Source of the DNA: a virus
Reading direction: 5' to 3' (one strand)
IMG/VR virus record: IMGVR_UViG_3300023174_000077
Location: 1-64,000 of that record
DNA: 64,000 bases
Part shown: positions 1 through 64,000 of the stretch, one piece after another
Layout of the letters: each line of letters opens with the position of its first letter
Numbering within the stretch: position 1 is the first letter of the stretch
Made by a program: the position numbers and the translations under genes
Notes under the pieces: model-generated
The model's database searches: none
The model's input: the letters and a program-made list of their open reading frames with translations, nothing else
Told to the model about the DNA's origin: nothing

Positions 1-120
1 ATCATTAATTTAGAAATGTTTATCATAATTTTAATTTTTATAAAAGTAGTTTAATTTTTGGAATTGAGCAAATTTTAGATGTTAAAGTTTTGTGAAACTG
101 ATTGGCTCAGCTCCGCAGAT

Positions 121-202
121 GGTATTACTCACTCTGTGAGTCTATCGGAGATAGTAAATTGTGCACTATATGTAAAAAATAAATAGTGCACAATTTAATA
201 CC
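121..202. repeat. GTGCAC palindromic element, copy 1 (with inner insert)
   Basis: Inverted repeat. The left arm GGTATTA (121-127) plus AAATTGTGCACTAT (156-169) pairs with ATAGTGCACAATTTAATACC (183-202). The left arm is interrupted by 28 nt made of two small palindromes, CTCACTCTGTGAG (128-140) and CTATCGGAGATAG (142-154). The flank GGCTCAGCTCCGC (about 103-115) is the reverse complement of the flank on the other side of later copies. Confidence 0.85.
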
Positions 203-226
203 ATTTCGGACCGTTAGAGTTTGAAT

Positions 227-258
227 AAAAAAAAAGCACCCAATGGGTGCTTTTTTTC
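227..258. terminator. Bidirectional terminator downstream of the HTH gene
   Basis: Stem AGCACCC (235-241) / GGGTGCT (245-251) with an A-run on the left and a T-run on the right, so it can stop transcription from either side. It sits just past the stop codon of the 496-aa minus-strand gene. Confidence 0.85.
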
Positions 259-271
259 AAATATTAAAAAT

Positions 272-1762
272 TTAATGTTTTATTAGAATGTTTAACATAG
301 GTGAACTATCTGTATAACGATAAGCAAATATATTACTCGAATTAATAATAAATTTATCAACAAATTCGTTTTCAAAAGTTATTCGTTCCATATCAACTGA
401 ATAATCTATATTTAATAATTCATATAAAATATTTTTCACATGACTACAAATACTTAAGTTTTCAACACCCATTACAGATATTGTAAATAAAAAATATTTA
501 TCGGACAATAAAGTTTTTTGCTTATTAAATAAAGTTGTAATACGCTCTTTCTCTGAATTCCACCGACACATTAAATCAATATCCATAATAGGTTTTGGCT
601 GTGCCGCAATAATATCTCCAAATGTAATATTAATCTTTTCATCTATTAATTTTTTTGCCGTATTACATAATACATCAATATCAATTTCATGAGAATATAT
701 AAAATTATCACCTATGATATTTAATTTATGTAACATTTCGATATACCTTTCTGGTGTGGGGCCTAATAAAGTTAATATAGGTTTATTAACATTAGCAAGT
801 TTTGTATATAAATCTGTTTGCACATAATGTTTTCTTGGCGTATTAGAATATTCTTTTTTTAATTTAACATCATTCTTAATAGATAAAATTTGTTTATCTA
901 ATTTAGATATATCAAATTTTCTTATGTTTGCATCATAATTTAGCAATAAACGCTTTCTTTTTTCCGTTACTTGTTGAATCGAACGATGCCATTTTTTACA
1001 AAATTCATTATTATTAAAATCCTTAACAAGTATATCTAAATATTCCTCTTTTGACCATTTTTCACCAAACCTACTAGCAGTTAATGACGACTGATAATAT
1101 AATATTTTATGATGTACACCATGCCCAGTCTTATTTAGTATATTAGATATTTCTTTATATGTCATCCCCTCATCAAACAATTTTATAGCATGTTTTATTT
1201 CATTTAATGTCCAATGACAAGACGAAAATAATTCCTTAGCTTTTTTTGAATTACGCTTGGATTTTAAAGAAATATTTTCATTACGTTCCAAACGCTTTAT
1301 AGTGTTAATTTTATTCCTAACAATATTACCATTTATATTAAGCTCCCTTGTTATAGCTGGTATCGAAGCGTTAATTTCTAATAACCCTTTCAATTTGGCT
1401 TCAAGTTCATTAGTCCATTCAAAACGTGCTTTACTAGGTATGTCCAACCCTTTATATCTAACCAAATAAATACGTTTTTTAGTCAAAGCAGTTTTCGGTA
1501 AACTCATTAAATTAGAAATAGAACTAATTGATAAACCTTCTTTAAGATGTCCAATAAATGTGTTAACCAATTCTTCTGTCCATTCAACCGTAATATTGCC
1601 AAATTTTTCAACTCTAATGTTCCCTTGATTGATATGATATTGCTTTAAAATTAAAGTCTTTTCTGGTATTGATAAAATATCCGAAATATCTTTATAAGAC
1701 ATATTATTTTTACGATATTCTAAAAATAAATCTTCTGTTTCTTTTGTGAATACTTTTCCCAT
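272..1762 (-). CDS. Multi-HTH (SANT/Myb-like) DNA-binding protein with possible methyltransferase-like C-terminus
   Basis: A 496-aa protein that I do not recognise as a named family. Residues 1-270 contain about five copies of a helix-turn-helix-like unit. Four begin with a tryptophan (W61 WTEELV, W116 WTNELE, W184 WTLNEI, W236 WSKEEY) and continue with patterns such as GMTYKEISNIL; the first unit (MSYKDISDIL) has no Trp. Residues about 327-440 resemble a Rossmann methyltransferase core: LLGPTPERY as a degenerate motif I, an acidic YSHEID strand end, FGDI, then DIDLMC. Catalytic motifs are not clear, so activity is doubtful. It is the only large gene in the palindrome-rich 7.7 kb and lies between two palindromic elements. 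A role in binding these repeats is inference only. Confidence 0.8.
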   Translation of the reverse strand: MGKVFTKETEDLFLEYRKNNMSYKDISDILSIPEKTLILKQYHINQGNIRVEKFGNITVEWTEELVNTFIGHLKEGLSISSISNLMSLPKTALTKKRIYLVRYKGLDIPSKARFEWTNELEAKLKGLLEINASIPAITRELNINGNIVRNKINTIKRLERNENISLKSKRNSKKAKELFSSCHWTLNEIKHAIKLFDEGMTYKEISNILNKTGHGVHHKILYYQSSLTASRFGEKWSKEEYLDILVKDFNNNEFCKKWHRSIQQVTEKRKRLLLNYDANIRKFDISKLDKQILSIKNDVKLKKEYSNTPRKHYVQTDLYTKLANVNKPILTLLGPTPERYIEMLHKLNIIGDNFIYSHEIDIDVLCNTAKKLIDEKINITFGDIIAAQPKPIMDIDLMCRWNSEKERITTLFNKQKTLLSDKYFLFTISVMGVENLSICSHVKNILYELLNIDYSVDMERITFENEFVDKFIINSSNIFAYRYTDSSPMLNILIKH

Positions 1763-1852
1763 AATATTACAACAAAAATAGCCTTTCTTTTTAGACTAAC
1801 CAAATTACAAATGTTAAAGTTAAGTTAATGATTTGCACTCAGACGCTTCGGA

Positions 1853-1969
1853 ACATATAAAATTGTGCACGATATATTGTTTGGTTAAATACTCACTTCG
1901 TGAGATTCACGGAGTGAAAGCTCGCAAAGCGAGATTCGTTGAAAACGAATAGTGCACAATTTTATATGT
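1853..1969. repeat. GTGCAC palindromic element, copy 2 (longest)
   Basis: Outer arms ACATATAAAATTGTGCAC (1853-1870) and GTGCACAATTTTATATGT (1952-1969) are perfectly complementary. The 81-nt interior is a string of small palindromes: CTCACTTCGTGAG, TTCACGGAGTGAA, CTCGCAAAGCGAG and ATTCGTTGAAAACGAAT. Most of the 1763-2133 gap is this element; the rest is AT-rich with no visible gene. Confidence 0.9.
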
Positions 1970-2119
1970 CTATCTACCCGATTCGATTCACAAACAAATT
2001 AATTTTTTTAAATATAACTTTTATGAAATATTTATTTTTTTTTTATATAATGTAGAGCAAGATGCAGTGATAAATAATATATGCAAAAATAAAATATTAA
2101 CTAAATCTTTCAAAAAGAA

Positions 2120-2130
2120 TTAATATATAA
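2120..2130 (+). promoter_or_regulatory. TTAATATATAA motif (putative phage promoter)
   Basis: Exact TTAATATATAA ending 3 nt before the ATG at 2134. The same 11-mer precedes many genes elsewhere in the window, which suggests a phage promoter with very short leaders. Confidence 0.45.
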
Positions 2131-2133
2131 TCA

Positions 2134-2313
2134 ATGAAAGATTATTTAATTGATATATTACCAGAACTTAAAATTGCATTAAATATGCAATTAAATTATA
2201 TTAATGATATTCCACACCTAACATTAATAAAAACTGATGTAGAAACAATTACAATCATAGGTGATACTGAAATAACAACTTACCTAAATAAATTAATTAA
2301 TTTTGAAATTTAA
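2134..2313 (+). CDS. Hypothetical small protein (59 aa)
   Basis: Short ORF starting MKDYLIDILPELK and ending NKLINFEI. It has alternating charged and hydrophobic residues, no signal peptide and no membrane segment. Support comes from an upstream TTAATATATAA motif and a hairpin terminator directly after the stop. No family recognised. It is the first of a series of orphan small genes separated by palindromic elements. Confidence 0.55.
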   Translation: MKDYLIDILPELKIALNMQLNYINDIPHLTLIKTDVETITIIGDTEITTYLNKLINFEI

Positions 2314-2349
2314 ATGTTAAAATTTATTTTAAAATTTTAACATTTTTTA
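2312..2349 (+). terminator. Terminator after 59-aa gene
   Basis: Inverted repeat AAATGTTAAAATT...AATTTTAACATTTTTT overlapping the stop codon at 2311-2313 and ending in a T-run. The stem is AT-only. Confidence 0.6.
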
Positions 2350-2381
2350 TTTGGCTATTTCATTTACAATCAATACATTTG
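2350..2381 (+). promoter_or_regulatory. Bacteroidota-type promoter
   Basis: TTTG (2350-2353), 20-nt spacer, TACATTTG (2374-2381), matching the known TTTG / TAnnTTTG consensus of the Bacteroidota primary sigma factor. It lies 15 nt upstream of the ATG at 2397. Confidence 0.7.
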
Positions 2382-2396
2382 ATAAAACATTTCAAA

Positions 2397-2660
2397 ATGG
2401 CCAAACAAAAGAAATTAAAACTTGATTTCAGAATTTTATCTGACGTTAAATGCATTTGTGGCTGCAATAGATACATTAAACAAAATGTGATTGATAGAAA
2501 CCCAACAGCCAGAAATTGCTATTTGAGCCACCTACTCGCTCACGGTAAAACACAGATATTCGCAGGTGCCTCAACTGATATAAGAACAGGTATAAGAACA
2601 CCTCGTTATATAAACATTCGTGAAACATTAAATCATATTAAAAGAAAACAACTTGTATAA
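2397..2660 (+). CDS. Small Cys-containing protein, putative zinc-binding (87 aa)
   Basis: The start MAKQKKLK is chosen because a promoter -7 box overlaps the alternative upstream TTG at 2379. The protein is basic. The segment CICGCNRYI followed by NCYLSHLLAHG gives a C-x-C-x-C ... C-x3-H-x3-H spacing that could bind zinc. No family recognised. It stands alone between a terminator and a putative RNA gene. Confidence 0.65.
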   Translation: MAKQKKLKLDFRILSDVKCICGCNRYIKQNVIDRNPTARNCYLSHLLAHGKTQIFAGASTDIRTGIRTPRYINIRETLNHIKRKQLV

Positions 2661-2695
2661 TAACATTTTGTAAAAAAACATTTTGTTGAAAATTG

Positions 2696-2727
2696 TTTTG
2701 TAGTTTCAAAACTTTTTTTTATCTTTG
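2696..2727 (+). promoter_or_regulatory. Bacteroidota-type promoter of putative ncRNA
   Basis: TTTTG (2696-2700), 19-nt spacer, TATCTTTG (2720-2727). It is a strong consensus match with no ORF of useful length following it. Confidence 0.7.
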
Positions 2728-2729
2728 CA

Positions 2730-3042
2730 GTATAATAAGCAACAAGGACAAGAGCAGCAAATTAAATATTCAAACAATAAAATCGTAAATTTAAAAGTTA
2801 GCGTCTTGGGATAGCGCCGGTGGTACAATTAATTTAATAAAACCTTTTTCACACGCCACCGAAACACTAAAAATTGTCCTGCATAAAATTACTATACAGC
2901 AATTCTTAACAGGATACATTGGTTCAACTCCAAAAATAGTAATTTGATACTCATATTAAAACATTAAATTTGTTTAATGATTTTCATGTGTTTTTGGTTA
3001 CACAAAAAAACTCTTATTGAGCAATCATTAAGAGTTTTTTAT
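2730..3042 (+). ncRNA. Candidate structured non-coding RNA
   Basis: About 310 nt between a consensus promoter and a terminator, with no ORF worth calling. Complementary segments visible by eye: CGGTGG with CCACCG (around 2817-2865), GTCCTG with CAGGAT, and AAATTACTAT with ATAGTAATTT (around 2887-2945). Just inside the last pair is GGTTCAACTCC, which fits the tRNA T-arm consensus GGTTCRANYCC. The space between the arms is too short for a tRNA, so a tmRNA-like or T-loop RNA is possible. The family is unknown. Confidence 0.5.
3009..3042 (+). terminator. Terminator of putative ncRNA
   Basis: Stem AACTCTTA (3009-3016) / TAAGAGTT (3029-3036) followed by TTTTATTTTT. Confidence 0.8.
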
Positions 3043-3057
3043 TTTTATACAATTCTC

Positions 3058-3290
3058 CGTTACCAAAAAGTGTAACAAAAATATGTAACACATCTCATAT
3101 TATATTTTTTTCTTATATATCATCATATTTCTTTTTTATTTTATATTTAGTATTTGGTATTAAATATAATTAGGCTATGATAACTATCAATTTCATTAAT
3201 CTGAAATAGATTTACAATTTCAAAAAAATTTATGAAAAAATAAAAAAAACTTATCCACTTAATCCAACAATTTATCCACACTCGAAAATC
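3058..3290. other. AT-rich duplicated intergenic block A with DnaA-box-like site
   Basis: No gene. It contains GTTAC/GTAACA repeats, a 45-nt AT-rich stretch ending TTAGGCTATGATAACTA (3141-3185), and TTATCCACA (3272-3280), a perfect match to the DnaA-box consensus, with a weaker TTATCCACT at 3251. The same three parts recur in the same order at 5260-5445. Origin or regulatory function is a guess. Confidence 0.5.
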
Positions 3291-3301
3291 GAGCTATCAT
3301 A

Positions 3302-3490
3302 CATATTAAATTGTGCACGATTCGTTTTAAACGAAAGTATTTAAAATTATTTTATATAAATTATTTATATATGTTTCTGGTTAAAACCAAGAGATTTCTG
3401 GTTAAAATTCATATTAAATTGTGCACGATTCGTTTTAAACGAAAGTATTTAAAATTATTTTATATAAATTATTTATATATGTTTTTGGTT
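3302..3490. repeat. Two tandem half-elements (81-bp direct repeat, period 108)
   Basis: Unit 1 (3302-3382) and unit 2 (3410-3490) differ at one base by eye. Each begins CATATTAAATTGTGCAC and carries GATTCGTTTTAAACGAA, with no matching right arm. The 27-nt linker between them, with ACCAAGAGATTTCTGGTT, reappears inverted at 5540-5573. The ORF that spans these repeats is not credible as a gene. Confidence 0.85.
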
Positions 3491-3516
3491 TTTTACATCC
3501 GCACACATCCATGAAA

Positions 3517-3605
3517 CATATTAAATTGTGCACTATATAACCAATCATTTTCAGAAGGCATACCAAGCAAAGAAGTATTTAGTGAATAGTGCACAATTTT
3601 ATATG
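3517..3605. repeat. GTGCAC palindromic element, copy 4
   Basis: Left arm CATATTAAATTGTGCACTAT (3517-3536), right arm ATAGTGCACAATTTTATATG (3586-3605). It is followed by the recurring flank ATCGCCGGAGCTGAGA. The interior has no strong inner palindrome. Confidence 0.88.
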
Positions 3606-3627
3606 ATCGCCGGAGCTGAGACAATTT

Positions 3628-3686
3628 CTTTAACATAACATTAACAAAATAAATTTTGCCACTAAAAAATAATTAACTACTTTTAC
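3628..3686 (+). promoter_or_regulatory. Shared promoter block, copy 1
   Basis: A 33-nt block beginning CTTTAACATAAC and ending AAATTTTGCC (3628-3660) contains the -33 box TTTTG. A 19-nt spacer leads to TACTTTTAC (3678-3686). Nearly identical blocks stand before two other small genes (3970 and 4613), each with a 19-nt spacer. Confidence 0.7.
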
Positions 3687-3689
3687 ACT

Positions 3690-3863
3690 ATGATATTTAA
3701 TAATCCAATTCGTTCGGGAAAAGTAAGAAACGGTATCAATTGGTATCAGTATAAAAATGGAACTATTGTAATAGAAAAACAAAAATATATCTTTTATAGT
3801 ATAAAAGAAGCAATAGCTAAATATAGAAAACAATTTCCCAAATATAAAAAACTTTGTGTTTAA
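3690..3863 (+). CDS. Hypothetical small basic protein (57 aa)
   Basis: Starts MIFNNPIRSGKVRNG at an ATG 3 nt after the -7 box, so the mRNA is nearly leaderless. It is rich in Lys, Tyr and Ile, ending YKKLCV. The core NGINWYQYKNGTIVI looks like a short beta hairpin. No family recognised. Its own promoter, a following hairpin and a flanking palindromic element make it one cassette of the array. Confidence 0.65.
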   Translation: MIFNNPIRSGKVRNGINWYQYKNGTIVIEKQKYIFYSIKEAIAKYRKQFPKYKKLCV

Positions 3864-3878
3864 TGCCTCGATTTCGGA

Positions 3879-3904
3879 AGGCTTTCCTTTTCTAAGGAGA
3901 GCCT
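3879..3904 (+). terminator. Hairpin after 57-aa gene
   Basis: AGGCTTTCC (3879-3887) / GGAGAGCCT (3896-3904), one mismatch. There is no clear T-run, so it may act only as a weak terminator. Confidence 0.45.
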
Positions 3905-3913
3905 AAATAATAT

Positions 3914-3933
3914 ATAGTGCACAATTTTATATG
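3914..3933. repeat. Right half of GTGCAC element (orphan)
   Basis: ATAGTGCACAATTTTATATG with the usual downstream flank ATCGCAGGAGCTGAGA, but no left arm upstream. It is a half element. Confidence 0.75.
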
Positions 3934-3969
3934 ATCGCAGGAGCTGAGATTCTACGAGCAATAAAATAG

Positions 3970-4028
3970 CTTTAACATAACCTTAACAAAATAAATTTTG
4001 CCGAACAATAATAATAACCTATTTTTAC
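3970..4028 (+). promoter_or_regulatory. Shared promoter block, copy 2
   Basis: The 33-nt block CTTTAACATAACC...TTTTGCC (3970-4002), a 19-nt spacer after TTTTG, then TATTTTTAC (4020-4028). Confidence 0.7.
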
Positions 4029-4044
4029 ACAAAATTAAAAACTT

Positions 4045-4410
4045 ATGAAATATTTAGGTGTAGACATTTACAAAACTTCAACATATAATAGTTGTCCTCT
4101 AAATTATTCAGACAAATTTACCAAATTTGTTATTGAGTGTGAAAAAGGCAATTTATCAAAAGAAGATATTGAAGGTTACGCCATTATAAGAATTGTAAAG
4201 GGTAATTTGCCAAATACGCTAAAAGCGGTAATCATAGACCCAACTACAAATCAAAAATTAGTTTTAAATAAAGCCGTAGAAATGTTTGGCGGATATTACG
4301 TTGTAACATCAGATTCAAGGTTTAGCGAATTATGTAAAGCAATTTTAGGATTAGATATTCATTTTAGTTATCCAATCCCTTTACACGACAGATATGAATA
4401 TGTAAATTAA
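4045..4410 (+). CDS. Hypothetical protein (121 aa)
   Basis: A cytoplasmic-looking alpha/beta protein starting MKYLGVDIYKTSTYN. No signal peptide, membrane segment or recognised motif. The middle part, with AVIIDPTTNQKLVLN, looks like a small beta-sheet domain. It has its own promoter block (3970-4028) and a strong terminator (4431-4461), so it is a one-gene transcription unit between palindromic elements. Confidence 0.8.
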   Translation: MKYLGVDIYKTSTYNSCPLNYSDKFTKFVIECEKGNLSKEDIEGYAIIRIVKGNLPNTLKAVIIDPTTNQKLVLNKAVEMFGGYYVVTSDSRFSELCKAILGLDIHFSYPIPLHDRYEYVN

Positions 4411-4430
4411 TATATTCTCACATATAGTGA

Positions 4431-4461
4431 AAAAAGTCGCTCATTTGAGCGACTTTTTTTT
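4431..4461 (+). terminator. Terminator
   Basis: Stem AGTCGCTCA (4435-4443) / TGAGCGACT (4446-4454) followed by eight Ts. Confidence 0.9.
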
Positions 4462-4502
4462 GTGCATTTCATGCACACGATTCATGAGGGCATCGATGGG
4501 AA

Positions 4503-4584
4503 ATATTAAATTGTGCACTATTCGTTTTCAACGAATCTCACAAAGTGAGTATATGGTTATATAATATAGTGCACAATTTAATAT
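4503..4584. repeat. GTGCAC palindromic element, copy 6
   Basis: Arms ATATTAAATTGTGCACTAT (4503-4521) and ATAGTGCACAATTTAATAT (4566-4584), perfect. The interior has inner palindromes ATTCGTTTTCAACGAAT and CTCACAAAGTGAG. Right flank GATCGCCGGAGCTGAGA. Confidence 0.92.
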
Positions 4585-4612
4585 GATCGCCGGAGCTGAG
4601 ATGATAAAATCG

Positions 4613-4671
4613 CTTTAACATAACCTTAACAAAATAAATTTTGCCAGCACATTATAATAAACTACTTTTAC
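4613..4671 (+). promoter_or_regulatory. Shared promoter block, copy 3
   Basis: The 33-nt block 4613-4645 is identical to copy 2. After TTTTG (4639-4643) there is a 19-nt spacer and then TACTTTTAC (4663-4671). Confidence 0.7.
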
Positions 4672-4689
4672 ATCACAAATAAACAAATA

Positions 4690-4869
4690 ATGAATATAGA
4701 AACACACATAAAGAACATTAAACCAGGAGACACTATCCTATTCAATAACGTCCCAACAACCGTCACAGAAAAAAATATTAAATATGACAAATTTATAGGC
4801 AAAACTTTATTTGGTGACTCTTACAATTTAGGAACTAAACTCGTTATTAAAATCACCTCTGATAAATAA
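4690..4869 (+). CDS. Hypothetical small protein (59 aa)
   Basis: Starts MNIETHIKNIKPGDTILFNN and ends KLVIKITSDK. The pattern KPGDTILFNNVPTTVTE followed by beta strands suggests a small beta-barrel (SH3- or OB-like). No family recognised. It lies 18 nt after the -7 box and 11 nt before the next gene, so the two form a small operon. Confidence 0.65.
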   Translation: MNIETHIKNIKPGDTILFNNVPTTVTEKNIKYDKFIGKTLFGDSYNLGTKLVIKITSDK

Positions 4870-4880
4870 CATTTTGTAAT

Positions 4881-5198
4881 ATGTCACTCCACACAGAATA
4901 TATCAAAATAGAAAATATAGAAGTAAAATTCTCCATCCATTTCAATAGAAATAAAATCAATTATTTCACATATGAAAAAATTGATATAGGTTACCGTGTT
5001 TCAGCAACACCAGTCAAACGAACACAAGATAAAAATATTACAATCGAGGAATCCGTAGCTTTCAGTGGATTTGCAGATACCTTATTGATAGCCGAGAGGC
5101 AAAGCAAAAAAAGACTTGAAGAAGCAATCAAAATACTCAATGATAGAAAAGAAAAATATATAAATTGGTTTAAAGAAAAATATAATCTTAAAACTTAA
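4881..5198 (+). CDS. Hypothetical protein (105 aa)
   Basis: Second gene of a two-gene unit that starts at the promoter block 4613-4671. Starts MSLHTEYIKIENIEV. The first half is predicted beta-rich, the last 45 residues (AERQSKKRLEEAIKILND onward) a charged amphipathic helix. No signal peptide or recognised motif. Followed by a terminator. Confidence 0.75.
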   Translation: MSLHTEYIKIENIEVKFSIHFNRNKINYFTYEKIDIGYRVSATPVKRTQDKNITIEESVAFSGFADTLLIAERQSKKRLEEAIKILNDRKEKYINWFKEKYNLKT

Positions 5199-5232
5199 AC
5201 GCTGTTATTTGTTTTTTGTGACCATAAATAAA

Positions 5233-5256
5233 GACCCCTTTTCTAAGGGGTTTTTC
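5233..5256 (+). terminator. Terminator
   Basis: ACCCCTTTTCTAAGGGGT hairpin with a T-run, directly after the 105-aa gene. Confidence 0.85.
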
Positions 5257-5259
5257 TTT

Positions 5260-5445
5260 ATGTTACACTTTTTTGTAACATTTTTAATATTATAATTTTT
5301 CTTAATACGTTATTATATTTTGGTTTTATCTTATATTTAATGCTTTATATTAAATATAATTAGGCTATAATAACTACTCGCTCAATCATTACACAATGTA
5401 TAAAAAAATTCTAAAAAACAAAATTTATTTTATCCACACGAACTG
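5260..5445. other. AT-rich duplicated intergenic block B with DnaA-box-like site
   Basis: Second copy of the block at 3058-3290: inverted repeat TGTTACA / TGTAACA (5261-5280), the AT-rich stretch ending TTAGGCTATAATAACTA (5331-5376) and TTATCCACA (5430-5438). A third, more diverged block (6650-6829) keeps only GTAACA/TGTTAC and a TTTCCACAG. No gene seen. Confidence 0.5.
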
Positions 5446-5452
5446 TAGCATC

Positions 5453-5594
5453 ATATTAAATTGTGCACTATTCGTTTCCAACGAATCTCACTTCGTGAGT
5501 ATATATTTATAGTATATATAGTGCACAATTTAATATAAATTTTTACCAGAAATCTCTTGGTTTAACCAGAAACAAATAGTGCACAATTTAATAT
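5453..5594. repeat. GTGCAC palindromic element, copy 7, plus extra right arm
   Basis: Left arm ATATTAAATTGTGCACTAT (5453-5471) pairs with ATAGTGCACAATTTAATAT (5518-5536). A second identical right arm follows at 5576-5594. Inner palindromes are ATTCGTTTCCAACGAAT and CTCACTTCGTGAG. The segment between the two right arms (5540-5573) is the inverted copy of the linker at 3373-3407. Confidence 0.9.
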
Positions 5595-5719
5595 AATTTC
5601 GAAGCCTGTTTTTATGAGTTTTTGTTTTTTAAAAATTTTTAAAGCACTGTTTCAATACAGTGCTTTTTTTTATGCATTCACTCAAGCATCGAATCGACCT
5701 GAATCGACATCGAAAAGTA
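5593..5719. other. Gene-less cassette (empty version of the next cassette)
   Basis: Left 39 nt (5593-5631) match 5769-5807 except two bases, and right 75 nt (5642-5716, including terminator AAGCACTG...CAGTGCTT) match 6084-6159 with a few changes. The promoter and gene found between these parts in the next cassette are missing and replaced by about 10 nt. Confidence 0.8.
5641..5672 (+). terminator. Orphan terminator
   Basis: AAGCACTGTTTCAATACAGTGCTT followed by Ts. No gene upstream within its cassette. Confidence 0.75.
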
Positions 5720-5770
5720 ATATTAAATTGTGCACTATATAACTATATAATATAGTGCACAATTTAATAT
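5720..5770. repeat. GTGCAC palindromic element, copy 8 (short)
   Basis: Arms ATATTAAATTGTGCACTAT (5720-5738) and ATAGTGCACAATTTAATAT (5752-5770) with a 13-nt loop. One of the two minimal forms, without inner palindromes. Confidence 0.92.
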
Positions 5771-5805
5771 AATTTCTAAGCCTCTTTTTATGAGTTTTTG
5801 TTTTT

Positions 5806-5833
5806 TAGTTTCAAAAAAATATTCTTATCTTTG
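5806..5833 (+). promoter_or_regulatory. Host-type promoter
   Basis: TATCTTTG at 5826-5833, with TAGTTTCAAAA about 20 nt upstream, as also seen before the ncRNA promoter. The -33 box is less clear than at other sites. Confidence 0.55.
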
Positions 5834-5855
5834 TTAAACACAAAAAACAAATATT

Positions 5856-6056
5856 ATGAATTGTCAAAGATGTGATAATCAAGAAGCCAAAAGCTTAACT
5901 TGCTCACGCTTCAATACACAAATGATTTGCAACACTTGCGAACAAAAAGAAAAACAACACAAAGACTATCAAAAAGCGTATGATACTGAACTCAACGAAG
6001 TTAAAAAGGGCAACTATAACTTTGAAGGGATCGGTTTACCTGACGATTTAAAATAA
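5856..6056 (+). CDS. Conserved-type zinc-ribbon small protein (66 aa)
   Basis: Two Cys pairs, CQRC near the N-terminus and CNTC about 25 residues later, suggest a zinc ribbon. The rest is a charged helix ending KGNYNFEGIGLPDDLK. From memory, similar small proteins with a C-x2-C pair, FNTQMIC and a GN(Y/F)NFEGIG tail occur in plasmids and phages, with no function known to me. It is a single-gene unit with a host-type promoter and the terminator at 6084. The neighbouring cassette lacks this gene but keeps the flanks. Confidence 0.8.
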   Translation: MNCQRCDNQEAKSLTCSRFNTQMICNTCEQKEKQHKDYQKAYDTELNEVKKGNYNFEGIGLPDDLK

Positions 6057-6078
6057 TTTATAAAAAATTAATATATTA

Positions 6079-6113
6079 AAAAAAAGCACTGTTTCAACAC
6101 AGTGCTTTTTTTT
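6079..6113 (+). terminator. Terminator
   Basis: AAGCACTGTTTCAACACAGTGCTT with A-run before and T-run after. Confidence 0.88.
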
Positions 6114-6162
6114 ATGCATTCAACTCAAGCATCGAATCGACATGAATCGACATCGAAAATTA

Positions 6163-6214
6163 ATATTAAATTGTGCACTATATGTTTTTAATTATATAGT
6201 GCACAATTTAATAT
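6163..6214. repeat. GTGCAC palindromic element, copy 9 (short)
   Basis: Arms ATATTAAATTGTGCACTAT (6163-6181) and ATAGTGCACAATTTAATAT (6196-6214), minimal loop. It is preceded by TCGAATCGACATGAATCGAC, also seen before copy 8. Confidence 0.92.
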
Positions 6215-6354
6215 GATCGCGTAGCTAGGGTCTAACATTAGCCCTCATTTGTATTAAACTCGTTTGTAATTTTTTCATTTGCGAAAAATAAATACAAAAA
6301 TTAATATATCTCAACTAACAAACTGATTTAACTTTTTCTTAACTTTTTCTTACC

Positions 6355-6362
6355 TATCTTTG
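6355..6362 (+). promoter_or_regulatory. Host-type promoter -7 box
   Basis: TATCTTTG ending 15 nt before the ATG at 6378. Upstream sequence has repeated TTTAACTTTTTCTTAAC. The -33 box is not clear. Confidence 0.55.
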
Positions 6363-6377
6363 TTAAAACAAAAAAAA

Positions 6378-6554
6378 ATGAAAACCATAACAATATTATT
6401 TTTCTTATTTGGACTATTCTCCACATATAAGATTAAAAAAGAATGTGGCGAATGGAAACATTTTAATATAAATGAAGTTTCTCTTATATATAATGTCGGA
6501 TTTATATTAGGTATTATAATATTGTTCGTACTGATAATTAAATACTTACCGTGA
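6378..6554 (+). CDS. Small membrane protein (58 aa)
   Basis: The start MKTITILFF is preferred because the longer reading would begin at a TTG inside the promoter -7 box. The first 15 residues (ITILFFLFGLF) and residues about 33-55 (VGFILGIIILFVLII) are hydrophobic, giving two membrane segments, or a signal anchor plus one segment. The middle KIKKECGEWKHFN is polar. No family recognised. One-gene unit. Confidence 0.7.
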   Translation: MKTITILFFLFGLFSTYKIKKECGEWKHFNINEVSLIYNVGFILGIIILFVLIIKYLP

Positions 6555-6617
6555 GTCTCGCTTTACGAGTACAATAAAAATTTGTTATTTGTTATTTGTT
6601 TTTTAGTGTGATTATGT

Positions 6618-6645
6618 AGCGCCTTTTCTAAGGCGCTTTTTTTAT
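6618..6645 (+). terminator. Terminator
   Basis: AGCGCCTTTTCTAAGGCGCT followed by seven Ts. Confidence 0.9.
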
Positions 6646-6829
6646 ATCCGTAACAAAATTCTGTTACACTTCCACTCCTCTCAACCTCTAACCAAATATT
6701 AAATTAATATTATATACTTTTATTCTTTTATAATTATCTTTTTTATAAAATCAAATATACAAAAGTTTCCACAGAAAAACATATTTTAGCCGTTCTAATA
6801 TAGTGCACGAATCCTTGCGTCGATCGATC

Positions 6830-6912
6830 ATATTAAATTGTGCGCTATATAATTAAAAACATATACTCACTTTGTGAGATTCGTTGAAAACGAATAGCGC
6901 ACAATTTAATAT
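6830..6912. repeat. Palindromic element, copy 10, with compensated GTGCGC/GCGCAC arms
   Basis: Arms ATATTAAATTGTGCGCTAT (6830-6848) and ATAGCGCACAATTTAATAT (6894-6912). The usual GTGCAC is changed in both arms so that pairing is kept. Inner palindromes ACTCACTTTGTGAG and ATTCGTTGAAAACGAAT. A fragment ATAGTGCAC lies just upstream at 6800-6808. Confidence 0.92.
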
Positions 6913-7041
6913 GATTATCATGCCTCAGCGTTTCAAAAACATATTACAAAAATTTATATATGTCGTTGAACTAAACATTAACTTTTCTTTAACAATATAT
7001 TCACTAACTTAGTGTTTCACACATGTATATTCAAACAACAT

Positions 7042-7093
7042 ATAGCGCACAATTTACTATCACTCCGTGATAGAGTCACTTTGTGAGTAATAT
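7042..7093. repeat. Half palindromic element with inner insert (copy 11)
   Basis: ATAGCGCACAATTTA, then CTATCACTCCGTGATAG (7057-7073), then GTCACTTTGTGAG, then TAATAT. Read in reverse it has the same plan as copy 1 (insert between TAATAT and TAAATTGTGC). The left arm is absent. Confidence 0.8.
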
Positions 7094-7136
7094 GACCGAT
7101 CATTTTTGCTATCTACTTTGAGCAAGTTCAAACAAC

Positions 7137-7193
7137 ATTAACTTTTCTTTAACAACTAACTATTGTTAGCCTCAATAAAACAAACTATCTTTG
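7137..7193 (+). promoter_or_regulatory. Host-type promoter with upstream repeat
   Basis: AACATTAACTTTTCTTTAAC (7137-7156) repeats a block at about 6976-6995. TTG (7163-7165) and TATCTTTG (7186-7193) form the promoter with a 20-nt spacer. The first block lacks a clear -7 box and a gene. Confidence 0.6.
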
Positions 7194-7217
7194 TGTAATC
7201 ACACAAATAAAAAATCT

Positions 7218-7562
7218 ATGACTATTCAATTCTCAATCGTTGATAAATCAACTGATACAAAAAATTTAGACGAAGTTTTACAAAAAATTAAAGCTAACTT
7301 CATATTCAATACTAAAGAATATATTAGCGACAAAGCCTTCGATACAATATGTGAAATAGCAAAATCAATCTTAATAAAAGATAAACAATTAAATCATAAC
7401 ACAAAACTAATTAGACGTATCTTAAAACACAACACTACTAATACAACTCCAGAAGATATAAAAGATACCGAACTTAAACTAAATACATTATTACAAAATA
7501 TACATTTAGAAACAGAAATCAAACAAGCTTTTAATATACAACTTAATCCTCATATGAACTAA
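7218..7562 (+). CDS. Hypothetical protein (114 aa)
   Basis: The start MTIQFSIVDKSTD is chosen because the longer reading begins at a TTG in the promoter -7 box. Mostly helical and charged (DKAFDTICEIAKSILIKDK), with no membrane segment or recognised motif. Single-gene unit with host-type promoter and strong terminator, the last cassette of the palindrome array. Confidence 0.7.
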   Translation: MTIQFSIVDKSTDTKNLDEVLQKIKANFIFNTKEYISDKAFDTICEIAKSILIKDKQLNHNTKLIRRILKHNTTNTTPEDIKDTELKLNTLLQNIHLETEIKQAFNIQLNPHMN

Positions 7563-7582
7563 CATATAAATATTAGACATAG

Positions 7583-7620
7583 AAAAAAGGCCAAGCTATT
7601 ATAGCTTGGCCTTTTTTCTA
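7583..7620 (+). terminator. Terminator
   Basis: AAAAAAGGCCAAGCTATTATAGCTTGGCCTTTTTT-type hairpin, bidirectional in form. Confidence 0.92.
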
Positions 7621-7656
7621 TATATGATACATAGCAAGAGTTCGAGCTGTAGCGAT

Positions 7657-7676
7657 CATATTAAATTGTGCATTAT
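7657..7676. repeat. Left half of palindromic element (copy 12)
   Basis: CATATTAAATTGTGCATTAT with the flank GAGCTGTAGCGAT on its left, the mirror of the usual right flank. No right arm. It is the last copy in the window. Confidence 0.75.
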
Positions 7677-7776
7677 TTAATTATATAACATTATTAAAGT
7701 TATGTTAAAATTAGGTATGGCGCATTTTGCGATATGTTAATATTATGTTAAATATAGGGTATATGGACTATGCTCG

Positions 7777-7808
7777 AAAAGTGCCCTTTAGAGGCTCCTG
7801 GTACTTTT
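7777..7808 (+). other. Isolated hairpin
   Basis: AAAAGTGCC (7777-7785) / GGTACTTTT (7800-7808), nine pairs with one G-U, followed by T-rich sequence. Possible RNA element or terminator; no gene ends here. Confidence 0.35.
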
Positions 7809-7864
7809 TAGGTTTGTTTTTTCTTTTAAATCCCAAACTTATCCAAGAAACTTCTCCTATTGAA

Positions 7865-8110
7865 GGATTTTTTATCGTTCTAAATTTCCAAAAAAATTCC
7901 AAAAAAATTGTATAGTTAAATCTATTAAACTCTTTAAGGTGGATTTTTTATTGTTCCAAATATTTTCCAAATCAATTGAAAAAAATTTCAAAATAATCTA
8001 TATTTTATTCTATAGAAATCTATAAGGTGGATTTTTTATCGTTTTATAATTTTTGAAAAATCCTGTATACTTAAATCTATTGAAGTATATAAGGTGGATT
8101 TTTTATCGTG
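7865..8110. repeat. Spaced GGATTTTTTAT repeat (4 copies)
   Basis: GGATTTTTTAT at 7865, 7941, 8029 and 8096. The last three sit in AAGGTGGATTTTTTAT and follow AAATCTAT by a few to some 15 nt. Spacing is 76, 88 and 67 nt. A degenerate copy, GTGGATTTTTTGTTAGG, lies near 9181. With the hairpin at 7777 this fills the gene-free 7563-8181 stretch. Confidence 0.7.
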
Positions 8111-8144
8111 TATGTTAAAGTCATGAGTTTTTTATTATGAATTA

Positions 8145-8155
8145 TTAATATATAA
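8145..8155 (+). promoter_or_regulatory. TTAATATATAA motif
   Basis: Exact 11-mer 26 nt before the ATG at 8182. Confidence 0.55.
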
Positions 8156-8181
8156 GTTTAAGATTAAAAAAAATTATAATT

Positions 8182-8535
8182 ATGAAATATTTAAAATTAT
8201 TTGAAAACTTCAAAATAAATGAAGATAAGTTTCACGATAACTTAAATGGATACTCACTTTTCATGAATAAGGAAAAGCAAGAAAAGTCTGGATTCGCTAA
8301 AGGTGATAAAGTTGAGTTTGACTTCAAAAAAACTGATGGTTCAATTGAGCAAACAGTAGAAGGTGTTGTTGAGAATGTTTATGGTGAGGCAGAAAATCCA
8401 GAAGATGCTAAGACAAAATTTGATTACCCAATAAAAAACTGGGCAGTAGTTGTTAGAACATCAAAATCTTTATGGCAATTTGGTTCAGATGAAAGTAAAT
8501 TCCAATGGAGCTTAAAAGATTTAAGAAAAATCTAA
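8182..8535 (+). CDS. Phage protein with MKYLKLFENF leader (117 aa)
   Basis: Begins MKYLKLFENFKINE, a short peptide shared with several other proteins in the window and reminiscent of T4 capsid-targeting sequences. The body, from KGDKVEFDF onward, looks like a small beta-barrel (SH3/KOW-like): KGDKVEFDF, VEGVVENVYG, WAVVVRTSKSLWQF. No enzyme motif. It is preceded by the TTAATATATAA motif and followed by a terminator, so it stands alone. Packaging in the head is inferred from the leader only. Confidence 0.8.
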   Translation: MKYLKLFENFKINEDKFHDNLNGYSLFMNKEKQEKSGFAKGDKVEFDFKKTDGSIEQTVEGVVENVYGEAENPEDAKTKFDYPIKNWAVVVRTSKSLWQFGSDESKFQWSLKDLRKI

Positions 8536-8536
8536 T

Positions 8537-8569
8537 AAAAAACCTCTCAATTTGAGAGGTTTTTTATTT
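8537..8569 (+). terminator. Terminator
   Basis: AACCTCTCAATTTGAGAGGTT with flanking A- and T-runs. Confidence 0.9.
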
Positions 8570-8625
8570 TAAATATATCAAATTACTCCTCTAATTATTA
8601 TTTTAATTTATTATTAAAAAATATA

Positions 8626-8657
8626 TTTGTTATATTTTATTTTTTTGTGTATATTTG
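8626..8657 (+). promoter_or_regulatory. Bacteroidota-type promoter
   Basis: TTTG (8626-8629), 20-nt spacer, TATATTTG (8650-8657). Confidence 0.65.
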
Positions 8658-8660
8658 TAT

Positions 8661-8921
8661 ATGAATATGCCTTATTATTATATCTCGAATGAAATTCCTA
8701 TATTAGTTTGTATAAATGATTCTATATCTGTAATTAGTAATAAATTTACTCACATTAAAATAGGTTCATTATGCAATACTAAGCAATTAGATTTTGGTGC
8801 TAGTTATTTGAATTATATAGGTATATTTATAGAAGGTGTATATTATGGTGCACATTCTACTAAGAATTTTGTAACATTAGGTGAGTTTCGTAATATGAGA
8901 ATTTTAGAAATTTTAAATTAA
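8661..8921 (+). CDS. Hypothetical protein (86 aa)
   Basis: ATG at 8661 (MNMPYYYISN) is only 3 nt after the -7 box. ATG at 8667 is equally possible and would leave a normal short leader. Beta-rich, Tyr/Ile-rich, no membrane segment long enough to call and no recognised motif. The next gene starts 4 nt after its stop, so they form an operon. Confidence 0.65.
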   Translation: MNMPYYYISNEIPILVCINDSISVISNKFTHIKIGSLCNTKQLDFGASYLNYIGIFIEGVYYGAHSTKNFVTLGEFRNMRILEILN

Positions 8922-8924
8922 AAT

Positions 8925-9179
8925 ATGATATTTAAGATAATGCTTGTTAATAAGCTTGATGATTTTAAGTTTGGTGAGTTATATATGTATAATAGTATGA
9001 TAACATATTATTTAGAATCTAAGAAAAAGCATTCTATATTTAATAGTAATTATGATATAATTGGATATTTGGAGTGGAATGATATTTTAGATAATTTTGT
9101 TCGTGTAGAGAATTGGGAGTCTGATTTACAATCGGTGGATAATTTATTTAATTTGTATATGGATCATAATTTAGGTTAA
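8925..9179 (+). CDS. Hypothetical protein (84 aa)
   Basis: Starts MIFKIMLVNKLDDFKFGELY. Acidic and aromatic-rich, no signal peptide or recognised motif. Co-transcribed with the preceding gene. A GTGGATTTTTTGTTAGG sequence, related to the 7865-8110 repeat, follows its stop. Confidence 0.65.
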   Translation: MIFKIMLVNKLDDFKFGELYMYNSMITYYLESKKKHSIFNSNYDIIGYLEWNDILDNFVRVENWESDLQSVDNLFNLYMDHNLG

Positions 9180-9227
9180 TGTGGATTTTTTGTTAGGTTT
9201 GGAAAATTTCTGCTTCTTTAGGCGGTT

Positions 9228-9626
9228 TTATTTTATTAGGTAATTATGTAATAAGTTAATATCATTTAAGATTATATTTGTATAATTATTTACCATTACC
9301 CAATCTGATTTTACTGTTTTATATTCTTCTGGTAGTTCTATTATGTTTATGTTTGTGTTTGTTAGGTTTTTTTTTATATTGTTTCTATTTCTTAATTCTG
9401 TATCTGTATATATGTATAATACATTATCGAAATAAGTTTCTAGTTTATATTCAAATAGGTAAGTGCATTCTATTAATACATAAGGAGATAATTTATGTTT
9501 TTCGTAGAAATTATCTAATATAGATATATCATTATCTATTTTAATAGAAGGTATTCCAAATTTTTGGAATTCTGATAATATAAAAGATTTTCCAGAGCCT
9601 TTTTTCCCTGTTATGGCTATTTTCAT
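9228..9626 (-). CDS. P-loop nucleoside/nucleotide kinase-like protein
   Basis: Starts MKIAITGKKGSGKSFILSEF, a Walker A P-loop (GKKGSGKS, residues 7-14) of the dephospho-CoA kinase / small-molecule kinase type. At 132 aa it is shorter than CoaE (about 200 aa). After the P-loop, FGIPSIKIDND fits the CoaE pattern, whereas the lid and C-terminal parts are reduced. Likely a phage nucleotide or metabolite kinase with substrate unknown. It follows the large tail spike gene on the same strand with a 1-nt gap. Confidence 0.75.
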   Translation of the reverse strand: MKIAITGKKGSGKSFILSEFQKFGIPSIKIDNDISILDNFYEKHKLSPYVLIECTYLFEYKLETYFDNVLYIYTDTELRNRNNIKKNLTNTNINIIELPEEYKTVKSDWVMVNNYTNIILNDINLLHNYLIK

Positions 9627-9627
9627 G

Positions 9628-12600
9628 TTATATACTTAATATTTTATATTCACTACAGTATATTTTAGCTGATATACTTCTTGGTACTTTATATACTAAT
9701 CCGTGTATTGTTATGTTTATATTATATGAATCTGATATTGTTTTTAACAATATATCATTATAGTAAATTGATATAAATTCGTTATTTAATATAACAGTTA
9801 ATAGGAAATTATTTGTATCTGGTATATCAACAATAGTTGAATAAATTGGCTCAAAAGTTGAATTTGATGTTACTTTTTCTAAATAAATATATCCTTTTAA
9901 ATCTACACCATATATTAGGTAATATCTCCAGTTACTATTGATACTATAAGCTCTAAATACAACACCGGCTCCTGAAGTAGCTTCACCTATATTATTTACT
10001 TCGAATAATGATTTTATGATGCAATTATTTTCTGTATATGTATCAAAAGTCATATAAGAGATTCTATCATTAGCGGGTCCTATATTATTTGAGCCACTTC
10101 CGATTGTACTAGTACATGTTGCTATTCTTCCACCTAATAGATTTGTGGCTGAATCAATTATCCAACTTGAATAATTATCAGTTGGAAACAGAGATTGTGA
10201 TAAACCTTGGCCCCAAAAATTGCTATTAGTAAATGTGTTTAATACAAATTGTTTATGGTCTTTTAATAATGTGGTATCTTTTGTGAAAACATCGTGGAAT
10301 AATTTTTGTTTATTTATTTCGGTAACTGGTTCCCAACCTTGCCAGTTATATACAAATTCTGTTGTTTGTGATACTGGTAGTTTAAAATTTGATTGTATAT
10401 TTTTAATATAAAGAGTATTTGCTGGGAACATATTATTTTTGAGAATTGTTCCTTGGTTTTGAATTAAAAAATCATCTGTGACAGAAGCAGTTGCGATTAA
10501 TGTTAAGATAGAGCTATCGAATATAATTTTATCATTAATATTGTTGTTATTTATAATATATGGAAAAGGTATGTCTATATTTGCTTTGTTGGCTTTTATT
10601 AGATTATTTTTAATTGTTATTTTATTCCAATATGATATTTTATTACCAGATGTTGGTCTTTTTATTTGTATTCCATATAATAGGTCATCACCTTCTATTA
10701 TATTATTTTGTATAATTATATTTTCTAGTAATTTAAGTGACCCAATTGTGGATGTTATAAAAATTCCTTGTCTTCCTGCCCCAGTTATTTGGTTTCCAGA
10801 TATTGATAAATTTCCATAATTTATGGTGCTTAAAGAGCTAGGTGTTATTGTTATTTGATATTTTATTCCGATTGAATATGGTTTATTTCTTTCTATAATT
10901 TTATTATTTGATATATTTACGTTTGCGCAATTTGAAAAATAAATTTGACCAGATATAATTGTATTACCAATTAGCGAAACGTCTTGTACAGTTTTGCCTG
11001 ATTGTGGTGTGAAATAAATTACAGTGTTTTTTTTATTTCTATTAATAATTATATTATTTTTTATTAATATTTTTTCCATATTTTTAATAGATTGGAAAAC
11101 TTCATTTCCATCAATACCTGAAATAATTATATTATCTATTAGTGTTAAATTTCTAATATTTTGAGAATAAATTCCTATGCTTTTTAATATATTTTTTGAT
11201 AATGTATAACTTTCATTTGAATCTATTGGACCTGGATCGGTTGGATTTAAGTCTGTTGCAAGACTTACTAAACTAACATCTTTACCTGAGAGTGTTATAC
11301 CTAATGAATATCTTAAAGATTTTATAAAAGTATTTTCGGTTACTAAGAATTTAGTTGGTGATTTAATTAAAGTTCCTCCTTTACCACTACCAGTTGGTTC
11401 AAAATCTATATCTTGATCATTTGCGTTAAAAAAATAATTACCTTTAATTATTATATTACCGGTGGTTGATTGTATCGTGCAGCCGCTTCTTGCTGGTGAT
11501 ATAAATTTGCAATTTATAATTTTAACATTAACTACGAATATTAAAAAAATACTATCTGATGTAGAATTTAAAAATTCTACATTTTCTATTACGATATTAT
11601 TAATAACATTTGGTATTTCTGGTGTAACTGAACCTGGTAATCCATTACCACCGTCAATTCTTATTGAGTGGCTTTGCTCACTGGTTGTAATTGCTTTATA
11701 TATATCATTATTATTTCCGTCGATTGTTAAATTATACCATTCAATATTTTTAATTGGACGATAGTTAGCGTCATTAATGTTGGTGCCACGTTTAATACAG
11801 TTGAAAATATGAGTATCCATTACGTTATCATTTGAATTTAAATAAGAATTTTTTTCTAATTTAATAATAGATGTACCCATTCCTTCACCTATAAATTTTA
11901 TATTTTGCTTAGCCTGCATATCAATACAAGCACCGTCACTGGATGGATTATAAAAAGGGTCTGTTGATTTTAGACTGGTTATAATATAGGTTCCTTTTGG
12001 TATGTATACTATACCCCCTCCTACAAAATCACAATCAGAAGAAGCGGCATTTATAGCTACTGTGTTATCTTGGCTGGAATTTTCTTCTCCTGCTCCGAAT
12101 AATTTTATATCCCAACAAGGAGTTGATTGTATATATATGTCACAATTTATTTGTAAATCTAAATTTAATGGTGAATTAAGTGCAACTGATGTTGCACTTA
12201 TAACATTTTCAACCTGTCTTATTTGTGTACTCCAAGTTCCTGGGTTAAAAATTAACCAATCACCTTTTTTAACAGAGGAATTTAAATAAATAAAATTGTC
12301 TACTCTTTGTGATTTATAGTTTGTATAATTTGAATTACTGTATAATAAAACACCATCACCAGCTATATAAGAATATTGACCATTGGAAGAAATTGAGTAT
12401 AAATTATTTTTTACTAATAATGGTGTCGTTGTTGAAATACCTGTTGTTGTATTTCTCGTGTTAAGCCATGTTATACCGCCATCTATCGTTGTTATAACAT
12501 CACCATCGCTTGCAATAATATATCCTTGTGTGGCTGATATGAATAATACATCATTGAAATTACGGTTATTAGTATTAGTACCTGCTGAAGGTGCTGGGGC

Positions 12601-13272
12601 TGATTGTGTTGCCCAAGTAACACCGCTATCAGTAGATTTTAAAATAGTGCTACTATTACCAACTGCCCAATATGATTGGGTTGTTGCTAAATAAACAGAA
12701 TTTAAATTAGATGTTAAAGATATGCTTCTTGTTAGCCAATTTGTGCCGTCGATAGTTGTTAAAATAGTACCACTATTACCTACAGCGCAACCATATAATG
12801 AGTTTTGGGAAAAATGTATATTATTTAATTGGTTAGTGATTCCACTTGATTGAGTTGCCCAAGTCAAACCACGATTGGTAGTTATTAATATTCTACCACT
12901 TGCTCCTACGCAATATCCAGTATTTTGATTTAAAAAATAAACATGAGTTAAATTGCTTGATACTATTTTAGATTGAGTTGCCCAAGTCAAACCACCATTT
13001 GTTGTTGTTAATATAACTCCGGAATCTCCGACTATACAACCTTGTGTAGCGGAAATAAATTTCACAGAATTTAAATTTGTTATTGTATATGATTCTTGTT
13101 TTTCCCATAAATATCCTGTCTTATTTGTTGACAAAATTATACCATTTTTACCGACAGCCCATGATTGTGTAGATGATAACATGTCTATTGAATAAAAAGA
13201 AGTGTTCGAAAAATCACTGTATGATTGTGCTAAATAGCCACTAAATTTAAGATTGTCTAATTTTGACCACAT
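9628..13272 (-). CDS. Tail spike: YCF48-like beta-propeller plus right-handed beta-helix
   Basis: A 1214-aa host-recognition or depolymerase protein. Residues about 20-310 carry YCF48/BNR-type repeats (AVGKNGIILSTN, CIVGDSGVILTT, YCVGASGRILIT, CAVGNSGTILTT, WAVGNSSTILKS). From about 385 (WDIKLFGAG, GGGIVYIPKGTYIIT) to about 960 it is a pectate-lyase-like beta-helix with many Asn/Ile-rich rungs. The last 170 residues form a LamG-like domain with GVVFRAYSI. N-terminal MWSK, the beta-helix start and the C-terminal domain match the next protein, so the two are paralogues. Active-site residues could not be assigned. Depolymerase activity is inferred from family. Confidence 0.88.
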   Translation of the reverse strand: MWSKLDNLKFSGYLAQSYSDFSNTSFYSIDMLSSTQSWAVGKNGIILSTNKTGYLWEKQESYTITNLNSVKFISATQGCIVGDSGVILTTTNGGLTWATQSKIVSSNLTHVYFLNQNTGYCVGASGRILITTNRGLTWATQSSGITNQLNNIHFSQNSLYGCAVGNSGTILTTIDGTNWLTRSISLTSNLNSVYLATTQSYWAVGNSSTILKSTDSGVTWATQSAPAPSAGTNTNNRNFNDVLFISATQGYIIASDGDVITTIDGGITWLNTRNTTTGISTTTPLLVKNNLYSISSNGQYSYIAGDGVLLYSNSNYTNYKSQRVDNFIYLNSSVKKGDWLIFNPGTWSTQIRQVENVISATSVALNSPLNLDLQINCDIYIQSTPCWDIKLFGAGEENSSQDNTVAINAASSDCDFVGGGIVYIPKGTYIITSLKSTDPFYNPSSDGACIDMQAKQNIKFIGEGMGTSIIKLEKNSYLNSNDNVMDTHIFNCIKRGTNINDANYRPIKNIEWYNLTIDGNNNDIYKAITTSEQSHSIRIDGGNGLPGSVTPEIPNVINNIVIENVEFLNSTSDSIFLIFVVNVKIINCKFISPARSGCTIQSTTGNIIIKGNYFFNANDQDIDFEPTGSGKGGTLIKSPTKFLVTENTFIKSLRYSLGITLSGKDVSLVSLATDLNPTDPGPIDSNESYTLSKNILKSIGIYSQNIRNLTLIDNIIISGIDGNEVFQSIKNMEKILIKNNIIINRNKKNTVIYFTPQSGKTVQDVSLIGNTIISGQIYFSNCANVNISNNKIIERNKPYSIGIKYQITITPSSLSTINYGNLSISGNQITGAGRQGIFITSTIGSLKLLENIIIQNNIIEGDDLLYGIQIKRPTSGNKISYWNKITIKNNLIKANKANIDIPFPYIINNNNINDKIIFDSSILTLIATASVTDDFLIQNQGTILKNNMFPANTLYIKNIQSNFKLPVSQTTEFVYNWQGWEPVTEINKQKLFHDVFTKDTTLLKDHKQFVLNTFTNSNFWGQGLSQSLFPTDNYSSWIIDSATNLLGGRIATCTSTIGSGSNNIGPANDRISYMTFDTYTENNCIIKSLFEVNNIGEATSGAGVVFRAYSINSNWRYYLIYGVDLKGYIYLEKVTSNSTFEPIYSTIVDIPDTNNFLLTVILNNEFISIYYNDILLKTISDSYNINITIHGLVYKVPRSISAKIYCSEYKILSI

Positions 13273-13274
13273 AA

Positions 13275-16196
13275 TTATATTAATATTTTAAAATTTTTGC
13301 AGAAATAGTCTGTGCTTGATGTACCAATTGATATTATGCCATGTTTTGATTGTGTACTAAATTGAGAATCTTTTGTAGTTGAAATTAAAAAATCATTATA
13401 AAAGGTTGATATATAATCGCCTTTTAAAATAACTTTTAATCCAAATAAATTTGAGTTATCAAAACTAACAATGCTTTGTGTCATATTATATAAACTACCT
13501 GATATAAATTTATCTAATGATACTGAATATGTTGGATTGTTATTTTGAAATTTAAATATCCAATAATTATTAATATCTAAATATCTGAATACTAATCCAA
13601 CCTGTGTATTTGAATTTTGAATTGATCTAAATAACGATTTTAATGTCGCATCTGCTTTTAAACTTGAAGATGTAAATGATAAAATGGCAATAGCTTTTGA
13701 ATCAGCAATTGGGTAAGATTCACGATTATTATTAATAGACCATGTGCCACTTACAACTGACCAATTATTAGTATTTGAATTGAATATAGTATTAGAAGGT
13801 GTGCGACCGTTTATAGTGTTTATAGATGTTGTATCAAAAGTGTCAGAAATTAACAACTGTTTATCAATTTCTGATTGTAATATCCAGCCAGATTTATATA
13901 AATTTCCTAATTTTATATATGTATTGTCAAATTTTTTTGTTTTATCGATAGCAATTGAAGCATTTGGAGCATCTATTCTAGAATTAGGATCTGAATTTAC
14001 TATCCATGTTTGTAAATAATCTGTTTTTTCTGTTAAGTAATCAACCGAAATTTGTATATTTGAATATGTTGCGTTATTAATTGAATTATTACTAGAAATT
14101 ATTAAATCATTATAAAAATTAGAAGATGTTGCTATCAAAATTCCATATTTCATCGAATCAACTATTCTAGATATTTGATATGTAGAATTTGTTTCAGGAA
14201 TTGTATTCCAAATACCATCTATTGTTAACATATTTGTAGAATTGTTAGATAATATTGAATATGACTCTCCAAGTGAATTGCCAGAAATAATTGTTACTAA
14301 ATAATTACTCCACATATTTGATATCCAATTTCGTGATGATTTAGAATCTGTTAATGTATTTTTATCATTATAAAGATTCATAACTGAATAAGTTATATCT
14401 GTTGTAAAATCTATTGCTGAGCCATTTGCAGAATTTGATAACTGAAATGAATTTGAAGTAGAGTTAATAATATAATATATTGGACTCCATTTTCCGTCAT
14501 TTAATTGCGCACTAGATAATCCACCGCCCCCTGATATATTTGAAAAGTAAACTAAATCATTATTTTTAAAAGAGTGAGTTGCGGAATTTAATATATTTGT
14601 TGATTGTGATCCAGAAACACTTGCTGTATAACGATTGCTAGCATATGATGCAGCTGCTACACTACCGGTGATATACACACCATTTTTTAATCCTTGTATT
14701 ATATTATCAGATATCAATATATTTGTTAATTTATAATTAGTATTATCGCAATTTATAGTTATGCCATTACCTGTTATATCAATAAATTGATTACTAACTA
14801 TATTTAAATAACCCCAATTTAGTAAATTATATTTAGTTGGGTCTTCTGATATCTGATAGTATAATCCATTGGCATTTATTGAGTTTCTTTTTATTTTATT
14901 ATTTGTGAAATTAATATTTGATGCGTTTGATATAAAAGCTCCACCATTTTCTATAATATTTCCTGAAATAAACATATCTTTAGAGGTATAATATTTGCTA
15001 TTTTCTTCAGACTTAAAATCAGATATATTGATAGCATAGTCATTTTTTCCTTTATTTACGATGATATTTCCTTGTATATTTAATGATTCGGTATTTTTAG
15101 AAATTTTTAAAACAGGTATATTTTGTGTATTGCTAACTATTAAATTATTGTTTAATATAATATTTCTGCAATTTTCTAAATATAAATTAGAACCATTAAA
15201 AGCATTATTAGATATGATAAAATTTTCGCTAATTGAATTTAAGTTAGAAGTATCGTCTAAAAAAATAGAATAGGTTCCTTGAAAATATTTTGTAAAAATA
15301 TTTTCAGTAATAGTATTTGTATTCAAACTTGGATAATTATTATTATTTAGATAAATATCATTTTGTTCATTTTCAATAAATGAATTTCCAATTATATTTA
15401 CCTCTGATGTTTGTCCTGTAATTAATATTCCATTTAACTTTGAATATTTGATATTGCATGTTTTTATGTCAAGGTTATAAAATGAACTAATTCTTATACC
15501 ATTTTTAGGAGCGTTTAAAATTTCAATATTTTCGATTAAAAATCTTTGACCCATATTAGAATCTATACAATTTGATAAATTACCTAAATTGGTAGCGTTT
15601 AGATTATTTCCATCGATAGATAGATTGGCAAATCTTATATTAATTGCGTTAGTTGCTAAAAAAATACTCACATTACTTTCAAAATAATTATCATTATCCA
15701 AAATAATATTAGTAACCGACACCCCATCGCCTAATATATTTATATTTGATTTTCCAATTAAATCAATACATCCAGCAATAGATGATTTTTTATTAACATA
15801 ATAGTTACCCTTTGGTAAATAAACAATACCACCACCATTCAGATTGCAATCATTTATAGCATTATTTATAGAATCTCTATTATTAGAACTAACCAATGGT
15901 GAAGAATTGTTTCCTATTAAAGGTGTTGCTCCAAATAAAGTAACATCCCATGTAGGATATGATTGTATATAAATAATACCAGAAGTGTGTATATTTTTAA
16001 GACTTGGTGAAACTATAATTTGATTAGTTGTTGAATTGACGCTAATAATATTTCTTATTTCACAATTTTGGGTAAATGGTTCTATAGTTACCCATTTATT
16101 GGTATCTATATATGAAAAAGAACCAACTTGTAAAGTTGTTGTTGTGCTTGTTTCTGATATGTATGAAAAGGTTGTACTATCTATTTTAGACCACAT
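13275..16196 (-). CDS. Tail spike: right-handed beta-helix paralogue
   Basis: 973 aa. Starts MWSKID like its neighbour. The beta-helix begins near residue 82 (WDVTLFGAT), followed by GGGIVYLPKGNYYV, typical of phage pectate-lyase-type spikes. The long Asn/Ile/Ser-rich central part runs to about 600. From about 775 a C-terminal domain (GLVFRYLDINNYW) is homologous to the last domain of the neighbour. It lacks the beta-propeller found there. The stop of this gene is 16 nt from the next gene upstream on the strand, so the three fibre genes are one operon. Confidence 0.86.
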   Translation of the reverse strand: MWSKIDSTTFSYISETSTTTTLQVGSFSYIDTNKWVTIEPFTQNCEIRNIISVNSTTNQIIVSPSLKNIHTSGIIYIQSYPTWDVTLFGATPLIGNNSSPLVSSNNRDSINNAINDCNLNGGGIVYLPKGNYYVNKKSSIAGCIDLIGKSNINILGDGVSVTNIILDNDNYFESNVSIFLATNAINIRFANLSIDGNNLNATNLGNLSNCIDSNMGQRFLIENIEILNAPKNGIRISSFYNLDIKTCNIKYSKLNGILITGQTSEVNIIGNSFIENEQNDIYLNNNNYPSLNTNTITENIFTKYFQGTYSIFLDDTSNLNSISENFIISNNAFNGSNLYLENCRNIILNNNLIVSNTQNIPVLKISKNTESLNIQGNIIVNKGKNDYAINISDFKSEENSKYYTSKDMFISGNIIENGGAFISNASNINFTNNKIKRNSINANGLYYQISEDPTKYNLLNWGYLNIVSNQFIDITGNGITINCDNTNYKLTNILISDNIIQGLKNGVYITGSVAAASYASNRYTASVSGSQSTNILNSATHSFKNNDLVYFSNISGGGGLSSAQLNDGKWSPIYYIINSTSNSFQLSNSANGSAIDFTTDITYSVMNLYNDKNTLTDSKSSRNWISNMWSNYLVTIISGNSLGESYSILSNNSTNMLTIDGIWNTIPETNSTYQISRIVDSMKYGILIATSSNFYNDLIISSNNSINNATYSNIQISVDYLTEKTDYLQTWIVNSDPNSRIDAPNASIAIDKTKKFDNTYIKLGNLYKSGWILQSEIDKQLLISDTFDTTSINTINGRTPSNTIFNSNTNNWSVVSGTWSINNNRESYPIADSKAIAILSFTSSSLKADATLKSLFRSIQNSNTQVGLVFRYLDINNYWIFKFQNNNPTYSVSLDKFISGSLYNMTQSIVSFDNSNLFGLKVILKGDYISTFYNDFLISTTKDSQFSTQSKHGIISIGTSSTDYFCKNFKILI

Positions 16197-16212
16197 ATAT
16201 TTAATTTTTTTT

Positions 16213-18249
16213 TTAGTAGTTTATACCATCTATTTGAACTAGTGGATAATAATTATTAAATGGAATACTTGTTTTTTTGAATGTTATAAAATCAGCTTTT
16301 GTATTTATATAAAAATTATTTGTTCTCATTATTAATTGATAATTGGAATTAATGTTTGTGGTATTAACATTTGTTGTAAACCCAAATGTCGCACCTGTTG
16401 ACAAATATAAAGATATAGGAATATTATTAAAGCCAATAATAGAAGATATAATATTATTGCTGTTATTACTATTTACATATATAATGCCCGCCCAATTTGA
16501 ATTTGTATTTCCGCACAATGTTAGCGTAGAGTCGGTTAATAAAATTGTTTTATCAAAAGTAGAATATTCGTTGGTTATTGATTTATTTATAAAACTTGAA
16601 TTTGAGGGGAATATAAATTCATAAGAATTAGAATTATTATATGTATAGTTACAATAATTATGGTAATAAGAAGATGTTAAACTAATGGTTGATTTAAACC
16701 CAAGATCAAAATTAGAACCTATTATATTTCCTTTGTTATAGTCATGATTTATATTTACATTATTTGAGTATTTACCAATTAATTGACCAGAATTATAATT
16801 AGCAGATATAGTTGAATTTTTTACATCAATATCTATTATTCCCGAATTATAATTAATATTTATAGTATTAGAATTACCATTTACATTAAGTGTTATACTT
16901 CCGGTATTATTAAAAAGAGATACATTTGAATTTGTGCCAGAAATATTTCCTGTTATAATTCCTGTATTATTTAATATATTTACAATACTACTAGAAGAAT
17001 TTATTTTAAAATCATGAACATTATTATTACCAAATTGAAATGTATTAAAACTTGAGTTGTTAACTAAATTATTACGTTTATCCATACGATATAATACTTC
17101 ATCATTTTCAAAATCATAAATAATTCTATCCCATTCTAAAATATAAGAACTTGTTCCTAATAATACATAAGCAGATGTATTTATAGTAGGATTTGTTCCA
17201 TTTAATTGATTAATATTAAATAGTTTATATTGGTTTTGTCCATTAAAAAAATATACATCATTATTAGCTGGACCAGATATAAAAGTTAAGAATGCTGTTA
17301 CATTGGAAGAAACTCCTTCTATATATTTTGCATCATTTATATTAGCATTGGTATTTTTTATACTTAATGTATGGTTATTGTATGATGCTAATACTCCAGT
17401 TGCTAAATAATCATTATTTTGTCCATAAACTAAAACACTTTCGTTTAAAAACATAGTTGATATGCTACTATCGTTTGTTACAATACTTTGAATAAGTACT
17501 GGTGAAATTGTTATTTGACTATGAAATATAAATGTATTATTATTATCAAATACGTTTATCCAGTTTTCAGAAGTATTCTCAGCTGGTGTTATATCCAAAT
17601 AACCATCTCCAATACCAGTAATTATACCAGCTATTACGAATACATTTGTAAAACTAAAAATACTTAAATTATCACCTGGATGTAATCCAGTTAAAGTTGT
17701 TTGTGTATAAAATCTAACTATATAATAATTTGTATGACTAAACAAAAAATATTCACTAGAAGCAGTCCAAGTACCTTTATTTACTTGATTTTGATAATTG
17801 GGTACATAATAGCCACCACGAGCATCACTACTTATGCTTTGAGTAGAAGCTGCGTAAACTATTATGCCAGTATCAGCTTTATCTTTTATTATGTAATATG
17901 AATTTTCTTTTAATTGATTATTTGTTTGTAAAGTTTTTAAATTAGTATAATTTGTTTCAGTGGTTATTGAAGCAGAATCAAATTTATTATCCACATATTT
18001 TTTAGAAGGTATTGATAAATCACCCCATTCTTGATTAAGTGTTGGATCAGATGTATAACGAGCTAATGCTGTGCCTTGAAATTCTATATTAGTTGTAAAA
18101 ATATAACTTGTATTATCCGCATTATATGTCAATGGCGAAGATTGTTGTATAGGTATCGGATTTCCATTACCATCATATAATTGTCCATTTATATATTGCG
18201 TTAATCTTGGATATATTTCTGGAACAAGTTGATATATTTTTTGTGGCAT
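16213..18249 (-). CDS. Tail fibre protein
   Basis: 678 aa. Starts MPQKIYQLVPEIYPRLTQYI. Near residue 85 it has SIPSKKYVDNKF, a trimerising motif common in phage fibre proteins. The middle (about 400-560) is a long Asn/Ser/Ile-rich run of short repeats (NNTGIITGNISG, NNTGSITLNVNG, YNSGIIDIDV), expected to form a beta-helix or beta-prism shaft. The C-terminal domain is unrecognised. It is probably the fibre that precedes the two spikes in the operon. The TTAATATATAA motif lies 4 nt before the start. Confidence 0.82.
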   Translation of the reverse strand: MPQKIYQLVPEIYPRLTQYINGQLYDGNGNPIPIQQSSPLTYNADNTSYIFTTNIEFQGTALARYTSDPTLNQEWGDLSIPSKKYVDNKFDSASITTETNYTNLKTLQTNNQLKENSYYIIKDKADTGIIVYAASTQSISSDARGGYYVPNYQNQVNKGTWTASSEYFLFSHTNYYIVRFYTQTTLTGLHPGDNLSIFSFTNVFVIAGIITGIGDGYLDITPAENTSENWINVFDNNNTFIFHSQITISPVLIQSIVTNDSSISTMFLNESVLVYGQNNDYLATGVLASYNNHTLSIKNTNANINDAKYIEGVSSNVTAFLTFISGPANNDVYFFNGQNQYKLFNINQLNGTNPTINTSAYVLLGTSSYILEWDRIIYDFENDEVLYRMDKRNNLVNNSSFNTFQFGNNNVHDFKINSSSSIVNILNNTGIITGNISGTNSNVSLFNNTGSITLNVNGNSNTININYNSGIIDIDVKNSTISANYNSGQLIGKYSNNVNINHDYNKGNIIGSNFDLGFKSTISLTSSYYHNYCNYTYNNSNSYEFIFPSNSSFINKSITNEYSTFDKTILLTDSTLTLCGNTNSNWAGIIYVNSNNSNNIISSIIGFNNIPISLYLSTGATFGFTTNVNTTNINSNYQLIMRTNNFYINTKADFITFKKTSIPFNNYYPLVQIDGINY

Positions 18250-18252
18250 ATA

Positions 18253-18263
18253 TTATATATTAA
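18253..18263 (-). promoter_or_regulatory. TTAATATATAA motif (minus strand)
   Basis: TTATATATTAA on the plus strand, 3 nt upstream of the fibre gene start at 18249. Likely drives the fibre/spike operon. Confidence 0.55.
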
Positions 18264-18307
18264 TTAATAAATTTTGAAACAAAAGAAAATTTATTAGTAT
18301 AAACCTC

Positions 18308-20176
18308 ATGGTTATAAATATACTTACTCGTTGTTCTCGAACTAATAATTTAACTACAATTTATGAAACTATTAAAACGGATATAGTTAATGTTAAATGG
18401 TGGGTTTTATTTGATGTAAATTCTATTGAAACAATTCCAGTTTCTATATTACAATTTCTTAATTCTATTCAAGCAGAAATTCGTTATGGTAGTGGTGAGT
18501 CTAATAGTTGTGGTATGAATTTAATAAATGATGTATTAGATGAAATTGATAATGGATGGATTTATATTTTAGATGATGATAATTTAATTCATCCAAATTT
18601 TTATTCTTCTATTAATAAAATAGTTTTGGATAATTATGATAAAACTGCAATTATTTTTAATCAAAAAATAGGTGGAATTGATTTTTCAGGTTTAGATGTT
18701 CGTGAGGCAAAATCAGAAAATGTTAAAGTAGGTTCAATAGATTCTGCACAATATTTTTTACATAGAGATTTAATTTCTAAATCAAAATTTATTTTAGGTG
18801 ATTATAAATCAGATGGTTATTTTATTGTTGATTTATATGAAAAGAATAAAGATAAATTTATTTTTATAGAAGAGGAATTGTGTTATTATAATAAGATACA
18901 AAAATCTGGTATAAATTCATATCCAAGAATTTTAATTTTTGGAACTGAAGAAGAAATTAAATTACAATCTAAGCAAATGGCAGATTTTGAGGCTAAAGAT
19001 ATGAATTGTAAATTTTACAAAACAGATGATAATTTAATAAACATTATAAATAATTTTAATCCTGATGCAATTATAACTGTTGGGGATGATTATGGAAAGT
19101 TTCCTAATTTAGGAATGCAAGCATTAGATATTAGAAAAAGATGGTTACATGTAAATGAATTAAATGAATCTGTTGGTGAGATAGCGTATAATTGTGCTAA
19201 TTCTTATATTTTAGATCGATCTGATAAAAATACGCCATTAATTAGTTTTTTTACTCCTATTTATAATACAGGTGAAAAATTGTGGCGAACATATGAATCG
19301 GTTAGAAATCAAACTTATAATAATTGGGAGTGGATTTTAGTTAATGATTCAACTGATGAAGGTAAGACATTAAAAATTGCTGAACAAATTGCTGAGATTG
19401 ATTGTAGGGTTAAAGTATACGATTTCAAGAAAAAATCAGGTGGTATTGTTGGTGAATCAAAATATCGTGCTGCTTGTTTAAGTAGCGGTGATTATTTAAT
19501 GGAACTTGATCATGATGATTATTTAACAAATGAGGCTGCTTATTGGATGATGGAAGCTTTTAAGAAGTATCCTGATGCGAAATTTGTTTATTCTGATTGT
19601 GCTGAAATTTTTGAAAATCATGAATCTTTAACATATGGAGATGGGTTTGCTTTTGGTTATGGTACATATCGTGATGAAATTTGGAATGGTAGACTTTATA
19701 AAGCTATGAATACGGTTAATATAAATCCAAAAACAATTCGTCATATTGTTGGTGTTCCGAATCATTTTCGTGCTTGGGAGCGGAGGTTTTATCATTCAAT
19801 AGGTGGGCATAATAGAAGATTAACTATAGCGGATGATTATGAATTAATTGTTCGTACTTTTTTAAAGACGAGGATGGTTAGAATTCCAAAATTATTATAT
19901 TTACAATTTTATCATAATAATAACACACAAAATGCTACAAGAGCGGATATTCAAAGGCGTGTTAAATCAATTAAAGATTTTTATAATCAAAAAATATATG
20001 AAAGGTTTATAGAGTTAGGTGTAAAAGATTGGGCTTATGAAGAAAATCCGTGGGAGCCGTTATTATCAGAGAGTAAATTTGGTATAGATGAAAATTATGT
20101 TAATTATATTTTTGATAATAAGGTAGATGTGGATATAAATCATAATTATGCAAGTAATTTTGCTTATAGGATATAA
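18308..20176 (+). CDS. Two-domain GT-A glycosyltransferase (GT2-like)
   Basis: 622 aa. The N-terminal half (about 1-210) looks like a GT-A domain with an acidic ILDDDNLIHP motif. A middle Rossmann-like segment (PRILIFGTEEE) follows. The C-terminal half (about 310-560) is a GT2 domain: SFFTPIYNTGEKLW, then NQTYNNWEWILVND and MELDHDDYL as the DxD-type metal/nucleotide site. Probably transfers sugars to a virion protein, host surface glycan or DNA; target unknown. It is divergent from the tail fibre operon and ends at a terminator shared with the next gene. Confidence 0.85.
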   Translation: MVINILTRCSRTNNLTTIYETIKTDIVNVKWWVLFDVNSIETIPVSILQFLNSIQAEIRYGSGESNSCGMNLINDVLDEIDNGWIYILDDDNLIHPNFYSSINKIVLDNYDKTAIIFNQKIGGIDFSGLDVREAKSENVKVGSIDSAQYFLHRDLISKSKFILGDYKSDGYFIVDLYEKNKDKFIFIEEELCYYNKIQKSGINSYPRILIFGTEEEIKLQSKQMADFEAKDMNCKFYKTDDNLINIINNFNPDAIITVGDDYGKFPNLGMQALDIRKRWLHVNELNESVGEIAYNCANSYILDRSDKNTPLISFFTPIYNTGEKLWRTYESVRNQTYNNWEWILVNDSTDEGKTLKIAEQIAEIDCRVKVYDFKKKSGGIVGESKYRAACLSSGDYLMELDHDDYLTNEAAYWMMEAFKKYPDAKFVYSDCAEIFENHESLTYGDGFAFGYGTYRDEIWNGRLYKAMNTVNINPKTIRHIVGVPNHFRAWERRFYHSIGGHNRRLTIADDYELIVRTFLKTRMVRIPKLLYLQFYHNNNTQNATRADIQRRVKSIKDFYNQKIYERFIELGVKDWAYEENPWEPLLSESKFGIDENYVNYIFDNKVDVDINHNYASNFAYRI

Positions 20177-20180
20177 AATA

Positions 20181-20211
20181 AAAAAATCAGTTTTAAACTG
20201 ATTTTTTTATT
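20181..20211. terminator. Bidirectional terminator between convergent genes
   Basis: AAATCAGTTTTAAACTGATTT with A- and T-runs on both sides, between the glycosyltransferase and the minus-strand operon. Confidence 0.88.
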
Positions 20212-21679
20212 TTATATATTGTGATATTTCGGAAGCTGTTTGATAATCACCTCTGTCTATTGCGGCATTTAATAAATCGTTAAGTTCTTTTTGTCGCATG
20301 TTAGCATAATCTGGTTTTTGTTCTATTTTAGGTTCTGATTTTGAAATAGGAGTTTCTTGTTTTGTTGCTTTTTGTTTTTCTTCCCATCTTTTCAAATCTT
20401 CTTCATATTTTTTTAAATCTTCTTCATATTTTCTTTTTTTAGCTTCATATTCAGCTTTTCTTCTTTTATTTTCATAATGGCTATGTAGTTTAGAAATTAT
20501 TAGTTTCAATATAGAATCTCTTTTTATTTTTGCTTCTTCTGATTTGTTTAGTATCATACGGAATAATTCTAAAAATTCATCTGCTGGTAATTTTAGCATA
20601 TAAATCCAAAATTGTTCTCTTATATTTGTATATTTGTCTAATATATCATCTGTTAATTTAGGACTTTCATTGACGAAATCTCTTAAATCAGCTGCAATCA
20701 TTGGACCCCATTTAAATTCTTCTGGTTCTTCTCTAATAGCATATCCTTTATTAAGGACTAATTTAGCCATTTGTTTTTCTTTTGGAAGTCCAATTATAGA
20801 AAGAACTAAATAAAGTCCTTTTATTGATTCGTGTATCAACATTGTAAAGTCAATACCTCTGGAAGTAATAACAGGGGTGAAATTATCACGAATATAACTT
20901 TCAGGTAATTTATTATCTTTTTGTATTTCTTCAGCTTCATCAAAATCACCATTTTTTAATGCTTTCATTAAAAGATAATTTACATCATTATCATTTTTAT
21001 CGTCATCATTCTCATCATTTTCTTCATCATCCATAAAAAGTGTATAGTCATCGAAGTCTTCATTTAAATCTTCATTTTTTTTCCAACTAATTTTACATGC
21101 TCCACCAACAGAACTTTTAACAAAAGAAGAATTCCATGGGCTATTTATTGATCTATTTATATCAATATAGTCAACTGATTTGACGATTTCTGTCCATAAA
21201 TTAATTAATTTTTTTCCTTTATCTTCTCCAAAAATATTATATATACCTTCTTTAAATTCTTCATTATGAAAAACATACATCATATTTTTTGCTTCACCTT
21301 GTCCAACTAAATTAATTAATTTTCTTTTATATTTTTCAGATTCAAGTGACTCTTTTATGTTCAAAAGGTTACCAATATTTCTTTGTTCAGCAAATTTTAT
21401 ATCAAATTTTATATTATATCTTTCGACTAAACCTTTATAGATATTAGTAAAAACTTTTTCTAAAAGTGTTTCTAATTCAATCTCATGCCCACGAACTGCT
21501 TGCGCAGAACCTTTTAAATCAAAAATACCTGGTCCTTGTTGTCTAATTTGTTCTTTTCTTTTAGCCCAAACTTTAGATAGATAATCTTCTTCATCTTCTT
21601 TGCGAGAAGGTTGCCCAGGAATACCTGGATTGCCATATATCCACTCTTCAGCTTCGTTAAATTTTTTAATCTTACGCAT
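20207..21679 (-). CDS. Phage protein with MRKIKKFNEAEEW leader, putative virion protein
   Basis: 490 aa. Starts MRKIKKFNEAEEWIYG, similar to other short leader peptides here. An acidic Asp/Asn-rich stretch (about 215-230) is followed by ALKNGDFDEAEEI, and the C-terminus has a related RGDYQTASEISQYI helical hairpin, so the protein has a repeated small helical unit. Residues about 400-440 form a Lys/Glu coiled coil. No enzyme motif. Overlaps the preceding gene by 8 nt. A head or internal virion protein is my best guess from the leader. Confidence 0.75.
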   Translation of the reverse strand: MRKIKKFNEAEEWIYGNPGIPGQPSRKEDEEDYLSKVWAKRKEQIRQQGPGIFDLKGSAQAVRGHEIELETLLEKVFTNIYKGLVERYNIKFDIKFAEQRNIGNLLNIKESLESEKYKRKLINLVGQGEAKNMMYVFHNEEFKEGIYNIFGEDKGKKLINLWTEIVKSVDYIDINRSINSPWNSSFVKSSVGGACKISWKKNEDLNEDFDDYTLFMDDEENDENDDDKNDNDVNYLLMKALKNGDFDEAEEIQKDNKLPESYIRDNFTPVITSRGIDFTMLIHESIKGLYLVLSIIGLPKEKQMAKLVLNKGYAIREEPEEFKWGPMIAADLRDFVNESPKLTDDILDKYTNIREQFWIYMLKLPADEFLELFRMILNKSEEAKIKRDSILKLIISKLHSHYENKRRKAEYEAKKRKYEEDLKKYEEDLKRWEEKQKATKQETPISKSEPKIEQKPDYANMRQKELNDLLNAAIDRGDYQTASEISQYIK

Positions 21680-21923
21680 CTTTTAAATCTTTATATTTTT
21701 TAATAACTTTATTAATTAATTTAGATTCTCTTTTTTTACGAGCTTGAGGATCAGGATCTTCTTCTGGTCTTACTATTTGATACTCATCGGGTTCTTCTGG
21801 TAAATATTCGGGTTCTTCTGGAGCAACTGGACGCTCTGGTTTAGTATCAGGTTTTATTTCTGGCTCAGAAGGTAAAACTTTTGGATTTGCGACAAATTCT
21901 TCGTATAATTTAAGGCGTTTCAT
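21672..21923 (-). CDS. Small Pro/Glu-rich phage protein (83 aa)
   Basis: Starts MKRLKLYEEFVANPKVLP, again the leader-type peptide. The middle is a run of Pro-Glu repeats (EPEIKPDTKPERPVAPEEPE) and the end a basic helix (KLINKVIKKYKDL). Probably disordered. Overlaps the downstream gene by 8 nt, suggesting translational coupling. Candidate internal or scaffold protein. Confidence 0.7.
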   Translation of the reverse strand: MKRLKLYEEFVANPKVLPSEPEIKPDTKPERPVAPEEPEYLPEEPDEYQIVRPEEDPDPQARKKRESKLINKVIKKYKDLKDA

Positions 21924-21951
21924 AAATATATAATTTTTAATATATTATATA

Positions 21952-23445
21952 TTATTTATCGTCTTTGAAAAAAGTCCAATCAGTTACGAGTCCTAAATAA
22001 TGTTTTGCTCTTGTATAAGCCACATATTCTAAATTTTTTTCTTGTTCTTTTTGCCAAGGAAGTTTAGAAAATTTAGAAGGAAGTGTTTTCTCTTTATCGA
22101 TAATAAAAACTCTATTTGATTCTAAACCTTTTGCTTTGTGAATAGTTGATAAACAAATGCCGGTTGAGTTATCCAAAAATACTTGTCTAATTTTTATAAT
22201 TAAATCTTCGCATAAAGTAATATTTTCATTAGTGATTATTGTAGTTATTAATAACCATTTTTCATAAAATATAACAAATGAATTATGTGCTTTTATTTCT
22301 GTATCATCTAAATAAGGATATTGTTTTTTTAGTTTATAAATTAATTTTTTTATTTCATAATCTAACCATTTTTTTAATTCAGTTGTTGTTTTAGTTGAAG
22401 ATTTTACAACTAAACGAATTAAATCTTCGCCAATATCAGTTCCTTTTACATATGCTTTTTTTGAATTATGTAAAAATTCTAAACATAATTTAACCAAAGG
22501 CGCTGTATTTCTACACAATACCATATCACTATCTTTTATATCATTAATAGAGGCGTTTGTATCGATAACGCCTTCGGGTGCATTATCATGCGCAAGTATT
22601 TGATTTACAAAGTTTTTGGCTAAATTGATAATTTTAGAGCCACAGCGATAATTAACAGATAATGGTAATAATTGAGTATTTGGCATTTTAGTTAAATTAT
22701 CAAAACTTTGTACATCAGCGCCAGCAAATCCATAAATTGCTTGATTTTTATCACCAACAGCAATTATTCGGCTATTTTGATGGCAAAGTTTTTCAATTAA
22801 TTTATGTTGTGTTTTATTTAAGTCTTGGCATTCATCAACGAATATAAAATCATATTTTTCAAGTTGAAAATGGTTATATTTGGCTGGCCAATAAATCATA
22901 TCTGTAAAATCAAATTTAGATATATCATTAGAAGCATCGGTTATTATTTTTAAAGCTCTTTCAACTTCTTGGTTTAATGTATCAATTCCATGTTTATAAC
23001 ATAAATCTTTTAATAGATCTGGTTCGAGACACATTGATAATCTGGCTAAATCAATAATTTTTTTAATTCTAACTCTATAATCGCCATCTATTTTTGTTTT
23101 ATCCATTAATGACCATCTTGGCGAAAGGTTATTAATATATTCAAACATTTTGTTATCATCCAATACTGCTTTTGTTTTGTATGCTTTATAGATTGCGGAT
23201 GCTCCTAAGGAATGGAAAGTTTTAACAACAACATTTGGTGGAACTTTTTGCTGTATTTCGGTAACTATTGATTTGTTGAATGCTAAAAATATAACTGATT
23301 TATCTTCTGGTATGAATTTGAGTGAACCAATTATTGTGGTAGTTTTACCAGATCCAGCAACGGCATTAATAACGGCATTGCCAGAACCATTTTTAATAAA
23401 ATCGAAGATATCAATTTGAAAAGGAGAAGGTACAAGTTTACTCAT
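21952..23445 (-). CDS. Superfamily 1 DNA helicase (UvrD/Rep type)
   Basis: 497 aa. Motifs in order: Q-motif region SPFQIDIFDFI, Walker A AGSGKTTT (about residues 30-37), motif Ia FLAFNKSI, Walker B VDECQD, motif III GDKNQAIYGFAGA, motif IV NYRCGS, motif V LSTIHKAKGLE and motif VI VAYTRAK. All core residues are present. Such phage helicases act like T4 Dda in replication and recombination. It is shorter than UvrD (about 720 aa), lacking most of the 2B subdomain. Confidence 0.92.
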   Translation of the reverse strand: MSKLVPSPFQIDIFDFIKNGSGNAVINAVAGSGKTTTIIGSLKFIPEDKSVIFLAFNKSIVTEIQQKVPPNVVVKTFHSLGASAIYKAYKTKAVLDDNKMFEYINNLSPRWSLMDKTKIDGDYRVRIKKIIDLARLSMCLEPDLLKDLCYKHGIDTLNQEVERALKIITDASNDISKFDFTDMIYWPAKYNHFQLEKYDFIFVDECQDLNKTQHKLIEKLCHQNSRIIAVGDKNQAIYGFAGADVQSFDNLTKMPNTQLLPLSVNYRCGSKIINLAKNFVNQILAHDNAPEGVIDTNASINDIKDSDMVLCRNTAPLVKLCLEFLHNSKKAYVKGTDIGEDLIRLVVKSSTKTTTELKKWLDYEIKKLIYKLKKQYPYLDDTEIKAHNSFVIFYEKWLLITTIITNENITLCEDLIIKIRQVFLDNSTGICLSTIHKAKGLESNRVFIIDKEKTLPSKFSKLPWQKEQEKNLEYVAYTRAKHYLGLVTDWTFFKDDK

Positions 23446-23491
23446 AATCTTTATATTATAAAAAGATTAAGTGTTTAATGCGATTTTTAAG

Positions 23492-23968
23492 TTATTTTTT
23501 AATTTTATTTTGATAAAATATAATTTTATTAATACAATTTGAAAAAAGCCATGATTCTTGTGTTGGTAATTTAGTTAAAAAATCATATTCATACATATAG
23601 CATTCTAATTCTTCTTGATTTTCGGTTAATATAGAATTTTTTTCAAAAAAATATAAATGATGTGATTCATGTACTAAAACAGCCGCTAAATTATTAATTG
23701 AATTTAATTTCATATCTCTGTTAGTGATAACTATTGTTTTTGGCGGAACTGTTGTTGAAAAGTTGGCATAAGAGAAATCGATAGTATCACAATTATCAAT
23801 CAATTGATTATATTTATCCATATCAGTTTGTTTGATTAGATTAATTGCTGAATCTATCTTTTCTTTCCATTCTTCACCAACATTGGCCACATAAATTACT
23901 TTATTTTTTGTTGCAGAATTGAATAAAATAAGAATTGATAATAAAATTATTGTAATTTTGTTATACAT
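23492..23968 (-). CDS. Secreted HExxH zinc metallopeptidase-like protein
   Basis: 158 aa. The N-terminal hydrophobic segment TIILLSILILFNSAT is a signal peptide or anchor. Around residue 100, AAVLVHESHHLYF contains HESHH, an HExxH zinc site, with glutamates (ENQEELE) about 20 residues later that could be the third ligand. No family named. First of several exported proteins on this strand; its start overlaps the previous gene by 22 nt. Substrate and compartment beyond the cytoplasmic membrane are inferred. Confidence 0.7.
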   Translation of the reverse strand: MYNKITIILLSILILFNSATKNKVIYVANVGEEWKEKIDSAINLIKQTDMDKYNQLIDNCDTIDFSYANFSTTVPPKTIVITNRDMKLNSINNLAAVLVHESHHLYFFEKNSILTENQEELECYMYEYDFLTKLPTQESWLFSNCINKIIFYQNKIKK

Positions 23969-24402
23969 TCTTCAATAGCTTTTTTTATTGCTGATGAAAC
24001 CGTTGTTTTTGAAAATGGAATGCCAGCATCAGTTAATTCAATCATAGTTGCCCTTACTTCTGTTTCGGATTCACCTATTCCTTGATAAATTTTATCTTCA
24101 TAATATAGTTTAACACCAACTTGTGTAATTTGATCTGTTTTTTCAACACCAATAATTCTTAAAGATTTTTTTGGAATTCCAAAATAAAATACTTCAATTT
24201 TGATTGATTTGCCGTCATCTGAAAGACAAAATTTATTAGATAACATATCTTCCGCCATTTGTTTAATACCAAAGCGAACATCACGGCTACCAAGTTCTCT
24301 GACTTTAGCTGTGTTCCAAACTGAATCTACTTTAACACAAGTTTCTTGTGCGAAAAGTGTGGTTGTTGTTAAGATTAAAAAGGTTGTTAATAGTTTTTTC
24401 AT
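23947..24402 (-). CDS. Secreted small protein, CsgG-like fold (151 aa)
   Basis: Signal peptide MKKLLTTFLILTTTTLFAQ with a cleavage site typical of Bacteroidota (FAQ-E). The mature part has beta strands with VGVKLYYEDKIYQGIGE and a final helix VSSAIKKAIEECITKL. This layout resembles the last part of the CsgG-like protein at 27549, which ends in TTKKALETAASRIV. It could be a shortened paralogue. Role unknown; perhaps periplasmic or outer-membrane associated. Confidence 0.65.
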   Translation of the reverse strand: MKKLLTTFLILTTTTLFAQETCVKVDSVWNTAKVRELGSRDVRFGIKQMAEDMLSNKFCLSDDGKSIKIEVFYFGIPKKSLRIIGVEKTDQITQVGVKLYYEDKIYQGIGESETEVRATMIELTDAGIPFSKTTVSSAIKKAIEECITKLQ

Positions 24403-24404
24403 AG

Positions 24405-26158
24405 TTAATAAGATACTTTTTGTGAATAGCCTGGTGCTATAATATAATAATCTGCTGTACCACCTGTGGTAATACTAGGCAGAGTTATTGATGTGACACC
24501 TGGATAAGTTGTTTTTAAATTAGAAGTTGAGGTTGATATTGATGAAAATTGTGTTGGAGTAAATAATCTAGCAATAAAAGAATTGATCCAGTTAGAGAAT
24601 AAACCAGATTTTTTTGCTGCTATATTAAATAAATCAGAAATAGTAATTTTTGAATCATTATTCAAATCATACATATAATAATGTTTTCCGTTAAATATGG
24701 TTTTTCGTAAAATAACATCAGAAGCTTTTGTTAAATCAGTAGTGGTTAAAGTTGAGACTGGATTAACAACATCTAATTGTAATTGCCAATCAATTGAAGG
24801 ATTTGTTTGTACACTTATTGTATATAAACCATTTGTGTCTGTATAATAGGTGTTATATAATGACCAATTAGTATATGTTATAACAGAATCAAATTCTAAT
24901 ACATAATTTAAGTTAACTGTATTTGGTAAATCATTCCATAAACCACTGCTGACAAATTGAATAAAATCTTCGCCACCAGAATTATTAGGTTCTCCTCCAT
25001 GCCAATTTGAGTATGGATAAATACCATAACGAAAAGCTGAACCCATATAATTTCTATTCATTTGATCTGTTGTTAAAACATTATTATGAATTGATAAATC
25101 ACCAAGACGAAATGAGCCATAAGCACCAGAACCCATATTTGTTGCATCAGCAAGCCCAAGAGCAAAACATTCACCTCCGCCTCCTGCAACATATGGCAGT
25201 GCTCTATTAAAATTAATAGAGTTAAAATTAACACCATCTAGATAACCACGAAGAGTAGTTCCATCATATGTAAGTCCAACACAATGCCAAGCATTTAGTG
25301 TAATGGATGAAGTTACTTTTGTAATACCACCGCCATTCCAAAATCCAATATTTAATGTATTTGAGCCTGTAATTTCAATGACTGATTCATGCCATCCAGA
25401 AGATGTTGATGCTACTGATAATTCGTCTAAAATAACACCATTGCCTGTCGGATAGACCCACATTTGTATGCTTATATTTGGTGAAGTTCCAAATTTTGAG
25501 GCTAAATTAGATATAAGTGCATAATTATTTATTCCATTAAATGTTAAATATTTTCCTCCAGTTGAACTATAAGCTGGCGAATTATATAGGGTGGCGTTTG
25601 CATTTCCTTTAATATCGGTAATAGTAGTTCCTGTTCCTGGATAAGATACAGAATTCCATATTCTCATATTAGTTCCTTGCATTCCAACCCCAGGTGTAGC
25701 AGAAGTATCGTTTGTTACATGTGATATATTATACCAAAGTACTTGTCCTGTATTATAATAATTTTCTGTCCATCTCCATCCGCCATTTGCTTCAGAGTAA
25801 AAAGCACCATTTTTATCTTGGTAATAGCCTATCCAACCAGATGGCCATGTTGAATATACAAAATTATTTTCAGCGGCATTTGAAATTGTAACAAGGTGTC
25901 CACCCATTGCGGCGCAATTGTTTTGTGCTGTTGCCCAATAAGCAGTAGTTGTTGAGCGGTAATAAGAATGGTTATTATAATTTGTTTGTGATGTAAATCC
26001 TGTAAGATTTGGTGTCGTTCTTTGATATAATTTTATAGGAAAATGATTAGCACCACTGCCATCAGCGTTATAAATATGTCCAGAATATGTAAATGTTGTA
26101 GTTTGTGCGAACATACATATATGGATTAATAAAGTTATGATAGACAATATAATTTTTC

Positions 26159-26162
<4 letters not shown>
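24405..26162 (-). CDS. Secreted C-type lectin with nested LamG domain and dockerin-like repeat
   Basis: 585 aa with signal peptide (MRKIILSIITLLIHICMFAQ). Residues about 62-130 are the first half of a C-type lectin fold (YW..AQNNCAAMGGHLVTI, then WPSGWIGYYQDKNG). Residues about 205-370 are a LamG/concanavalin domain (YLTFNGINNYALIS, ISIQMWVYPTG, WHCVGLTYDGT). The lectin resumes at about 385 with NWHGGEPNNSGGEDF and GLWNDLP...YVLEF. A dockerin-like calcium loop (YDLNNDSKITISDLFNIA) lies near 500. Probably a surface carbohydrate-binding adhesin. Overlaps the next gene by 4 nt. Confidence 0.85.
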
Positions 26163-27547
<1,385 letters not shown>

Positions 27548-27548
27548 T

Positions 27549-28271
27549 TTAAGATTTAAAAATTCCTTTTTTAATCATTCTTGAAACGATTCTTGATGCA
27601 GCTGTTTCAAGAGCTTTTTTAGTTGTTATACCAATTGTAGATTGGTTAAATTTAATTTCTGAATCATCAACACCATCAAGAATTGAAACTTTTTTGATTG
27701 TAGATGCTTCACCAAGTCCAGAACCAACTAGCATTTCATTTGTTTCAGCGTCTACAAATTTAACTTGCAAACCTAATCTTGTTGTTTGTGTTGTTTTAGA
27801 TTCTCCATTTATTTTAACAACTTCATCATCTGATACTGAAAAATCATAAACTTCTATATATACAAAGTATTTAGCAAGTTTAATTTTTCCTCTACCATCT
27901 ATTTTATTTTCTGTAAATCCTTTATCTGAAGCTTTAAATTGTTGAACCATTCTTTCTTTGATTTCTAATTTATCTTCTGTAAAAACAAAGCGGTTTGTCA
28001 TTTCTAAGAATTCAATAACAATGTTGGTAACACCAAGTCCAACTCTTTTGTCTTTTAATTCAGGATACATTTCATAAAGTTCAGCATTAATACCAACTTT
28101 TAATAATTGTACTGGAATTTTAATAGTATCATTATAGTCTGAAACAACATCTATGGATTGTTCTGTTTCAAACTTAGCTTTGTATTGCTCAGTTTTGACG
28201 GAACCGACATTCTGAGCAATACAAAGAGTTGATAATAAAATTGAGGTTATTAAAGTAAAAAACTTTTTCAT
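27549..28271 (-). CDS. Secreted CsgG/curli-assembly-like protein
   Basis: 240 aa with signal peptide (MKKFFTLITSILLSTLCIAQ). The mature region follows the CsgG-like pattern: GVTNIVIEFLEMTNRFVFTE, ERMVQQFKASDKG, KYFVYIEVYDFSV, TTRLGLQVKFVDAETNEML and a final helix ITTKKALETAASRIVSRMI. In curli systems CsgG forms the outer-membrane secretion pore. Here there is no lipobox Cys after the signal, so pore function is uncertain. It is followed by the barrel protein with a 1-nt gap. Confidence 0.72.
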   Translation of the reverse strand: MKKFFTLITSILLSTLCIAQNVGSVKTEQYKAKFETEQSIDVVSDYNDTIKIPVQLLKVGINAELYEMYPELKDKRVGLGVTNIVIEFLEMTNRFVFTEDKLEIKERMVQQFKASDKGFTENKIDGRGKIKLAKYFVYIEVYDFSVSDDEVVKINGESKTTQTTRLGLQVKFVDAETNEMLVGSGLGEASTIKKVSILDGVDDSEIKFNQSTIGITTKKALETAASRIVSRMIKKGIFKS

Positions 28272-28276
28272 ATTGA

Positions 28277-28809
28277 TTAATTTTCTTCTTCGGAATTATC
28301 ATTTGAATCATTATTTGAATCTTCTGGTAATTCTTCAATTTGTGTTTCTTTTTTTGACTTTGAATAAGTTTTTTTAATTTTTTCAATTACTTGATTTGAT
28401 TCAAGAATTGGATCAATTAATTTTTTTTTTCTTCTTCATCATCTGATGCATTAGGATCGCCTAAAATATTGTATTTTGCAGTTCCTTTTGCGTCATCTTC
28501 TTCGTCCATTTTTTGAACCATTAATTTATCTCTGTCTTCATTAGAGAACCAGAAATCAATAACTTTATTTAAGTTACCAACAAAGGCACCTAATAAAATT
28601 AATAACATTTCTTTCCAAGATTCTTGAATAGTTGCTTTGAACATTATTGACATTACAATACCAAAAATTATGAAAAAGAATGTTAATAATACTATCAAAG
28701 TTATTTTCCATCTATTGGCATGCATTGTTTGTAACATGTAAAAAAACCTTTGTGAGTTTTCTACATTTTCTACTTCTGCTTTTCCGCTAAAAAATTGTTT
28801 TAATCCCAT
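28277..28809 (-). CDS. Membrane protein with possible -1 frameshift extension
   Basis: The zero frame runs from 28809 to a stop at 28417 (130 aa). Two hydrophobic segments, WKITLIVLLTFFFIIFGIVM and EMLLILLGAFVGNL, are followed by an acidic tail ending DDEEEKKN. The stop lies right after a run of ten A on the coding strand (28421-28430). A -1 shift in the run opens a frame of about 50 more codons (KLIDPILESNQVIEKIKK ... ending SEEEN) with stop at 28277-28279, 5 nt before the next start. Tight packing favours the longer product. It could be a programmed slip or a sequencing indel. Holin-like topology, but no proof. Confidence 0.65.
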
Positions 28810-28831
28810 TTTTAATAATTATTTTTATTGT

Positions 28832-29161
28832 TTACCATGGAGCATCTTTTGCTTCATCTTTTTTCTTTTCAGCTGGTTTTTCAGCTGGTTTAGAACTTGC
28901 ATTTGAATTAGACGTAGCATTAGATTGTTGCTTTTGTTGGTTAGTGTTGTTATTAGATAAATTAATAACTACTGGAGCTGCTGCTGGAGCGGCTACTTGT
29001 GTTTTTGGTTCTTCTTTTGATTCTTCATGGTGCCCTCCTAAAAGAGTTGATAACCAAACACCACCGGCAGTAACTGCTGTGCCTATTGTACCTACAATAG
29101 TTTTTTTCAAACCTGACCAAGTACCGTCATTTGTTTCTGGAGCTTTTGTTTCTTCTGACAT
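28832..29161 (-). CDS. Small membrane-associated protein with Ala/Asn/Lys-rich tail (109 aa)
   Basis: After a polar start (MSEETKAPETND) comes a Gly/Thr-rich hydrophobic segment, GTIGTAVTAGGVWLSTLLGG, probably membrane-inserted. The rest is low complexity: AAPAAAPVVINL, then Asn/Gln/Ser repeats, then Lys/Pro/Glu. No family recognised. It lies between the T9SS-exported protein and the membrane protein in one operon. Confidence 0.7.
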   Translation of the reverse strand: MSEETKAPETNDGTWSGLKKTIVGTIGTAVTAGGVWLSTLLGGHHEESKEEPKTQVAAPAAAPVVINLSNNNTNQQKQQSNATSNSNASSKPAEKPAEKKKDEAKDAPW

Positions 29162-29172
29162 AAACTTTATTT

Positions 29173-31086
29173 TTAATTTTTTACAATTTTAGCGGTTGCT
29201 AAATTGTTATTTGCATTATATGATGTAATATAAACACCATTACTTAAATTTTGTATATTATCGGTTAAAGTGTATTTACCTGTTTCCATATTTTTATCTA
29301 CAATCATTTTAACTATATTACCTGATAAATCAGTTACATATAATTTTACTAAACCAGATTCTCTTACTTCAAATTTAATGTTTATTTCACCTGTTGTTGG
29401 GTTTGGATAAACTACTAAATATTGCGGAGATTGATTAGTACCTTTTTGTTGATAAACAATTAGAATACCATTTGTTGCACCTATATTTAAATCACTATAA
29501 GTAGAATTGCCACAAAATTTTCTTGTTGTATAAAGTGGAGATGAAGCCCATTCTGATTGTGGTTTTAATGCTTTGAAAGCAAGTGTAAATGGTTTGTAAT
29601 CATTTGAAAATAAATAATCTTTATTAGCTGATGGATCATATCCACCCCATTCTATTACACCATCCATTGGATTAACAAATGATAACCAAGACATAGCTTT
29701 ATCAGAATTATTTATACCTTTAAATTGTAGAAGATTTGGATCATACATTAAAGATAATTGTAAAGCAGATATATTTTCAGTTGTGTTTTTAATTGTAATT
29801 GGTATATTTAATTCTTGATTTTCATCAACAATTAAAGAAGGCATATTAATTTCAACACTGTTTGCTGGAAAATCATATTGAACTTGCATATCAATTACAT
29901 TTTCTGTAGCAGCTGGTGTTCCTGCAGGTGGGTTAGTAACAATAGAAATTGGAGTCACACGAGCCATGTGGTAACCTGTTCCGTTAGCATCACCCGGAGT
30001 ACAAACATAATAAGTTACAGAGTCAGGTTGTCCTGGAAGTATATTAAATGTAAAATTTGTATTACCTGGAATAGTTGTTGTAAAGTTTGTATTAGGTGTT
30101 GAATTAATTGTATTGTATTCAGCTTCGGTAAAGAATAAAACATCTTTTACATTATTAGGCCAAGATGTAAATCTACCTGCAATTCTTCCGAATACGCCAT
30201 AAGCATCCGTAATTGTTACATTATGTGAATTATTAATATCCGCTGTATAGAAATCAAATTTTTGTGGATTTGCTGTACCTAATACCCATTGGTTAATTAA
30301 CGCAGCATCTGCTGTTGTAATTAAATTACCAACATTCATAGTATCACCTTTGATATTTAAACGAACATCATAATAGGTGGTGTCAATAATTTCATTAAAA
30401 GAAAATTTGCCATTTATGTCAGTTACATAAGTGTTATGTGTAGTCCAGTTACCTGAATTTTTAATTTTCTTTTCAAGAGAAAGAGTTAAGTATTTAGCGG
30501 GTGTTCCGGTAACATTTACAAATCTACCATGATAGTTAAGACGTGGACGATAAAAAGCACCACCATAACTATAAACACTCAATACGGTATCTAAACCAGT
30601 TTGAGAAGCCGCATATTTAGGGAATGGAGACGCTCCTGTCCATTTTAATGAATCTATACCTGTAAGAGCATAGAAAGCATTAGAAGAAACGTGTGTAAAA
30701 GTAATTTCAAAAGTTTGTCCATCTGGAAGTGTATAAGTAGAAGAGTTACCTGTATACACTAATGATATAGTTACAAAACCATTTGAGTTACTATCTACTG
30801 ATTGTAATAAAAGATTTGTTGGAGTTCCAACTAAAGCAACTGTAGCTGCTGAGAACGCTGCTTTATCGTAATAAACTCTAAACTGAACACCCGTATATTT
30901 AGTTGTTGTTGTGTTTTTAAGAGTTAAACGTGCTTTGGTGATACCAAGTGTAGCACTACCTACTACATATTGTGTATCGATTAATGCCCAGATACCTGAT
31001 GCTGGCGCTGGCGGACCTGATTGTCCAAATGTTATTACTGGTAAACAGAAAAGTAATAACATTAAAAGTCTTTTTAATGTTTTCAT
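29173..31086 (-). CDS. Secreted adhesin-like protein with type IX secretion C-terminal domain
   Basis: 637 aa. Signal peptide (MKTLKRLLMLLLFCLPVITFGQ). The N-terminal half has cohesin-like beta domains (VQFRVYYDKAAFSAATVALV). Residues about 255-310 are dockerin-like (TTADAALINQWVLG, FYTADINNSHNVTITD). A second cohesin-like domain follows near 430-530 (ISALQLSLMYDPNLLQFKG). Residues about 559-637 match the T9SS type A sorting domain: VVYPNPTTGEINIKF, VKLYVTDLSGNIV, GVYITSY, final KIVKN. The sorting domain is a Bacteroidota hallmark and is very unusual in a phage; it implies export through the host T9SS to the cell surface. Confidence 0.88.
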   Translation of the reverse strand: MKTLKRLLMLLLFCLPVITFGQSGPPAPASGIWALIDTQYVVGSATLGITKARLTLKNTTTTKYTGVQFRVYYDKAAFSAATVALVGTPTNLLLQSVDSNSNGFVTISLVYTGNSSTYTLPDGQTFEITFTHVSSNAFYALTGIDSLKWTGASPFPKYAASQTGLDTVLSVYSYGGAFYRPRLNYHGRFVNVTGTPAKYLTLSLEKKIKNSGNWTTHNTYVTDINGKFSFNEIIDTTYYDVRLNIKGDTMNVGNLITTADAALINQWVLGTANPQKFDFYTADINNSHNVTITDAYGVFGRIAGRFTSWPNNVKDVLFFTEAEYNTINSTPNTNFTTTIPGNTNFTFNILPGQPDSVTYYVCTPGDANGTGYHMARVTPISIVTNPPAGTPAATENVIDMQVQYDFPANSVEINMPSLIVDENQELNIPITIKNTTENISALQLSLMYDPNLLQFKGINNSDKAMSWLSFVNPMDGVIEWGGYDPSANKDYLFSNDYKPFTLAFKALKPQSEWASSPLYTTRKFCGNSTYSDLNIGATNGILIVYQQKGTNQSPQYLVVYPNPTTGEINIKFEVRESGLVKLYVTDLSGNIVKMIVDKNMETGKYTLTDNIQNLSNGVYITSYNANNNLATAKIVKN

Positions 31087-31118
31087 GTGTTTTTGGTTTT
31101 TTTATTTTTGGTTACATT

Positions 31119-31129
31119 TTATATATCAA
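31119..31129 (-). promoter_or_regulatory. TTGATATATAA motif (minus strand)
   Basis: Near match to the TTAATATATAA motif, 32 nt upstream of the T9SS-type gene. A similar TGATATATAAA lies just before the nuclease start at 31864. Confidence 0.4.
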
Positions 31130-31171
31130 AACTAAAAAACCAAATTTTTTATTAAAACCACAAAACACTTA

Positions 31172-31864
31172 CTAATTATTAAATTTTAGATTAGTTAATT
31201 TTTCCACCGCTTCTTTAGTAGTTTTCCATTTATCTAATCCAATTGGTTTATCTGTTGAATTATTAAAAATATAACATTCAAATGTTTTTGTTTTTACAAT
31301 ATAAATAACTTTCCAACATTTTTCAGGAATAGTTAATCCAGATACTACCATTAAACTTCCTATTGAACCACACCAAACATGAACTGAATCATTTTGTATA
31401 GCAAGTTCTCTGGTTCTTTCTTCTAATTTTTTCCAATCACCAGCATTTAAACTATGATATTGTGGTGTCATATTAGAAAAGTAAAAACATTCTGTAAGCA
31501 TTTTTTCTGCTGGAATTTTTATTCCATTTTTAGTAAAAGGACATTCATTATCTGCCGCTGGTGACATGTGTCCTCTATCAAATCCTTTTCTATTTGCATC
31601 TTTTTCAGTTTTGTTAGCAGCATCATAATTTTTTTGTATATTAGTTTGTTTTACTAAATCTGGATCTGGAGCAAATTGATCTTTCCTAGGAATTTGATTA
31701 CAACCACATCTTTCTTTTGTGTCCCACCATTCTACTAATATAGGATATTTTAGAATAGTATCAAATACTGAAATATAACCATTGTGTTCTAATTTAACAC
31801 AATTAGTTTGTGCCTTAATAAAAAATGGCATAAATAAAATTAATAATAAAAGTATGTTTTTCAT
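31172..31864 (-). CDS. Secreted DNA/RNA non-specific endonuclease (NUC family)
   Basis: 230 aa. Signal peptide MKNILLLLILFMPFFIKAQ. The catalytic motif FDRGHMSPAADN (DRGH, His as general base) is near residue 95, and downstream YFSNMTPQYHSLNAGDWKKLE supplies the metal-binding Asn and surrounding residues of the Serratia nuclease/EndoG family. WCGSIG and IPEKCWKVIY fit the fold. Predicted to cut DNA/RNA outside the cytoplasm. In a phage it might scavenge nucleotides, thin out extracellular DNA or attack competing DNA; none of these is shown. Confidence 0.9.
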   Translation of the reverse strand: MKNILLLLILFMPFFIKAQTNCVKLEHNGYISVFDTILKYPILVEWWDTKERCGCNQIPRKDQFAPDPDLVKQTNIQKNYDAANKTEKDANRKGFDRGHMSPAADNECPFTKNGIKIPAEKMLTECFYFSNMTPQYHSLNAGDWKKLEERTRELAIQNDSVHVWCGSIGSLMVVSGLTIPEKCWKVIYIVKTKTFECYIFNNSTDKPIGLDKWKTTKEAVEKLTNLKFNN

Positions 31865-31923
31865 ACTTTATATATCATGTTTCAAAATCGATTTTAAATA
31901 TCATTTTAGACAAATTTAGACAC

Positions 31924-31959
31924 AAAAAAGCAGTTAGATACTTCTAACTGCTTTTTTTT
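31924..31959. terminator. Bidirectional-type terminator
   Basis: AAAAGCAGTTAGATACTTCTAACTGCTTTTTTTT-type hairpin (stem AGCAGTTAGA / TCTAACTGCT) just after the stop of the DUF465-like gene. Confidence 0.9.
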
Positions 31960-32200
31960 AATTTTGTATTTGGTGCTGTTTTAATTCGTTTAAAAGAGCA
32001 TCTTTTAGAAATAATCTATGTACTCGCAATTGCTTAAGTTCATCATCGGTATAAACTTCATTTGTTTCTATTCTAGAAATTGATTTATTAACTGAATGAT
32101 ATTCGTCAAATAATTTTTTGAAATGGTTATTGCTCATTTTAAGTTCATGAATCAATTCGTCATATTCAGGAAATTCGTGGTGTAAATCGTGTTTTTCCAT
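31958..32200 (-). CDS. DUF465/YdcH-like small helical protein (80 aa)
   Basis: Pattern HDLHHEFPEYDELIHELK, then HFKKLFDEYHSVNKSISRIE, then LKQLRVHRLFLKDALLNEL fits the DUF465/YdcH family of two-helix proteins, whose function is unknown. A TTAATATAAAA motif lies about 14 nt upstream. It is more usual in Proteobacteria, so its presence in a Bacteroidota phage is of interest. Last gene of its operon before the terminator. Confidence 0.75.
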   Translation of the reverse strand: MEKHDLHHEFPEYDELIHELKMSNNHFKKLFDEYHSVNKSISRIETNEVYTDDELKQLRVHRLFLKDALLNELKQHQIQN

Positions 32201-32240
32201 ATTTTAGTTTTTATTTTATATTAATAAATAATTAATTGGT

Positions 32241-32447
32241 TTATTCGTTTATAAAGTTGTTATTTTTGTCAAAAAATTTTTCAAATTCTAGTTCAATTAA
32301 TTCTAATGCTTTTGATGTTGTATCTACATACCAAAGTAATTTTGTTTTAAAATTAACTGCGAATGTTAAATTGCTTCCGTCATAAATGTTTTTAATCGTT
32401 AGATAATTTAATTCTTGTTTTCGTTCCGTTTCCGAATCTGATTTCAT
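32241..32447 (-). CDS. Hypothetical protein (68 aa)
   Basis: Starts MKSDSETERKQELNYLTIKN. The centre NLTFAVNFKTKLLWYVDTT is beta-rich, the end acidic and helical. No family recognised. Its start overlaps the stop of the peptidase gene by 4 nt (translational coupling). Confidence 0.65.
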   Translation of the reverse strand: MKSDSETERKQELNYLTIKNIYDGSNLTFAVNFKTKLLWYVDTTSKALELIELEFEKFFDKNNNFINE

Positions 32448-33268
32448 ATATTTTTTATATTTTTTGTCGGTAAATTATCCCAATTTATTTTGGTACAAGC
32501 ATTACATAATTTTTCCAAAAATGTAATGTTTTGATATTCATGAGTCGTATGCTCATTAAAATAACCTACCGATATATTAGTACATTCTTTAATTACACCC
32601 ATAAAATTGGCTGAATCAGTAAATATACCAGTATCATCTTTTTTATATTTTAATCCTTGTTGTTTAAATGCTAAACATAAAGAATCTGCAAATTTATCGC
32701 TACAGCAAGATTCAAACATTTGATGTGTTATAATTGAATTATAACCTCTTCTGTCAAATGATATACATCTTTGTATTTCATTTATATTTTGATGTCCATT
32801 TATTGCTAAATCTGACGAACCAATTCCACCAATTTCTTCTCCTACAAAGAAATAATAAAGTCCAGGTACATTATGCTCAATCATATAAAGCATGATAGTC
32901 ACACCTGCTTTATCATCAGCACCAAGTATAGAAGTTCCATCTGTTGAAACAAATAAATTATTATTTTCAATATATTTTACTAAATTGGTTTTTTGATGAT
33001 TTTTGGTAAAAGAGTCGAAATGTGAAGTGAACATGGTATTTGATTCTCCTATTTTTAAGAAATAATTACCATATTCATCTTCTTTTAAATCGTGATTAAT
33101 CCATTTTAATACTTCTGCTTCAGTTCCGTGTGGATATGTCTCTTGTGTAAGAGAGCAAAATGTATAAAATACATCTTTTGGATTATAACTAAAATTTTCG
33201 TAAATTTTTGTATTTACAGATTCTTTAATTAAAGGTTTATATTTACAAAAATTATTTAAATATTTCAT
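32444..33268 (-). CDS. Metallopeptidase of the M20/M42/M28 clan
   Basis: 274 aa. Zinc-site motifs in order: FTSHFDSF (His-x-Asp), GADDKAGVTIML (bridging Asp), FFVGEEIGGIGSSD (catalytic Glu pair), SFDRRG (Asp), and a C-terminal EHTTHE that supplies the last His. Likely an aminopeptidase; substrate unknown. The N-terminus MKYLNNFCKYKPLI with a nearby IYENF resembles the phage leader peptides, so packaging into the head is possible. TTAATATATAA lies just upstream. Shorter than typical M20 enzymes (about 400 aa), lacking the dimerisation domain. Confidence 0.85.
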   Translation of the reverse strand: MKYLNNFCKYKPLIKESVNTKIYENFSYNPKDVFYTFCSLTQETYPHGTEAEVLKWINHDLKEDEYGNYFLKIGESNTMFTSHFDSFTKNHQKTNLVKYIENNNLFVSTDGTSILGADDKAGVTIMLYMIEHNVPGLYYFFVGEEIGGIGSSDLAINGHQNINEIQRCISFDRRGYNSIITHQMFESCCSDKFADSLCLAFKQQGLKYKKDDTGIFTDSANFMGVIKECTNISVGYFNEHTTHEYQNITFLEKLCNACTKINWDNLPTKNIKNI

Positions 33269-33273
33269 ATTAT

Positions 33274-33284
33274 TTATATATTAA
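33274..33284 (-). promoter_or_regulatory. TTAATATATAA motif (minus strand)
   Basis: TTATATATTAA on the plus strand, 5 nt upstream of the peptidase start. Confidence 0.55.
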
Positions 33285-33293
33285 TTCCATATA

Positions 33294-33557
33294 TTATAAC
33301 ATATCAGCATAAGATGCTTTAATTTCCAAGTATTCAACAAATAAATCAAACATATCTAAATAAATATCATAAATTTCATCTGCTAAATCTTCGCAAGATT
33401 GACCTGTTTTTTCTGATAATCTATCCAAATCATCTGATAATTCTTGTAATTCTTCATAGCATTCATATATTTTTTCTGGTAAATTTCGATTATATATAAC
33501 CATTTGTGATAATTCACCTAAAATATTTTGAACCGTATAATGTAAATTTCTAGACAT
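33294..33557 (-). CDS. Hypothetical helical protein (87 aa)
   Basis: Acidic, almost entirely helical (IYECYEELQELSDDLDRLSE), likely a coiled-coil dimer. No family recognised. Overlaps the preceding gene by 8 nt, in the same operon as the ASCH-like gene. Confidence 0.65.
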   Translation of the reverse strand: MSRNLHYTVQNILGELSQMVIYNRNLPEKIYECYEELQELSDDLDRLSEKTGQSCEDLADEIYDIYLDMFDLFVEYLEIKASYADML

Positions 33558-33903
33558 TTAATAATTTATATTGATATTGTTGGTATTTATTATTTAATCT
33601 ATCATAAACAGAACTATCCCAGCATTCTAATTTAGACCATTCTTCTTTAGTAATTGATTTAATTGGATAGGGTTCTTTTGTTACTTCTACTAAAACTTTT
33701 TTTGAACCATTAAAAAATAAAATTACATCACCTACTTTAATATCTATTTTGTTATATTGTTTAGACATATCTCTACTTGTGCCAGTTCTATATCCTTCAA
33801 TAACTAGATCTATGCATGTTTTTCCTTTAAATTCTGGCAGCATTTGTCTACCACCATCTCCGTCTTGAAACCACATAGGTATTCGATGATTAATTATTTG
33901 CAT
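33550..33903 (-). CDS. Hypothetical protein, possibly ASCH/PUA-like (117 aa)
   Basis: Middle region DIKVGDVILFFNGSKKVLVEV followed by KEPYPIKSITKEEWSKLECW resembles ASCH-type beta-barrels that bind nucleic acid (GD-x-hhhF, then V-x-V). Assignment is weak. Overlaps the upstream gene by 10 nt and the downstream gene by 8 nt, all on one transcript. Confidence 0.6.
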   Translation of the reverse strand: MQIINHRIPMWFQDGDGGRQMLPEFKGKTCIDLVIEGYRTGTSRDMSKQYNKIDIKVGDVILFFNGSKKVLVEVTKEPYPIKSITKEEWSKLECWDSSVYDRLNNKYQQYQYKLLNV

Positions 33904-34580
33904 AATTCAGAAAAATTAGTTAATTTTTCAAATTGATCCCAAGTTATTAATTCGTCTGAATATTCGTTTTGTAAGAGTGTGTTTTTAATTTTTTGTGTTT
34001 TATGTTTATCATCAACAAAAAATCTTGGTTCTTCAATCCATTCTTTTGTTGTTTTCATTTCACCTAAATATTCACCACAATTATCACATACATGACCTTG
34101 TTCAATATGACCTGGTGCCCACATATAATTTTTTATAGCATGATTTTTATGCGGACATTTTTTACGAATTTCTGCTAATTCATTTTTAGCATCTTCAATT
34201 TGTTTATACAATTCTTGAACTCTTTGATTAGGATTAGGTTGTTCCATTTCAATTTCAAGCAGTTCTTTAATTTTCGTTTTTAATTTACAATCTATATCAC
34301 CACCTTCTAAAAATTCTGGTAAGTTGATTTGTATAGAACCATCTTTTCTTATGATTATTGAAGATTCTTCTCTTTCTGTCATAAATGTTCCCCAATTATT
34401 ATACCATACTTTAAATGTTATTTTTATACCATCTTCGTATGTATCATATGGTTCTGTATAATTTTGTGACATATTTGTTTTTATGGAAACATCTTCAATG
34501 TAATCACCATTTCCATATTCATCACCTAATTCTTCGAATGTTTTAATTAACCATTCTGCTGTTATATTTTGCAAATTCAT
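33894..34580 (-). CDS. Hypothetical protein with zinc-ribbon-like segment
   Basis: About 228 aa from MNLQNITAEWLIKTF. A start at 34619 (MLKKVKFQ) would overlap the preceding gene and is less likely. Residues about 115-155 form a coiled coil, then CPHKNHAI ... HVCDNCGEYLG gives a C/H...C-x2-C zinc-ribbon-like site. The N-terminal half is beta-rich and acidic. Function unknown. Confidence 0.65.
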   Translation of the reverse strand: MNLQNITAEWLIKTFEELGDEYGNGDYIEDVSIKTNMSQNYTEPYDTYEDGIKITFKVWYNNWGTFMTEREESSIIIRKDGSIQINLPEFLEGGDIDCKLKTKIKELLEIEMEQPNPNQRVQELYKQIEDAKNELAEIRKKCPHKNHAIKNYMWAPGHIEQGHVCDNCGEYLGEMKTTKEWIEEPRFFVDDKHKTQKIKNTLLQNEYSDELITWDQFEKLTNFSELCK

Positions 34581-34590
34581 TATATTGTTT

Positions 34591-35175
34591 TTAGTTTGAA
34601 ATTTTACTTTCTTTAACAATTACTTTATTATCCTCAACTATAATTACCCCGACATCATCACTCTCTTCTCCTTCCCATTCAATTTTTCCATTTAATAGAA
34701 TACCCCATGGTTGGAAAAAATGTTTAATCATATATTGCAACCATTCAGTATAGTAGTAAAATTTTTCACCACCATCCCATTCTAAAAAATTGCCATCTTC
34801 TGTAAGAACCCATTGACACCAAAGACCAGGTTGACAAAGACCTTCTCTGATTTGTTGTGTAAGCTTTTTCCAATCATCGAAATTTTGACCTGGTGCAGAA
34901 TTGTAATCAATAATAGATGTATCATTGGTTTGACCACTTTTTCCATCATCCATAGCAAAATACTCTCCTTCATTTCCGTATATTTGTTCTGGTGTAAGAC
35001 TATCTATTGAATCATTATGTGGATATCCATGTTTACCATTATATAGTTCCATTAATTTAGATACATCTCTTCGCATTTTTCTCGTTCCGGAAAATGTATT
35101 GATATATTGTTTTTCTATTTCGGTAGCTGTTCTACTTAATTCTAATTTACCGTGAAAATCTGTTGTATAGCCCAT
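34591..35175 (-). CDS. Conserved phage/bacterial protein of unknown function (MGYTTDF family)
   Basis: 194 aa. Starts MGYTTDFHGKLELS and contains QPGLWCQWVLTEDG, LEWDGGEKFYYYTEWLQYMI and FFQPWGILLNGKIEWEGEE. I recognise this as a widespread protein family in bacteria and phages. No biochemical function is known to me. First gene of the operon running down to 31958. Confidence 0.8.
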   Translation of the reverse strand: MGYTTDFHGKLELSRTATEIEKQYINTFSGTRKMRRDVSKLMELYNGKHGYPHNDSIDSLTPEQIYGNEGEYFAMDDGKSGQTNDTSIIDYNSAPGQNFDDWKKLTQQIREGLCQPGLWCQWVLTEDGNFLEWDGGEKFYYYTEWLQYMIKHFFQPWGILLNGKIEWEGEESDDVGVIIVEDNKVIVKESKISN

Positions 35176-35210
35176 AATTTTTTTTATTTATACAAATATA
35201 CGAAAAAAAG

Positions 35211-35255
35211 TTGACATTAACAAAAAGAAATAAATTATTTTTTTGTTAATGTCAA
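35211..35255. terminator. Perfect 16-bp inverted repeat (terminator or operator)
   Basis: TTGACATTAACAAAAA (35211-35226) and TTTTTGTTAATGTCAA (35240-35255) with a 13-nt loop. It lies between two minus-strand genes. It could terminate the upstream operon or bind a regulator. Confidence 0.55.
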
Positions 35256-35312
35256 TTTAGATAATAATCTTATCGAAGATCGGCAACATCATGATATATA
35301 TAATACTTATTA

Positions 35313-35732
35313 TTAATATACTAAATCTCGCCAGTATGAATCTGATATATCTATTACTTTTACATTTGGATTATATTTTTGTATACTTTCTGCTTCTTGT
35401 GGTGTATTTTCAAAATGAACTTGAATTCCTAATTCCGCTATTTTAGCATGTTTAAATAACCTATCTGTAAAATATATTTTATCAACACCAAGATAGTTAG
35501 CTAATTTGAAAACAGGTATTTCTTCACCCATACCTGAATTTGGTGCATATCTTTTCGTAATAATACAAACATCTTTTCCTTGTTGAATTAAATACTTACA
35601 AATTGCTTGTATTTCTTCTTTATCTGGATTTGGTGTATTATCATATTCATCGGTTAAAGTTCCGTCAAAATCAAATGATATTTTATTTTGATTAATCTGT
35701 GGTTTATATTTCATGAAATATATATTAAACAT
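35313..35732 (-). CDS. HAD-superfamily hydrolase (nucleotidase-like)
   Basis: 139 aa (133 aa if started at 35714, MKYKPQ, which would leave a TTTAATATATA motif as its promoter). Motif I SFDFDGTLTDEY (DxDGT), motif II VCIITKRY with Thr and Lys, then DKIYFTDRLFKHAKI and a final HFENTPQEAE acidic site. Minimal HAD without a large cap. Probably dephosphorylates a nucleotide or other small phosphate. Its start overlaps the purA stop by 8 nt. Confidence 0.8.
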   Translation of the reverse strand: MFNIYFMKYKPQINQNKISFDFDGTLTDEYDNTPNPDKEEIQAICKYLIQQGKDVCIITKRYAPNSGMGEEIPVFKLANYLGVDKIYFTDRLFKHAKIAELGIQVHFENTPQEAESIQKYNPNVKVIDISDSYWRDLVY

Positions 35733-36933
35733 ATTGTAGTTTTAGGGAGGATTCTTTAAATTCGCCTTCTTTAATTCCTAATTTAAAATTAGTAATACTT
35801 GTTAATTTACTTAAATTAGATTTTAATTCAGTTATATCAGATTCATATAATTTTTGATCAATTGTATATTTTATATTACCTTCTATTTGATCTAAACAAG
35901 TTATTACTATTGTATGTTTTTTATAAACATCATTTCCGTCTGGTATTCTATAAAAATTTCTATCACATTCAATTGCATAATTTATTAAATCTAAATCTAA
36001 AATAGATTTTCTAAAAATGCCCTGAAAGGAAGTATCAATATTTATTTCATGTTCATTATTTATTAATTTTGGCTCTGGTAAATCTCTATTAGACATAAAA
36101 CCTAAACCATGTCTTGTCTGATAAGCTCTTGTAATATAATAAACATTTGCTTCTGCCATATCTAAACCTAATTTATTAATTAAATTAAAAACATTTTTAG
36201 AAGTTGTATTTGATCTTGTAACATTTGGAAAGAAACCAAAATCCATATCTAAAAGAATACCTTGTGCTCCTTCGAATATAAAATGATCGTATTTATCATA
36301 ATCACAACTTGTTAAAAAATCATAATAATTAAATGTTAATTTATCTTTAGATAAAATACCATCTACAATTAATGTATCGATTGCATTGAACCAATCATCT
36401 AATATACCATTAGGTAATTCTATATTTCTATAATAATTTTTTATATTAGATAATTTTGCCTTCAAAATAGTTTTGTTAAAAATATCTTGAATGTATAATT
36501 TGTAATATGCTTCTTGTCTTTTTAAGGTTGTTCCAAATCCTACTCCAACTGAACCATGTTTATTTGCATTTTCTAAATCTATGTTAGCAAATACATCATA
36601 AGGAGTTGTTATTGGACAAAGTGGATCAAAATAAATATCAGGTTTTATGTTTAATTCTTTTAATTTATTCCATTCGTTTAACATAGCGATTGGATAAACT
36701 GTGCAGTATTCAGACCACAATGTAGTTACTCCTTGTAATGTTCCTGAGCCAAAAGAAGAAAATACATGGCGATTACCATTATGTAATACGGTATGTCCAG
36801 CCTGATGGCCGCCATTAAAACGGATTACTAATGGGGTTTCTTTATTATTTATTGATTGTGAGCAAAGCCAGTTCGTAAAAGAACCTTTACCTTCATCGCC
36901 AAATTGAAGACCCAATACGATTGAATATTTCAT
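35725..36933 (-). CDS. purA: Adenylosuccinate synthetase
   Basis: 402 aa. Catalyses IMP + Asp + GTP to adenylosuccinate, the committed step of AMP synthesis. Motifs: LQFGDEGKG with the catalytic Asp at residue 13, GGHQAGHT, VGVGFGTTLKR, FEGAQGILLDMDFGFFPNV, NTTSKN, then ITRAYQTRHGLG in place of the bacterial R-VG-x-GPFPTE loop. Phage PurZ enzymes, which make 2-aminoadenine, have lost the Asp of GDEGKG according to published work as I recall it. It is kept here, so ordinary PurA activity is more likely. Shorter than cellular PurA (about 430 aa). Confidence 0.9.
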   Translation of the reverse strand: MKYSIVLGLQFGDEGKGSFTNWLCSQSINNKETPLVIRFNGGHQAGHTVLHNGNRHVFSSFGSGTLQGVTTLWSEYCTVYPIAMLNEWNKLKELNIKPDIYFDPLCPITTPYDVFANIDLENANKHGSVGVGFGTTLKRQEAYYKLYIQDIFNKTILKAKLSNIKNYYRNIELPNGILDDWFNAIDTLIVDGILSKDKLTFNYYDFLTSCDYDKYDHFIFEGAQGILLDMDFGFFPNVTRSNTTSKNVFNLINKLGLDMAEANVYYITRAYQTRHGLGFMSNRDLPEPKLINNEHEINIDTSFQGIFRKSILDLDLINYAIECDRNFYRIPDGNDVYKKHTIVITCLDQIEGNIKYTIDQKLYESDITELKSNLSKLTSITNFKLGIKEGEFKESSLKLQYV

Positions 36934-36937
36934 ATTT

Positions 36938-37123
36938 TTATAGTTTAATTATTTCGCAATCTATATTCCAATAAACATCTCTTATACCTTTATCAGAATA
37001 TGTTATTAATCCAAATCCATTTTCTCCATTTTCTGGTATTAAGTTTATCCCATATAAAATAGCAATGCCATCTGGTGTTTTTATCTCTTTTAATAAACTA
37101 TTTTTAGCTTCTTCTAATGTCAT
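36938..37123 (-). CDS. Hypothetical protein (61 aa)
   Basis: Starts MTLEEAKNSLLKEIKTPDG. Short helix, then a beta part ILYGINLIPENG and GFGLITYSDKG. No family recognised. Its start overlaps the HAD gene stop by 1 nt and it ends 4 nt before purA. Confidence 0.65.
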   Translation of the reverse strand: MTLEEAKNSLLKEIKTPDGIAILYGINLIPENGENGFGLITYSDKGIRDVYWNIDCEIIKL

Positions 37124-37755
37124 TATTTCAATGTTTCTAAATATTCGTATATATTATCTCTTACCACCGAATCTGATAATCCCCAATGGAAAGCATCTTC
37201 TTTTAAATCTGACGGTAGAGATCTAAACAAAGTTTCTAATTCTTTAATAGTCATTTGTTTATCCAAAACTTCATAAACTGCATCGTGTAAGGAGTCCCAT
37301 TCACCATCTTCGTGAAACTTTTTGATTAATAGATCTTCGGCTGTTAATTCAACTTTGTTTTCAAATAACATTTCTCTTATACGATTCCAATCTACATAAG
37401 GTCTATCATCTTCGCCTTTTTCATTTTTTGTATTTGGATAAATAAGAGGGCAGCCAAGCGCAGCATCATCGATATAAAGATTTGCATAACATTTGTTGGA
37501 TTTAGTCCAAAACTTTTGTGATGGGTTTATTCCAACAGAATATAATGTGATGTCATTATCTTTGAACCAATTAATTGCATCTTGTAATTGTTCTCCATCT
37601 CTCATAGTAAATAAAATTAATTTATGTCCTAAATTAACTAATTCTTTTAGAACTGGAACTGCTCCAATATCTTTACCGACATTTGGATATTCATGTGTAA
37701 CACAAGTGCCATCAAAATCGACAGCAATTGTTAAATAATTATTTTTTTTCTTCAT
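37123..37755 (-). CDS. HAD-superfamily hydrolase
   Basis: 210 aa from MKKKNNYLTIAVDFDG. A longer reading from 37791 has no better start signal. Motif I AVDFDGTCVTHEYP, followed by ELVNLGHKLILFTMRDG (motif II Thr), QKFWTKSNK (Lys) and ANLYIDDAALGCP (acidic motif). The C-terminal 70 residues are an extra helical domain (LTAEDLLIKKFHED). The first codons lie in a 37-bp sequence that is repeated at 39351, beside the S-adenosylhomocysteinase gene. Confidence 0.82.
   Translation of the reverse strand: MKKKNNYLTIAVDFDGTCVTHEYPNVGKDIGAVPVLKELVNLGHKLILFTMRDGEQLQDAINWFKDNDITLYSVGINPSQKFWTKSNKCYANLYIDDAALGCPLIYPNTKNEKGEDDRPYVDWNRIREMLFENKVELTAEDLLIKKFHEDGEWDSLHDAVYEVLDKQMTIKELETLFRSLPSDLKEDAFHWGLSDSVVRDNIYEYLETLK
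37710..37746. repeat. 37-bp direct repeat, left copy
   Basis: Identical to 39351-39387 in the same orientation, starting CATCAAAATCGACAGCAATT. Here it is the 5' coding end of the HAD gene on the minus strand. Confidence 0.93.
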
Positions 37756-37907
37756 AATATTTCCATTTATAGTTTCTTTAGATTTTACCAAATGTGAATG
37801 TCTATTATTTAGCTCAGTTAATCTAACATTATAACCATATTAAAAATTATACAATAATCTTCTTTTAAACCCGAAGATTTACCTTTTTTTTTTTACATTT
37901 AAATATA

Positions 37908-39236
37908 TTAATATCTATACATTTCAGGCTTATATGGTCCGTATTTCGGAACGCCTAAATATGTTGATTGCTCATCTGTAAGTTCGTCAAGAGTTACACC
38001 GATTTTAGCCAAGTGAAGACGAGCTACTTTTTCATCCAAATGTTTTGGTAAAACATATACTTTATTCTCGTAATTGCTGTGGTTGTTCCACAATTCAATT
38101 TGAGCCAAAGTTTGGTTGGTGAAAGAATTACTCATTACAAATGAAGGGTGACCAGTTGCACAACCAAGGTTAACTAAGCGACCTTCAGCTAAAAGAATAA
38201 TATCATTTCCATCAATGTTGTAGATATCAACTTGTGGTTTGATAGTGTCTTTAGTGTGACCATAATTTTCATTCAACCAAGCAACGTCGATTTCAATATC
38301 AAAGTGTCCGATGTTACAAACAATAGCCTTGTCTTTCATCAAACGGAAATGCTTTTCAGTTATCAAATCGCGACAACCTGAAGCAGTCACAATGATATCA
38401 GCTTCTTTAACAGCATCCACCATTTTCTTCACTTCGAAGCCATCCATAGCAGCTTGTAATGCACAGATTGGATCAATTTCAGTAACAATAACACGAGCAC
38501 CAGCACCACGTAATGACTCTGCAGAACCTTTTCCAACATCGCCATAACCACCAACAACAGCTACTTTACCAGCCATCATCACATCTGTTGCACGACGGAT
38601 TGAATCTACCAATGATTCTTTACAACCATATTTGTTGTCAAATTTAGATTTAGTAACAGAATCGTTTACGTTGATTGCAGGCATTGGTAAAGTGCCTTTT
38701 TGCATTCTTTCGTACAAACGGTGAACACCAGTTGTAGTTTCTTCGCTTAGACCTTTGATATGATGGATCAATTCAGTGTAATTGTCAAGAACCATGTTGG
38801 TCAAATCGCCACCATCATCCAAAATCATGTTCAACGGACGATCTTCAGAACCGAAGAAAAGTGTTTGTTCGATGCACCAATCTGCTTCAGCTTGAGTTTG
38901 TCCTTTCCAAGCGAAAACACCAATACCAGCAGCAGCAGTTGCAGCAGCAGCGTGGTCTTGAGTAGAAAAAATGTTGCAAGAACTCCAACGAACTTCAGCG
39001 CCAAGAGCCACTAAAGTTTCAATTAACACAGCAGTTTGGATTGTCATGTGCAAACAACCTGCAATTCGTGCACCTTTCAAAGGTTGTTGAGTGCCATATT
39101 CTTCACGAATAGCCATAAGACCTGGCATTTCTGCTTCGGCCAATTTGATTTCTTTGCGTCCCCATTCAGCAAGGCTCATATCTTTTACCTTATAAGGCAA
39201 TTGGATGTCAATTTGATTGCGAGTGATTGTATTCAT
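37908..39236 (-). CDS. ahcY: S-adenosylhomocysteinase
   Basis: 442 aa, full length, close in sequence to cellular enzymes. Hydrolyses S-adenosylhomocysteine to adenosine and homocysteine, relieving product inhibition of methyltransferases. Motifs: [39 protein letters not shown], the SVTKSKFDN lysine loop, the NAD site [44 protein letters not shown] and C-terminal [13 protein letters not shown]. Two 60-base lines I counted are 50% and 43% G+C, against 28% in a purA line. It lies between copies of a 37-bp direct repeat, which suggests recent gain from a host-like genome. Confidence 0.97.
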
Positions 39237-39350
39237 TTTGATTTATTTATGTTTTATTTAAAAGTTTGGTAAATAGAAATTGCTTGTCCTATGTATATTA
39301 ATATATATTCCAGTATACATATAATATATATCAAAAATGTACATGTTATA

Positions 39351-39387
39351 CATCAAAATCGACAGCAATTGTTAAATAATTATTTTT
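39351..39387. repeat. 37-bp direct repeat, right copy (fragment of HAD gene start)
   Basis: Identical to 37710-37746. On the minus strand it encodes NYLTIAVDFD, the first residues of the HAD protein, without the rest of that gene. It overlaps the stop codon of the 81-aa gene. Confidence 0.93.
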
Positions 39388-39625
39388 CTTCTTCGTATAA
39401 TTTAAAATGTTTTAAAAATGTTCCGCCTTTATCTGTATCTAATCCAAATCCAACAATTCTATATTCGTCAAACTTGACAGAATAACTATCACCAAATACA
39501 TTTCTAAAAAAAGTGCAGTCATATTTTTCCCCTTCCACGAACTCAAATGGACCACCATTTAAATTTTGTTCGACAGAATCGTCGATATGATACCATTTGG
39601 ATGATTTTATGCAAATAAATTTCAT
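39380..39625 (-). CDS. Hypothetical protein (81 aa)
   Basis: Starts MKFICIKSSKWYHIDDS. Beta-rich with VEGEKYDCTFFRN and YSVKFDEYRIVGFGLD, resembling a small SH3-like barrel. No family recognised. Its stop lies inside the right 37-bp repeat, so its last codons were joined to, or originally adjoined, the HAD gene. Confidence 0.7.
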   Translation of the reverse strand: MKFICIKSSKWYHIDDSVEQNLNGGPFEFVEGEKYDCTFFRNVFGDSYSVKFDEYRIVGFGLDTDKGGTFLKHFKLYEEEK

Positions 39626-39639
39626 ATAAAATAAATAGT

Positions 39640-39672
39640 TCCAAGAATACCCCTTTCGAAGTATTCTTGGAT
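39640..39672 (-). terminator. Hairpin after the vWA gene
   Basis: CCAAGAATAC / GTATTCTTGG, 10 perfect pairs with a 9-nt loop, between the vWA gene stop and the next gene. Confidence 0.65.
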
Positions 39673-39679
39673 GAGTTAA

Positions 39680-40618
39680 TTAAAGTGCAACTACACCTGT
39701 GTTTTGAGAAAAAGTAGTTACTGAAGTATCAACTTTTGCAAGTGCTGTTTTCACTCTACCCGCTGTAATAGGATCAAAAGAAGAAGTAACTGTATCGATA
39801 TTCACGCCATTCATTACTGCAACTGTTGAAGCAATAATTTCAGCAACGTCATTATAATCATCCATAATGATTAATCTTTCGCCTAAAAGATTTTTCCAAT
39901 AGTTCATTACTCCTGGATCATCTTTATATGATGTTTGATTTGCGTGTATATGAAATACATGATACATTTTTTGTGCCATTTCAAGCATTTCTTTATCGCT
40001 CATATCTTGACCCGCTTCATAACCAAATATTTTAATTTGTTCATCAGCAGTGAATAAGCGATGATTTTTTTCATCACCGATTGTAAATAAGAAGCCTTTT
40101 TTACCTCTTTTTTCATAACAATCAATTGAGGTATGTTTTCCGGCAAAATAGTGTGCAAGACAATAAGATTCGCAACTATTTCCTCCTCCACCACCTTCTA
40201 AATAAACAGAAGAAAGGCATTTAATCAATTCATCAGTGCCACTTTCAAATTGTCCAACTTGAAGAGGGTATTTATCTGAATATCTACCAGTGTTGTGATC
40301 GCCAATTGCTCCAAAGAAAACAGCAGCATCTTTAACACCATGATTGATTAAGGTGCTCATGATTTTGTCTAATTTTTCTTTAACAATTATTTCAGGTATT
40401 TTACCCATAGAGCCTGTAACATCTAACCATATCATTATTGCTAATGATTCTGGATGGTTTGCTGAATCTCTCGCTTCACGGTAAGCAATACCTGTTGGGT
40501 TCATTGTGTCAGCAATGGTTCTAGTTTTATTTTGTGTAAAAATGTCGTCAGCCGCTTTGGTTTTAGCGGAACTGGAAAAGTACGAATAAGCATCGTGGCT
40601 ATAAGATGAACTTCCCAT
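39680..40618 (-). CDS. von Willebrand factor A-domain protein
   Basis: 312 aa. After a Ser/Tyr-rich start (MGSSSYSHDAYSYFSSS) comes a vWA domain with the MIDAS motif IMIWLDVTGSMG (DxTxS), then AAVFFGAIGDHN, a Gly/Ser loop LEGGGGGNSCESY and FLFTIGDEKNH. Metal-dependent protein binding is the usual role. Downstream on the transcript of a coiled-coil protein and a J-domain/pseudokinase protein, it is probably part of one complex. Similar vWA proteins occur in other large phages, function unknown. Confidence 0.87.
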   Translation of the reverse strand: MGSSSYSHDAYSYFSSSAKTKAADDIFTQNKTRTIADTMNPTGIAYREARDSANHPESLAIMIWLDVTGSMGKIPEIIVKEKLDKIMSTLINHGVKDAAVFFGAIGDHNTGRYSDKYPLQVGQFESGTDELIKCLSSVYLEGGGGGNSCESYCLAHYFAGKHTSIDCYEKRGKKGFLFTIGDEKNHRLFTADEQIKIFGYEAGQDMSDKEMLEMAQKMYHVFHIHANQTSYKDDPGVMNYWKNLLGERLIIMDDYNDVAEIIASTVAVMNGVNIDTVTSSFDPITAGRVKTALAKVDTSVTTFSQNTGVVAL

Positions 40619-40635
40619 AATTTTTTTTTTTAATA

Positions 40636-40860
40636 TTAGTTAATTGAAATTTCTTTAATAATTTCTTTTAATGAATCGATTTTATCTTTTGCATCTGTGT
40701 ATTGTGCAACTAATTTATCCATTTCTTCGGTGTGTTGAGGATGTTCTCCGATGGCAACCGGATTTTTAACATAAACTTCGAATCTGGCTATTGCATCATC
40801 CATTTCGGCGTTATATTTTGATAATAATGATTTTACTAATCTGTTTTTAATTTTTTCCAT
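40636..40860 (-). CDS. Small coiled-coil protein (74 aa)
   Basis: Helical throughout: MEKIKNRLVKSLLSKYNAEM, ending DAKDKIDSLKEIIKEISIN. A HPQHTEEMDKLV break divides two helices. No motif. Its place between the vWA and J-domain genes suggests an adaptor. Confidence 0.7.
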   Translation of the reverse strand: MEKIKNRLVKSLLSKYNAEMDDAIARFEVYVKNPVAIGEHPQHTEEMDKLVAQYTDAKDKIDSLKEIIKEISIN

Positions 40861-40883
40861 AATTATTATTTTTTTTGTTTTAA

Positions 40884-41774
40884 TTAAATGTGTAAAGGAA
40901 TAAACTTTTTTTCAAAATTCTTTTCTAACATAGTCCTATAATCAAAAAATGCTTTTACAGGATCAGTATGTTTTTGTTGGCAAAAATCCAAAAATGGGAT
41001 AGAATGTGTTTTTCTTAATGAATTTCCAATTCCAGATTTATCACCTAATAACCATAATGCTGTCCTTTTACATAAATCTATATCTATATCAGGTTTAGCA
41101 ATTTTATCTTTTTTAATATGCTCTGGATACATATAAAGCCATTTACCTGAAGCAGTTGATAATTTTTTATTAAGTTCTGTCATATGATAAAACGACATAA
41201 CATTTATACCATGATTTATTGGTTCGATAAAAACCGAATCAGGATTTATACCAGCATGTACATATCCTTTTTTATGAATATATGCTATAAATTCTAACAT
41301 TCTTGAAAGAATCCAATTTACATGTGCTTGTGGTAAAGTATCTATTGAGGACAATGGTAGTGTTCTAAGATTCGTTGTAAATTCTAAATTAGAATTTAAG
41401 ATTGCTGATTTTGGAATATATCTTTGAAAATCTATGTCCATTTTTTCTTTGAAGGACATTAATTTTGTATAATTATTCAAAGAAGTTTCCAAAATAGGTT
41501 TCATACCTTCGATTGAAATTGAATTAATTTTATAGGTAATTTGACCAGCATCGTCTTTATATGTTTTACCTTTTTCTAATTCGTCTTTATATTGGTTTAA
41601 TATAGTTAGTGCTTCTTTGGCTCCTAATTCTTTACAGATGTCTGGATGAATTAATTTTGCCATTTTTTTATATTCAACAAGCCAATTATTTAAATCAGAA
41701 AAAGCATCAATATATGATTTGCCTGATTTAATTTTTTGTATCGTATCTTTGGCTGATAATTCAGAAGTTGTCAT
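40884..41774 (-). CDS. J-domain fused to a Ser/Thr pseudokinase-like domain
   Basis: 296 aa. Residues about 30-70, YKKMAKLIHPDICKELGAKE then LTILNQYKDEL, are a J-domain with the HPD tripeptide that stimulates DnaK. Residues about 100-280 resemble a protein-kinase C-lobe: SRMLEFIAYIHKKGYVHAG then INPDSVFI matches the HRDLKPxN loop, but the catalytic Asp is Gly, Lys is Asn and Asn is Ser, so activity is unlikely. YPEH matches the APE motif and DIDIDLCKRTALWLL the following helix. A chaperone-recruiting scaffold in a vWA complex is inferred. Confidence 0.72.
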   Translation of the reverse strand: MTTSELSAKDTIQKIKSGKSYIDAFSDLNNWLVEYKKMAKLIHPDICKELGAKEALTILNQYKDELEKGKTYKDDAGQITYKINSISIEGMKPILETSLNNYTKLMSFKEKMDIDFQRYIPKSAILNSNLEFTTNLRTLPLSSIDTLPQAHVNWILSRMLEFIAYIHKKGYVHAGINPDSVFIEPINHGINVMSFYHMTELNKKLSTASGKWLYMYPEHIKKDKIAKPDIDIDLCKRTALWLLGDKSGIGNSLRKTHSIPFLDFCQQKHTDPVKAFFDYRTMLEKNFEKKFIPLHI

Positions 41775-41778
41775 ATTT

Positions 41779-42003
41779 TTATATTTGAGTGCAAGATACT
41801 AATAATTTTTGATTTTTGAAAAAATTAACCCATTTTTTCTCACATAAATAATTTGTTAATTCAATATCAAGAAAGTCATAATAAATAATAGAACATATGT
41901 TGCAATAGAATATAAATTCTTCTAATGAATTATATTTAGAAGGTTTAATTCCTTTTGAATTAATATGTCTAATATACTTTTCTTTAGTGTTGATCTCTTT
42001 CAT
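41779..42003 (-). CDS. Hypothetical protein (74 aa)
   Basis: Starts MKEINTKEKYIRHINSKGIK. Helical with an aromatic stretch FIFYCNICSIIYYDFLDIEL. Too polar to be a clear membrane protein. No family recognised. Overlaps the upstream gene by 20 nt. Confidence 0.6.
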   Translation of the reverse strand: MKEINTKEKYIRHINSKGIKPSKYNSLEEFIFYCNICSIIYYDFLDIELTNYLCEKKWVNFFKNQKLLVSCTQI

Positions 42004-43099
42004 TTATTTGATTATTATAGCCTTCTATTATATAACCTTGTGTATTTCTTAATTGGTATTTAAATTTAAATTCATTTGGTGGGTTTACATATAAAGTTTT
42101 TCTTTTAAAAGAAATTGTATAAAAACTATCCACATAAGGATAATCTTTAAATGAAATGTTATTTAAAGTTACACTAATTTTATCTTTGGTATTGTAAGCA
42201 TCTTTATATTCAAGTTGTTTACAAACATTTTGATAAGCACCTTCATACCAATCTTTTGTATAATAAATTCTATCATTGTATATTAAACCATCATTACATT
42301 TCCAAATTAAAGTTCTTCCGGCAATTTTTGTAGGATCTTCTTGATCGTAAAATACGAGCAAAGAAACTTGTTCTGGATTTTCTGTATAAAGTTTCAAATA
42401 GCTTTTATATTTTTCTCCTAATTTTTCATTGGTCATACATGAATTGTGTAATGTGCCATATCCTTCGGCATAATTTGAATAAGTATATCCTTTTAATATA
42501 TCTTTGCCAGTTAATAATTCATATTTAATTTCCGAGGGGTGTGTTGACATCCATTGGTTATGTAGTTTTTCAATATCTTTATCAAGGAATTGAAATGGTT
42601 TATTTTTAGGATTAGATATAATTTTTTCATTAAATGCTTCCACTATCTTTCTTGTGAGACGTCCAAGTTTAATAGATAATTTTTTATTTCTTTTAGATGA
42701 GTGTAATTCAACAAAACCTTGTTTATCTGAGTTTTTAAGTGTATCATAATTATCAATTACACCAAGTTTCAAATTAAAAAGTTGATATAAATTAGAAAAT
42801 TGTGCATAAAGAAAATTACGAACTGATTTATTTATATGGTCAGAAGGATATTTAAATAATCTTTCTATTTCAATATGGTGATAAATCATATGTTCAATTT
42901 CTTTACTTAATTTAAAATACCATGCATATTTATATTCAGTTTCAATAGGTACATCATCATAGTAATATGTACGATCGTTATGTAATAAATAGTATTCCTT
43001 TTCGCCTGATATATAAATTTCACCATGAAGAATATATTCATCATGAAATAATGTAATTTTGTCTCCGTCTTCAAATTTGTTATTATTAATTTCTATCAT
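41984..43099 (-). CDS. Hypothetical phage protein (371 aa)
   Basis: Starts MIEINNNKFEDGDKITLFHD. Contains YGTLHNSCMTNEKLG, LLVFYDQEDPTKIAGRTLIW and YNDRIYYTKDWYEGAY. The HNSCM and RTLIW segments look conserved, perhaps an active site with a Cys, but I cannot name a family. No signal peptide. First gene of the minus-strand operon holding the J-domain and vWA genes, divergent from the homing endonuclease. Confidence 0.75.
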   Translation of the reverse strand: MIEINNNKFEDGDKITLFHDEYILHGEIYISGEKEYYLLHNDRTYYYDDVPIETEYKYAWYFKLSKEIEHMIYHHIEIERLFKYPSDHINKSVRNFLYAQFSNLYQLFNLKLGVIDNYDTLKNSDKQGFVELHSSKRNKKLSIKLGRLTRKIVEAFNEKIISNPKNKPFQFLDKDIEKLHNQWMSTHPSEIKYELLTGKDILKGYTYSNYAEGYGTLHNSCMTNEKLGEKYKSYLKLYTENPEQVSLLVFYDQEDPTKIAGRTLIWKCNDGLIYNDRIYYTKDWYEGAYQNVCKQLEYKDAYNTKDKISVTLNNISFKDYPYVDSFYTISFKRKTLYVNPPNEFKFKYQLRNTQGYIIEGYNNQINERDQH

Positions 43100-43180
43100 C
43101 TGTTAAATAATTTGTTATTGCAAATATAATAAAAAAATTTTAGAAACAAAAAAATTAACACATTTTTATAAGACATATAT

Positions 43181-43191
43181 TTAATATATAA
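43181..43191 (+). promoter_or_regulatory. TTAATATATAA motif
   Basis: Exact 11-mer ending 5 nt before the ATG at 43197. Confidence 0.5.
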
Positions 43192-43196
43192 AATAT

Positions 43197-43934
43197 ATGC
43201 GCAAATATACAGAGGAATTTTCAGAAAAAATATTTATTTACACATTATCTAATCCAGATACATTTGAAGTTAGATATGTTGGTATTTCTAAAAATATTAA
43301 AAGAAGATATAAGGAACATATAAAAGAATCAAAAAAAGGAAATAATTACAAATCGTGTTGGATAAGAAGCTTAAATAAAATGCCTATTATTGATATCATC
43401 GATGAGTGTAGCATTTTTGATTACACATTTTGGGAAAAATATTATATAACATTATTTAAATCTTGGGGGTTTAAATTAACTAATCTTACAGATGGTGGCG
43501 AAGGAGCTAATGGTTATCGTTTCAATCAAGAAAGCAAAAATAAAATGTCCGAAAACAGAAAGGGCGATAAAAATGGATTTTATGGCAAAAAACATTCCGA
43601 AGAAAATAAAATATTAATGAGTTATTTAAAAGCTGAAAAATATGATGGTGATAAAAATCCAATGTATGGTAAGAAACATAAAGATTTATCTAAAATTATA
43701 ATGAGTCAAAAAAAGAAAAATCTATATAATGGCGAAAATAACCCAAGAGCTAAAAAACTATATCAATATACTTTGGAAGATAAATTAATTAAAATATGGA
43801 ATACTGCAAAAGAATGTGCTGATTTTTATTTTATATCAAGAGGTAATATATCTGCTTTTGCTAAACATAACACAAATAAGAATAACAATATATCCTATAA
43901 AATATTAAACGGATATATATTCAAATTTACTTAA
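43197..43934 (+). CDS. GIY-YIG homing endonuclease with NUMOD3/NUMOD1 motifs
   Basis: 245 aa. GIY-YIG core FIYTLSNPDTFEVRYVGISK followed by IKRRYKEHI (catalytic Arg), then EKYYITLFKSWG and NLTDGGEGANG. Two NUMOD3-type repeats, NGFYGKKHSEENK and NPMYGKKHKDLSK, and a C-terminal NUMOD1-like DNA-binding part (YQYTLEDKLIKIWNTAKECA). The type is like T4 Seg enzymes: a selfish gene that cuts related genomes lacking it. Its first residues MRKYTEEF copy the MRKYTEHF start of the next gene, 1 nt downstream, as if it inserted there and took over the start. Confidence 0.92.
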   Translation: MRKYTEEFSEKIFIYTLSNPDTFEVRYVGISKNIKRRYKEHIKESKKGNNYKSCWIRSLNKMPIIDIIDECSIFDYTFWEKYYITLFKSWGFKLTNLTDGGEGANGYRFNQESKNKMSENRKGDKNGFYGKKHSEENKILMSYLKAEKYDGDKNPMYGKKHKDLSKIIMSQKKKNLYNGENNPRAKKLYQYTLEDKLIKIWNTAKECADFYFISRGNISAFAKHNTNKNNNISYKILNGYIFKFT

Positions 43935-43935
43935 T

Positions 43936-45300
43936 ATGAGAAAATATACAGAACATTTCGTCAATGATATAAATATATTAAAGACAGCGATAGTCGGCCT
44001 AGAATTTGAGTTTTATCTAAAAGATTTATCTTTTTATAAAACACTTGAGTTGTTAAATAAACTTTTAAGTCCTGTTGGGGTTCAAGGTTTTAGGCATTAT
44101 CACCCTGATGTTAAACCAACAGATAAATTATTTATATTAACACCAGATTTATCGGGTGGTTCAAATATGATTGAAGTTATTACTGGTCCACTTCCTTATT
44201 TTGAAGCGAAATATTATATGGTTAAAATTTTGAAATTTATTCAAGATTATGGTTATACAAATGAAAAAGCTTCAATACATTTTAATATATCTTTTAATGA
44301 TAAAGATTTAAAAGATTTGAATATATTAAAAATGATTTTAGGCATGGATGAAGAAGAAATTTATACATCTTTTCCAACCAGAAAAAATAATGTGTATGCA
44401 AAATCTATTAAGAGAATAATTCCATTTAGAGATTATGATTTCAAAGATATACCAATTGGAGTTATTAAAAATAATATAAGAATACCAGAAGATAAGTATT
44501 ATGGAGTTAATCTACTGCATATGAATAAAGATAAAGGCGAACAAAGATTAGAGTTTAGATATATTGGTGGTGCTAATTATGAAAAAAATATCGGTGAATT
44601 AATTTATTTTTTAGATAAATTTATTTTAGAAGTATATGGATGTATTGGTGTTGGATTTTCTCAAAAAGATCAAAAAGATTTAGAAAACTATTTAGATAAA
44701 AATATATCTAATTTTAAATCATTTTCGACTTATGATAATTTTTTGGTTTCATTTCCAAAAATTAGTTTACAAGTTGATCAAATATCTAATTATGAAAATG
44801 TAAATGCTTTTTATTATAGAATTTTTAGTAAGTTATATTCATTGATAGAAGCAACAGATGATTTAAAAGATTGTATTTTAAATTGGTTAACAGCGGAACA
44901 AAGATTAGAAGTAGTTGATGCAGATGTAAAATGTTTAATGAATGTTTCAAATATTGATTTTATTAATTGTAGATTAGAAGGTATATTTGATAATTGTAAA
45001 ATAATCAATTCGAAAGTAGATGATTCACAATTATTAAAATGTCAAATACATGGAACAGAAATAAATGGTTCAAAAATACTTAATTCAACTGTAGAAAAAT
45101 CGGAGGTTAAAGATTCATTTGTAATGAATGGTTATTTTGATTCTAATATGGAAGGTGGTGTATTTAGAAGTGGAAAACTTGGTCCTTATGCTAATATAAG
45201 TTCAACAACTAAAATAGTTACTGATGCCGACAATTTCTTTGATACAAAATTTGGAGATATAGATAAGAAATCTGATAAAGGAGTTAAAGCGTTTAAATGA
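43936..45300 (+). CDS. Amidoligase-like protein with pentapeptide-like C-terminal repeats
   Basis: 454 aa. Residues about 15-250 fit the amidoligase (glutamine synthetase-fold) family: VGLEFEFYL (E-x-E metal site), GGSNMIEVITGP, KASIHFNISF (H-x-N) and EQRLEFRYIGG. Such enzymes form amide bonds using ATP. Residues about 330-430 are repeats like FINCRLEGIFDNCKIINSK with Asn/Ser/Cys in regular places, expected to make a pentapeptide-type beta-helix. Substrate unknown. Its promoter region has been separated by the homing endonuclease gene. Confidence 0.72.
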   Translation: MRKYTEHFVNDINILKTAIVGLEFEFYLKDLSFYKTLELLNKLLSPVGVQGFRHYHPDVKPTDKLFILTPDLSGGSNMIEVITGPLPYFEAKYYMVKILKFIQDYGYTNEKASIHFNISFNDKDLKDLNILKMILGMDEEEIYTSFPTRKNNVYAKSIKRIIPFRDYDFKDIPIGVIKNNIRIPEDKYYGVNLLHMNKDKGEQRLEFRYIGGANYEKNIGELIYFLDKFILEVYGCIGVGFSQKDQKDLENYLDKNISNFKSFSTYDNFLVSFPKISLQVDQISNYENVNAFYYRIFSKLYSLIEATDDLKDCILNWLTAEQRLEVVDADVKCLMNVSNIDFINCRLEGIFDNCKIINSKVDDSQLLKCQIHGTEINGSKILNSTVEKSEVKDSFVMNGYFDSNMEGGVFRSGKLGPYANISSTTKIVTDADNFFDTKFGDIDKKSDKGVKAFK

Positions 45301-45352
45301 GATATTTAATTAAAGATTTTTAAACTTCTGAAAAAATTTTAATTTAATATCA

Positions 45353-45658
45353 ATGGGACTTTTATTTAAATACTTCATGGTTTTTATTTTACAATTCTTA
45401 TACAACCTTTTAAGAATACATGAAATCAAACTTACATATGAAAACAAGTTAAGACAGGTATTAATGAATACCATATTTATGAACCTTGTAATTCTTGCCT
45501 CAACTTATTTTTCTCTTTCTATGTTATTAGCCGGTGATTTATTTATAGGCGTAGTTTATGTATTGGGTGCCGTTTTTGGTAAATGGTGGGGTTTAGTTCG
45601 TTCTACTAATTACCGTAATAAACTTCTTGAAGAATTAGACGAAATTAAACAAAAATAA
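45353..45658 (+). CDS. Small integral membrane protein (101 aa)
   Basis: Three hydrophobic segments: FKYFMVFILQFLYNLL, LMNTIFMNLVILASTYFSL and LLAGDLFIGVVYVLGAVFG, with a basic C-terminal tail. The pattern LGAVFGKWWGL resembles DUF2179/DUF5698-type small membrane proteins. Could be a holin or transport helper; no evidence decides. Confidence 0.72.
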   Translation: MGLLFKYFMVFILQFLYNLLRIHEIKLTYENKLRQVLMNTIFMNLVILASTYFSLSMLLAGDLFIGVVYVLGAVFGKWWGLVRSTNYRNKLLEELDEIKQK

Positions 45659-45728
45659 ATTTTTTTTTCAAATTATTTTGAAAATACAAATAGAATCTGT
45701 ATTTTTGCTCAAATAATTTTTAAAAATA

Positions 45729-47330
45729 ATGTCAGGAATAAAAAATATCCGAAAGATTAGAAAATCTTATAGTCAAGCCGAGTTATATTTTCATCAAGAT
45801 TTAGATGGTGTTACTTCTTATTTAGCCATGAAATCTTTTTTAGAATCCAATAAAATCAAAGTTGTTGATTCTCATGTAATTCAATATGGTAGTTTAGAGT
45901 TTTGTGTTAAAAATACAAAAGAAGGCAGACTTCCTGTTTTAGTAGATTTTGCTCATGTTAAAGATATGTTTGTAATTGCTACGGACCATCACGAAAACCA
46001 ATCTGGTGCTAATTCTACTATGTCAACTAATTTTAAAAAATCAAGTTCAAATGTAGAAACAATTTCAGGTGAGATTTCGTCTAGTCCAGTATTTACTAGT
46101 CTTGATATAGAATTAATTAAAACAATTGATTCTGCAAATTTTATTAAATGGAATTTAAAACCCGAAGATATACAAAATTCTAATTTTAAATTGAATAAAG
46201 AACAATCTTCTGAAAGAAATCGTTTTAATTTAGGACTTGTTGTTAATAGATTATTACTTGCATTAAAAAATAAAAGAATTAAAGTAACTAGTTTAGACGG
46301 CAAAACTGCACACCATAATAGAAATCTTTTAGAGTGTTTAGTTATTGATTCAAATCCAAGTATATATTCTTTATATCTTAATTTGAAACATTATATAAAT
46401 AATGCTATTTGTTTTGAGTATAACCATGATATGCGAACATATCATTTGCCAACAAAATTGGCATCTTGTCAAGAATTGCAAGAAAATCTTTCAAATTATA
46501 TTGAGTTAAGAAAAGATTATATTTTTAATGGAGAAACATTTGTTAAAAATAATCAAATTGAATATGATAAGGAATATAAAATTGTAAAACAATTTGACAT
46601 TGGAGAAATATTTAAAACTGGATCATATGATAGATATGTAGTTTTTAAAAATTTCCCGGAATCTGAATTTGTTTGTAGTATTTATAAAATGGGGTTAATT
46701 CAAATTTCTTGTAATCCATTTAATTCGAATAAACAAAACATACATCTTGGTGAAATAACAAAAGAATTATTATCAAAATGGAAATCTGTTTTGATGAATT
46801 TTAGAATTCCAATTTCAGCAATTAAAAGAATTGCCGAAGAAGAATCTTTTAAATTAAAACAAAAATATGCTAACTATGTTCCAATTGGATTTTCTTGGAA
46901 TGATTTATTAACTTTTTATGGTGATTCAATTTATTATCAACCTAATCGCAAAGTAGGTGATTTTAAAACCATAGATAAATTAGATTTAAATGATTTATCA
47001 AACACAGATTCACAATATATTAAAACAACTATGAATAAATTATATAATGATTGGTGTTTTAATGAGAAGGAAGAAATGTCTAATTTTAAAATACCTGCAT
47101 ATAATTTATTGCAAATAATGTCTGGTGGGCATACTGCTATAACTAATTTACAAGGAATAAATTATTTAGAAGAAAGACCTGATGCTATAAAAAAGTTTTT
47201 TGGTGGTATAACAATTCCAAGATATACACAAAATGGAGAATTATATCATAAATATATTTCCAATTATGAAGATTTGATGATATTTTTTTCTTCAGAGTAT
47301 TTAGAGATATTGAAAAGCAAATTAGATTAG
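45729..47330 (+). CDS. DHH-family phosphoesterase
   Basis: 533 aa. Metal motifs: YFHQDLDGVTSYLAM (DxDG), VLVDFAHV (Asp) and VIATDHHENQ (DHH). These are the signature of the RecJ/NrnA/PPX1 family, which cleaves small nucleotides, oligonucleotides or polyphosphate. The C-terminal half does not show an obvious DHHA1 GG motif apart from MSGGHTAITNLQG near residue 465, which might serve. Perhaps a nano-RNase or cyclic nucleotide phosphodiesterase. Convergent with the next gene, overlapping 4 nt. Confidence 0.82.
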   Translation: MSGIKNIRKIRKSYSQAELYFHQDLDGVTSYLAMKSFLESNKIKVVDSHVIQYGSLEFCVKNTKEGRLPVLVDFAHVKDMFVIATDHHENQSGANSTMSTNFKKSSSNVETISGEISSSPVFTSLDIELIKTIDSANFIKWNLKPEDIQNSNFKLNKEQSSERNRFNLGLVVNRLLLALKNKRIKVTSLDGKTAHHNRNLLECLVIDSNPSIYSLYLNLKHYINNAICFEYNHDMRTYHLPTKLASCQELQENLSNYIELRKDYIFNGETFVKNNQIEYDKEYKIVKQFDIGEIFKTGSYDRYVVFKNFPESEFVCSIYKMGLIQISCNPFNSNKQNIHLGEITKELLSKWKSVLMNFRIPISAIKRIAEEESFKLKQKYANYVPIGFSWNDLLTFYGDSIYYQPNRKVGDFKTIDKLDLNDLSNTDSQYIKTTMNKLYNDWCFNEKEEMSNFKIPAYNLLQIMSGGHTAITNLQGINYLEERPDAIKKFFGGITIPRYTQNGELYHKYISNYEDLMIFFSSEYLEILKSKLD

Positions 47331-49057
47331 AATGTACCGTTAGCACCACCGCCACCAAATTTCCCTCCATTAAACATTGTCTGATCAGAAACAGGTGCTT
47401 TACCTTGTGCTGTTTCTTTTTCGTAATTTTCATAAGCTCCATCAATTTGGTAATCAACATATACTGGATTTCCCTCACTATCTGTAACTGGTTTGCCATT
47501 ATTATCTGTAGCTTGTCTTATAGTATTTGAATTAGCTTGGTAAAAATCAGGAATTCTCTCATAAGAGCGAGTGCTAGTATTATTAAATCTTGCATATAAT
47601 TCATCAGCACCTAATGGTCTGGCGTTTTTGAGTGTAAATTCTGCTTTTATAGTTGAGGGTAAGTCATTCCAAGATAAAACTGGACCAAAGGAAATATCTA
47701 CTGAATCTACAATCATATCACCTGAGCTAAAAGTTGGTCTTTTTGGATTACCAACGGTTACATGAAAATAACCTGATGGTGAACCAGTTAGAGCATTTAT
47801 TACACCAAATATAGCAATTTTATATTTGCCTAAAATTGCTCCTAAACTGTTTCGTAAAGCAGATTCTAAATAATTTTTTAATTTATTTGCTGAGTCTACT
47901 TTTTCTGAATCTTCTCTATTTTTTTTATCCTCAGAAGATTCCTTTGATTGTTTTTCTGTGCCATTTATTATACTATCAAGTGCGCCACTTATACTTTTAG
48001 TTAACTCTGTTATAGTGCCTATCACAGCTTGTATTATTGCTTTAATTGCATCATATAATCCATTTAAATCACCATTTATTAAATTTTGAATTAAACTTTT
48101 TGATTTTTGTGAAAAATTTTGGTTCCACATAAATCTTGCATTTGAAGTACCAAAACTTAATATATTACTAATAATATCCATATAAACTATTGTTGGATCA
48201 ATGCCATCAATATATTTTTGCTCATATTCAACAATCATTTTAATTTCAACTTTAGCATCTAAGCCTGAACCAGGACTACCTTTTTCTAAGGTTACTCTTC
48301 TTTTTGCCTCTTTTATTAAATTTGGATCACCAATCGGAAGAAGTGGTCCACTAGATTTGTTAGCTAATCCAAGATTTATGGCAATTTGTTGTTGCAGACC
48401 TTCTGTTAAACCTGGTAATGGAACTACATTAAATGCTCCCGCTGCTTTTGCTCCTAATCCTGCCATGCCAGATTTATTATCACTACTTAAAGTTAAATCT
48501 TCTCCAATTTTATTTAAAATGTCAGTAAAAGAACCTGCAGCATCTGTCCATTTTTCGCCAAATGATAATTTTAAAAAATCTTCTCCTGGTGGGACCCATG
48601 AAATTAAAGTAGATAATGGTCGAGCTTTTTCTTTACTTAAAGCATTTAAATCATTTCCAACAGGAGTCGCATATCTTCTTGCTATAATAAGACGGTTATT
48701 AGGATAAACACCTAAATTTTTCAAATAAGCAAAATCAGCAAAAGTGAGTTTATATGCTGTACCACTACCATTTACTCCACCATTAGACCATGTTACTAAA
48801 TCTGTTACAGATATATCTTGAAAATTATTATCAGTAAACCTATTACCTGTTGTATTTGATTTATAGAGAAGATTGCCGGTTGCCATCCCATTTTCATTTG
48901 GTTTATTTGGGAATGGTGTGAATTTAGTTTTCCCAAATAAAGATTGTAAAGCTGTTGAATTTTCGGTTACAGTGCCATAACCACCTACCGTTATTGTAGA
49001 ATCATTTCTATCAGTATTTGAAGTGAAATTTAAAGGTGAACTAGTAATTTGCCCCAT
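47327..49057 (-). CDS. Phage virion/baseplate structural protein
   Basis: 576 aa. Contains no enzyme motif. The segment YFHVTVGNPKRPTF, then GDMIVDSVDISFGPVLSWND, then PSTIKAEFTLKNARPLGADE is typical of tail-tube-initiator or baseplate proteins. The centre has a helical, Lys/Asp/Glu-rich insert (KQSKESSEDKKNRED), the C-terminus a Gly-rich tail. Placed opposite the baseplate operon with its own TTAATATATAA promoter motif. Baseplate assignment is moderate. Confidence 0.65.
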   Translation of the reverse strand: MGQITSSPLNFTSNTDRNDSTITVGGYGTVTENSTALQSLFGKTKFTPFPNKPNENGMATGNLLYKSNTTGNRFTDNNFQDISVTDLVTWSNGGVNGSGTAYKLTFADFAYLKNLGVYPNNRLIIARRYATPVGNDLNALSKEKARPLSTLISWVPPGEDFLKLSFGEKWTDAAGSFTDILNKIGEDLTLSSDNKSGMAGLGAKAAGAFNVVPLPGLTEGLQQQIAINLGLANKSSGPLLPIGDPNLIKEAKRRVTLEKGSPGSGLDAKVEIKMIVEYEQKYIDGIDPTIVYMDIISNILSFGTSNARFMWNQNFSQKSKSLIQNLINGDLNGLYDAIKAIIQAVIGTITELTKSISGALDSIINGTEKQSKESSEDKKNREDSEKVDSANKLKNYLESALRNSLGAILGKYKIAIFGVINALTGSPSGYFHVTVGNPKRPTFSSGDMIVDSVDISFGPVLSWNDLPSTIKAEFTLKNARPLGADELYARFNNTSTRSYERIPDFYQANSNTIRQATDNNGKPVTDSEGNPVYVDYQIDGAYENYEKETAQGKAPVSDQTMFNGGKFGGGGANGTF

Positions 49058-49071
49058 TCGAAACTTTATTT

Positions 49072-49082
49072 TTATATATTAA
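49072..49082 (-). promoter_or_regulatory. TTAATATATAA motif (minus strand)
   Basis: TTATATATTAA on the plus strand, 14 nt upstream of the start at 49057. A related CTAATATATAA on the plus strand (49116-49126) faces the other way before the 130-aa gene, making a divergent promoter pair. Confidence 0.55.
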
Positions 49083-49144
49083 TTTAATGACAATTCATGA
49101 GGAGCAAATATTAATCTAATATATAATGAAAAAATTGGATATTA

Positions 49145-49537
49145 ATGAAATTTTTCTGTGTATATGTGAAATCAAGAAAAAAACTTGATAAAATGATAAA
49201 AGTTAATCATATTAAAAATAAATATATAATCGATCTTAAAAAAATACAAGAAGAAGAAGAAATTACCATCGATAAAGAAAAAACCTATCTTAAAATTATT
49301 ATTTTCCAAAAAATACAACAAGCACTTGAAAAAAATAAAGATATTTATTATATCCCCGATTTTGATACCGATTTTTCAATTGATAGACTACTTAACATCA
49401 AAAAAATACTTGGTGACGATAATGAATTTAATGTGTTAATTTTTTATAATGAATTTAGAAAAGATCAAGATATTTTAGACGATGTTTTAGGAAATTTAAG
49501 TAAATTTAGTAATTCTCAGATCATCCGTGATTATTAA
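49145..49537 (+). CDS. Hypothetical protein (130 aa)
   Basis: Starts MKFFCVYVKSRKKLDKM; a start at M17 (MIKVNH) is possible. Alternating helices and strands (LKIIIFQKIQQALEKNK, YIPDFDTDFSIDRLL, FNVLIFYNE) suggest a small Rossmann-like alpha/beta protein without a P-loop. No family recognised. First gene of the plus-strand baseplate operon. Confidence 0.65.
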   Translation: MKFFCVYVKSRKKLDKMIKVNHIKNKYIIDLKKIQEEEEITIDKEKTYLKIIIFQKIQQALEKNKDIYYIPDFDTDFSIDRLLNIKKILGDDNEFNVLIFYNEFRKDQDILDDVLGNLSKFSNSQIIRDY

Positions 49538-49540
49538 TAA

Positions 49541-49551
49541 TTAATATATAA
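49541..49551 (+). promoter_or_regulatory. TTAATATATAA motif
   Basis: Exact 11-mer, 4 nt before the ATG at 49556 of the gp53-like gene. Confidence 0.6.
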
Positions 49552-49555
49552 TTAT

Positions 49556-50026
49556 ATGAATAGTTTTTATGATCTCAATATTTTAAAAAAAGATACCAAT
49601 CAAAATGGACTTTATAACTTTTTTGATTCTACTTTTAAATACTTTTATGGTGTTATTTTAAATCAATATCAAGTTAATCCTTGGGAAGAAATGAGAATTG
49701 ATAGAATTAGTTATAATTTATATAGTAATACCGATTATTGTGATTTTTTATTAGATTTAAATGGAATTGATAATCCATTAAATATAATGTCTGGTGATGT
49801 TTTATTATATGTGAGCCAAGATCAAATTGATTATTTCCATGTTGATGAAACTACTGCAAAAAGTTTAAGAAATACATATTTAAATGCAAATAAAATATCT
49901 CAAATTGATAATAATAGACAAAATTATACAGGCAATAATTTAAGTTTACCACCAACATTTTTACAGATTCCTGCAAATGCAGTAAAAATAGTTGGAAATA
50001 AAATAGTTTTAGGAGGTAATAGTTAA
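49556..50026 (+). CDS. Baseplate wedge protein, gp53-like
   Basis: 156 aa. The segment EEMRIDRISYNLYSNTDYCD then FLLDLNGIDNPLNIMSGDVL is the pattern of T4 gp53 and LysM-like tail proteins: a region asserting D-x-I-x-Y, then L-x-x-x-N-x-I-x-N-P and a GD-x-L strand. The C-terminal third is Asn/Gln-rich. Overlaps the next gene by 1 nt. It probably clamps wedges around the hub. Confidence 0.7.
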   Translation: MNSFYDLNILKKDTNQNGLYNFFDSTFKYFYGVILNQYQVNPWEEMRIDRISYNLYSNTDYCDFLLDLNGIDNPLNIMSGDVLLYVSQDQIDYFHVDETTAKSLRNTYLNANKISQIDNNRQNYTGNNLSLPPTFLQIPANAVKIVGNKIVLGGNS

Positions 50027-51243
50027 TGAGTTCAAATGCTAATTATGGCAATTTTAATGCTACAATGTTTTCAAATGCTAATGATATTGATGCTTTATTT
50101 AAAAGCTTTGGTTTTGATGGGTTTGTTTCATGGTTTAATTCGAATATACAAAATACTTCTCCATGGAAACGAGATTATTTGAAACATACAACTATCTATA
50201 AAATCAATAAAGAAAATTGGAAAATTTTTTGGAGTAATATACCATTATTATTTCAAAAAAATTCAATAAATTTAATTGAATTTTTGTGTTTAAACTCAAT
50301 TGTTATCAATGAAACTGGGGGTTCTTTTTTATCAAAAGTTGAATCTGTTAATAGTGCTACAAATAAAACTGCTCCAGGTATAGCCTATGAATTTAATGGC
50401 GGAGGTGGTAAAGCTTCTTATAATACAATTGCTGGTAATTTAACAGCATATCAATGTTTTCGTGATCCAAATTATATACAAGCACATGGTACTAAAGGTT
50501 TAGCAAATATTTTAAAAAATACTACTAACACAGCTTGGAGTGGAACATCATTTCCAATTGGATTTTCAAAACTAAATATAGCTGATGAAGTTTCCGGAAA
50601 TGGAAAAGCAAATGGATTTTTGATTGAAGCAGATTTTTTTAAATTTAGAGGACGTGGGTATATACAATTAACTTCTCGTCCAAACTATAAAGAAATGGTT
50701 AAATTTATTTTATCTTATTCTGGAAATGATTCTTCTGTGATGAATGTTAAAAATAGTTGGAAAAAATATGGTTCTAATTTAGATACCATTTTAACATGTT
50801 CTCAAAATTCTGATTGGGATAGTTTATTTTTAAATAAAAATTATAGTTTAGCTCTTTGGTCAGTTGGTAATTATTTATCAAAACATTATAGGAAACCATT
50901 TCCAATAAATGCTGATGCAACACCAGCAAGTTTAAAATCAAGTATTGTTAATTTTGGTGCGAGTATTAGTGGCGGTGGAGTTAATGGTGCTTATCCACAA
51001 TTGTTTTACGAAAGAGTTATTATTCAATTAAATTTAATTAATAATTATAGTTCAGCACCTACTGCAATGCCATCATTTGCTGCAACCCCTACTCAACCTC
51101 AACAACAAGAAGAAAGTAGGTTAGAAAGAACAGGACAAGATCCGATGACACAAACTGCCGTAAGTGGACAATTAGCAAGTTTATCAAATCTTTTTCAACC
51201 AACAGGCAAACCAACTCCTATATCATTTGATGTGAATGCATAA
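50026..51243 (+). CDS. GH19 lysozyme/chitinase-like tail protein
   Basis: 405 aa. Residues about 85-340 have a glycoside hydrolase 19 fold: SIVINETGG (catalytic Glu near 95), then FKFRGRGYIQLTSRPNYKEM and a final VNFGASISGGGVNGAYP. The N-terminal 70 residues and Pro/Gln-rich C-terminus (SFAATPTQPQQQEE) are linkers or docking parts. Expected to cleave peptidoglycan at infection. It stands directly before the hub gene, which carries another GH19 domain. Confidence 0.8.
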   Translation: MSSNANYGNFNATMFSNANDIDALFKSFGFDGFVSWFNSNIQNTSPWKRDYLKHTTIYKINKENWKIFWSNIPLLFQKNSINLIEFLCLNSIVINETGGSFLSKVESVNSATNKTAPGIAYEFNGGGGKASYNTIAGNLTAYQCFRDPNYIQAHGTKGLANILKNTTNTAWSGTSFPIGFSKLNIADEVSGNGKANGFLIEADFFKFRGRGYIQLTSRPNYKEMVKFILSYSGNDSSVMNVKNSWKKYGSNLDTILTCSQNSDWDSLFLNKNYSLALWSVGNYLSKHYRKPFPINADATPASLKSSIVNFGASISGGGVNGAYPQLFYERVIIQLNLINNYSSAPTAMPSFAATPTQPQQQEESRLERTGQDPMTQTAVSGQLASLSNLFQPTGKPTPISFDVNA

Positions 51244-51247
51244 AAAT

Positions 51248-51257
51248 GAATATATAA
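51248..51257 (+). promoter_or_regulatory. GAATATATAA motif
   Basis: Variant of the TTAATATATAA motif, 3 nt before the ATG at 51261. Confidence 0.45.
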
Positions 51258-51260
51258 GAT

Positions 51261-53378
51261 ATGGATACAAATACACCTATTATAAATAGTCAACCAAGTG
51301 CCTATCAAAAGGAAGTAGCTTCAAATCTCGGTAATATACCATTTGTGTATTATAATGGCATACAAATAGATGTAAATAATATACAGAATTTTAGATTATA
51401 TTATAAATCTGGATTACCTTATCTTTCGATTATATTTTATGATACACTTAATTTGATGAAAGATAAAGCTATGCCGCTTGATGATTCTAAAATTAAAGTA
51501 TTTATTAATCCAAAATCTACTCAATTAAAAGAAATTTTAATACAATTTAAAATAACCAGTTTTGATGTTAATGGTAGTGTTTATTTAATAACTGGTGTAT
51601 TAGATGTTGATTTATTACAAGTTAGTGTATATAAATCCTATTCTAATATGACATCGCACAAAGCACTTCAAACTATAGCACAAGAATGTGGTTTAGGTTT
51701 TAATACAAATATAGACGACACTGACGATAAAATGACTTGGATTAATCCTGGAAATCATGTATTCAATTTTATTGACGAAATAGTTGAAACGGCATATAGA
51801 TCTGACACAGCTTTTCTTTCATATTACATTGATTATTACTATAACTTAAACTTTGTGGATGTAGCAAAGGAGTTGGATAGAAATGTTGATAATCAAGTTG
51901 GTGTATCAGATAAATCTTTAGACGAAGCATTTAACACTGGTGGTGAAGAACGGTTAACAACATTATTATTTAGTAATGATTATTCAATGTCTGAAACAAA
52001 TAATTATTTCAATTCATATAGGATAATTAATAATTCAACTTTAGTTTCTTTGAATTCAGGTTATAAAAATATTATAAAGTATTATGATGAATTAGAAAAA
52101 GATTTTTTAATTTTTAATGTAGATTCGATAACATCGCAAACCCCTGGTAAAATAATTTTAAAAGGGCAACCACAAGATGATAATTTTTTTCAATTAAATA
52201 CAAACACTTATTATTTAGGTAAATTTGATTCGGACAATGTGCATAAAAACTACAATTACGCTATACTTCAAAATGATAAAAATCTTTTTGATTTACAAAA
52301 AATAGTTTTAGAAATCAATCTTAGCAATCCAAATTATGCAGTTTATAAATACCAAAAAGTAAAATTATTTATATCAAACCAAGTTAGCACACCATCTGCT
52401 GATTTGACTAATAACCGTTTAAGTGGAGATTGGTTAATAATAGATATTGAATATAATTATGAAAATAAAAGTTATAGTCAAAAAATTAAATTGATAAAAC
52501 GTGAACTTGAGTTATCACCAGAAGAATTAAATGCGGAACCACAAATTAATTTACAAACTCATACTGGTGAAAATACTACAAATCCAGAAGTTCCTGTAAA
52601 TAATAATCAATTATTGCCGCCTGGTCCAAATGAAACCGCTTCTAATGGCACAGCTTCTAATATTGATTCGATTTTAACAAAAAATATATGGAGATTAATT
52701 TATCAGGGAAGAGTTAAGCCAGCAATAATAGAAACTATGTATGGTCCAATTGTTAGCGCAATGGAACAATATGATATAAATACACCTAATAGAATAATTT
52801 CTTTTTTGTCACAAATTAATATAGAAACTGGATGGTTAAAATATGTGACAGAATTAGGAGATGGTTCGCAATATAACAATAATCAAAATTTAGGAAACGG
52901 CCCAAATGATGGTATAACATATAAAGGTAGAGGTTTGATACAATTAACTGGTAAAAAAAATTATAAAAAAGCGGGTGAATACTTAAATAAAAATTTGGTT
53001 AAGTATCCTACTACTGTTGCGGCGGATAAAGATACACATATAAAAGCAGCAGATACACAAGAACAATTAAGTAATTCAGCTTTAGTTAGTATTATTTACT
53101 GGTTAAAAATGTCTTCTTGGGGTGATTTAAATAAATATGCTGATTCTTTGAATGTTAAAAAAACATTAAGTTCAAATGGAACAAATCCACCTAATTCTCA
53201 AAAAGAAGCTTCTTCTTTAGGATATAAGCGAGAAAAAAGTAATAATTTTGCTACAAAAGTAAATGGTGATAGTAATTTATTAAACTTTACTTTAATTTGT
53301 TTCGGAGTAAATGGTGGTTATAATGGATACTCTGAAAGAATATCCGAATATAATAGAATAAGAAACTTTTTTGTTTAA
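51261..53378 (+). CDS. Baseplate hub (gp27-like) with C-terminal GH19 muramidase domain
   Basis: 705 aa. Residues about 25-420 match a gp27/late-control-D-like hub: NIPFVYYNGIQIDVNNIQNF, FKITSFDVNGSVYLITGVLD, MTSHKALQTIAQECGLGF, FNFIDEIVETAYRSD and GDWLIIDIEYNYENKSY. After a linker, residues about 490-705 are GH19: FLSQINIETGWLKYV with the catalytic Glu near 520, and YKGRGLIQLTGKKNY. In T4 the lysozyme is carried by gp5, not gp27; here the hub itself is armed. Confidence 0.85.
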   Translation: MDTNTPIINSQPSAYQKEVASNLGNIPFVYYNGIQIDVNNIQNFRLYYKSGLPYLSIIFYDTLNLMKDKAMPLDDSKIKVFINPKSTQLKEILIQFKITSFDVNGSVYLITGVLDVDLLQVSVYKSYSNMTSHKALQTIAQECGLGFNTNIDDTDDKMTWINPGNHVFNFIDEIVETAYRSDTAFLSYYIDYYYNLNFVDVAKELDRNVDNQVGVSDKSLDEAFNTGGEERLTTLLFSNDYSMSETNNYFNSYRIINNSTLVSLNSGYKNIIKYYDELEKDFLIFNVDSITSQTPGKIILKGQPQDDNFFQLNTNTYYLGKFDSDNVHKNYNYAILQNDKNLFDLQKIVLEINLSNPNYAVYKYQKVKLFISNQVSTPSADLTNNRLSGDWLIIDIEYNYENKSYSQKIKLIKRELELSPEELNAEPQINLQTHTGENTTNPEVPVNNNQLLPPGPNETASNGTASNIDSILTKNIWRLIYQGRVKPAIIETMYGPIVSAMEQYDINTPNRIISFLSQINIETGWLKYVTELGDGSQYNNNQNLGNGPNDGITYKGRGLIQLTGKKNYKKAGEYLNKNLVKYPTTVAADKDTHIKAADTQEQLSNSALVSIIYWLKMSSWGDLNKYADSLNVKKTLSSNGTNPPNSQKEASSLGYKREKSNNFATKVNGDSNLLNFTLICFGVNGGYNGYSERISEYNRIRNFFV

Positions 53379-53395
53379 TTAGAACTTATTACTTA

Positions 53396-53406
53396 TTAAT
53401 ATATAA
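53396..53406 (+). promoter_or_regulatory. TTAATATATAA motif
   Basis: Exact 11-mer, 3 nt before the ATG at 53410. Confidence 0.6.
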
Positions 53407-53409
53407 TTT

Positions 53410-55089
53410 ATGGCACAAGCATTCGAAAATCATAATAAACCACTTGATTTAATTTTAGGTGGAGATGATGGTCTTTTTAGTAATTTAGATGGTTATATAT
53501 CTGAAAATATGAAAAATGGAGCATTAAGTATATCAAATGCTATTAAAGATGACTATTCGTTGAGAGATAACCTTGAAGAATGGTTATTTAGACATTATTT
53601 AGAAGATTTAGGGATAACATATCCTTATGGTTATTTATCGAGTGATATTAATAAAACACCAGTTGAAAATGAAGATCCAATATCATTTGGTTATGATATT
53701 ATTATTGATTATACAAATTCGCCATTATTTAATGGATCAATTGAAAATTTTTGTCAAAATTTTACAGCTATAACAGAATTAAATTCGAGAATTGGTGTAA
53801 TTAAAGAATTTAAAAAACAATTTTTTAAATTCTTTAAAATTGATTCACCATCAAGTTTAGGAGATTCTCCTGATAAATATAGTAATATTGCTAGAAGTCA
53901 ACAAAGGGTTAGAAGTTATTATTTGAAAAAATTATCTGGACTTGATTCTTTAACTGAAAAAATTAATTCAGATACTGCAAAACAATTTGTAGATTATGGT
54001 AAAGATTATCTAACTTTAACTCTAAATGAAGATATTTCTGTTAGTATGGGTTATTTAGCATCTTTATATAAAATGTTAAGTTGGTCAAGATTAAATGGTA
54101 AAAATATGTTTCCGGAAAATCTTTTAAGATTTGATATGACTATTGTAGTAACAGAGGCGAGAAAATATAATAGAGTTTCATATACAACTGGAAAAAGTGT
54201 TGAATATACCGATATTATTTCAAGATATGTTTATCGTGTTTATGAATGTCAAATGTTTTTTGAAACTTTATCACACGGTGATACAATTGATATGACGAAA
54301 TTGGATATTTCAGAAGGGTTTGATATGAAAATAAATTATAAATATGCTACAATGGAATTTGATTGGTTGCGTAATTTTGATTTAGTAAATCAAAAAGTAT
54401 CAACTTTATATAATTCTAAATTAGCCATATTAAATAATGCATTAGCAGATTTTACAAAAATTCCTTCAAGTTTAACTGGAATCTCTGTGATAACAGATAA
54501 CAAAATTGAAACTTTTACCGATACACAAGACTTAAATAAAGTTCCAAATAGTGTAAATGTTGGTGATTCTACTATATTTGGTTATTATCATTCTGATTCT
54601 GGTTGGAGAGATACCGCAAGAAGTTCAACTGAAACATGGCAAGATGATAAAAACACATTAAAGTATCAATTATTAAATAAAACTTTAGAAAATATTAAAA
54701 ATAATTTTAATTTAAATGCTGGGACAATCGTATCTGGGTTTATGGATAATGGTGAGTGGATTTATAATATAGATGCTTATTCACAAAATGATTCTGAAAA
54801 TTTTGGTGATTCTATTTTATCTAATTTAATTAATTCTTTTATTGGTTCTATAAATTCTGGATTTACTGAAGATGGATGGTCATATAATCGAACTGCTTAT
54901 TATGTTAATAGAACTTTTAATTCTTTAAACAATAGTATATCAAGAGCATTAGGTATGAATTTTCAATTAAATACAACAAGAAGTGGTAGTTATCAAATGG
55001 GTTTAACAAATGACGGAATACAAATAGATTCGGTTGATTGGCTTAATTCACGATTAGCACATAATGTGACATCACATCCAAGAAGATAA
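53410..55089 (+). CDS. Baseplate/tail structural protein (559 aa)
   Basis: Starts MAQAFENHNKPLDLILGGDD. The central part NLLRFDMTIVVTEARKYN then RVYECQMFFETLSHGDTIDM and TKLDISEGFDMKINYKYATM is like the beta domains of tail-tube initiators or hub proteins (gp48/gp54 class). No enzyme motif. It lies between the two hub components, so it is probably at the tube-baseplate junction. Confidence 0.68.
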   Translation: MAQAFENHNKPLDLILGGDDGLFSNLDGYISENMKNGALSISNAIKDDYSLRDNLEEWLFRHYLEDLGITYPYGYLSSDINKTPVENEDPISFGYDIIIDYTNSPLFNGSIENFCQNFTAITELNSRIGVIKEFKKQFFKFFKIDSPSSLGDSPDKYSNIARSQQRVRSYYLKKLSGLDSLTEKINSDTAKQFVDYGKDYLTLTLNEDISVSMGYLASLYKMLSWSRLNGKNMFPENLLRFDMTIVVTEARKYNRVSYTTGKSVEYTDIISRYVYRVYECQMFFETLSHGDTIDMTKLDISEGFDMKINYKYATMEFDWLRNFDLVNQKVSTLYNSKLAILNNALADFTKIPSSLTGISVITDNKIETFTDTQDLNKVPNSVNVGDSTIFGYYHSDSGWRDTARSSTETWQDDKNTLKYQLLNKTLENIKNNFNLNAGTIVSGFMDNGEWIYNIDAYSQNDSENFGDSILSNLINSFIGSINSGFTEDGWSYNRTAYYVNRTFNSLNNSISRALGMNFQLNTTRSGSYQMGLTNDGIQIDSVDWLNSRLAHNVTSHPRR

Positions 55090-55097
55090 ATTAATTT

Positions 55098-56567
55098 ATG
55101 ATAGAAAGAATTGGTGATAAATTATATGTAGGTGTAGTAGAAGATAATAGTGATCCAAAACATCTTGGTAGAGTCAAAGTAAGGGTTCAAGCAATTTTTG
55201 ATAATATACCTACTGCTGACATACCTTGGGCTATGCCTTATAAAGATGTTAACGGTAATTCATTTAATACACCAGAAAAAGGTAAAGTAGTTGGTGTAGT
55301 GTTTAACAGTGGAACAATTTACAAACCTGAATATATTTATGCGGAACATTACAATATAAATCTTGAAAAAAAATTAAGTTCTTTATCAGATGATGATTAT
55401 TTAAGTTTCAAAGCAGTTTTATTTGATGGACCAACTCAAATATGGAGAACAAAAACAGATGGATTAAAAATTGATCATGAATTTTCGAATATAAATATCG
55501 ATGCTAATGCTAATATAAATTTAAATGCAAGAGATAATAATTCAAAAATTAATTTAGGTTCCAATGATGCAGCAGAGGCTGCAGTATTGGGTTCAAGTTT
55601 TTTTGGTTGGCTTGATAGAGTTATTGAGCTTATGAGTAGCAACACCGCTTTTATTGCAAATGGTTCTCCTGTTGCAAGTTCTCCTGCTTTAATTGATTTG
55701 TTAGTTGAATACAAATCATCAAAAGAACAAAAGTTTTTAAGTGATAATGTTTGGCTTAATAAAAATGGTGAAGTAATTGCACAACAAAGAGATTATATAA
55801 ATCAAATAGGAGATAGTTGGAAATCTACTGTTGAAACTAACAATTTATCTAGCATAGGTGATGCACCATATACACCACAAGAAAGGGATGAAACTGGACG
55901 ACCAATTAATAAAGATAGTTCATTACCGAATGATACTTTTGAACAAACCATAACTTCAGAAGCTTCTGGCGCATCTACAATTACTGGTATGGAAGGATTT
56001 ACTAATGGACAAATTCCTATTAATAATATGAAATTAAATAAAAATCTTTCTAAAAATTTAGATGGAGATGCTGCTTATTTAATGGCTGCTGCTTCTGATT
56101 CATTAGATGCTATGATAGCAGCATTTAATGCTTCTTCATTTAATGGAAAACAAAAATTGATTTTTACCGATGGTTATAGAAGCTTGAAAAGACAACAAGC
56201 ACTTTTTAATAAATATGGTTCTGGTAGAGCAGCTAAACCAGGAACTTCTAATCATGGTTGGGGCATTGCGATTGATATGTTTTGGGGTGTTAAAACAGGT
56301 ATGTATAAAGATACCAGTAAAAGACCTTCTGGGTATAAACATCCTAATTATGTTTGGTTTTTAAATAATGGATGGAAGTATGGTTGGATAAATCCTGCTA
56401 AATTAAGAGATAATTCTGGAACTGATGAATGGTGGCATTGGGAATATCATCCAGAGTATAAGGGAAAGAATCCTTTAGTAGATTCTCCAATAAACACGGC
56501 TTATCAGGGTAATTTTACTGCTGCTGATATAGCAAATATAAAAAATGCAGGAGGAACATTTACATAA
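55098..56567 (+). CDS. gp5-like hub OB-fold fused to a VanY-type peptidoglycan peptidase
   Basis: 489 aa. Residues about 8-100 form the OB-fold of T4 gp5/VgrG: YVGVVEDNSDPKHLGRVKVR, then IPWAMPYKD and GKVVGVVFNSG. Then a short beta-helix region, NINIDANANINLNARDN. Residues about 310-460 are a LAS/VanY carboxypeptidase: FTDGYRSLKRQQALF, TSNHGWGIAIDMF (near 384, zinc His and Asp) and EWWHWEYHPEY (second His). In T4 gp5 this place is taken by a lysozyme; here peptide stems would be cut instead. Confidence 0.9.
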   Translation: MIERIGDKLYVGVVEDNSDPKHLGRVKVRVQAIFDNIPTADIPWAMPYKDVNGNSFNTPEKGKVVGVVFNSGTIYKPEYIYAEHYNINLEKKLSSLSDDDYLSFKAVLFDGPTQIWRTKTDGLKIDHEFSNINIDANANINLNARDNNSKINLGSNDAAEAAVLGSSFFGWLDRVIELMSSNTAFIANGSPVASSPALIDLLVEYKSSKEQKFLSDNVWLNKNGEVIAQQRDYINQIGDSWKSTVETNNLSSIGDAPYTPQERDETGRPINKDSSLPNDTFEQTITSEASGASTITGMEGFTNGQIPINNMKLNKNLSKNLDGDAAYLMAAASDSLDAMIAAFNASSFNGKQKLIFTDGYRSLKRQQALFNKYGSGRAAKPGTSNHGWGIAIDMFWGVKTGMYKDTSKRPSGYKHPNYVWFLNNGWKYGWINPAKLRDNSGTDEWWHWEYHPEYKGKNPLVDSPINTAYQGNFTAADIANIKNAGGTFT

Positions 56568-56568
56568 G

Positions 56569-56580
56569 ATATATAAATAA
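56569..56580 (+). promoter_or_regulatory. GATATATAAATA motif
   Basis: Variant of the promoter motif, also close to the T4 late TATAAATA box. 12 nt before the ATG at 56593. Confidence 0.4.
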
Positions 56581-56592
56581 ACTTTAATAATT

Positions 56593-57924
56593 ATGGGTGA
56601 ATTACAAGATAAAGTTAAATTGTCTGACGAAAAAATTAATCAAATTTTAGAAATTTTAGCACAAGATCAAATTATTAATATGTTTGATGAAGAAGCTATT
56701 GGTTTATTGAAATTTATTGAATTAAATATGCTTACTCATCGTCAAATAGTTAAAAAGATTTTTTCATATAACCCACAATTAACAGATAGAGTTTTAAATT
56801 TAATGTTATGGGGACAAGATTTGGAAGAAATTCAAGGTTCAAATTACAAAGCATATTGGAGCGAAACAGAAGATTTTGTTAATTTTAACACTGATTTCCC
56901 ACCAATGGATATAAGAGGAATTGTAAAAGAGAAAGTTCATGATTTAATAATTGAAATTAGAAAAGAAATTAGAACAATAGAAAGTGGCATTATTCAATTA
57001 ATTGATAAATTACCAAAAGCAGTCACCGAAGCTATTACTGGCATTTCTGCAGTTGTTATTCCACAAGGACAAATGCCTCCAGCACCAATGGTAGGAACAA
57101 ATCCTTTGGCCGCTTCTCAAATCTCATTAAAATTACATAATACATCACATGTATTAAATAATGTTATTAAAAGTATTTTAGATGCAACTAGAGTTTTGAC
57201 ATCTGCTAATAAATTAACAATTGGTGTATCTGGAAATGCAGTAGCTCCAATTGCTTTTCCAAAAATAGTTCAACCAGCTATAAATGGAGCACCCGCTATA
57301 AGTATACCGGAATTTATAACTATACCACCTATACCAAAATTACATTTATTGTTACCTGATGAAGTATTGATCACATTATATGATAAATTGATTAATCCTA
57401 TATTAGATTTAACTGTTAAATTAGCTGAAATTGTTGTTGGTTTGGATACCGCTGCTTTAGCATTAGATGCGATTGCATTAGGTCCAGCAAATGCTATTTT
57501 ATTAGGATTACAAAATACATTAAAAAAACAATTATTTGTTTTAGCATCTACTGCTTTAAATGCAGTTAAAACAGCAGTTCCTGCTGGTGGCTCATTTGGT
57601 GCTTCGATTAATGATGCAAATGCTTCAGCAACTGCAATGAAACAAGCACAAGATCAATATAATAAAAATTTAGAAGAATATAAAAAGCAAAATACACAGG
57701 ATTCCGAAAACCAATATGTTCAAGATTATCAATCAAAAAATGGAAATTCAATATTTGACATAACGAATGCTAAAAAAGCATGGAATAGTTATATAATTGG
57801 ATTGTATGATAAACTGAAACTTGATATTGATAATATAAATAACGCAAGCAAAAAATTGCCTGGTGGTGAAAATTCTAAAATGGATTATTCTTTGATTCCT
57901 CAACCATATTTGGTATCTCTATAA
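56593..57924 (+). CDS. Putative baseplate-associated protein (443 aa)
   Basis: Starts MGELQDKVKLSDEKINQILE. Long helices (IRKEIRTIESGIIQLIDKLP), a hydrophobic and Ala-rich centre (GLDTAALALDAIALGPANAI), and a Gln/Asn-rich coiled part near 365. It resembles elongated structural proteins rather than enzymes. No family recognised. Last gene of the baseplate operon; its stop overlaps the helicase stop on the other strand by 6 nt. Confidence 0.65.
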   Translation: MGELQDKVKLSDEKINQILEILAQDQIINMFDEEAIGLLKFIELNMLTHRQIVKKIFSYNPQLTDRVLNLMLWGQDLEEIQGSNYKAYWSETEDFVNFNTDFPPMDIRGIVKEKVHDLIIEIRKEIRTIESGIIQLIDKLPKAVTEAITGISAVVIPQGQMPPAPMVGTNPLAASQISLKLHNTSHVLNNVIKSILDATRVLTSANKLTIGVSGNAVAPIAFPKIVQPAINGAPAISIPEFITIPPIPKLHLLLPDEVLITLYDKLINPILDLTVKLAEIVVGLDTAALALDAIALGPANAILLGLQNTLKKQLFVLASTALNAVKTAVPAGGSFGASINDANASATAMKQAQDQYNKNLEEYKKQNTQDSENQYVQDYQSKNGNSIFDITNAKKAWNSYIIGLYDKLKLDIDNINNASKKLPGGENSKMDYSLIPQPYLVSL

Positions 57925-59493
57925 ATTAATTTTTATTATTTTATATGGATATTTTCTTTTAACATAAAATGTTTCTCTTTCTAAAAATTGTTTAAAGAAT
58001 ATATTTTTTGGATCTTTTTCAAAAACATCAACTAAATCAAAAACATTAGCAGTATTTTTACCACTAAATAATCTTAATATACGACCGATAGATTGTATAA
58101 TAATTTGTTCAGACTTAAATGAATCTGCAAAAACCACATTAAAAAGATTTTTAATTGATACACCTGTTGATAAAGTTCCATAAGATGCTATAAGTATTCT
58201 TACTTTACCATCATTTAATTCCATTTGTTTTTTGATTTCTTCTCTTTGTTTTGTTCCAATTTCACCATCAATATAATAAAATTCTTTATCGCTAATATCT
58301 TTTTGTAATTTTTCTAAAATTTTTTGACCATATTCAATAGTATGAAATAATACCAAAGTATTATTGGTGCATTTTTCAACTATTTTTTTAATAAAATCTA
58401 ATCTTTTATCAGAAACATGTATATATTCTTTTTCAATCAAGTATGCTGCTTGCCCAGCTCCTTGTTTTTTGACATAATTTATTTTATCATTAAATTCTTT
58501 ATCATTATGATTCAAAATTAATACTTTTATATCCATAGGAGTAATAATTCCCTTTTCAATTAAAGTTTTTGCTTCTACATTTGAAATTATAGGTCCCAAA
58601 ACAGATTGTATATAAAGTATTTCCATTGTTTCTTCAGTTGGAAATGTTCCAGATACACCATAACGATTATATGCAAAGCCAAATGTTTTTGATAAAATTG
58701 TTTTTAATGATTTTGCCTTACAAGTATGTGCCTCATCACATGCTACTGTATGAAATTGCTCAAAAAATTCCTTTGGATAATTTACTAATGATTGATATGT
58801 GCCGATACAAATATTAGGATTTTCAGAATTAGAATGTTTTCGTGGTCTATCAGACATAATTTCTTCAATATTTAATTGCAGAGGATTAAGATTTCCACCA
58901 TCTAATTCTTTATTTCCACCAATGTTGTAATCAATAATGTCATCAAAAAATTGTGTTACGAGTGATATAGATGGAACAATTAAAAGCATTTTTGCATCTG
59001 GATTGATATGTAAAAGTGTATAAAAAAATACAATTGATATAATTAATGATTTGCCACCAGAGGTTGCTACTTCGGCTAAACAATAACGATTTTTTAAAAT
59101 TTTAAAAGCAGTTTCTATTTGATGATCATAAGGCATAAAAGGAACCCATTGTCCATCTTTTTTAACTTTATGATTTTTAAAAAAATCTTTACAAAATGCT
59201 TGCACTTGCTCTAATGTAACATTTCTATTAATTGGGAAATCTTCTTTATTGGTGATTGTAAATTTAGTATCAATAATTTGGCATGCTTTTAAGCATTCTC
59301 TCCAAAGTCCTAAATTAATTTTCCCATTATGGAAAACAGTATCTTTTCCGTTCCAATATCCCGCTTTAAAAGCAGGAGTGAAGCGGTAGCCTTTAGGGTT
59401 ACGAGTTAACCATATTTCTAATTGGTGATATTCTGTTCGTGTTGCTTGTGAAACAATAAACTTTTCGGTTTGAGGATCGTATGTAAGTTCCAT
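57919..59493 (-). CDS. uvsW: UvsW-like superfamily 2 helicase
   Basis: 524 aa, near T4 UvsW in length. N-terminal domain with TEYHQLEIWLTRNPKGYRF and AGYWNGKDTVF. Helicase motifs: LAEVATSGGKSLIISIVF (Walker A, GGKS), VACDEAHTCKAKS (DEAH), VSGTFP (motif III), NTLVLFHTIEYG (IV), TLSTGVSIKNLFNVVFAD (V) and QSIGRILRLFSGK (VI). UvsW unwinds branched DNA and helps switch from origin- to recombination-dependent replication. Confidence 0.92.
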   Translation of the reverse strand: MELTYDPQTEKFIVSQATRTEYHQLEIWLTRNPKGYRFTPAFKAGYWNGKDTVFHNGKINLGLWRECLKACQIIDTKFTITNKEDFPINRNVTLEQVQAFCKDFFKNHKVKKDGQWVPFMPYDHQIETAFKILKNRYCLAEVATSGGKSLIISIVFFYTLLHINPDAKMLLIVPSISLVTQFFDDIIDYNIGGNKELDGGNLNPLQLNIEEIMSDRPRKHSNSENPNICIGTYQSLVNYPKEFFEQFHTVACDEAHTCKAKSLKTILSKTFGFAYNRYGVSGTFPTEETMEILYIQSVLGPIISNVEAKTLIEKGIITPMDIKVLILNHNDKEFNDKINYVKKQGAGQAAYLIEKEYIHVSDKRLDFIKKIVEKCTNNTLVLFHTIEYGQKILEKLQKDISDKEFYYIDGEIGTKQREEIKKQMELNDGKVRILIASYGTLSTGVSIKNLFNVVFADSFKSEQIIIQSIGRILRLFSGKNTANVFDLVDVFEKDPKNIFFKQFLERETFYVKRKYPYKIIKINL

Positions 59494-59521
59494 AAAAGTT
59501 ATATTAAAATAAATAAGAAGG

Positions 59522-59532
59522 TTTAATATATA
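59522..59532 (+). promoter_or_regulatory. TTTAATATATA motif
   Basis: Near-exact copy of the promoter motif, 4 nt before the ATG at 59537. Confidence 0.5.
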
Positions 59533-59536
59533 GTGT

Positions 59537-60457
59537 ATGAAATATTTAAAGTATTTTGAATCAAAGGTAATACCTTTTAAAAAAATATATTCTGATTATA
59601 GAACTATAGATATAGAAAATTTGAAACCATTGAAGGATTCTGATACAATTATAGTATATCATGGATTTTATAGTTTATCTGATGCTAAAATTGCATTAAC
59701 ACAAGGTTTATCAGGACAAGATATTGCTAAAAGAGTTTATAGTTATGAATCTGGTAATAATAAAAAAGGGCTATTTGTCTCAATTGATTTCAATGTGGTT
59801 AAAAGACGATTTTCATCTTCTGGTATAATAATTGAATTTGCAGCAAAAGTTGCTGATTTAGAAGCACCAATATGGGTGGAGGGTAGATATTATACACAAG
59901 GAGAATATACCAAATCATTTACTGATTGGAATCATGAAACTGGAACTTCAAAACAGAGAGAAGAACAAAGATTAAAACAAAGAAAGCAATTAGCAAATAG
60001 CGAGTATGATTTTATAAGATTAAGCGATAGACCTGAATTGGCCGAATCTTTATATTTAAATTCTGAAAATCAAGCACTTTTTGTTGGGAATTTAAATCCA
60101 AATATGATTAAAGCGGTATGGTATAATTCAAAAGAAAAATATAATGACCCTTGGAAAAGATTTACAACCAAGGAATTTACAAAAAAATTTAGTTTGAAAA
60201 AGGATAAATACAAATATCCACACCGTCAATATTTACCAAATGATGAATTCACAATTGAAGATTTTAAAAGAAGAGTTTTTAAATTCTCAAAAACACCACA
60301 AGAAGCTGAAGAAATGTTCCAAAACTATTTGGAACATTATTTAAACGATAAGTACGCTAATAGATATGAATTGAGACAAATGGGATTTTTTCCAAAACAA
60401 ATTGCTGAAATTTTGCGTTTAAGAGATACTAATGATTTTGACAAATGGATTAAATAA
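59537..60457 (+). CDS. ADP-ribosyltransferase-like protein with head-targeting-like leader
   Basis: 306 aa. Leader MKYLKYFESKVIPFKK is like other leaders here. Then TIIVYHGFYSLSDA, NKKGLFVSIDFNVVKRRF, IIIEFAAKV and NQALFVGNLNPNMIKAVWY follow the order of ART-fold proteins (YHG..., G-L-F-V-S, closing E/N-x-x-F-V-G-N-I-P). The catalytic Glu is not certain. T4 injects the ADP-ribosyltransferase Alt from its head; this could be an analogue. Ends at a bidirectional terminator. Confidence 0.6.
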   Translation: MKYLKYFESKVIPFKKIYSDYRTIDIENLKPLKDSDTIIVYHGFYSLSDAKIALTQGLSGQDIAKRVYSYESGNNKKGLFVSIDFNVVKRRFSSSGIIIEFAAKVADLEAPIWVEGRYYTQGEYTKSFTDWNHETGTSKQREEQRLKQRKQLANSEYDFIRLSDRPELAESLYLNSENQALFVGNLNPNMIKAVWYNSKEKYNDPWKRFTTKEFTKKFSLKKDKYKYPHRQYLPNDEFTIEDFKRRVFKFSKTPQEAEEMFQNYLEHYLNDKYANRYELRQMGFFPKQIAEILRLRDTNDFDKWIK

Positions 60458-60489
60458 ACTCATCTAATTAGATGAGTTTATTTTTATTT
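60457..60489. terminator. Bidirectional terminator between convergent genes
   Basis: AACTCATCTAATTAGATGAGTT followed by TATTTTTATTT. Confidence 0.85.
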
Positions 60490-61346
60490 AAGAAACCATA
60501 TTTTTTAAATAATTTATATGTTAATATTTTATACCACGGCAAATCACTAACAAAATTAATATTAAGCTTATCATAAGCATATTTAGCATTTTCCGAACAA
60601 TTGTCTATTTTACCAGACCATTTTATAACTTCCTGATTGATGTTGATATTTGATTCGACTAAGAATACCCCATTTCCATTTAATTCTGCTGAACGTCCTA
60701 CTAATATAGTATTATCAGATTGATTGGTATTGACGAAAACTTTAAAATTATTTAATGTGCCTACCTGAAATATTTTTTGTTCAAGTTGGAAGGTGTCACT
60801 GACTCTGCTTAGTGTTGTGTAACAAAAATTTGCCGAATCTTGAATTATTGGTAAAAATTTTGGACTTATTACTATAAATGTTGCAGCTCCAAGACGAGAA
60901 TTTACAGCTATAAGATTTGAAAGAATTGTAATTCTTGTTATTAAGCTTCTAAATTCTGTTGCATCATCTTTATTTGTATCATTTATTAAAATATCGGCAT
61001 CTCCTTTAATCCATTTTGTAAATTTAGTCCAAATGTTAGTTTGTTCTGTTCGTGTATTTTTATATGATTTATCATTTTTATCTGCTAATTCTACATATTT
61101 ATCATATAATTGTTGTGATAAATTATTAATTAAAATTGATTTACTAGATTTAACAAAAGTATATTGCTCACATTTAAAAGTTTTTTTATTAATACCTAAA
61201 CTAATAGTTGAATAAGAAGTAGTTTCATCTTTTGTGATTGATTGATCAATATAACTGATTTGAAATTCCGGTTTATCTGTTTTATAAATAGCTGCTGTAT
61301 TTAAAAATGACGAATTTAGATAATTTGTTTCATTATTTTTATTCAT
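60468..61346 (-). CDS. Capsid-fold protein related to T4 gp23/gp24 (shortened)
   Basis: 292 aa. SLITRITILSNLIAVNSRLG, then AATFIVISPKFLPIIQDS, and FQVGTLNNFKVFVNTNQSDN, TILVGRSAELNGNGVFLVE follow the P-domain and A-domain order of T4 gp23: helix, R-x-GA-x-F-V-V-x-SP, then V-G-x-L-x-x-F-x-V-Y. It lacks the long N-terminal part of gp23 (521 aa). Might be a vertex or minor capsid protein. It is next to a ClpP-type protease. Call based on pattern memory. Confidence 0.5.
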   Translation of the reverse strand: MNKNNETNYLNSSFLNTAAIYKTDKPEFQISYIDQSITKDETTSYSTISLGINKKTFKCEQYTFVKSSKSILINNLSQQLYDKYVELADKNDKSYKNTRTEQTNIWTKFTKWIKGDADILINDTNKDDATEFRSLITRITILSNLIAVNSRLGAATFIVISPKFLPIIQDSANFCYTTLSRVSDTFQLEQKIFQVGTLNNFKVFVNTNQSDNTILVGRSAELNGNGVFLVESNININQEVIKWSGKIDNCSENAKYAYDKLNINFVSDLPWYKILTYKLFKKYGFLNKNKLI

Positions 61347-61353
61347 TTTATAT

Positions 61354-62013
61354 TTATTTTTTTCGTGGTTTAATTATTTCATCGATAATACCATATAATT
61401 TAGCTTCGGAAGAAGTCATCCAATAATCTCTATCAGAATCTTTTTCAACTTTTTCAAATTTTTGTCCAGTATTTTCAGAAATAATTTCATATAATTCTTT
61501 TTTAAGAGAATTTATTTCTTTTGCATCAATTTCTATATCTGATGCCTGAGCGTATCCAGTATATCCAATCGGTTGATGTATCATTGTTCTCGCTCTTTTT
61601 AATGATTTTCTTTTTCCTTTTGTTCCCGCACATAATATAACAGCTGCCATTGACGCTGCTAATCCAGTATTTATTGTTATTACGTCTGGACGTATAAATT
61701 CCATTGTATCTAATATACCAAGTCCATCATATACAGAACCACCTGGTGAATTAATATACATTTTTATATCTTTTTTATGATCCAATTGTTCTAAATAAAG
61801 TAATTGGTTTTTAATTAATTCGGATGTATAATTATCAATTTCGTCATTGAGAAATACAATTCTATCATTAAGTAATTTGGTATAAATATCTAACATAAAT
61901 CCTTTTTCATTATCAATAATAAAATGGGAATTATTGTGAATTGTTTGTCTAATGACACTTTCAGGAACTTTTGAATAAAGAAATTTTTGATAATCTGATG
62001 CTAATTTTTTCAT
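61354..62013 (-). CDS. clpP: ClpP-type serine protease
   Basis: 219 aa. MYINSPGGSVYDGLGILDTM, GLAASMAAVIL with nucleophile Ser121, RTMIHQPIGY with His146 and VEKDSDRDYW with Asp192 give the complete catalytic triad of ClpP. No ClpX/ClpA partner was seen in the window. It could take over the host ATPase, or serve as a prohead protease, as ClpP-fold proteases do in several phages. It lies beside a gp23-like protein and an acidic protein, which favours a head role. About 20 residues longer than E. coli mature ClpP. Confidence 0.93.
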   Translation of the reverse strand: MKKLASDYQKFLYSKVPESVIRQTIHNNSHFIIDNEKGFMLDIYTKLLNDRIVFLNDEIDNYTSELIKNQLLYLEQLDHKKDIKMYINSPGGSVYDGLGILDTMEFIRPDVITINTGLAASMAAVILCAGTKGKRKSLKRARTMIHQPIGYTGYAQASDIEIDAKEINSLKKELYEIISENTGQKFEKVEKDSDRDYWMTSSEAKLYGIIDEIIKPRKK

Positions 62014-62062
62014 AAGAGTTATATATAAGAATTGCGAAAAGATTAAAATCCAAAATTATTTT

Positions 62063-62073
62063 TTAATATATAA
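62063..62073 (+). promoter_or_regulatory. TTAATATATAA motif
   Basis: Exact 11-mer, 14 nt before the ATG at 62088. On the other strand TTATATATAA precedes the ClpP start, so the pair is divergent. Confidence 0.55.
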
Positions 62074-62087
62074 AAGAAAAAATTAAT

Positions 62088-62387
62088 ATGAAATTAACAT
62101 TTGATATGCATGGTTATACAATCGTTATTGAAGAAACGGAAGAAAATTTAATTAGAGTTTCTGCAACAAAAGACGATGAAGTAGTTGAAGAATTTGAACT
62201 TGAAGGTGGTGAAGATCATCCCGATATGGAAGACGAATCTTTACCAGAAGTAGGTGAAGAAGAAGGCGAAGAAATTGAGGGTGAAACACCAGAAGGAGAT
62301 TTCGAAGAAACAGAAGAAGTAAATCCAGAAGAAAAACTTGGCGAGTCTAAATTATACAATTTTGCTGCTTTTTTAAATAGAAAATAA
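62088..62387 (+). CDS. Acidic small protein, possible prohead core component (99 aa)
   Basis: Starts MKLTFDMHGYTIVIEETEEN, then a very long Glu-rich stretch (EVGEEEGEEIEGETPEGDF) and a C-terminal GESKLYNFAAFLNRK that resembles the leader peptides, here at the other end. T4 prohead core proteins (gp67, gp68) are similarly small and highly charged. Assignment by size, composition and ClpP neighbourhood only. Confidence 0.6.
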   Translation: MKLTFDMHGYTIVIEETEENLIRVSATKDDEVVEEFELEGGEDHPDMEDESLPEVGEEEGEEIEGETPEGDFEETEEVNPEEKLGESKLYNFAAFLNRK

Positions 62388-62404
62388 TTTTATTATCTTT
62401 AACT

Positions 62405-62440
62405 TAAAATACCTGCATGATTTCCGTGTAGGTATTCTTG
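62405..62440 (+). terminator. Terminator-like hairpin
   Basis: AATACCTGCA / TGTAGGTATT with a T-containing tail (TCTTGTTT), after the acidic protein gene. Confidence 0.6.
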
Positions 62441-62470
62441 TTTAATAATAAATTAATATATACATTAAAA

Positions 62471-62502
62471 TTTGTTTATTCAATAAATTTTAATTATCTT
62501 TG
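62471..62502 (+). promoter_or_regulatory. Bacteroidota-type promoter
   Basis: TTTG (62471-62474), 20-nt spacer, TATCTTTG (62495-62502), 15 nt before the ATG at 62517. A TTAATATATA motif also lies at 62453-62462, so this gene may have both promoter types. Confidence 0.75.
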
Positions 62503-62516
62503 CACAAAGAAATATA

Positions 62517-63638
62517 ATGAGAAAATTAAGTAATTACAATTCTTTTTTAGAAACTAACAGGTTAAGCTATTATAGTTTTGACTGGGATGACAATATATTA
62601 CATATGTCAACTCCTATTCACATGGATAAATTAGTTGAAGGTATTTGGCAACCTTTATCTGTATCACCTGCAGAATTTGCCATAGTTCGTAATGATGTAA
62701 ATTATCGGAATAGAGATAATAACCCCTATAAAGCTTATGAAGAATTTAGAGATATGGGTCCAAGAGGCAATCAATCTTTTTTATTAGATGTGAAAACCGC
62801 TATTCAAGATTCTAAATTCGGCCCTTCATGGGATAAATTTATTCAATGTTTAGTTGAAGGTTCTATATTTGCTTTAGTAACGGCAAGAGGACATGAATAT
62901 CAAACACTTAAAAATGGTGTTAAATATATTATTGATAATTGTTTAACAAAAGAACAAGGTGACTTAATGTATAAAAATTGCCATAAGTTTTTAACTTATT
63001 TTGAGAATAAAACTATGGTAAGAGAAAATAATACCAATTTATCAAATACTAATTTAATAAACTATTATTTAGACAAATGTAAGTTTTATGGAGTTGGGTT
63101 TCCATTTTCTGCATCATTTAATAATGAATTTAAATTAGATCCTTCAATTAAAATCGAAGAAGCAAAGAAAATAGCATTAGAAAAGTTTTTGAATATTTGT
63201 AATAATTATGGATTAAAATCTAAAAAATATGTTTCGGTCGGATTTTCTGATGATGATAAGAAAAATGTAGAACATGTTAAAAAGTTTTTTGAATTTAAAT
63301 CTACTATTTATGAACATATGAAATTAAATGTGTATGATACATCTAATAAAGTATCACATAAAACAAGATTTGAAAATGGTATAACAGAAGATATGGGTCC
63401 TTCAATATCAGGAAAAGAAAATTCTCTTTTAAGATTTATGGGTCCGAATTCGATGCCAAATACTTTGCAAAATGCAACTAATGATTGGAGTCAACCAAAT
63501 TACACTTTATTACAAAAATCGAAAGTAGCAAACCTTTTAACAAAAGATTCTATAAAAAAGAAAGTAAAAAAGTTAAAAAAGAAAAATGCAAAACCTAAAG
63601 ATAACCTTAATACAACCAAACATAATTTGGGAAAATAA
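62517..63638 (+). CDS. HAD-like hydrolase with leader-type N-terminus
   Basis: 373 aa. Starts MRKLSNYNSFLETNRLSY. Motif I YYSFDWDDNILHMSTPI (DxDD), motif II FALVTARGHEY (Thr) and a late VSVGFSDDDKKNVEHVKKFF acidic motif IV fit the HAD superfamily, with a long cap between. The C-terminal 60 residues are basic (KKKVKKLKKKNAK). The leader suggests a possible virion location. The next gene begins inside its last 53 nt. Confidence 0.78.
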   Translation: MRKLSNYNSFLETNRLSYYSFDWDDNILHMSTPIHMDKLVEGIWQPLSVSPAEFAIVRNDVNYRNRDNNPYKAYEEFRDMGPRGNQSFLLDVKTAIQDSKFGPSWDKFIQCLVEGSIFALVTARGHEYQTLKNGVKYIIDNCLTKEQGDLMYKNCHKFLTYFENKTMVRENNTNLSNTNLINYYLDKCKFYGVGFPFSASFNNEFKLDPSIKIEEAKKIALEKFLNICNNYGLKSKKYVSVGFSDDDKKNVEHVKKFFEFKSTIYEHMKLNVYDTSNKVSHKTRFENGITEDMGPSISGKENSLLRFMGPNSMPNTLQNATNDWSQPNYTLLQKSKVANLLTKDSIKKKVKKLKKKNAKPKDNLNTTKHNLGK

Positions 63639-64000
63639 AAAAGTTAATTTAACTAATTATGAAACTTATATAAATAATATAACATCCAAACCGGATGTTA
63701 TTATTTTGCCTGAAATGTTTTCAACAGGTTTTATAATGAAGCCAGAATTGGTAGAAAATATGAATGGTGATACTATTAATTGGATGAAAAATATAACCAA
63801 TAATAGTAATTCATATTTGATGGGTAGTTTAATTATTAAAGAATTAGATAATATATTTAATCGCTTTTTATGTATTAAAGGAGAATTAATTGAATTTTAT
63901 GATAAAAAACATTTATTTGCTTATGCTGGTGAAGATAAATGTTATACTGCTGGTAATCAGAGAAAAATAATTAATATAAATGGTTGGCGTATCTTATTAC
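63586..64000 (+). CDS. Nitrilase-superfamily amidohydrolase (5' part, runs off the window)
   Basis: Starts MQNLKITLIQPNIIWENKKV. DVIILPEMFSTGFIMKPE carries the catalytic Glu, and FYDKKHLFAYAGEDKCYTAG the catalytic Lys and downstream loop of the YafV/omega-amidase branch of carbon-nitrogen hydrolases. The expected Cys (YDLRFP loop) lies just beyond the window end. It overlaps the HAD gene by 53 nt, so translation is probably coupled. About 138 codons are present of an expected 250. Confidence 0.88.
   Translation, partial: MQNLKITLIQPNIIWENKKVNLTNYETYINNITSKPDVIILPEMFSTGFIMKPELVENMNGDTINWMKNITNNSNSYLMGSLIIKELDNIFNRFLCIKGELIEFYDKKHLFAYAGEDKCYTAGNQRKIININGWRILL

Follow-up and report, generated by a model that had tools for sequence, protein, structure and literature searches.

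An array of small viral genes and palindromes as a possible hyperplastic region of regulatory cassettes

The left end of a 122,094-bp record from an uncultured virus carries an array of about ten tiny, unrelated genes interspersed with copies of one palindrome. With a probability of about one half, we interpret it as a hyperplastic-region array of regulatory cassettes on a plan like that of the promoter-early stem-loops (PeSLs), in which the palindromes serve as recombination joints at the DNA level and spread together with the units. PeSLs are reportedly mobile regulatory cassettes of T4-type phages, as described by Arbiol in 2010 and Comeau in 2014. Positions refer to the window, which is the first 64 kb of the record. 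The evidence comes from one incomplete genome with the array at the contig end; the array reaches the left end of the contig, and the positions describe the portion inside the record.

Organization of the array

A single 19-nt arm, ATATTAAATTGTGCACTAT, is present as eight pairs of inverted copies and as six half copies, delimited by hand, between positions 151 and 7676, and is found nowhere else in the 122 kb. With at most one mismatch, the arm pattern ATTAAATTGTGCAC has 21 matches in the whole record, all at 153-7673, against one for the reversed control pattern. When three mismatches are allowed, the 64-kb window holds 51 arm matches, versus 23.3 ± 4.4 in shuffles. All 14 elements are intergenic, an outcome reached once in 20,000 random placements. 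These counts bear out a sequence-only reading of the window, which had described at least eight paired and several half copies lying between genes, with none after position 7700.

The palindromes measure 50-113 bp and have arms of 19-21 nt. As DNA, the paired elements fold much better than shuffles (z from -3.5 to -10.6), and the long ones, folded as single-stranded DNA, enclose two to four hairpins within an outer stem. Within elements the arms differ at fewer positions than expected (4 mismatches versus 7.25; P = 0.036, n = 8 elements), and they agree less between elements. Both E2 and E8 carry matched double changes across the arms, and pairing between the arms is preserved. The 19-mer is asymmetric about GTGCAC, with 10 outer and 3 inner bases, and the dyad within the arm is only partial; the changes in E8 leave inter-arm pairing intact and abolish the dyad inside each arm. 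The interior occurs in both orientations (E2 and E8 versus E4 and E5), regardless of gene direction.

In most units, on both strands, the order is gene, terminator, palindrome, TTAAC-N6-TTAAC, Bacteroidota-type promoter and gene(s). The motif TAnnTTTG lies at most 45 nt upstream of 5 of the 10 array genes, versus 8 of the 116 other ORFs, and 11 terminators are found where 1.7 are expected, in agreement with the host-type promoters and terminators proposed earlier. The palindromes lack a T-run, and T-run terminator hairpins stand separately alongside them, so the palindromes are not ordinary terminators. Eight of the nine TTAAC-N6-TTAAC repeats in the record fall within 1.8-7.8 kb; TTAAC pairs are absent at spacings of 4 and 5 and occur once each at 7 and 8. 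A reading of this repeat as a Pho-box was not adopted because we observed no enrichment near Bacteroidota pstS genes. An Rfam search of positions 1-9200 returned nothing above the gathering threshold.

Most of the array genes lie in promoter-gene-terminator units, and their proteins have no convincing similarity to one another. Two genes are oriented leftward, that for the 496-aa multi-HTH protein and a truncated one at the end of the contig; the others point right. The structure predicted for the 496-aa protein has a mean pLDDT of 37.9, and its usable part consists of the two N-terminal HTHs.

Table 1. Coordinates of palindromic elements, regulatory signals and genes in the array.
Feature	Position	Strand	Remarks
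E1, short palindrome	151..201		double hairpin just beyond left arm (~121-150)
496-aa multi-HTH protein	272..1762	-	PHROG 323, D5-like regulator, E 8e-11; the only large gene of the array
E2, long palindrome	1855..1967		four nested small hairpins; flanked by two divergent promoters
59-aa ORF	2134..2313	+	
87-aa ORF	2397..2660	+	
h3a, half element	3303..3321		left arm only
h3b, half element	3411..3429		inside 84-nt tandem repeat 3299-3382 / 3407-3490, 98%
E3, paired palindrome	3518..3604		interior unrelated
57-aa ORF	3690..3863	+	
h4, half element	3914..3932		right arm; unrelated sequence joined on left
121-aa ORF	4045..4410	+	weak phage relatives
E4, long palindrome	4503..4584		double-hairpin insert 4520-4550
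59-aa PHROG 3623 protein	4690..4869	+	60-66% identity to Felixounavirus-type phage proteins
105-aa ORF	4881..5198	+	
E5, long palindrome	5453..5536		90% identical to E4
Gene-less unit copy	5563..5773	+	repeats 5740-6217; 90% and 92% identity either side of missing gene
h5, half element	5576..5594		heads gene-less unit
E6, short perfect palindrome	5720..5770		21-nt arms, 9-nt loop
66-aa Cys-containing ORF	5856..6056	+	PHROG 27033
E7, short perfect palindrome	6163..6214		inverted copy + 31 bp = E8
58-aa hydrophobic ORF	6378..6554	+	
E8, long palindrome	6830..6912		matched changes in both arms (GTGCGC / GCGCAC)
h8, half element	7042..7060		double hairpin beyond arm (7057-7088)
114-aa ORF	7218..7562	+	
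h9, half element	7658..7676		last; right array edge
Intrinsic terminators	5641..5666	+	others 229-257, 4430-4459, 5230-5255, 6077-6114, 6618-6637, 7579-7621
TTAAC-N6-TTAAC upstream of cassette promoter	3630..3645	+	others 1828(-), 3972, 4615, 6328, 6978, 7138, 7751(-)

Junctions between units

Blocks running from arm to promoter are homologous around unrelated genes, both at 3907-4049 and 4559-4694 (82%) and at 3506-3687 and 4491-4672 (75%). The units at 3.6, 3.9 and 4.6 kb, with unrelated genes, have in common a block that reaches from the right arm across the promoter. This homology between units spans arm and promoter and ends either within the loop of a palindrome or at the gene. In the gene-less unit copy, the sequence shared with its neighbor likewise starts and ends inside palindrome loops. 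At 3299-3490, an 84-nt sequence that includes one arm occurs as a tandem repeat, and the half copies at 3914, 5576 and 7042, whose junctions were classed by eye, keep the arm with other sequence joined just inside it.

Several elements differ by one insert. E8 corresponds to an inverted E7 plus ATTCGTTTTCAACGAATCTCACAAAGTGAGT, a 31-bp double hairpin, and E4 to an E6-like element plus the identical insert. The double hairpin is present in four elements and precisely absent from the short forms. Since TAT flanks it, the difference could stem from insertion accompanied by a 3-bp duplication or from deletion by slippage; TAT borders this inner insert only, and no target duplications of whole elements were seen. 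Five CTCAC-N3-GTGAG hairpins occur in the record, all inside the array, and none in the relatives and huge phages scanned.

Taken together, the layout, the homologous cassettes around unrelated genes, the breaks in loops and at genes, the empty duplicate, the inverted copies, the matched arms and the precise indels suit DNA-level joints. The accessory (hyperplastic) region would hold small early genes as separate transcription units, most of them bounded by a shared regulatory cassette of terminator, palindrome, TTAAC direct repeat and host-type promoter. At these joints the palindromes may form extruded hairpins or cruciforms, or else induce template switching; breakage and rejoining of the DNA in or beside the loop, by recombination or replication of the phage itself, would leave units duplicated, inverted, fused or emptied of genes. 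The palindromes would spread along with the units and not by transposing, and their confinement to the array is as expected if they travel with the cassettes. The array is seen in one genome; recombination as the cause, the identity of the acting enzymes, early expression, and exchange of genes between phages by shuffling between genomes are inferred. A weak EndoVII-like match predicted at 64992-65189 (17 bits, below the cut-off) is at most a candidate resolvase. Ordinary recombination acting on any kind of repeat could also produce the duplications and inversions, in which case the palindromes would be passive or serve as binding sites. A role of the palindromes in RNA is disfavored because their orientation and their place between terminator and promoter vary.

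Comparison with known systems

The likeness to PeSLs lies in repeated intergenic units with host-type, presumably early, promoters amid small unrelated genes, with homology in the cassette and none in the genes, in the accessory region of a T4-type genome (large terminase, clamp loader and UvsW-like helicase, by family matches). The same search applied to the hyperplastic region of RB49 finds repeated intergenic units of ~100 nt in which a hairpin adjoins the -10 at the starts of genes; units like these have been named PeSLs and credited with shuffling genes among T4-like phages (PMC4503421). The RB49 hairpin (AGGGGAT stem) lies within the promoter next to the -10, whereas the palindrome of the array lies upstream of the promoter, has arms of 19-21 nt in elements of 50-113 bp, contains nested hairpins and occurs in either orientation. 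The stem-loop of PeSLs is a terminator fused to the promoter; here the palindrome is not a terminator and stands apart from both signals, which counts against our preferred reading. Because this feature is absent, we regard the array as a PeSL variant and not as a member. The suggestion of an undescribed system was too strong, given that the PeSL cassettes of T4-type phages fit the layout. It is largely an open question by what process large phages acquire and lose their numerous tiny orphan genes. With its visible joints, emptied unit and filled and empty hairpin pairs, this array in a relative of huge phages offers places to study that process and suggests that the PeSL principle evolved with different parts outside the enterobacterial T4-type phages.

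The palindromes may instead be operators, the arm being bound by a regulator (a host MarR/OhrR-type protein or the multi-HTH protein encoded within the array) that controls all the small early genes jointly. We consider this unlikely, yet the foremost of the alternatives. Paired palindromes generally lie upstream of the cassette promoter, and half copies retain a nearly intact arm. A survey of ~85,000 prokaryote genomes revealed no array copies and one lone operator-like palindrome, a near-identical pair located mid-contig in Chitinophaga silvisoli, in the immediate upstream flank of a MarR-family gene that precedes an OsmC-family gene, a typical operator position; an operator role is kept under consideration because this is the only similar palindrome in the collection. 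However, the match could be chance, the arms of the array are asymmetric about GTGCAC and only partly dyadic, E8 keeps the pairing between arms at the expense of the dyad within them, promoter distance and element orientation vary, and ~22 repeats in one array are unlike MarR/OhrR operators.

Next in plausibility is the insertion between genes of mobile or self-propagating hairpins, of the mitochondrial double-hairpin or MITE-like kind. The elements are small and non-coding, have terminal inverted repeats and occur in both orientations, and the double-hairpin insert is precisely present or absent with TAT on each side, but slippage deletion between the TAT repeats could also explain this indel. 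Mitochondrial double-hairpin or repetitive hairpin-forming elements (PMC2800124) are also short, intergenic, nested and variably present, with one to four small hairpins; in contrast to them, the hairpins described here are phage-borne, limited to a single 7.7-kb region, and placed inside or next to one fixed palindrome. Free transposition is disfavored because the copies are confined to the array, that is, to 7.7 kb of 122 kb. No copies were detected in five relatives (the remainder of the closest relative's contig included), four huge phages, IMG/VR or 396 Bacteroidota genomes, and searches of viral contigs with paired arms, single arm, B-end and double hairpin gave nothing or lone arms. No clear target duplications were seen around whole elements, no empty sites were found, and no Y1 transposase was found in this record and four relatives. 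The lone arms in viral contigs mostly belong to one recurring unrelated context.

Less probable again is a phage-borne cassette system, in which the nested palindromes, as cloverleaf-forming DNA, would be dedicated cut-and-join sites for a phage enzyme, units would be captured, inverted, duplicated and emptied, and double hairpins would move in and out of sites. An integron-like arrangement, in which a site-specific recombinase would act on gene cassettes at palindromic attachment sites, appears very improbable. The array shares with integron attC arrays the succession of gene, folded site and gene, with one or two genes per unit and junctions in the loop. Unlike those arrays, it has a promoter for each unit and genes on both strands; the attC core (GTTRRRY / RYYYAAC) is missing at the site ends, with one chance GTTRRRY in 14 elements, and no tyrosine recombinase was found in this incomplete record or four relatives. 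Palindromes interspersed between genes also recall REP/REPIN sequences and their TnpA-REP (Y1) transposases, from which the array differs in sequence and in its lack of genome-wide spread. Thus, the likeness to cassette arrays pointed out by the sequence-only reading holds for the unrelated genes between homologous units and for the points where homology ends, either inside the loop or at the gene, whereas integron or REP/MITE membership is unsupported: neither a tyrosine recombinase nor a Y1 transposase turned up in this record and four relatives, the arms have no attC core, and the copies occur only in the array. It is similarly hard to credit that the palindromes are just common intergenic hairpins or terminators, or that the array arose as an artefact of assembly. 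The array is indeed repetitive and at a contig end, but its short repeats are of a length that ordinary reads can span, separate T-run terminators lie beside the palindromes, and the palindromes form a sequence family whose arms are not found in the other terminators of the genome.

Affinity of the phage

The terminase of the record is 59% identical to those of two uncultured phages of 635-642 kb, in which 61 of the 127 ORFs are matched, with long collinear stretches (~18-122 kb here versus 92-215 kb there). This shared order suggests that the record is probably a fragment of a large T4-like phage, kin to these huge phages. The -7 boxes point to a host that is probably a member of the Bacteroidota.

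The closest relative is a 143,836-bp contig with a terminase identity of 91%, collinear from 18.3 kb to the end. The array is missing from it, which is uninformative because that contig begins just after the array and tail-spike region. Relatives were gathered through the terminase and through a glycosyltransferase, and neither set contains a comparable palindrome array. At one locus of a relative (L116), six overlapping hairpins are clustered within 270 bp in a tandem-repeat-like arrangement.

A direct repeat at the array promoters

A second motif, the direct repeat TTAAC-N6-TTAAC, lies in the majority of its copies immediately upstream of array promoters, and is almost missing elsewhere in the genome and in related viral contigs. 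With its 11-bp period, the repeat resembles a Pho box and could represent an OmpR/PhoB-type operator; against this reading, the Bacteroidota pstS upstream regions that we checked do not show it.

Features in and beside the small-gene array
Feature	Position in window	Remarks
496-aa protein, several HTH/Myb-like modules	272-1762	PHROG 323, D5-like; within array
Stretch of ~300 nt with no clear ORF	2716-3045
59-aa protein	4690-4869	60-66% identity to proteins in many Felixounavirus-type phages
TTAAC-N6-TTAAC	1828(-), 3630, 3972, 4615, 6328, 6978, 7138, 7751(-)
Three imperfect direct repeats	7891-8126	around AAGGTGGATTTTTTAT

Array proteins and kinship of the record

The identity of the 59-aa protein is unusually high for such a distance, suggesting that its gene was recently transferred. 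A tblastn comparison of the 496-aa protein with named phages gave zero matches. The 122-kb record is related to a group of 635-642-kb huge phages (LR756502, LR745206), sharing gene order over long stretches, and is probably a fragment of such a genome.

Other palindromes, repeats and an ORF-poor stretch

In Chitinophaga silvisoli (locus L005, ~1500-1560), a palindrome pair (AATTAAATTGTGCACAATTAA...) lies upstream of a MarR-family gene, with an OsmC-family gene next in line; the pair is likely an OhrR-type operator. The ORF-poor stretch, flanked by a promoter-like box and, on the other side, a terminator-like hairpin, has no Rfam match and is a possible small RNA. The imperfect repeats upstream of the 8182 gene are perhaps promoters of a different class.
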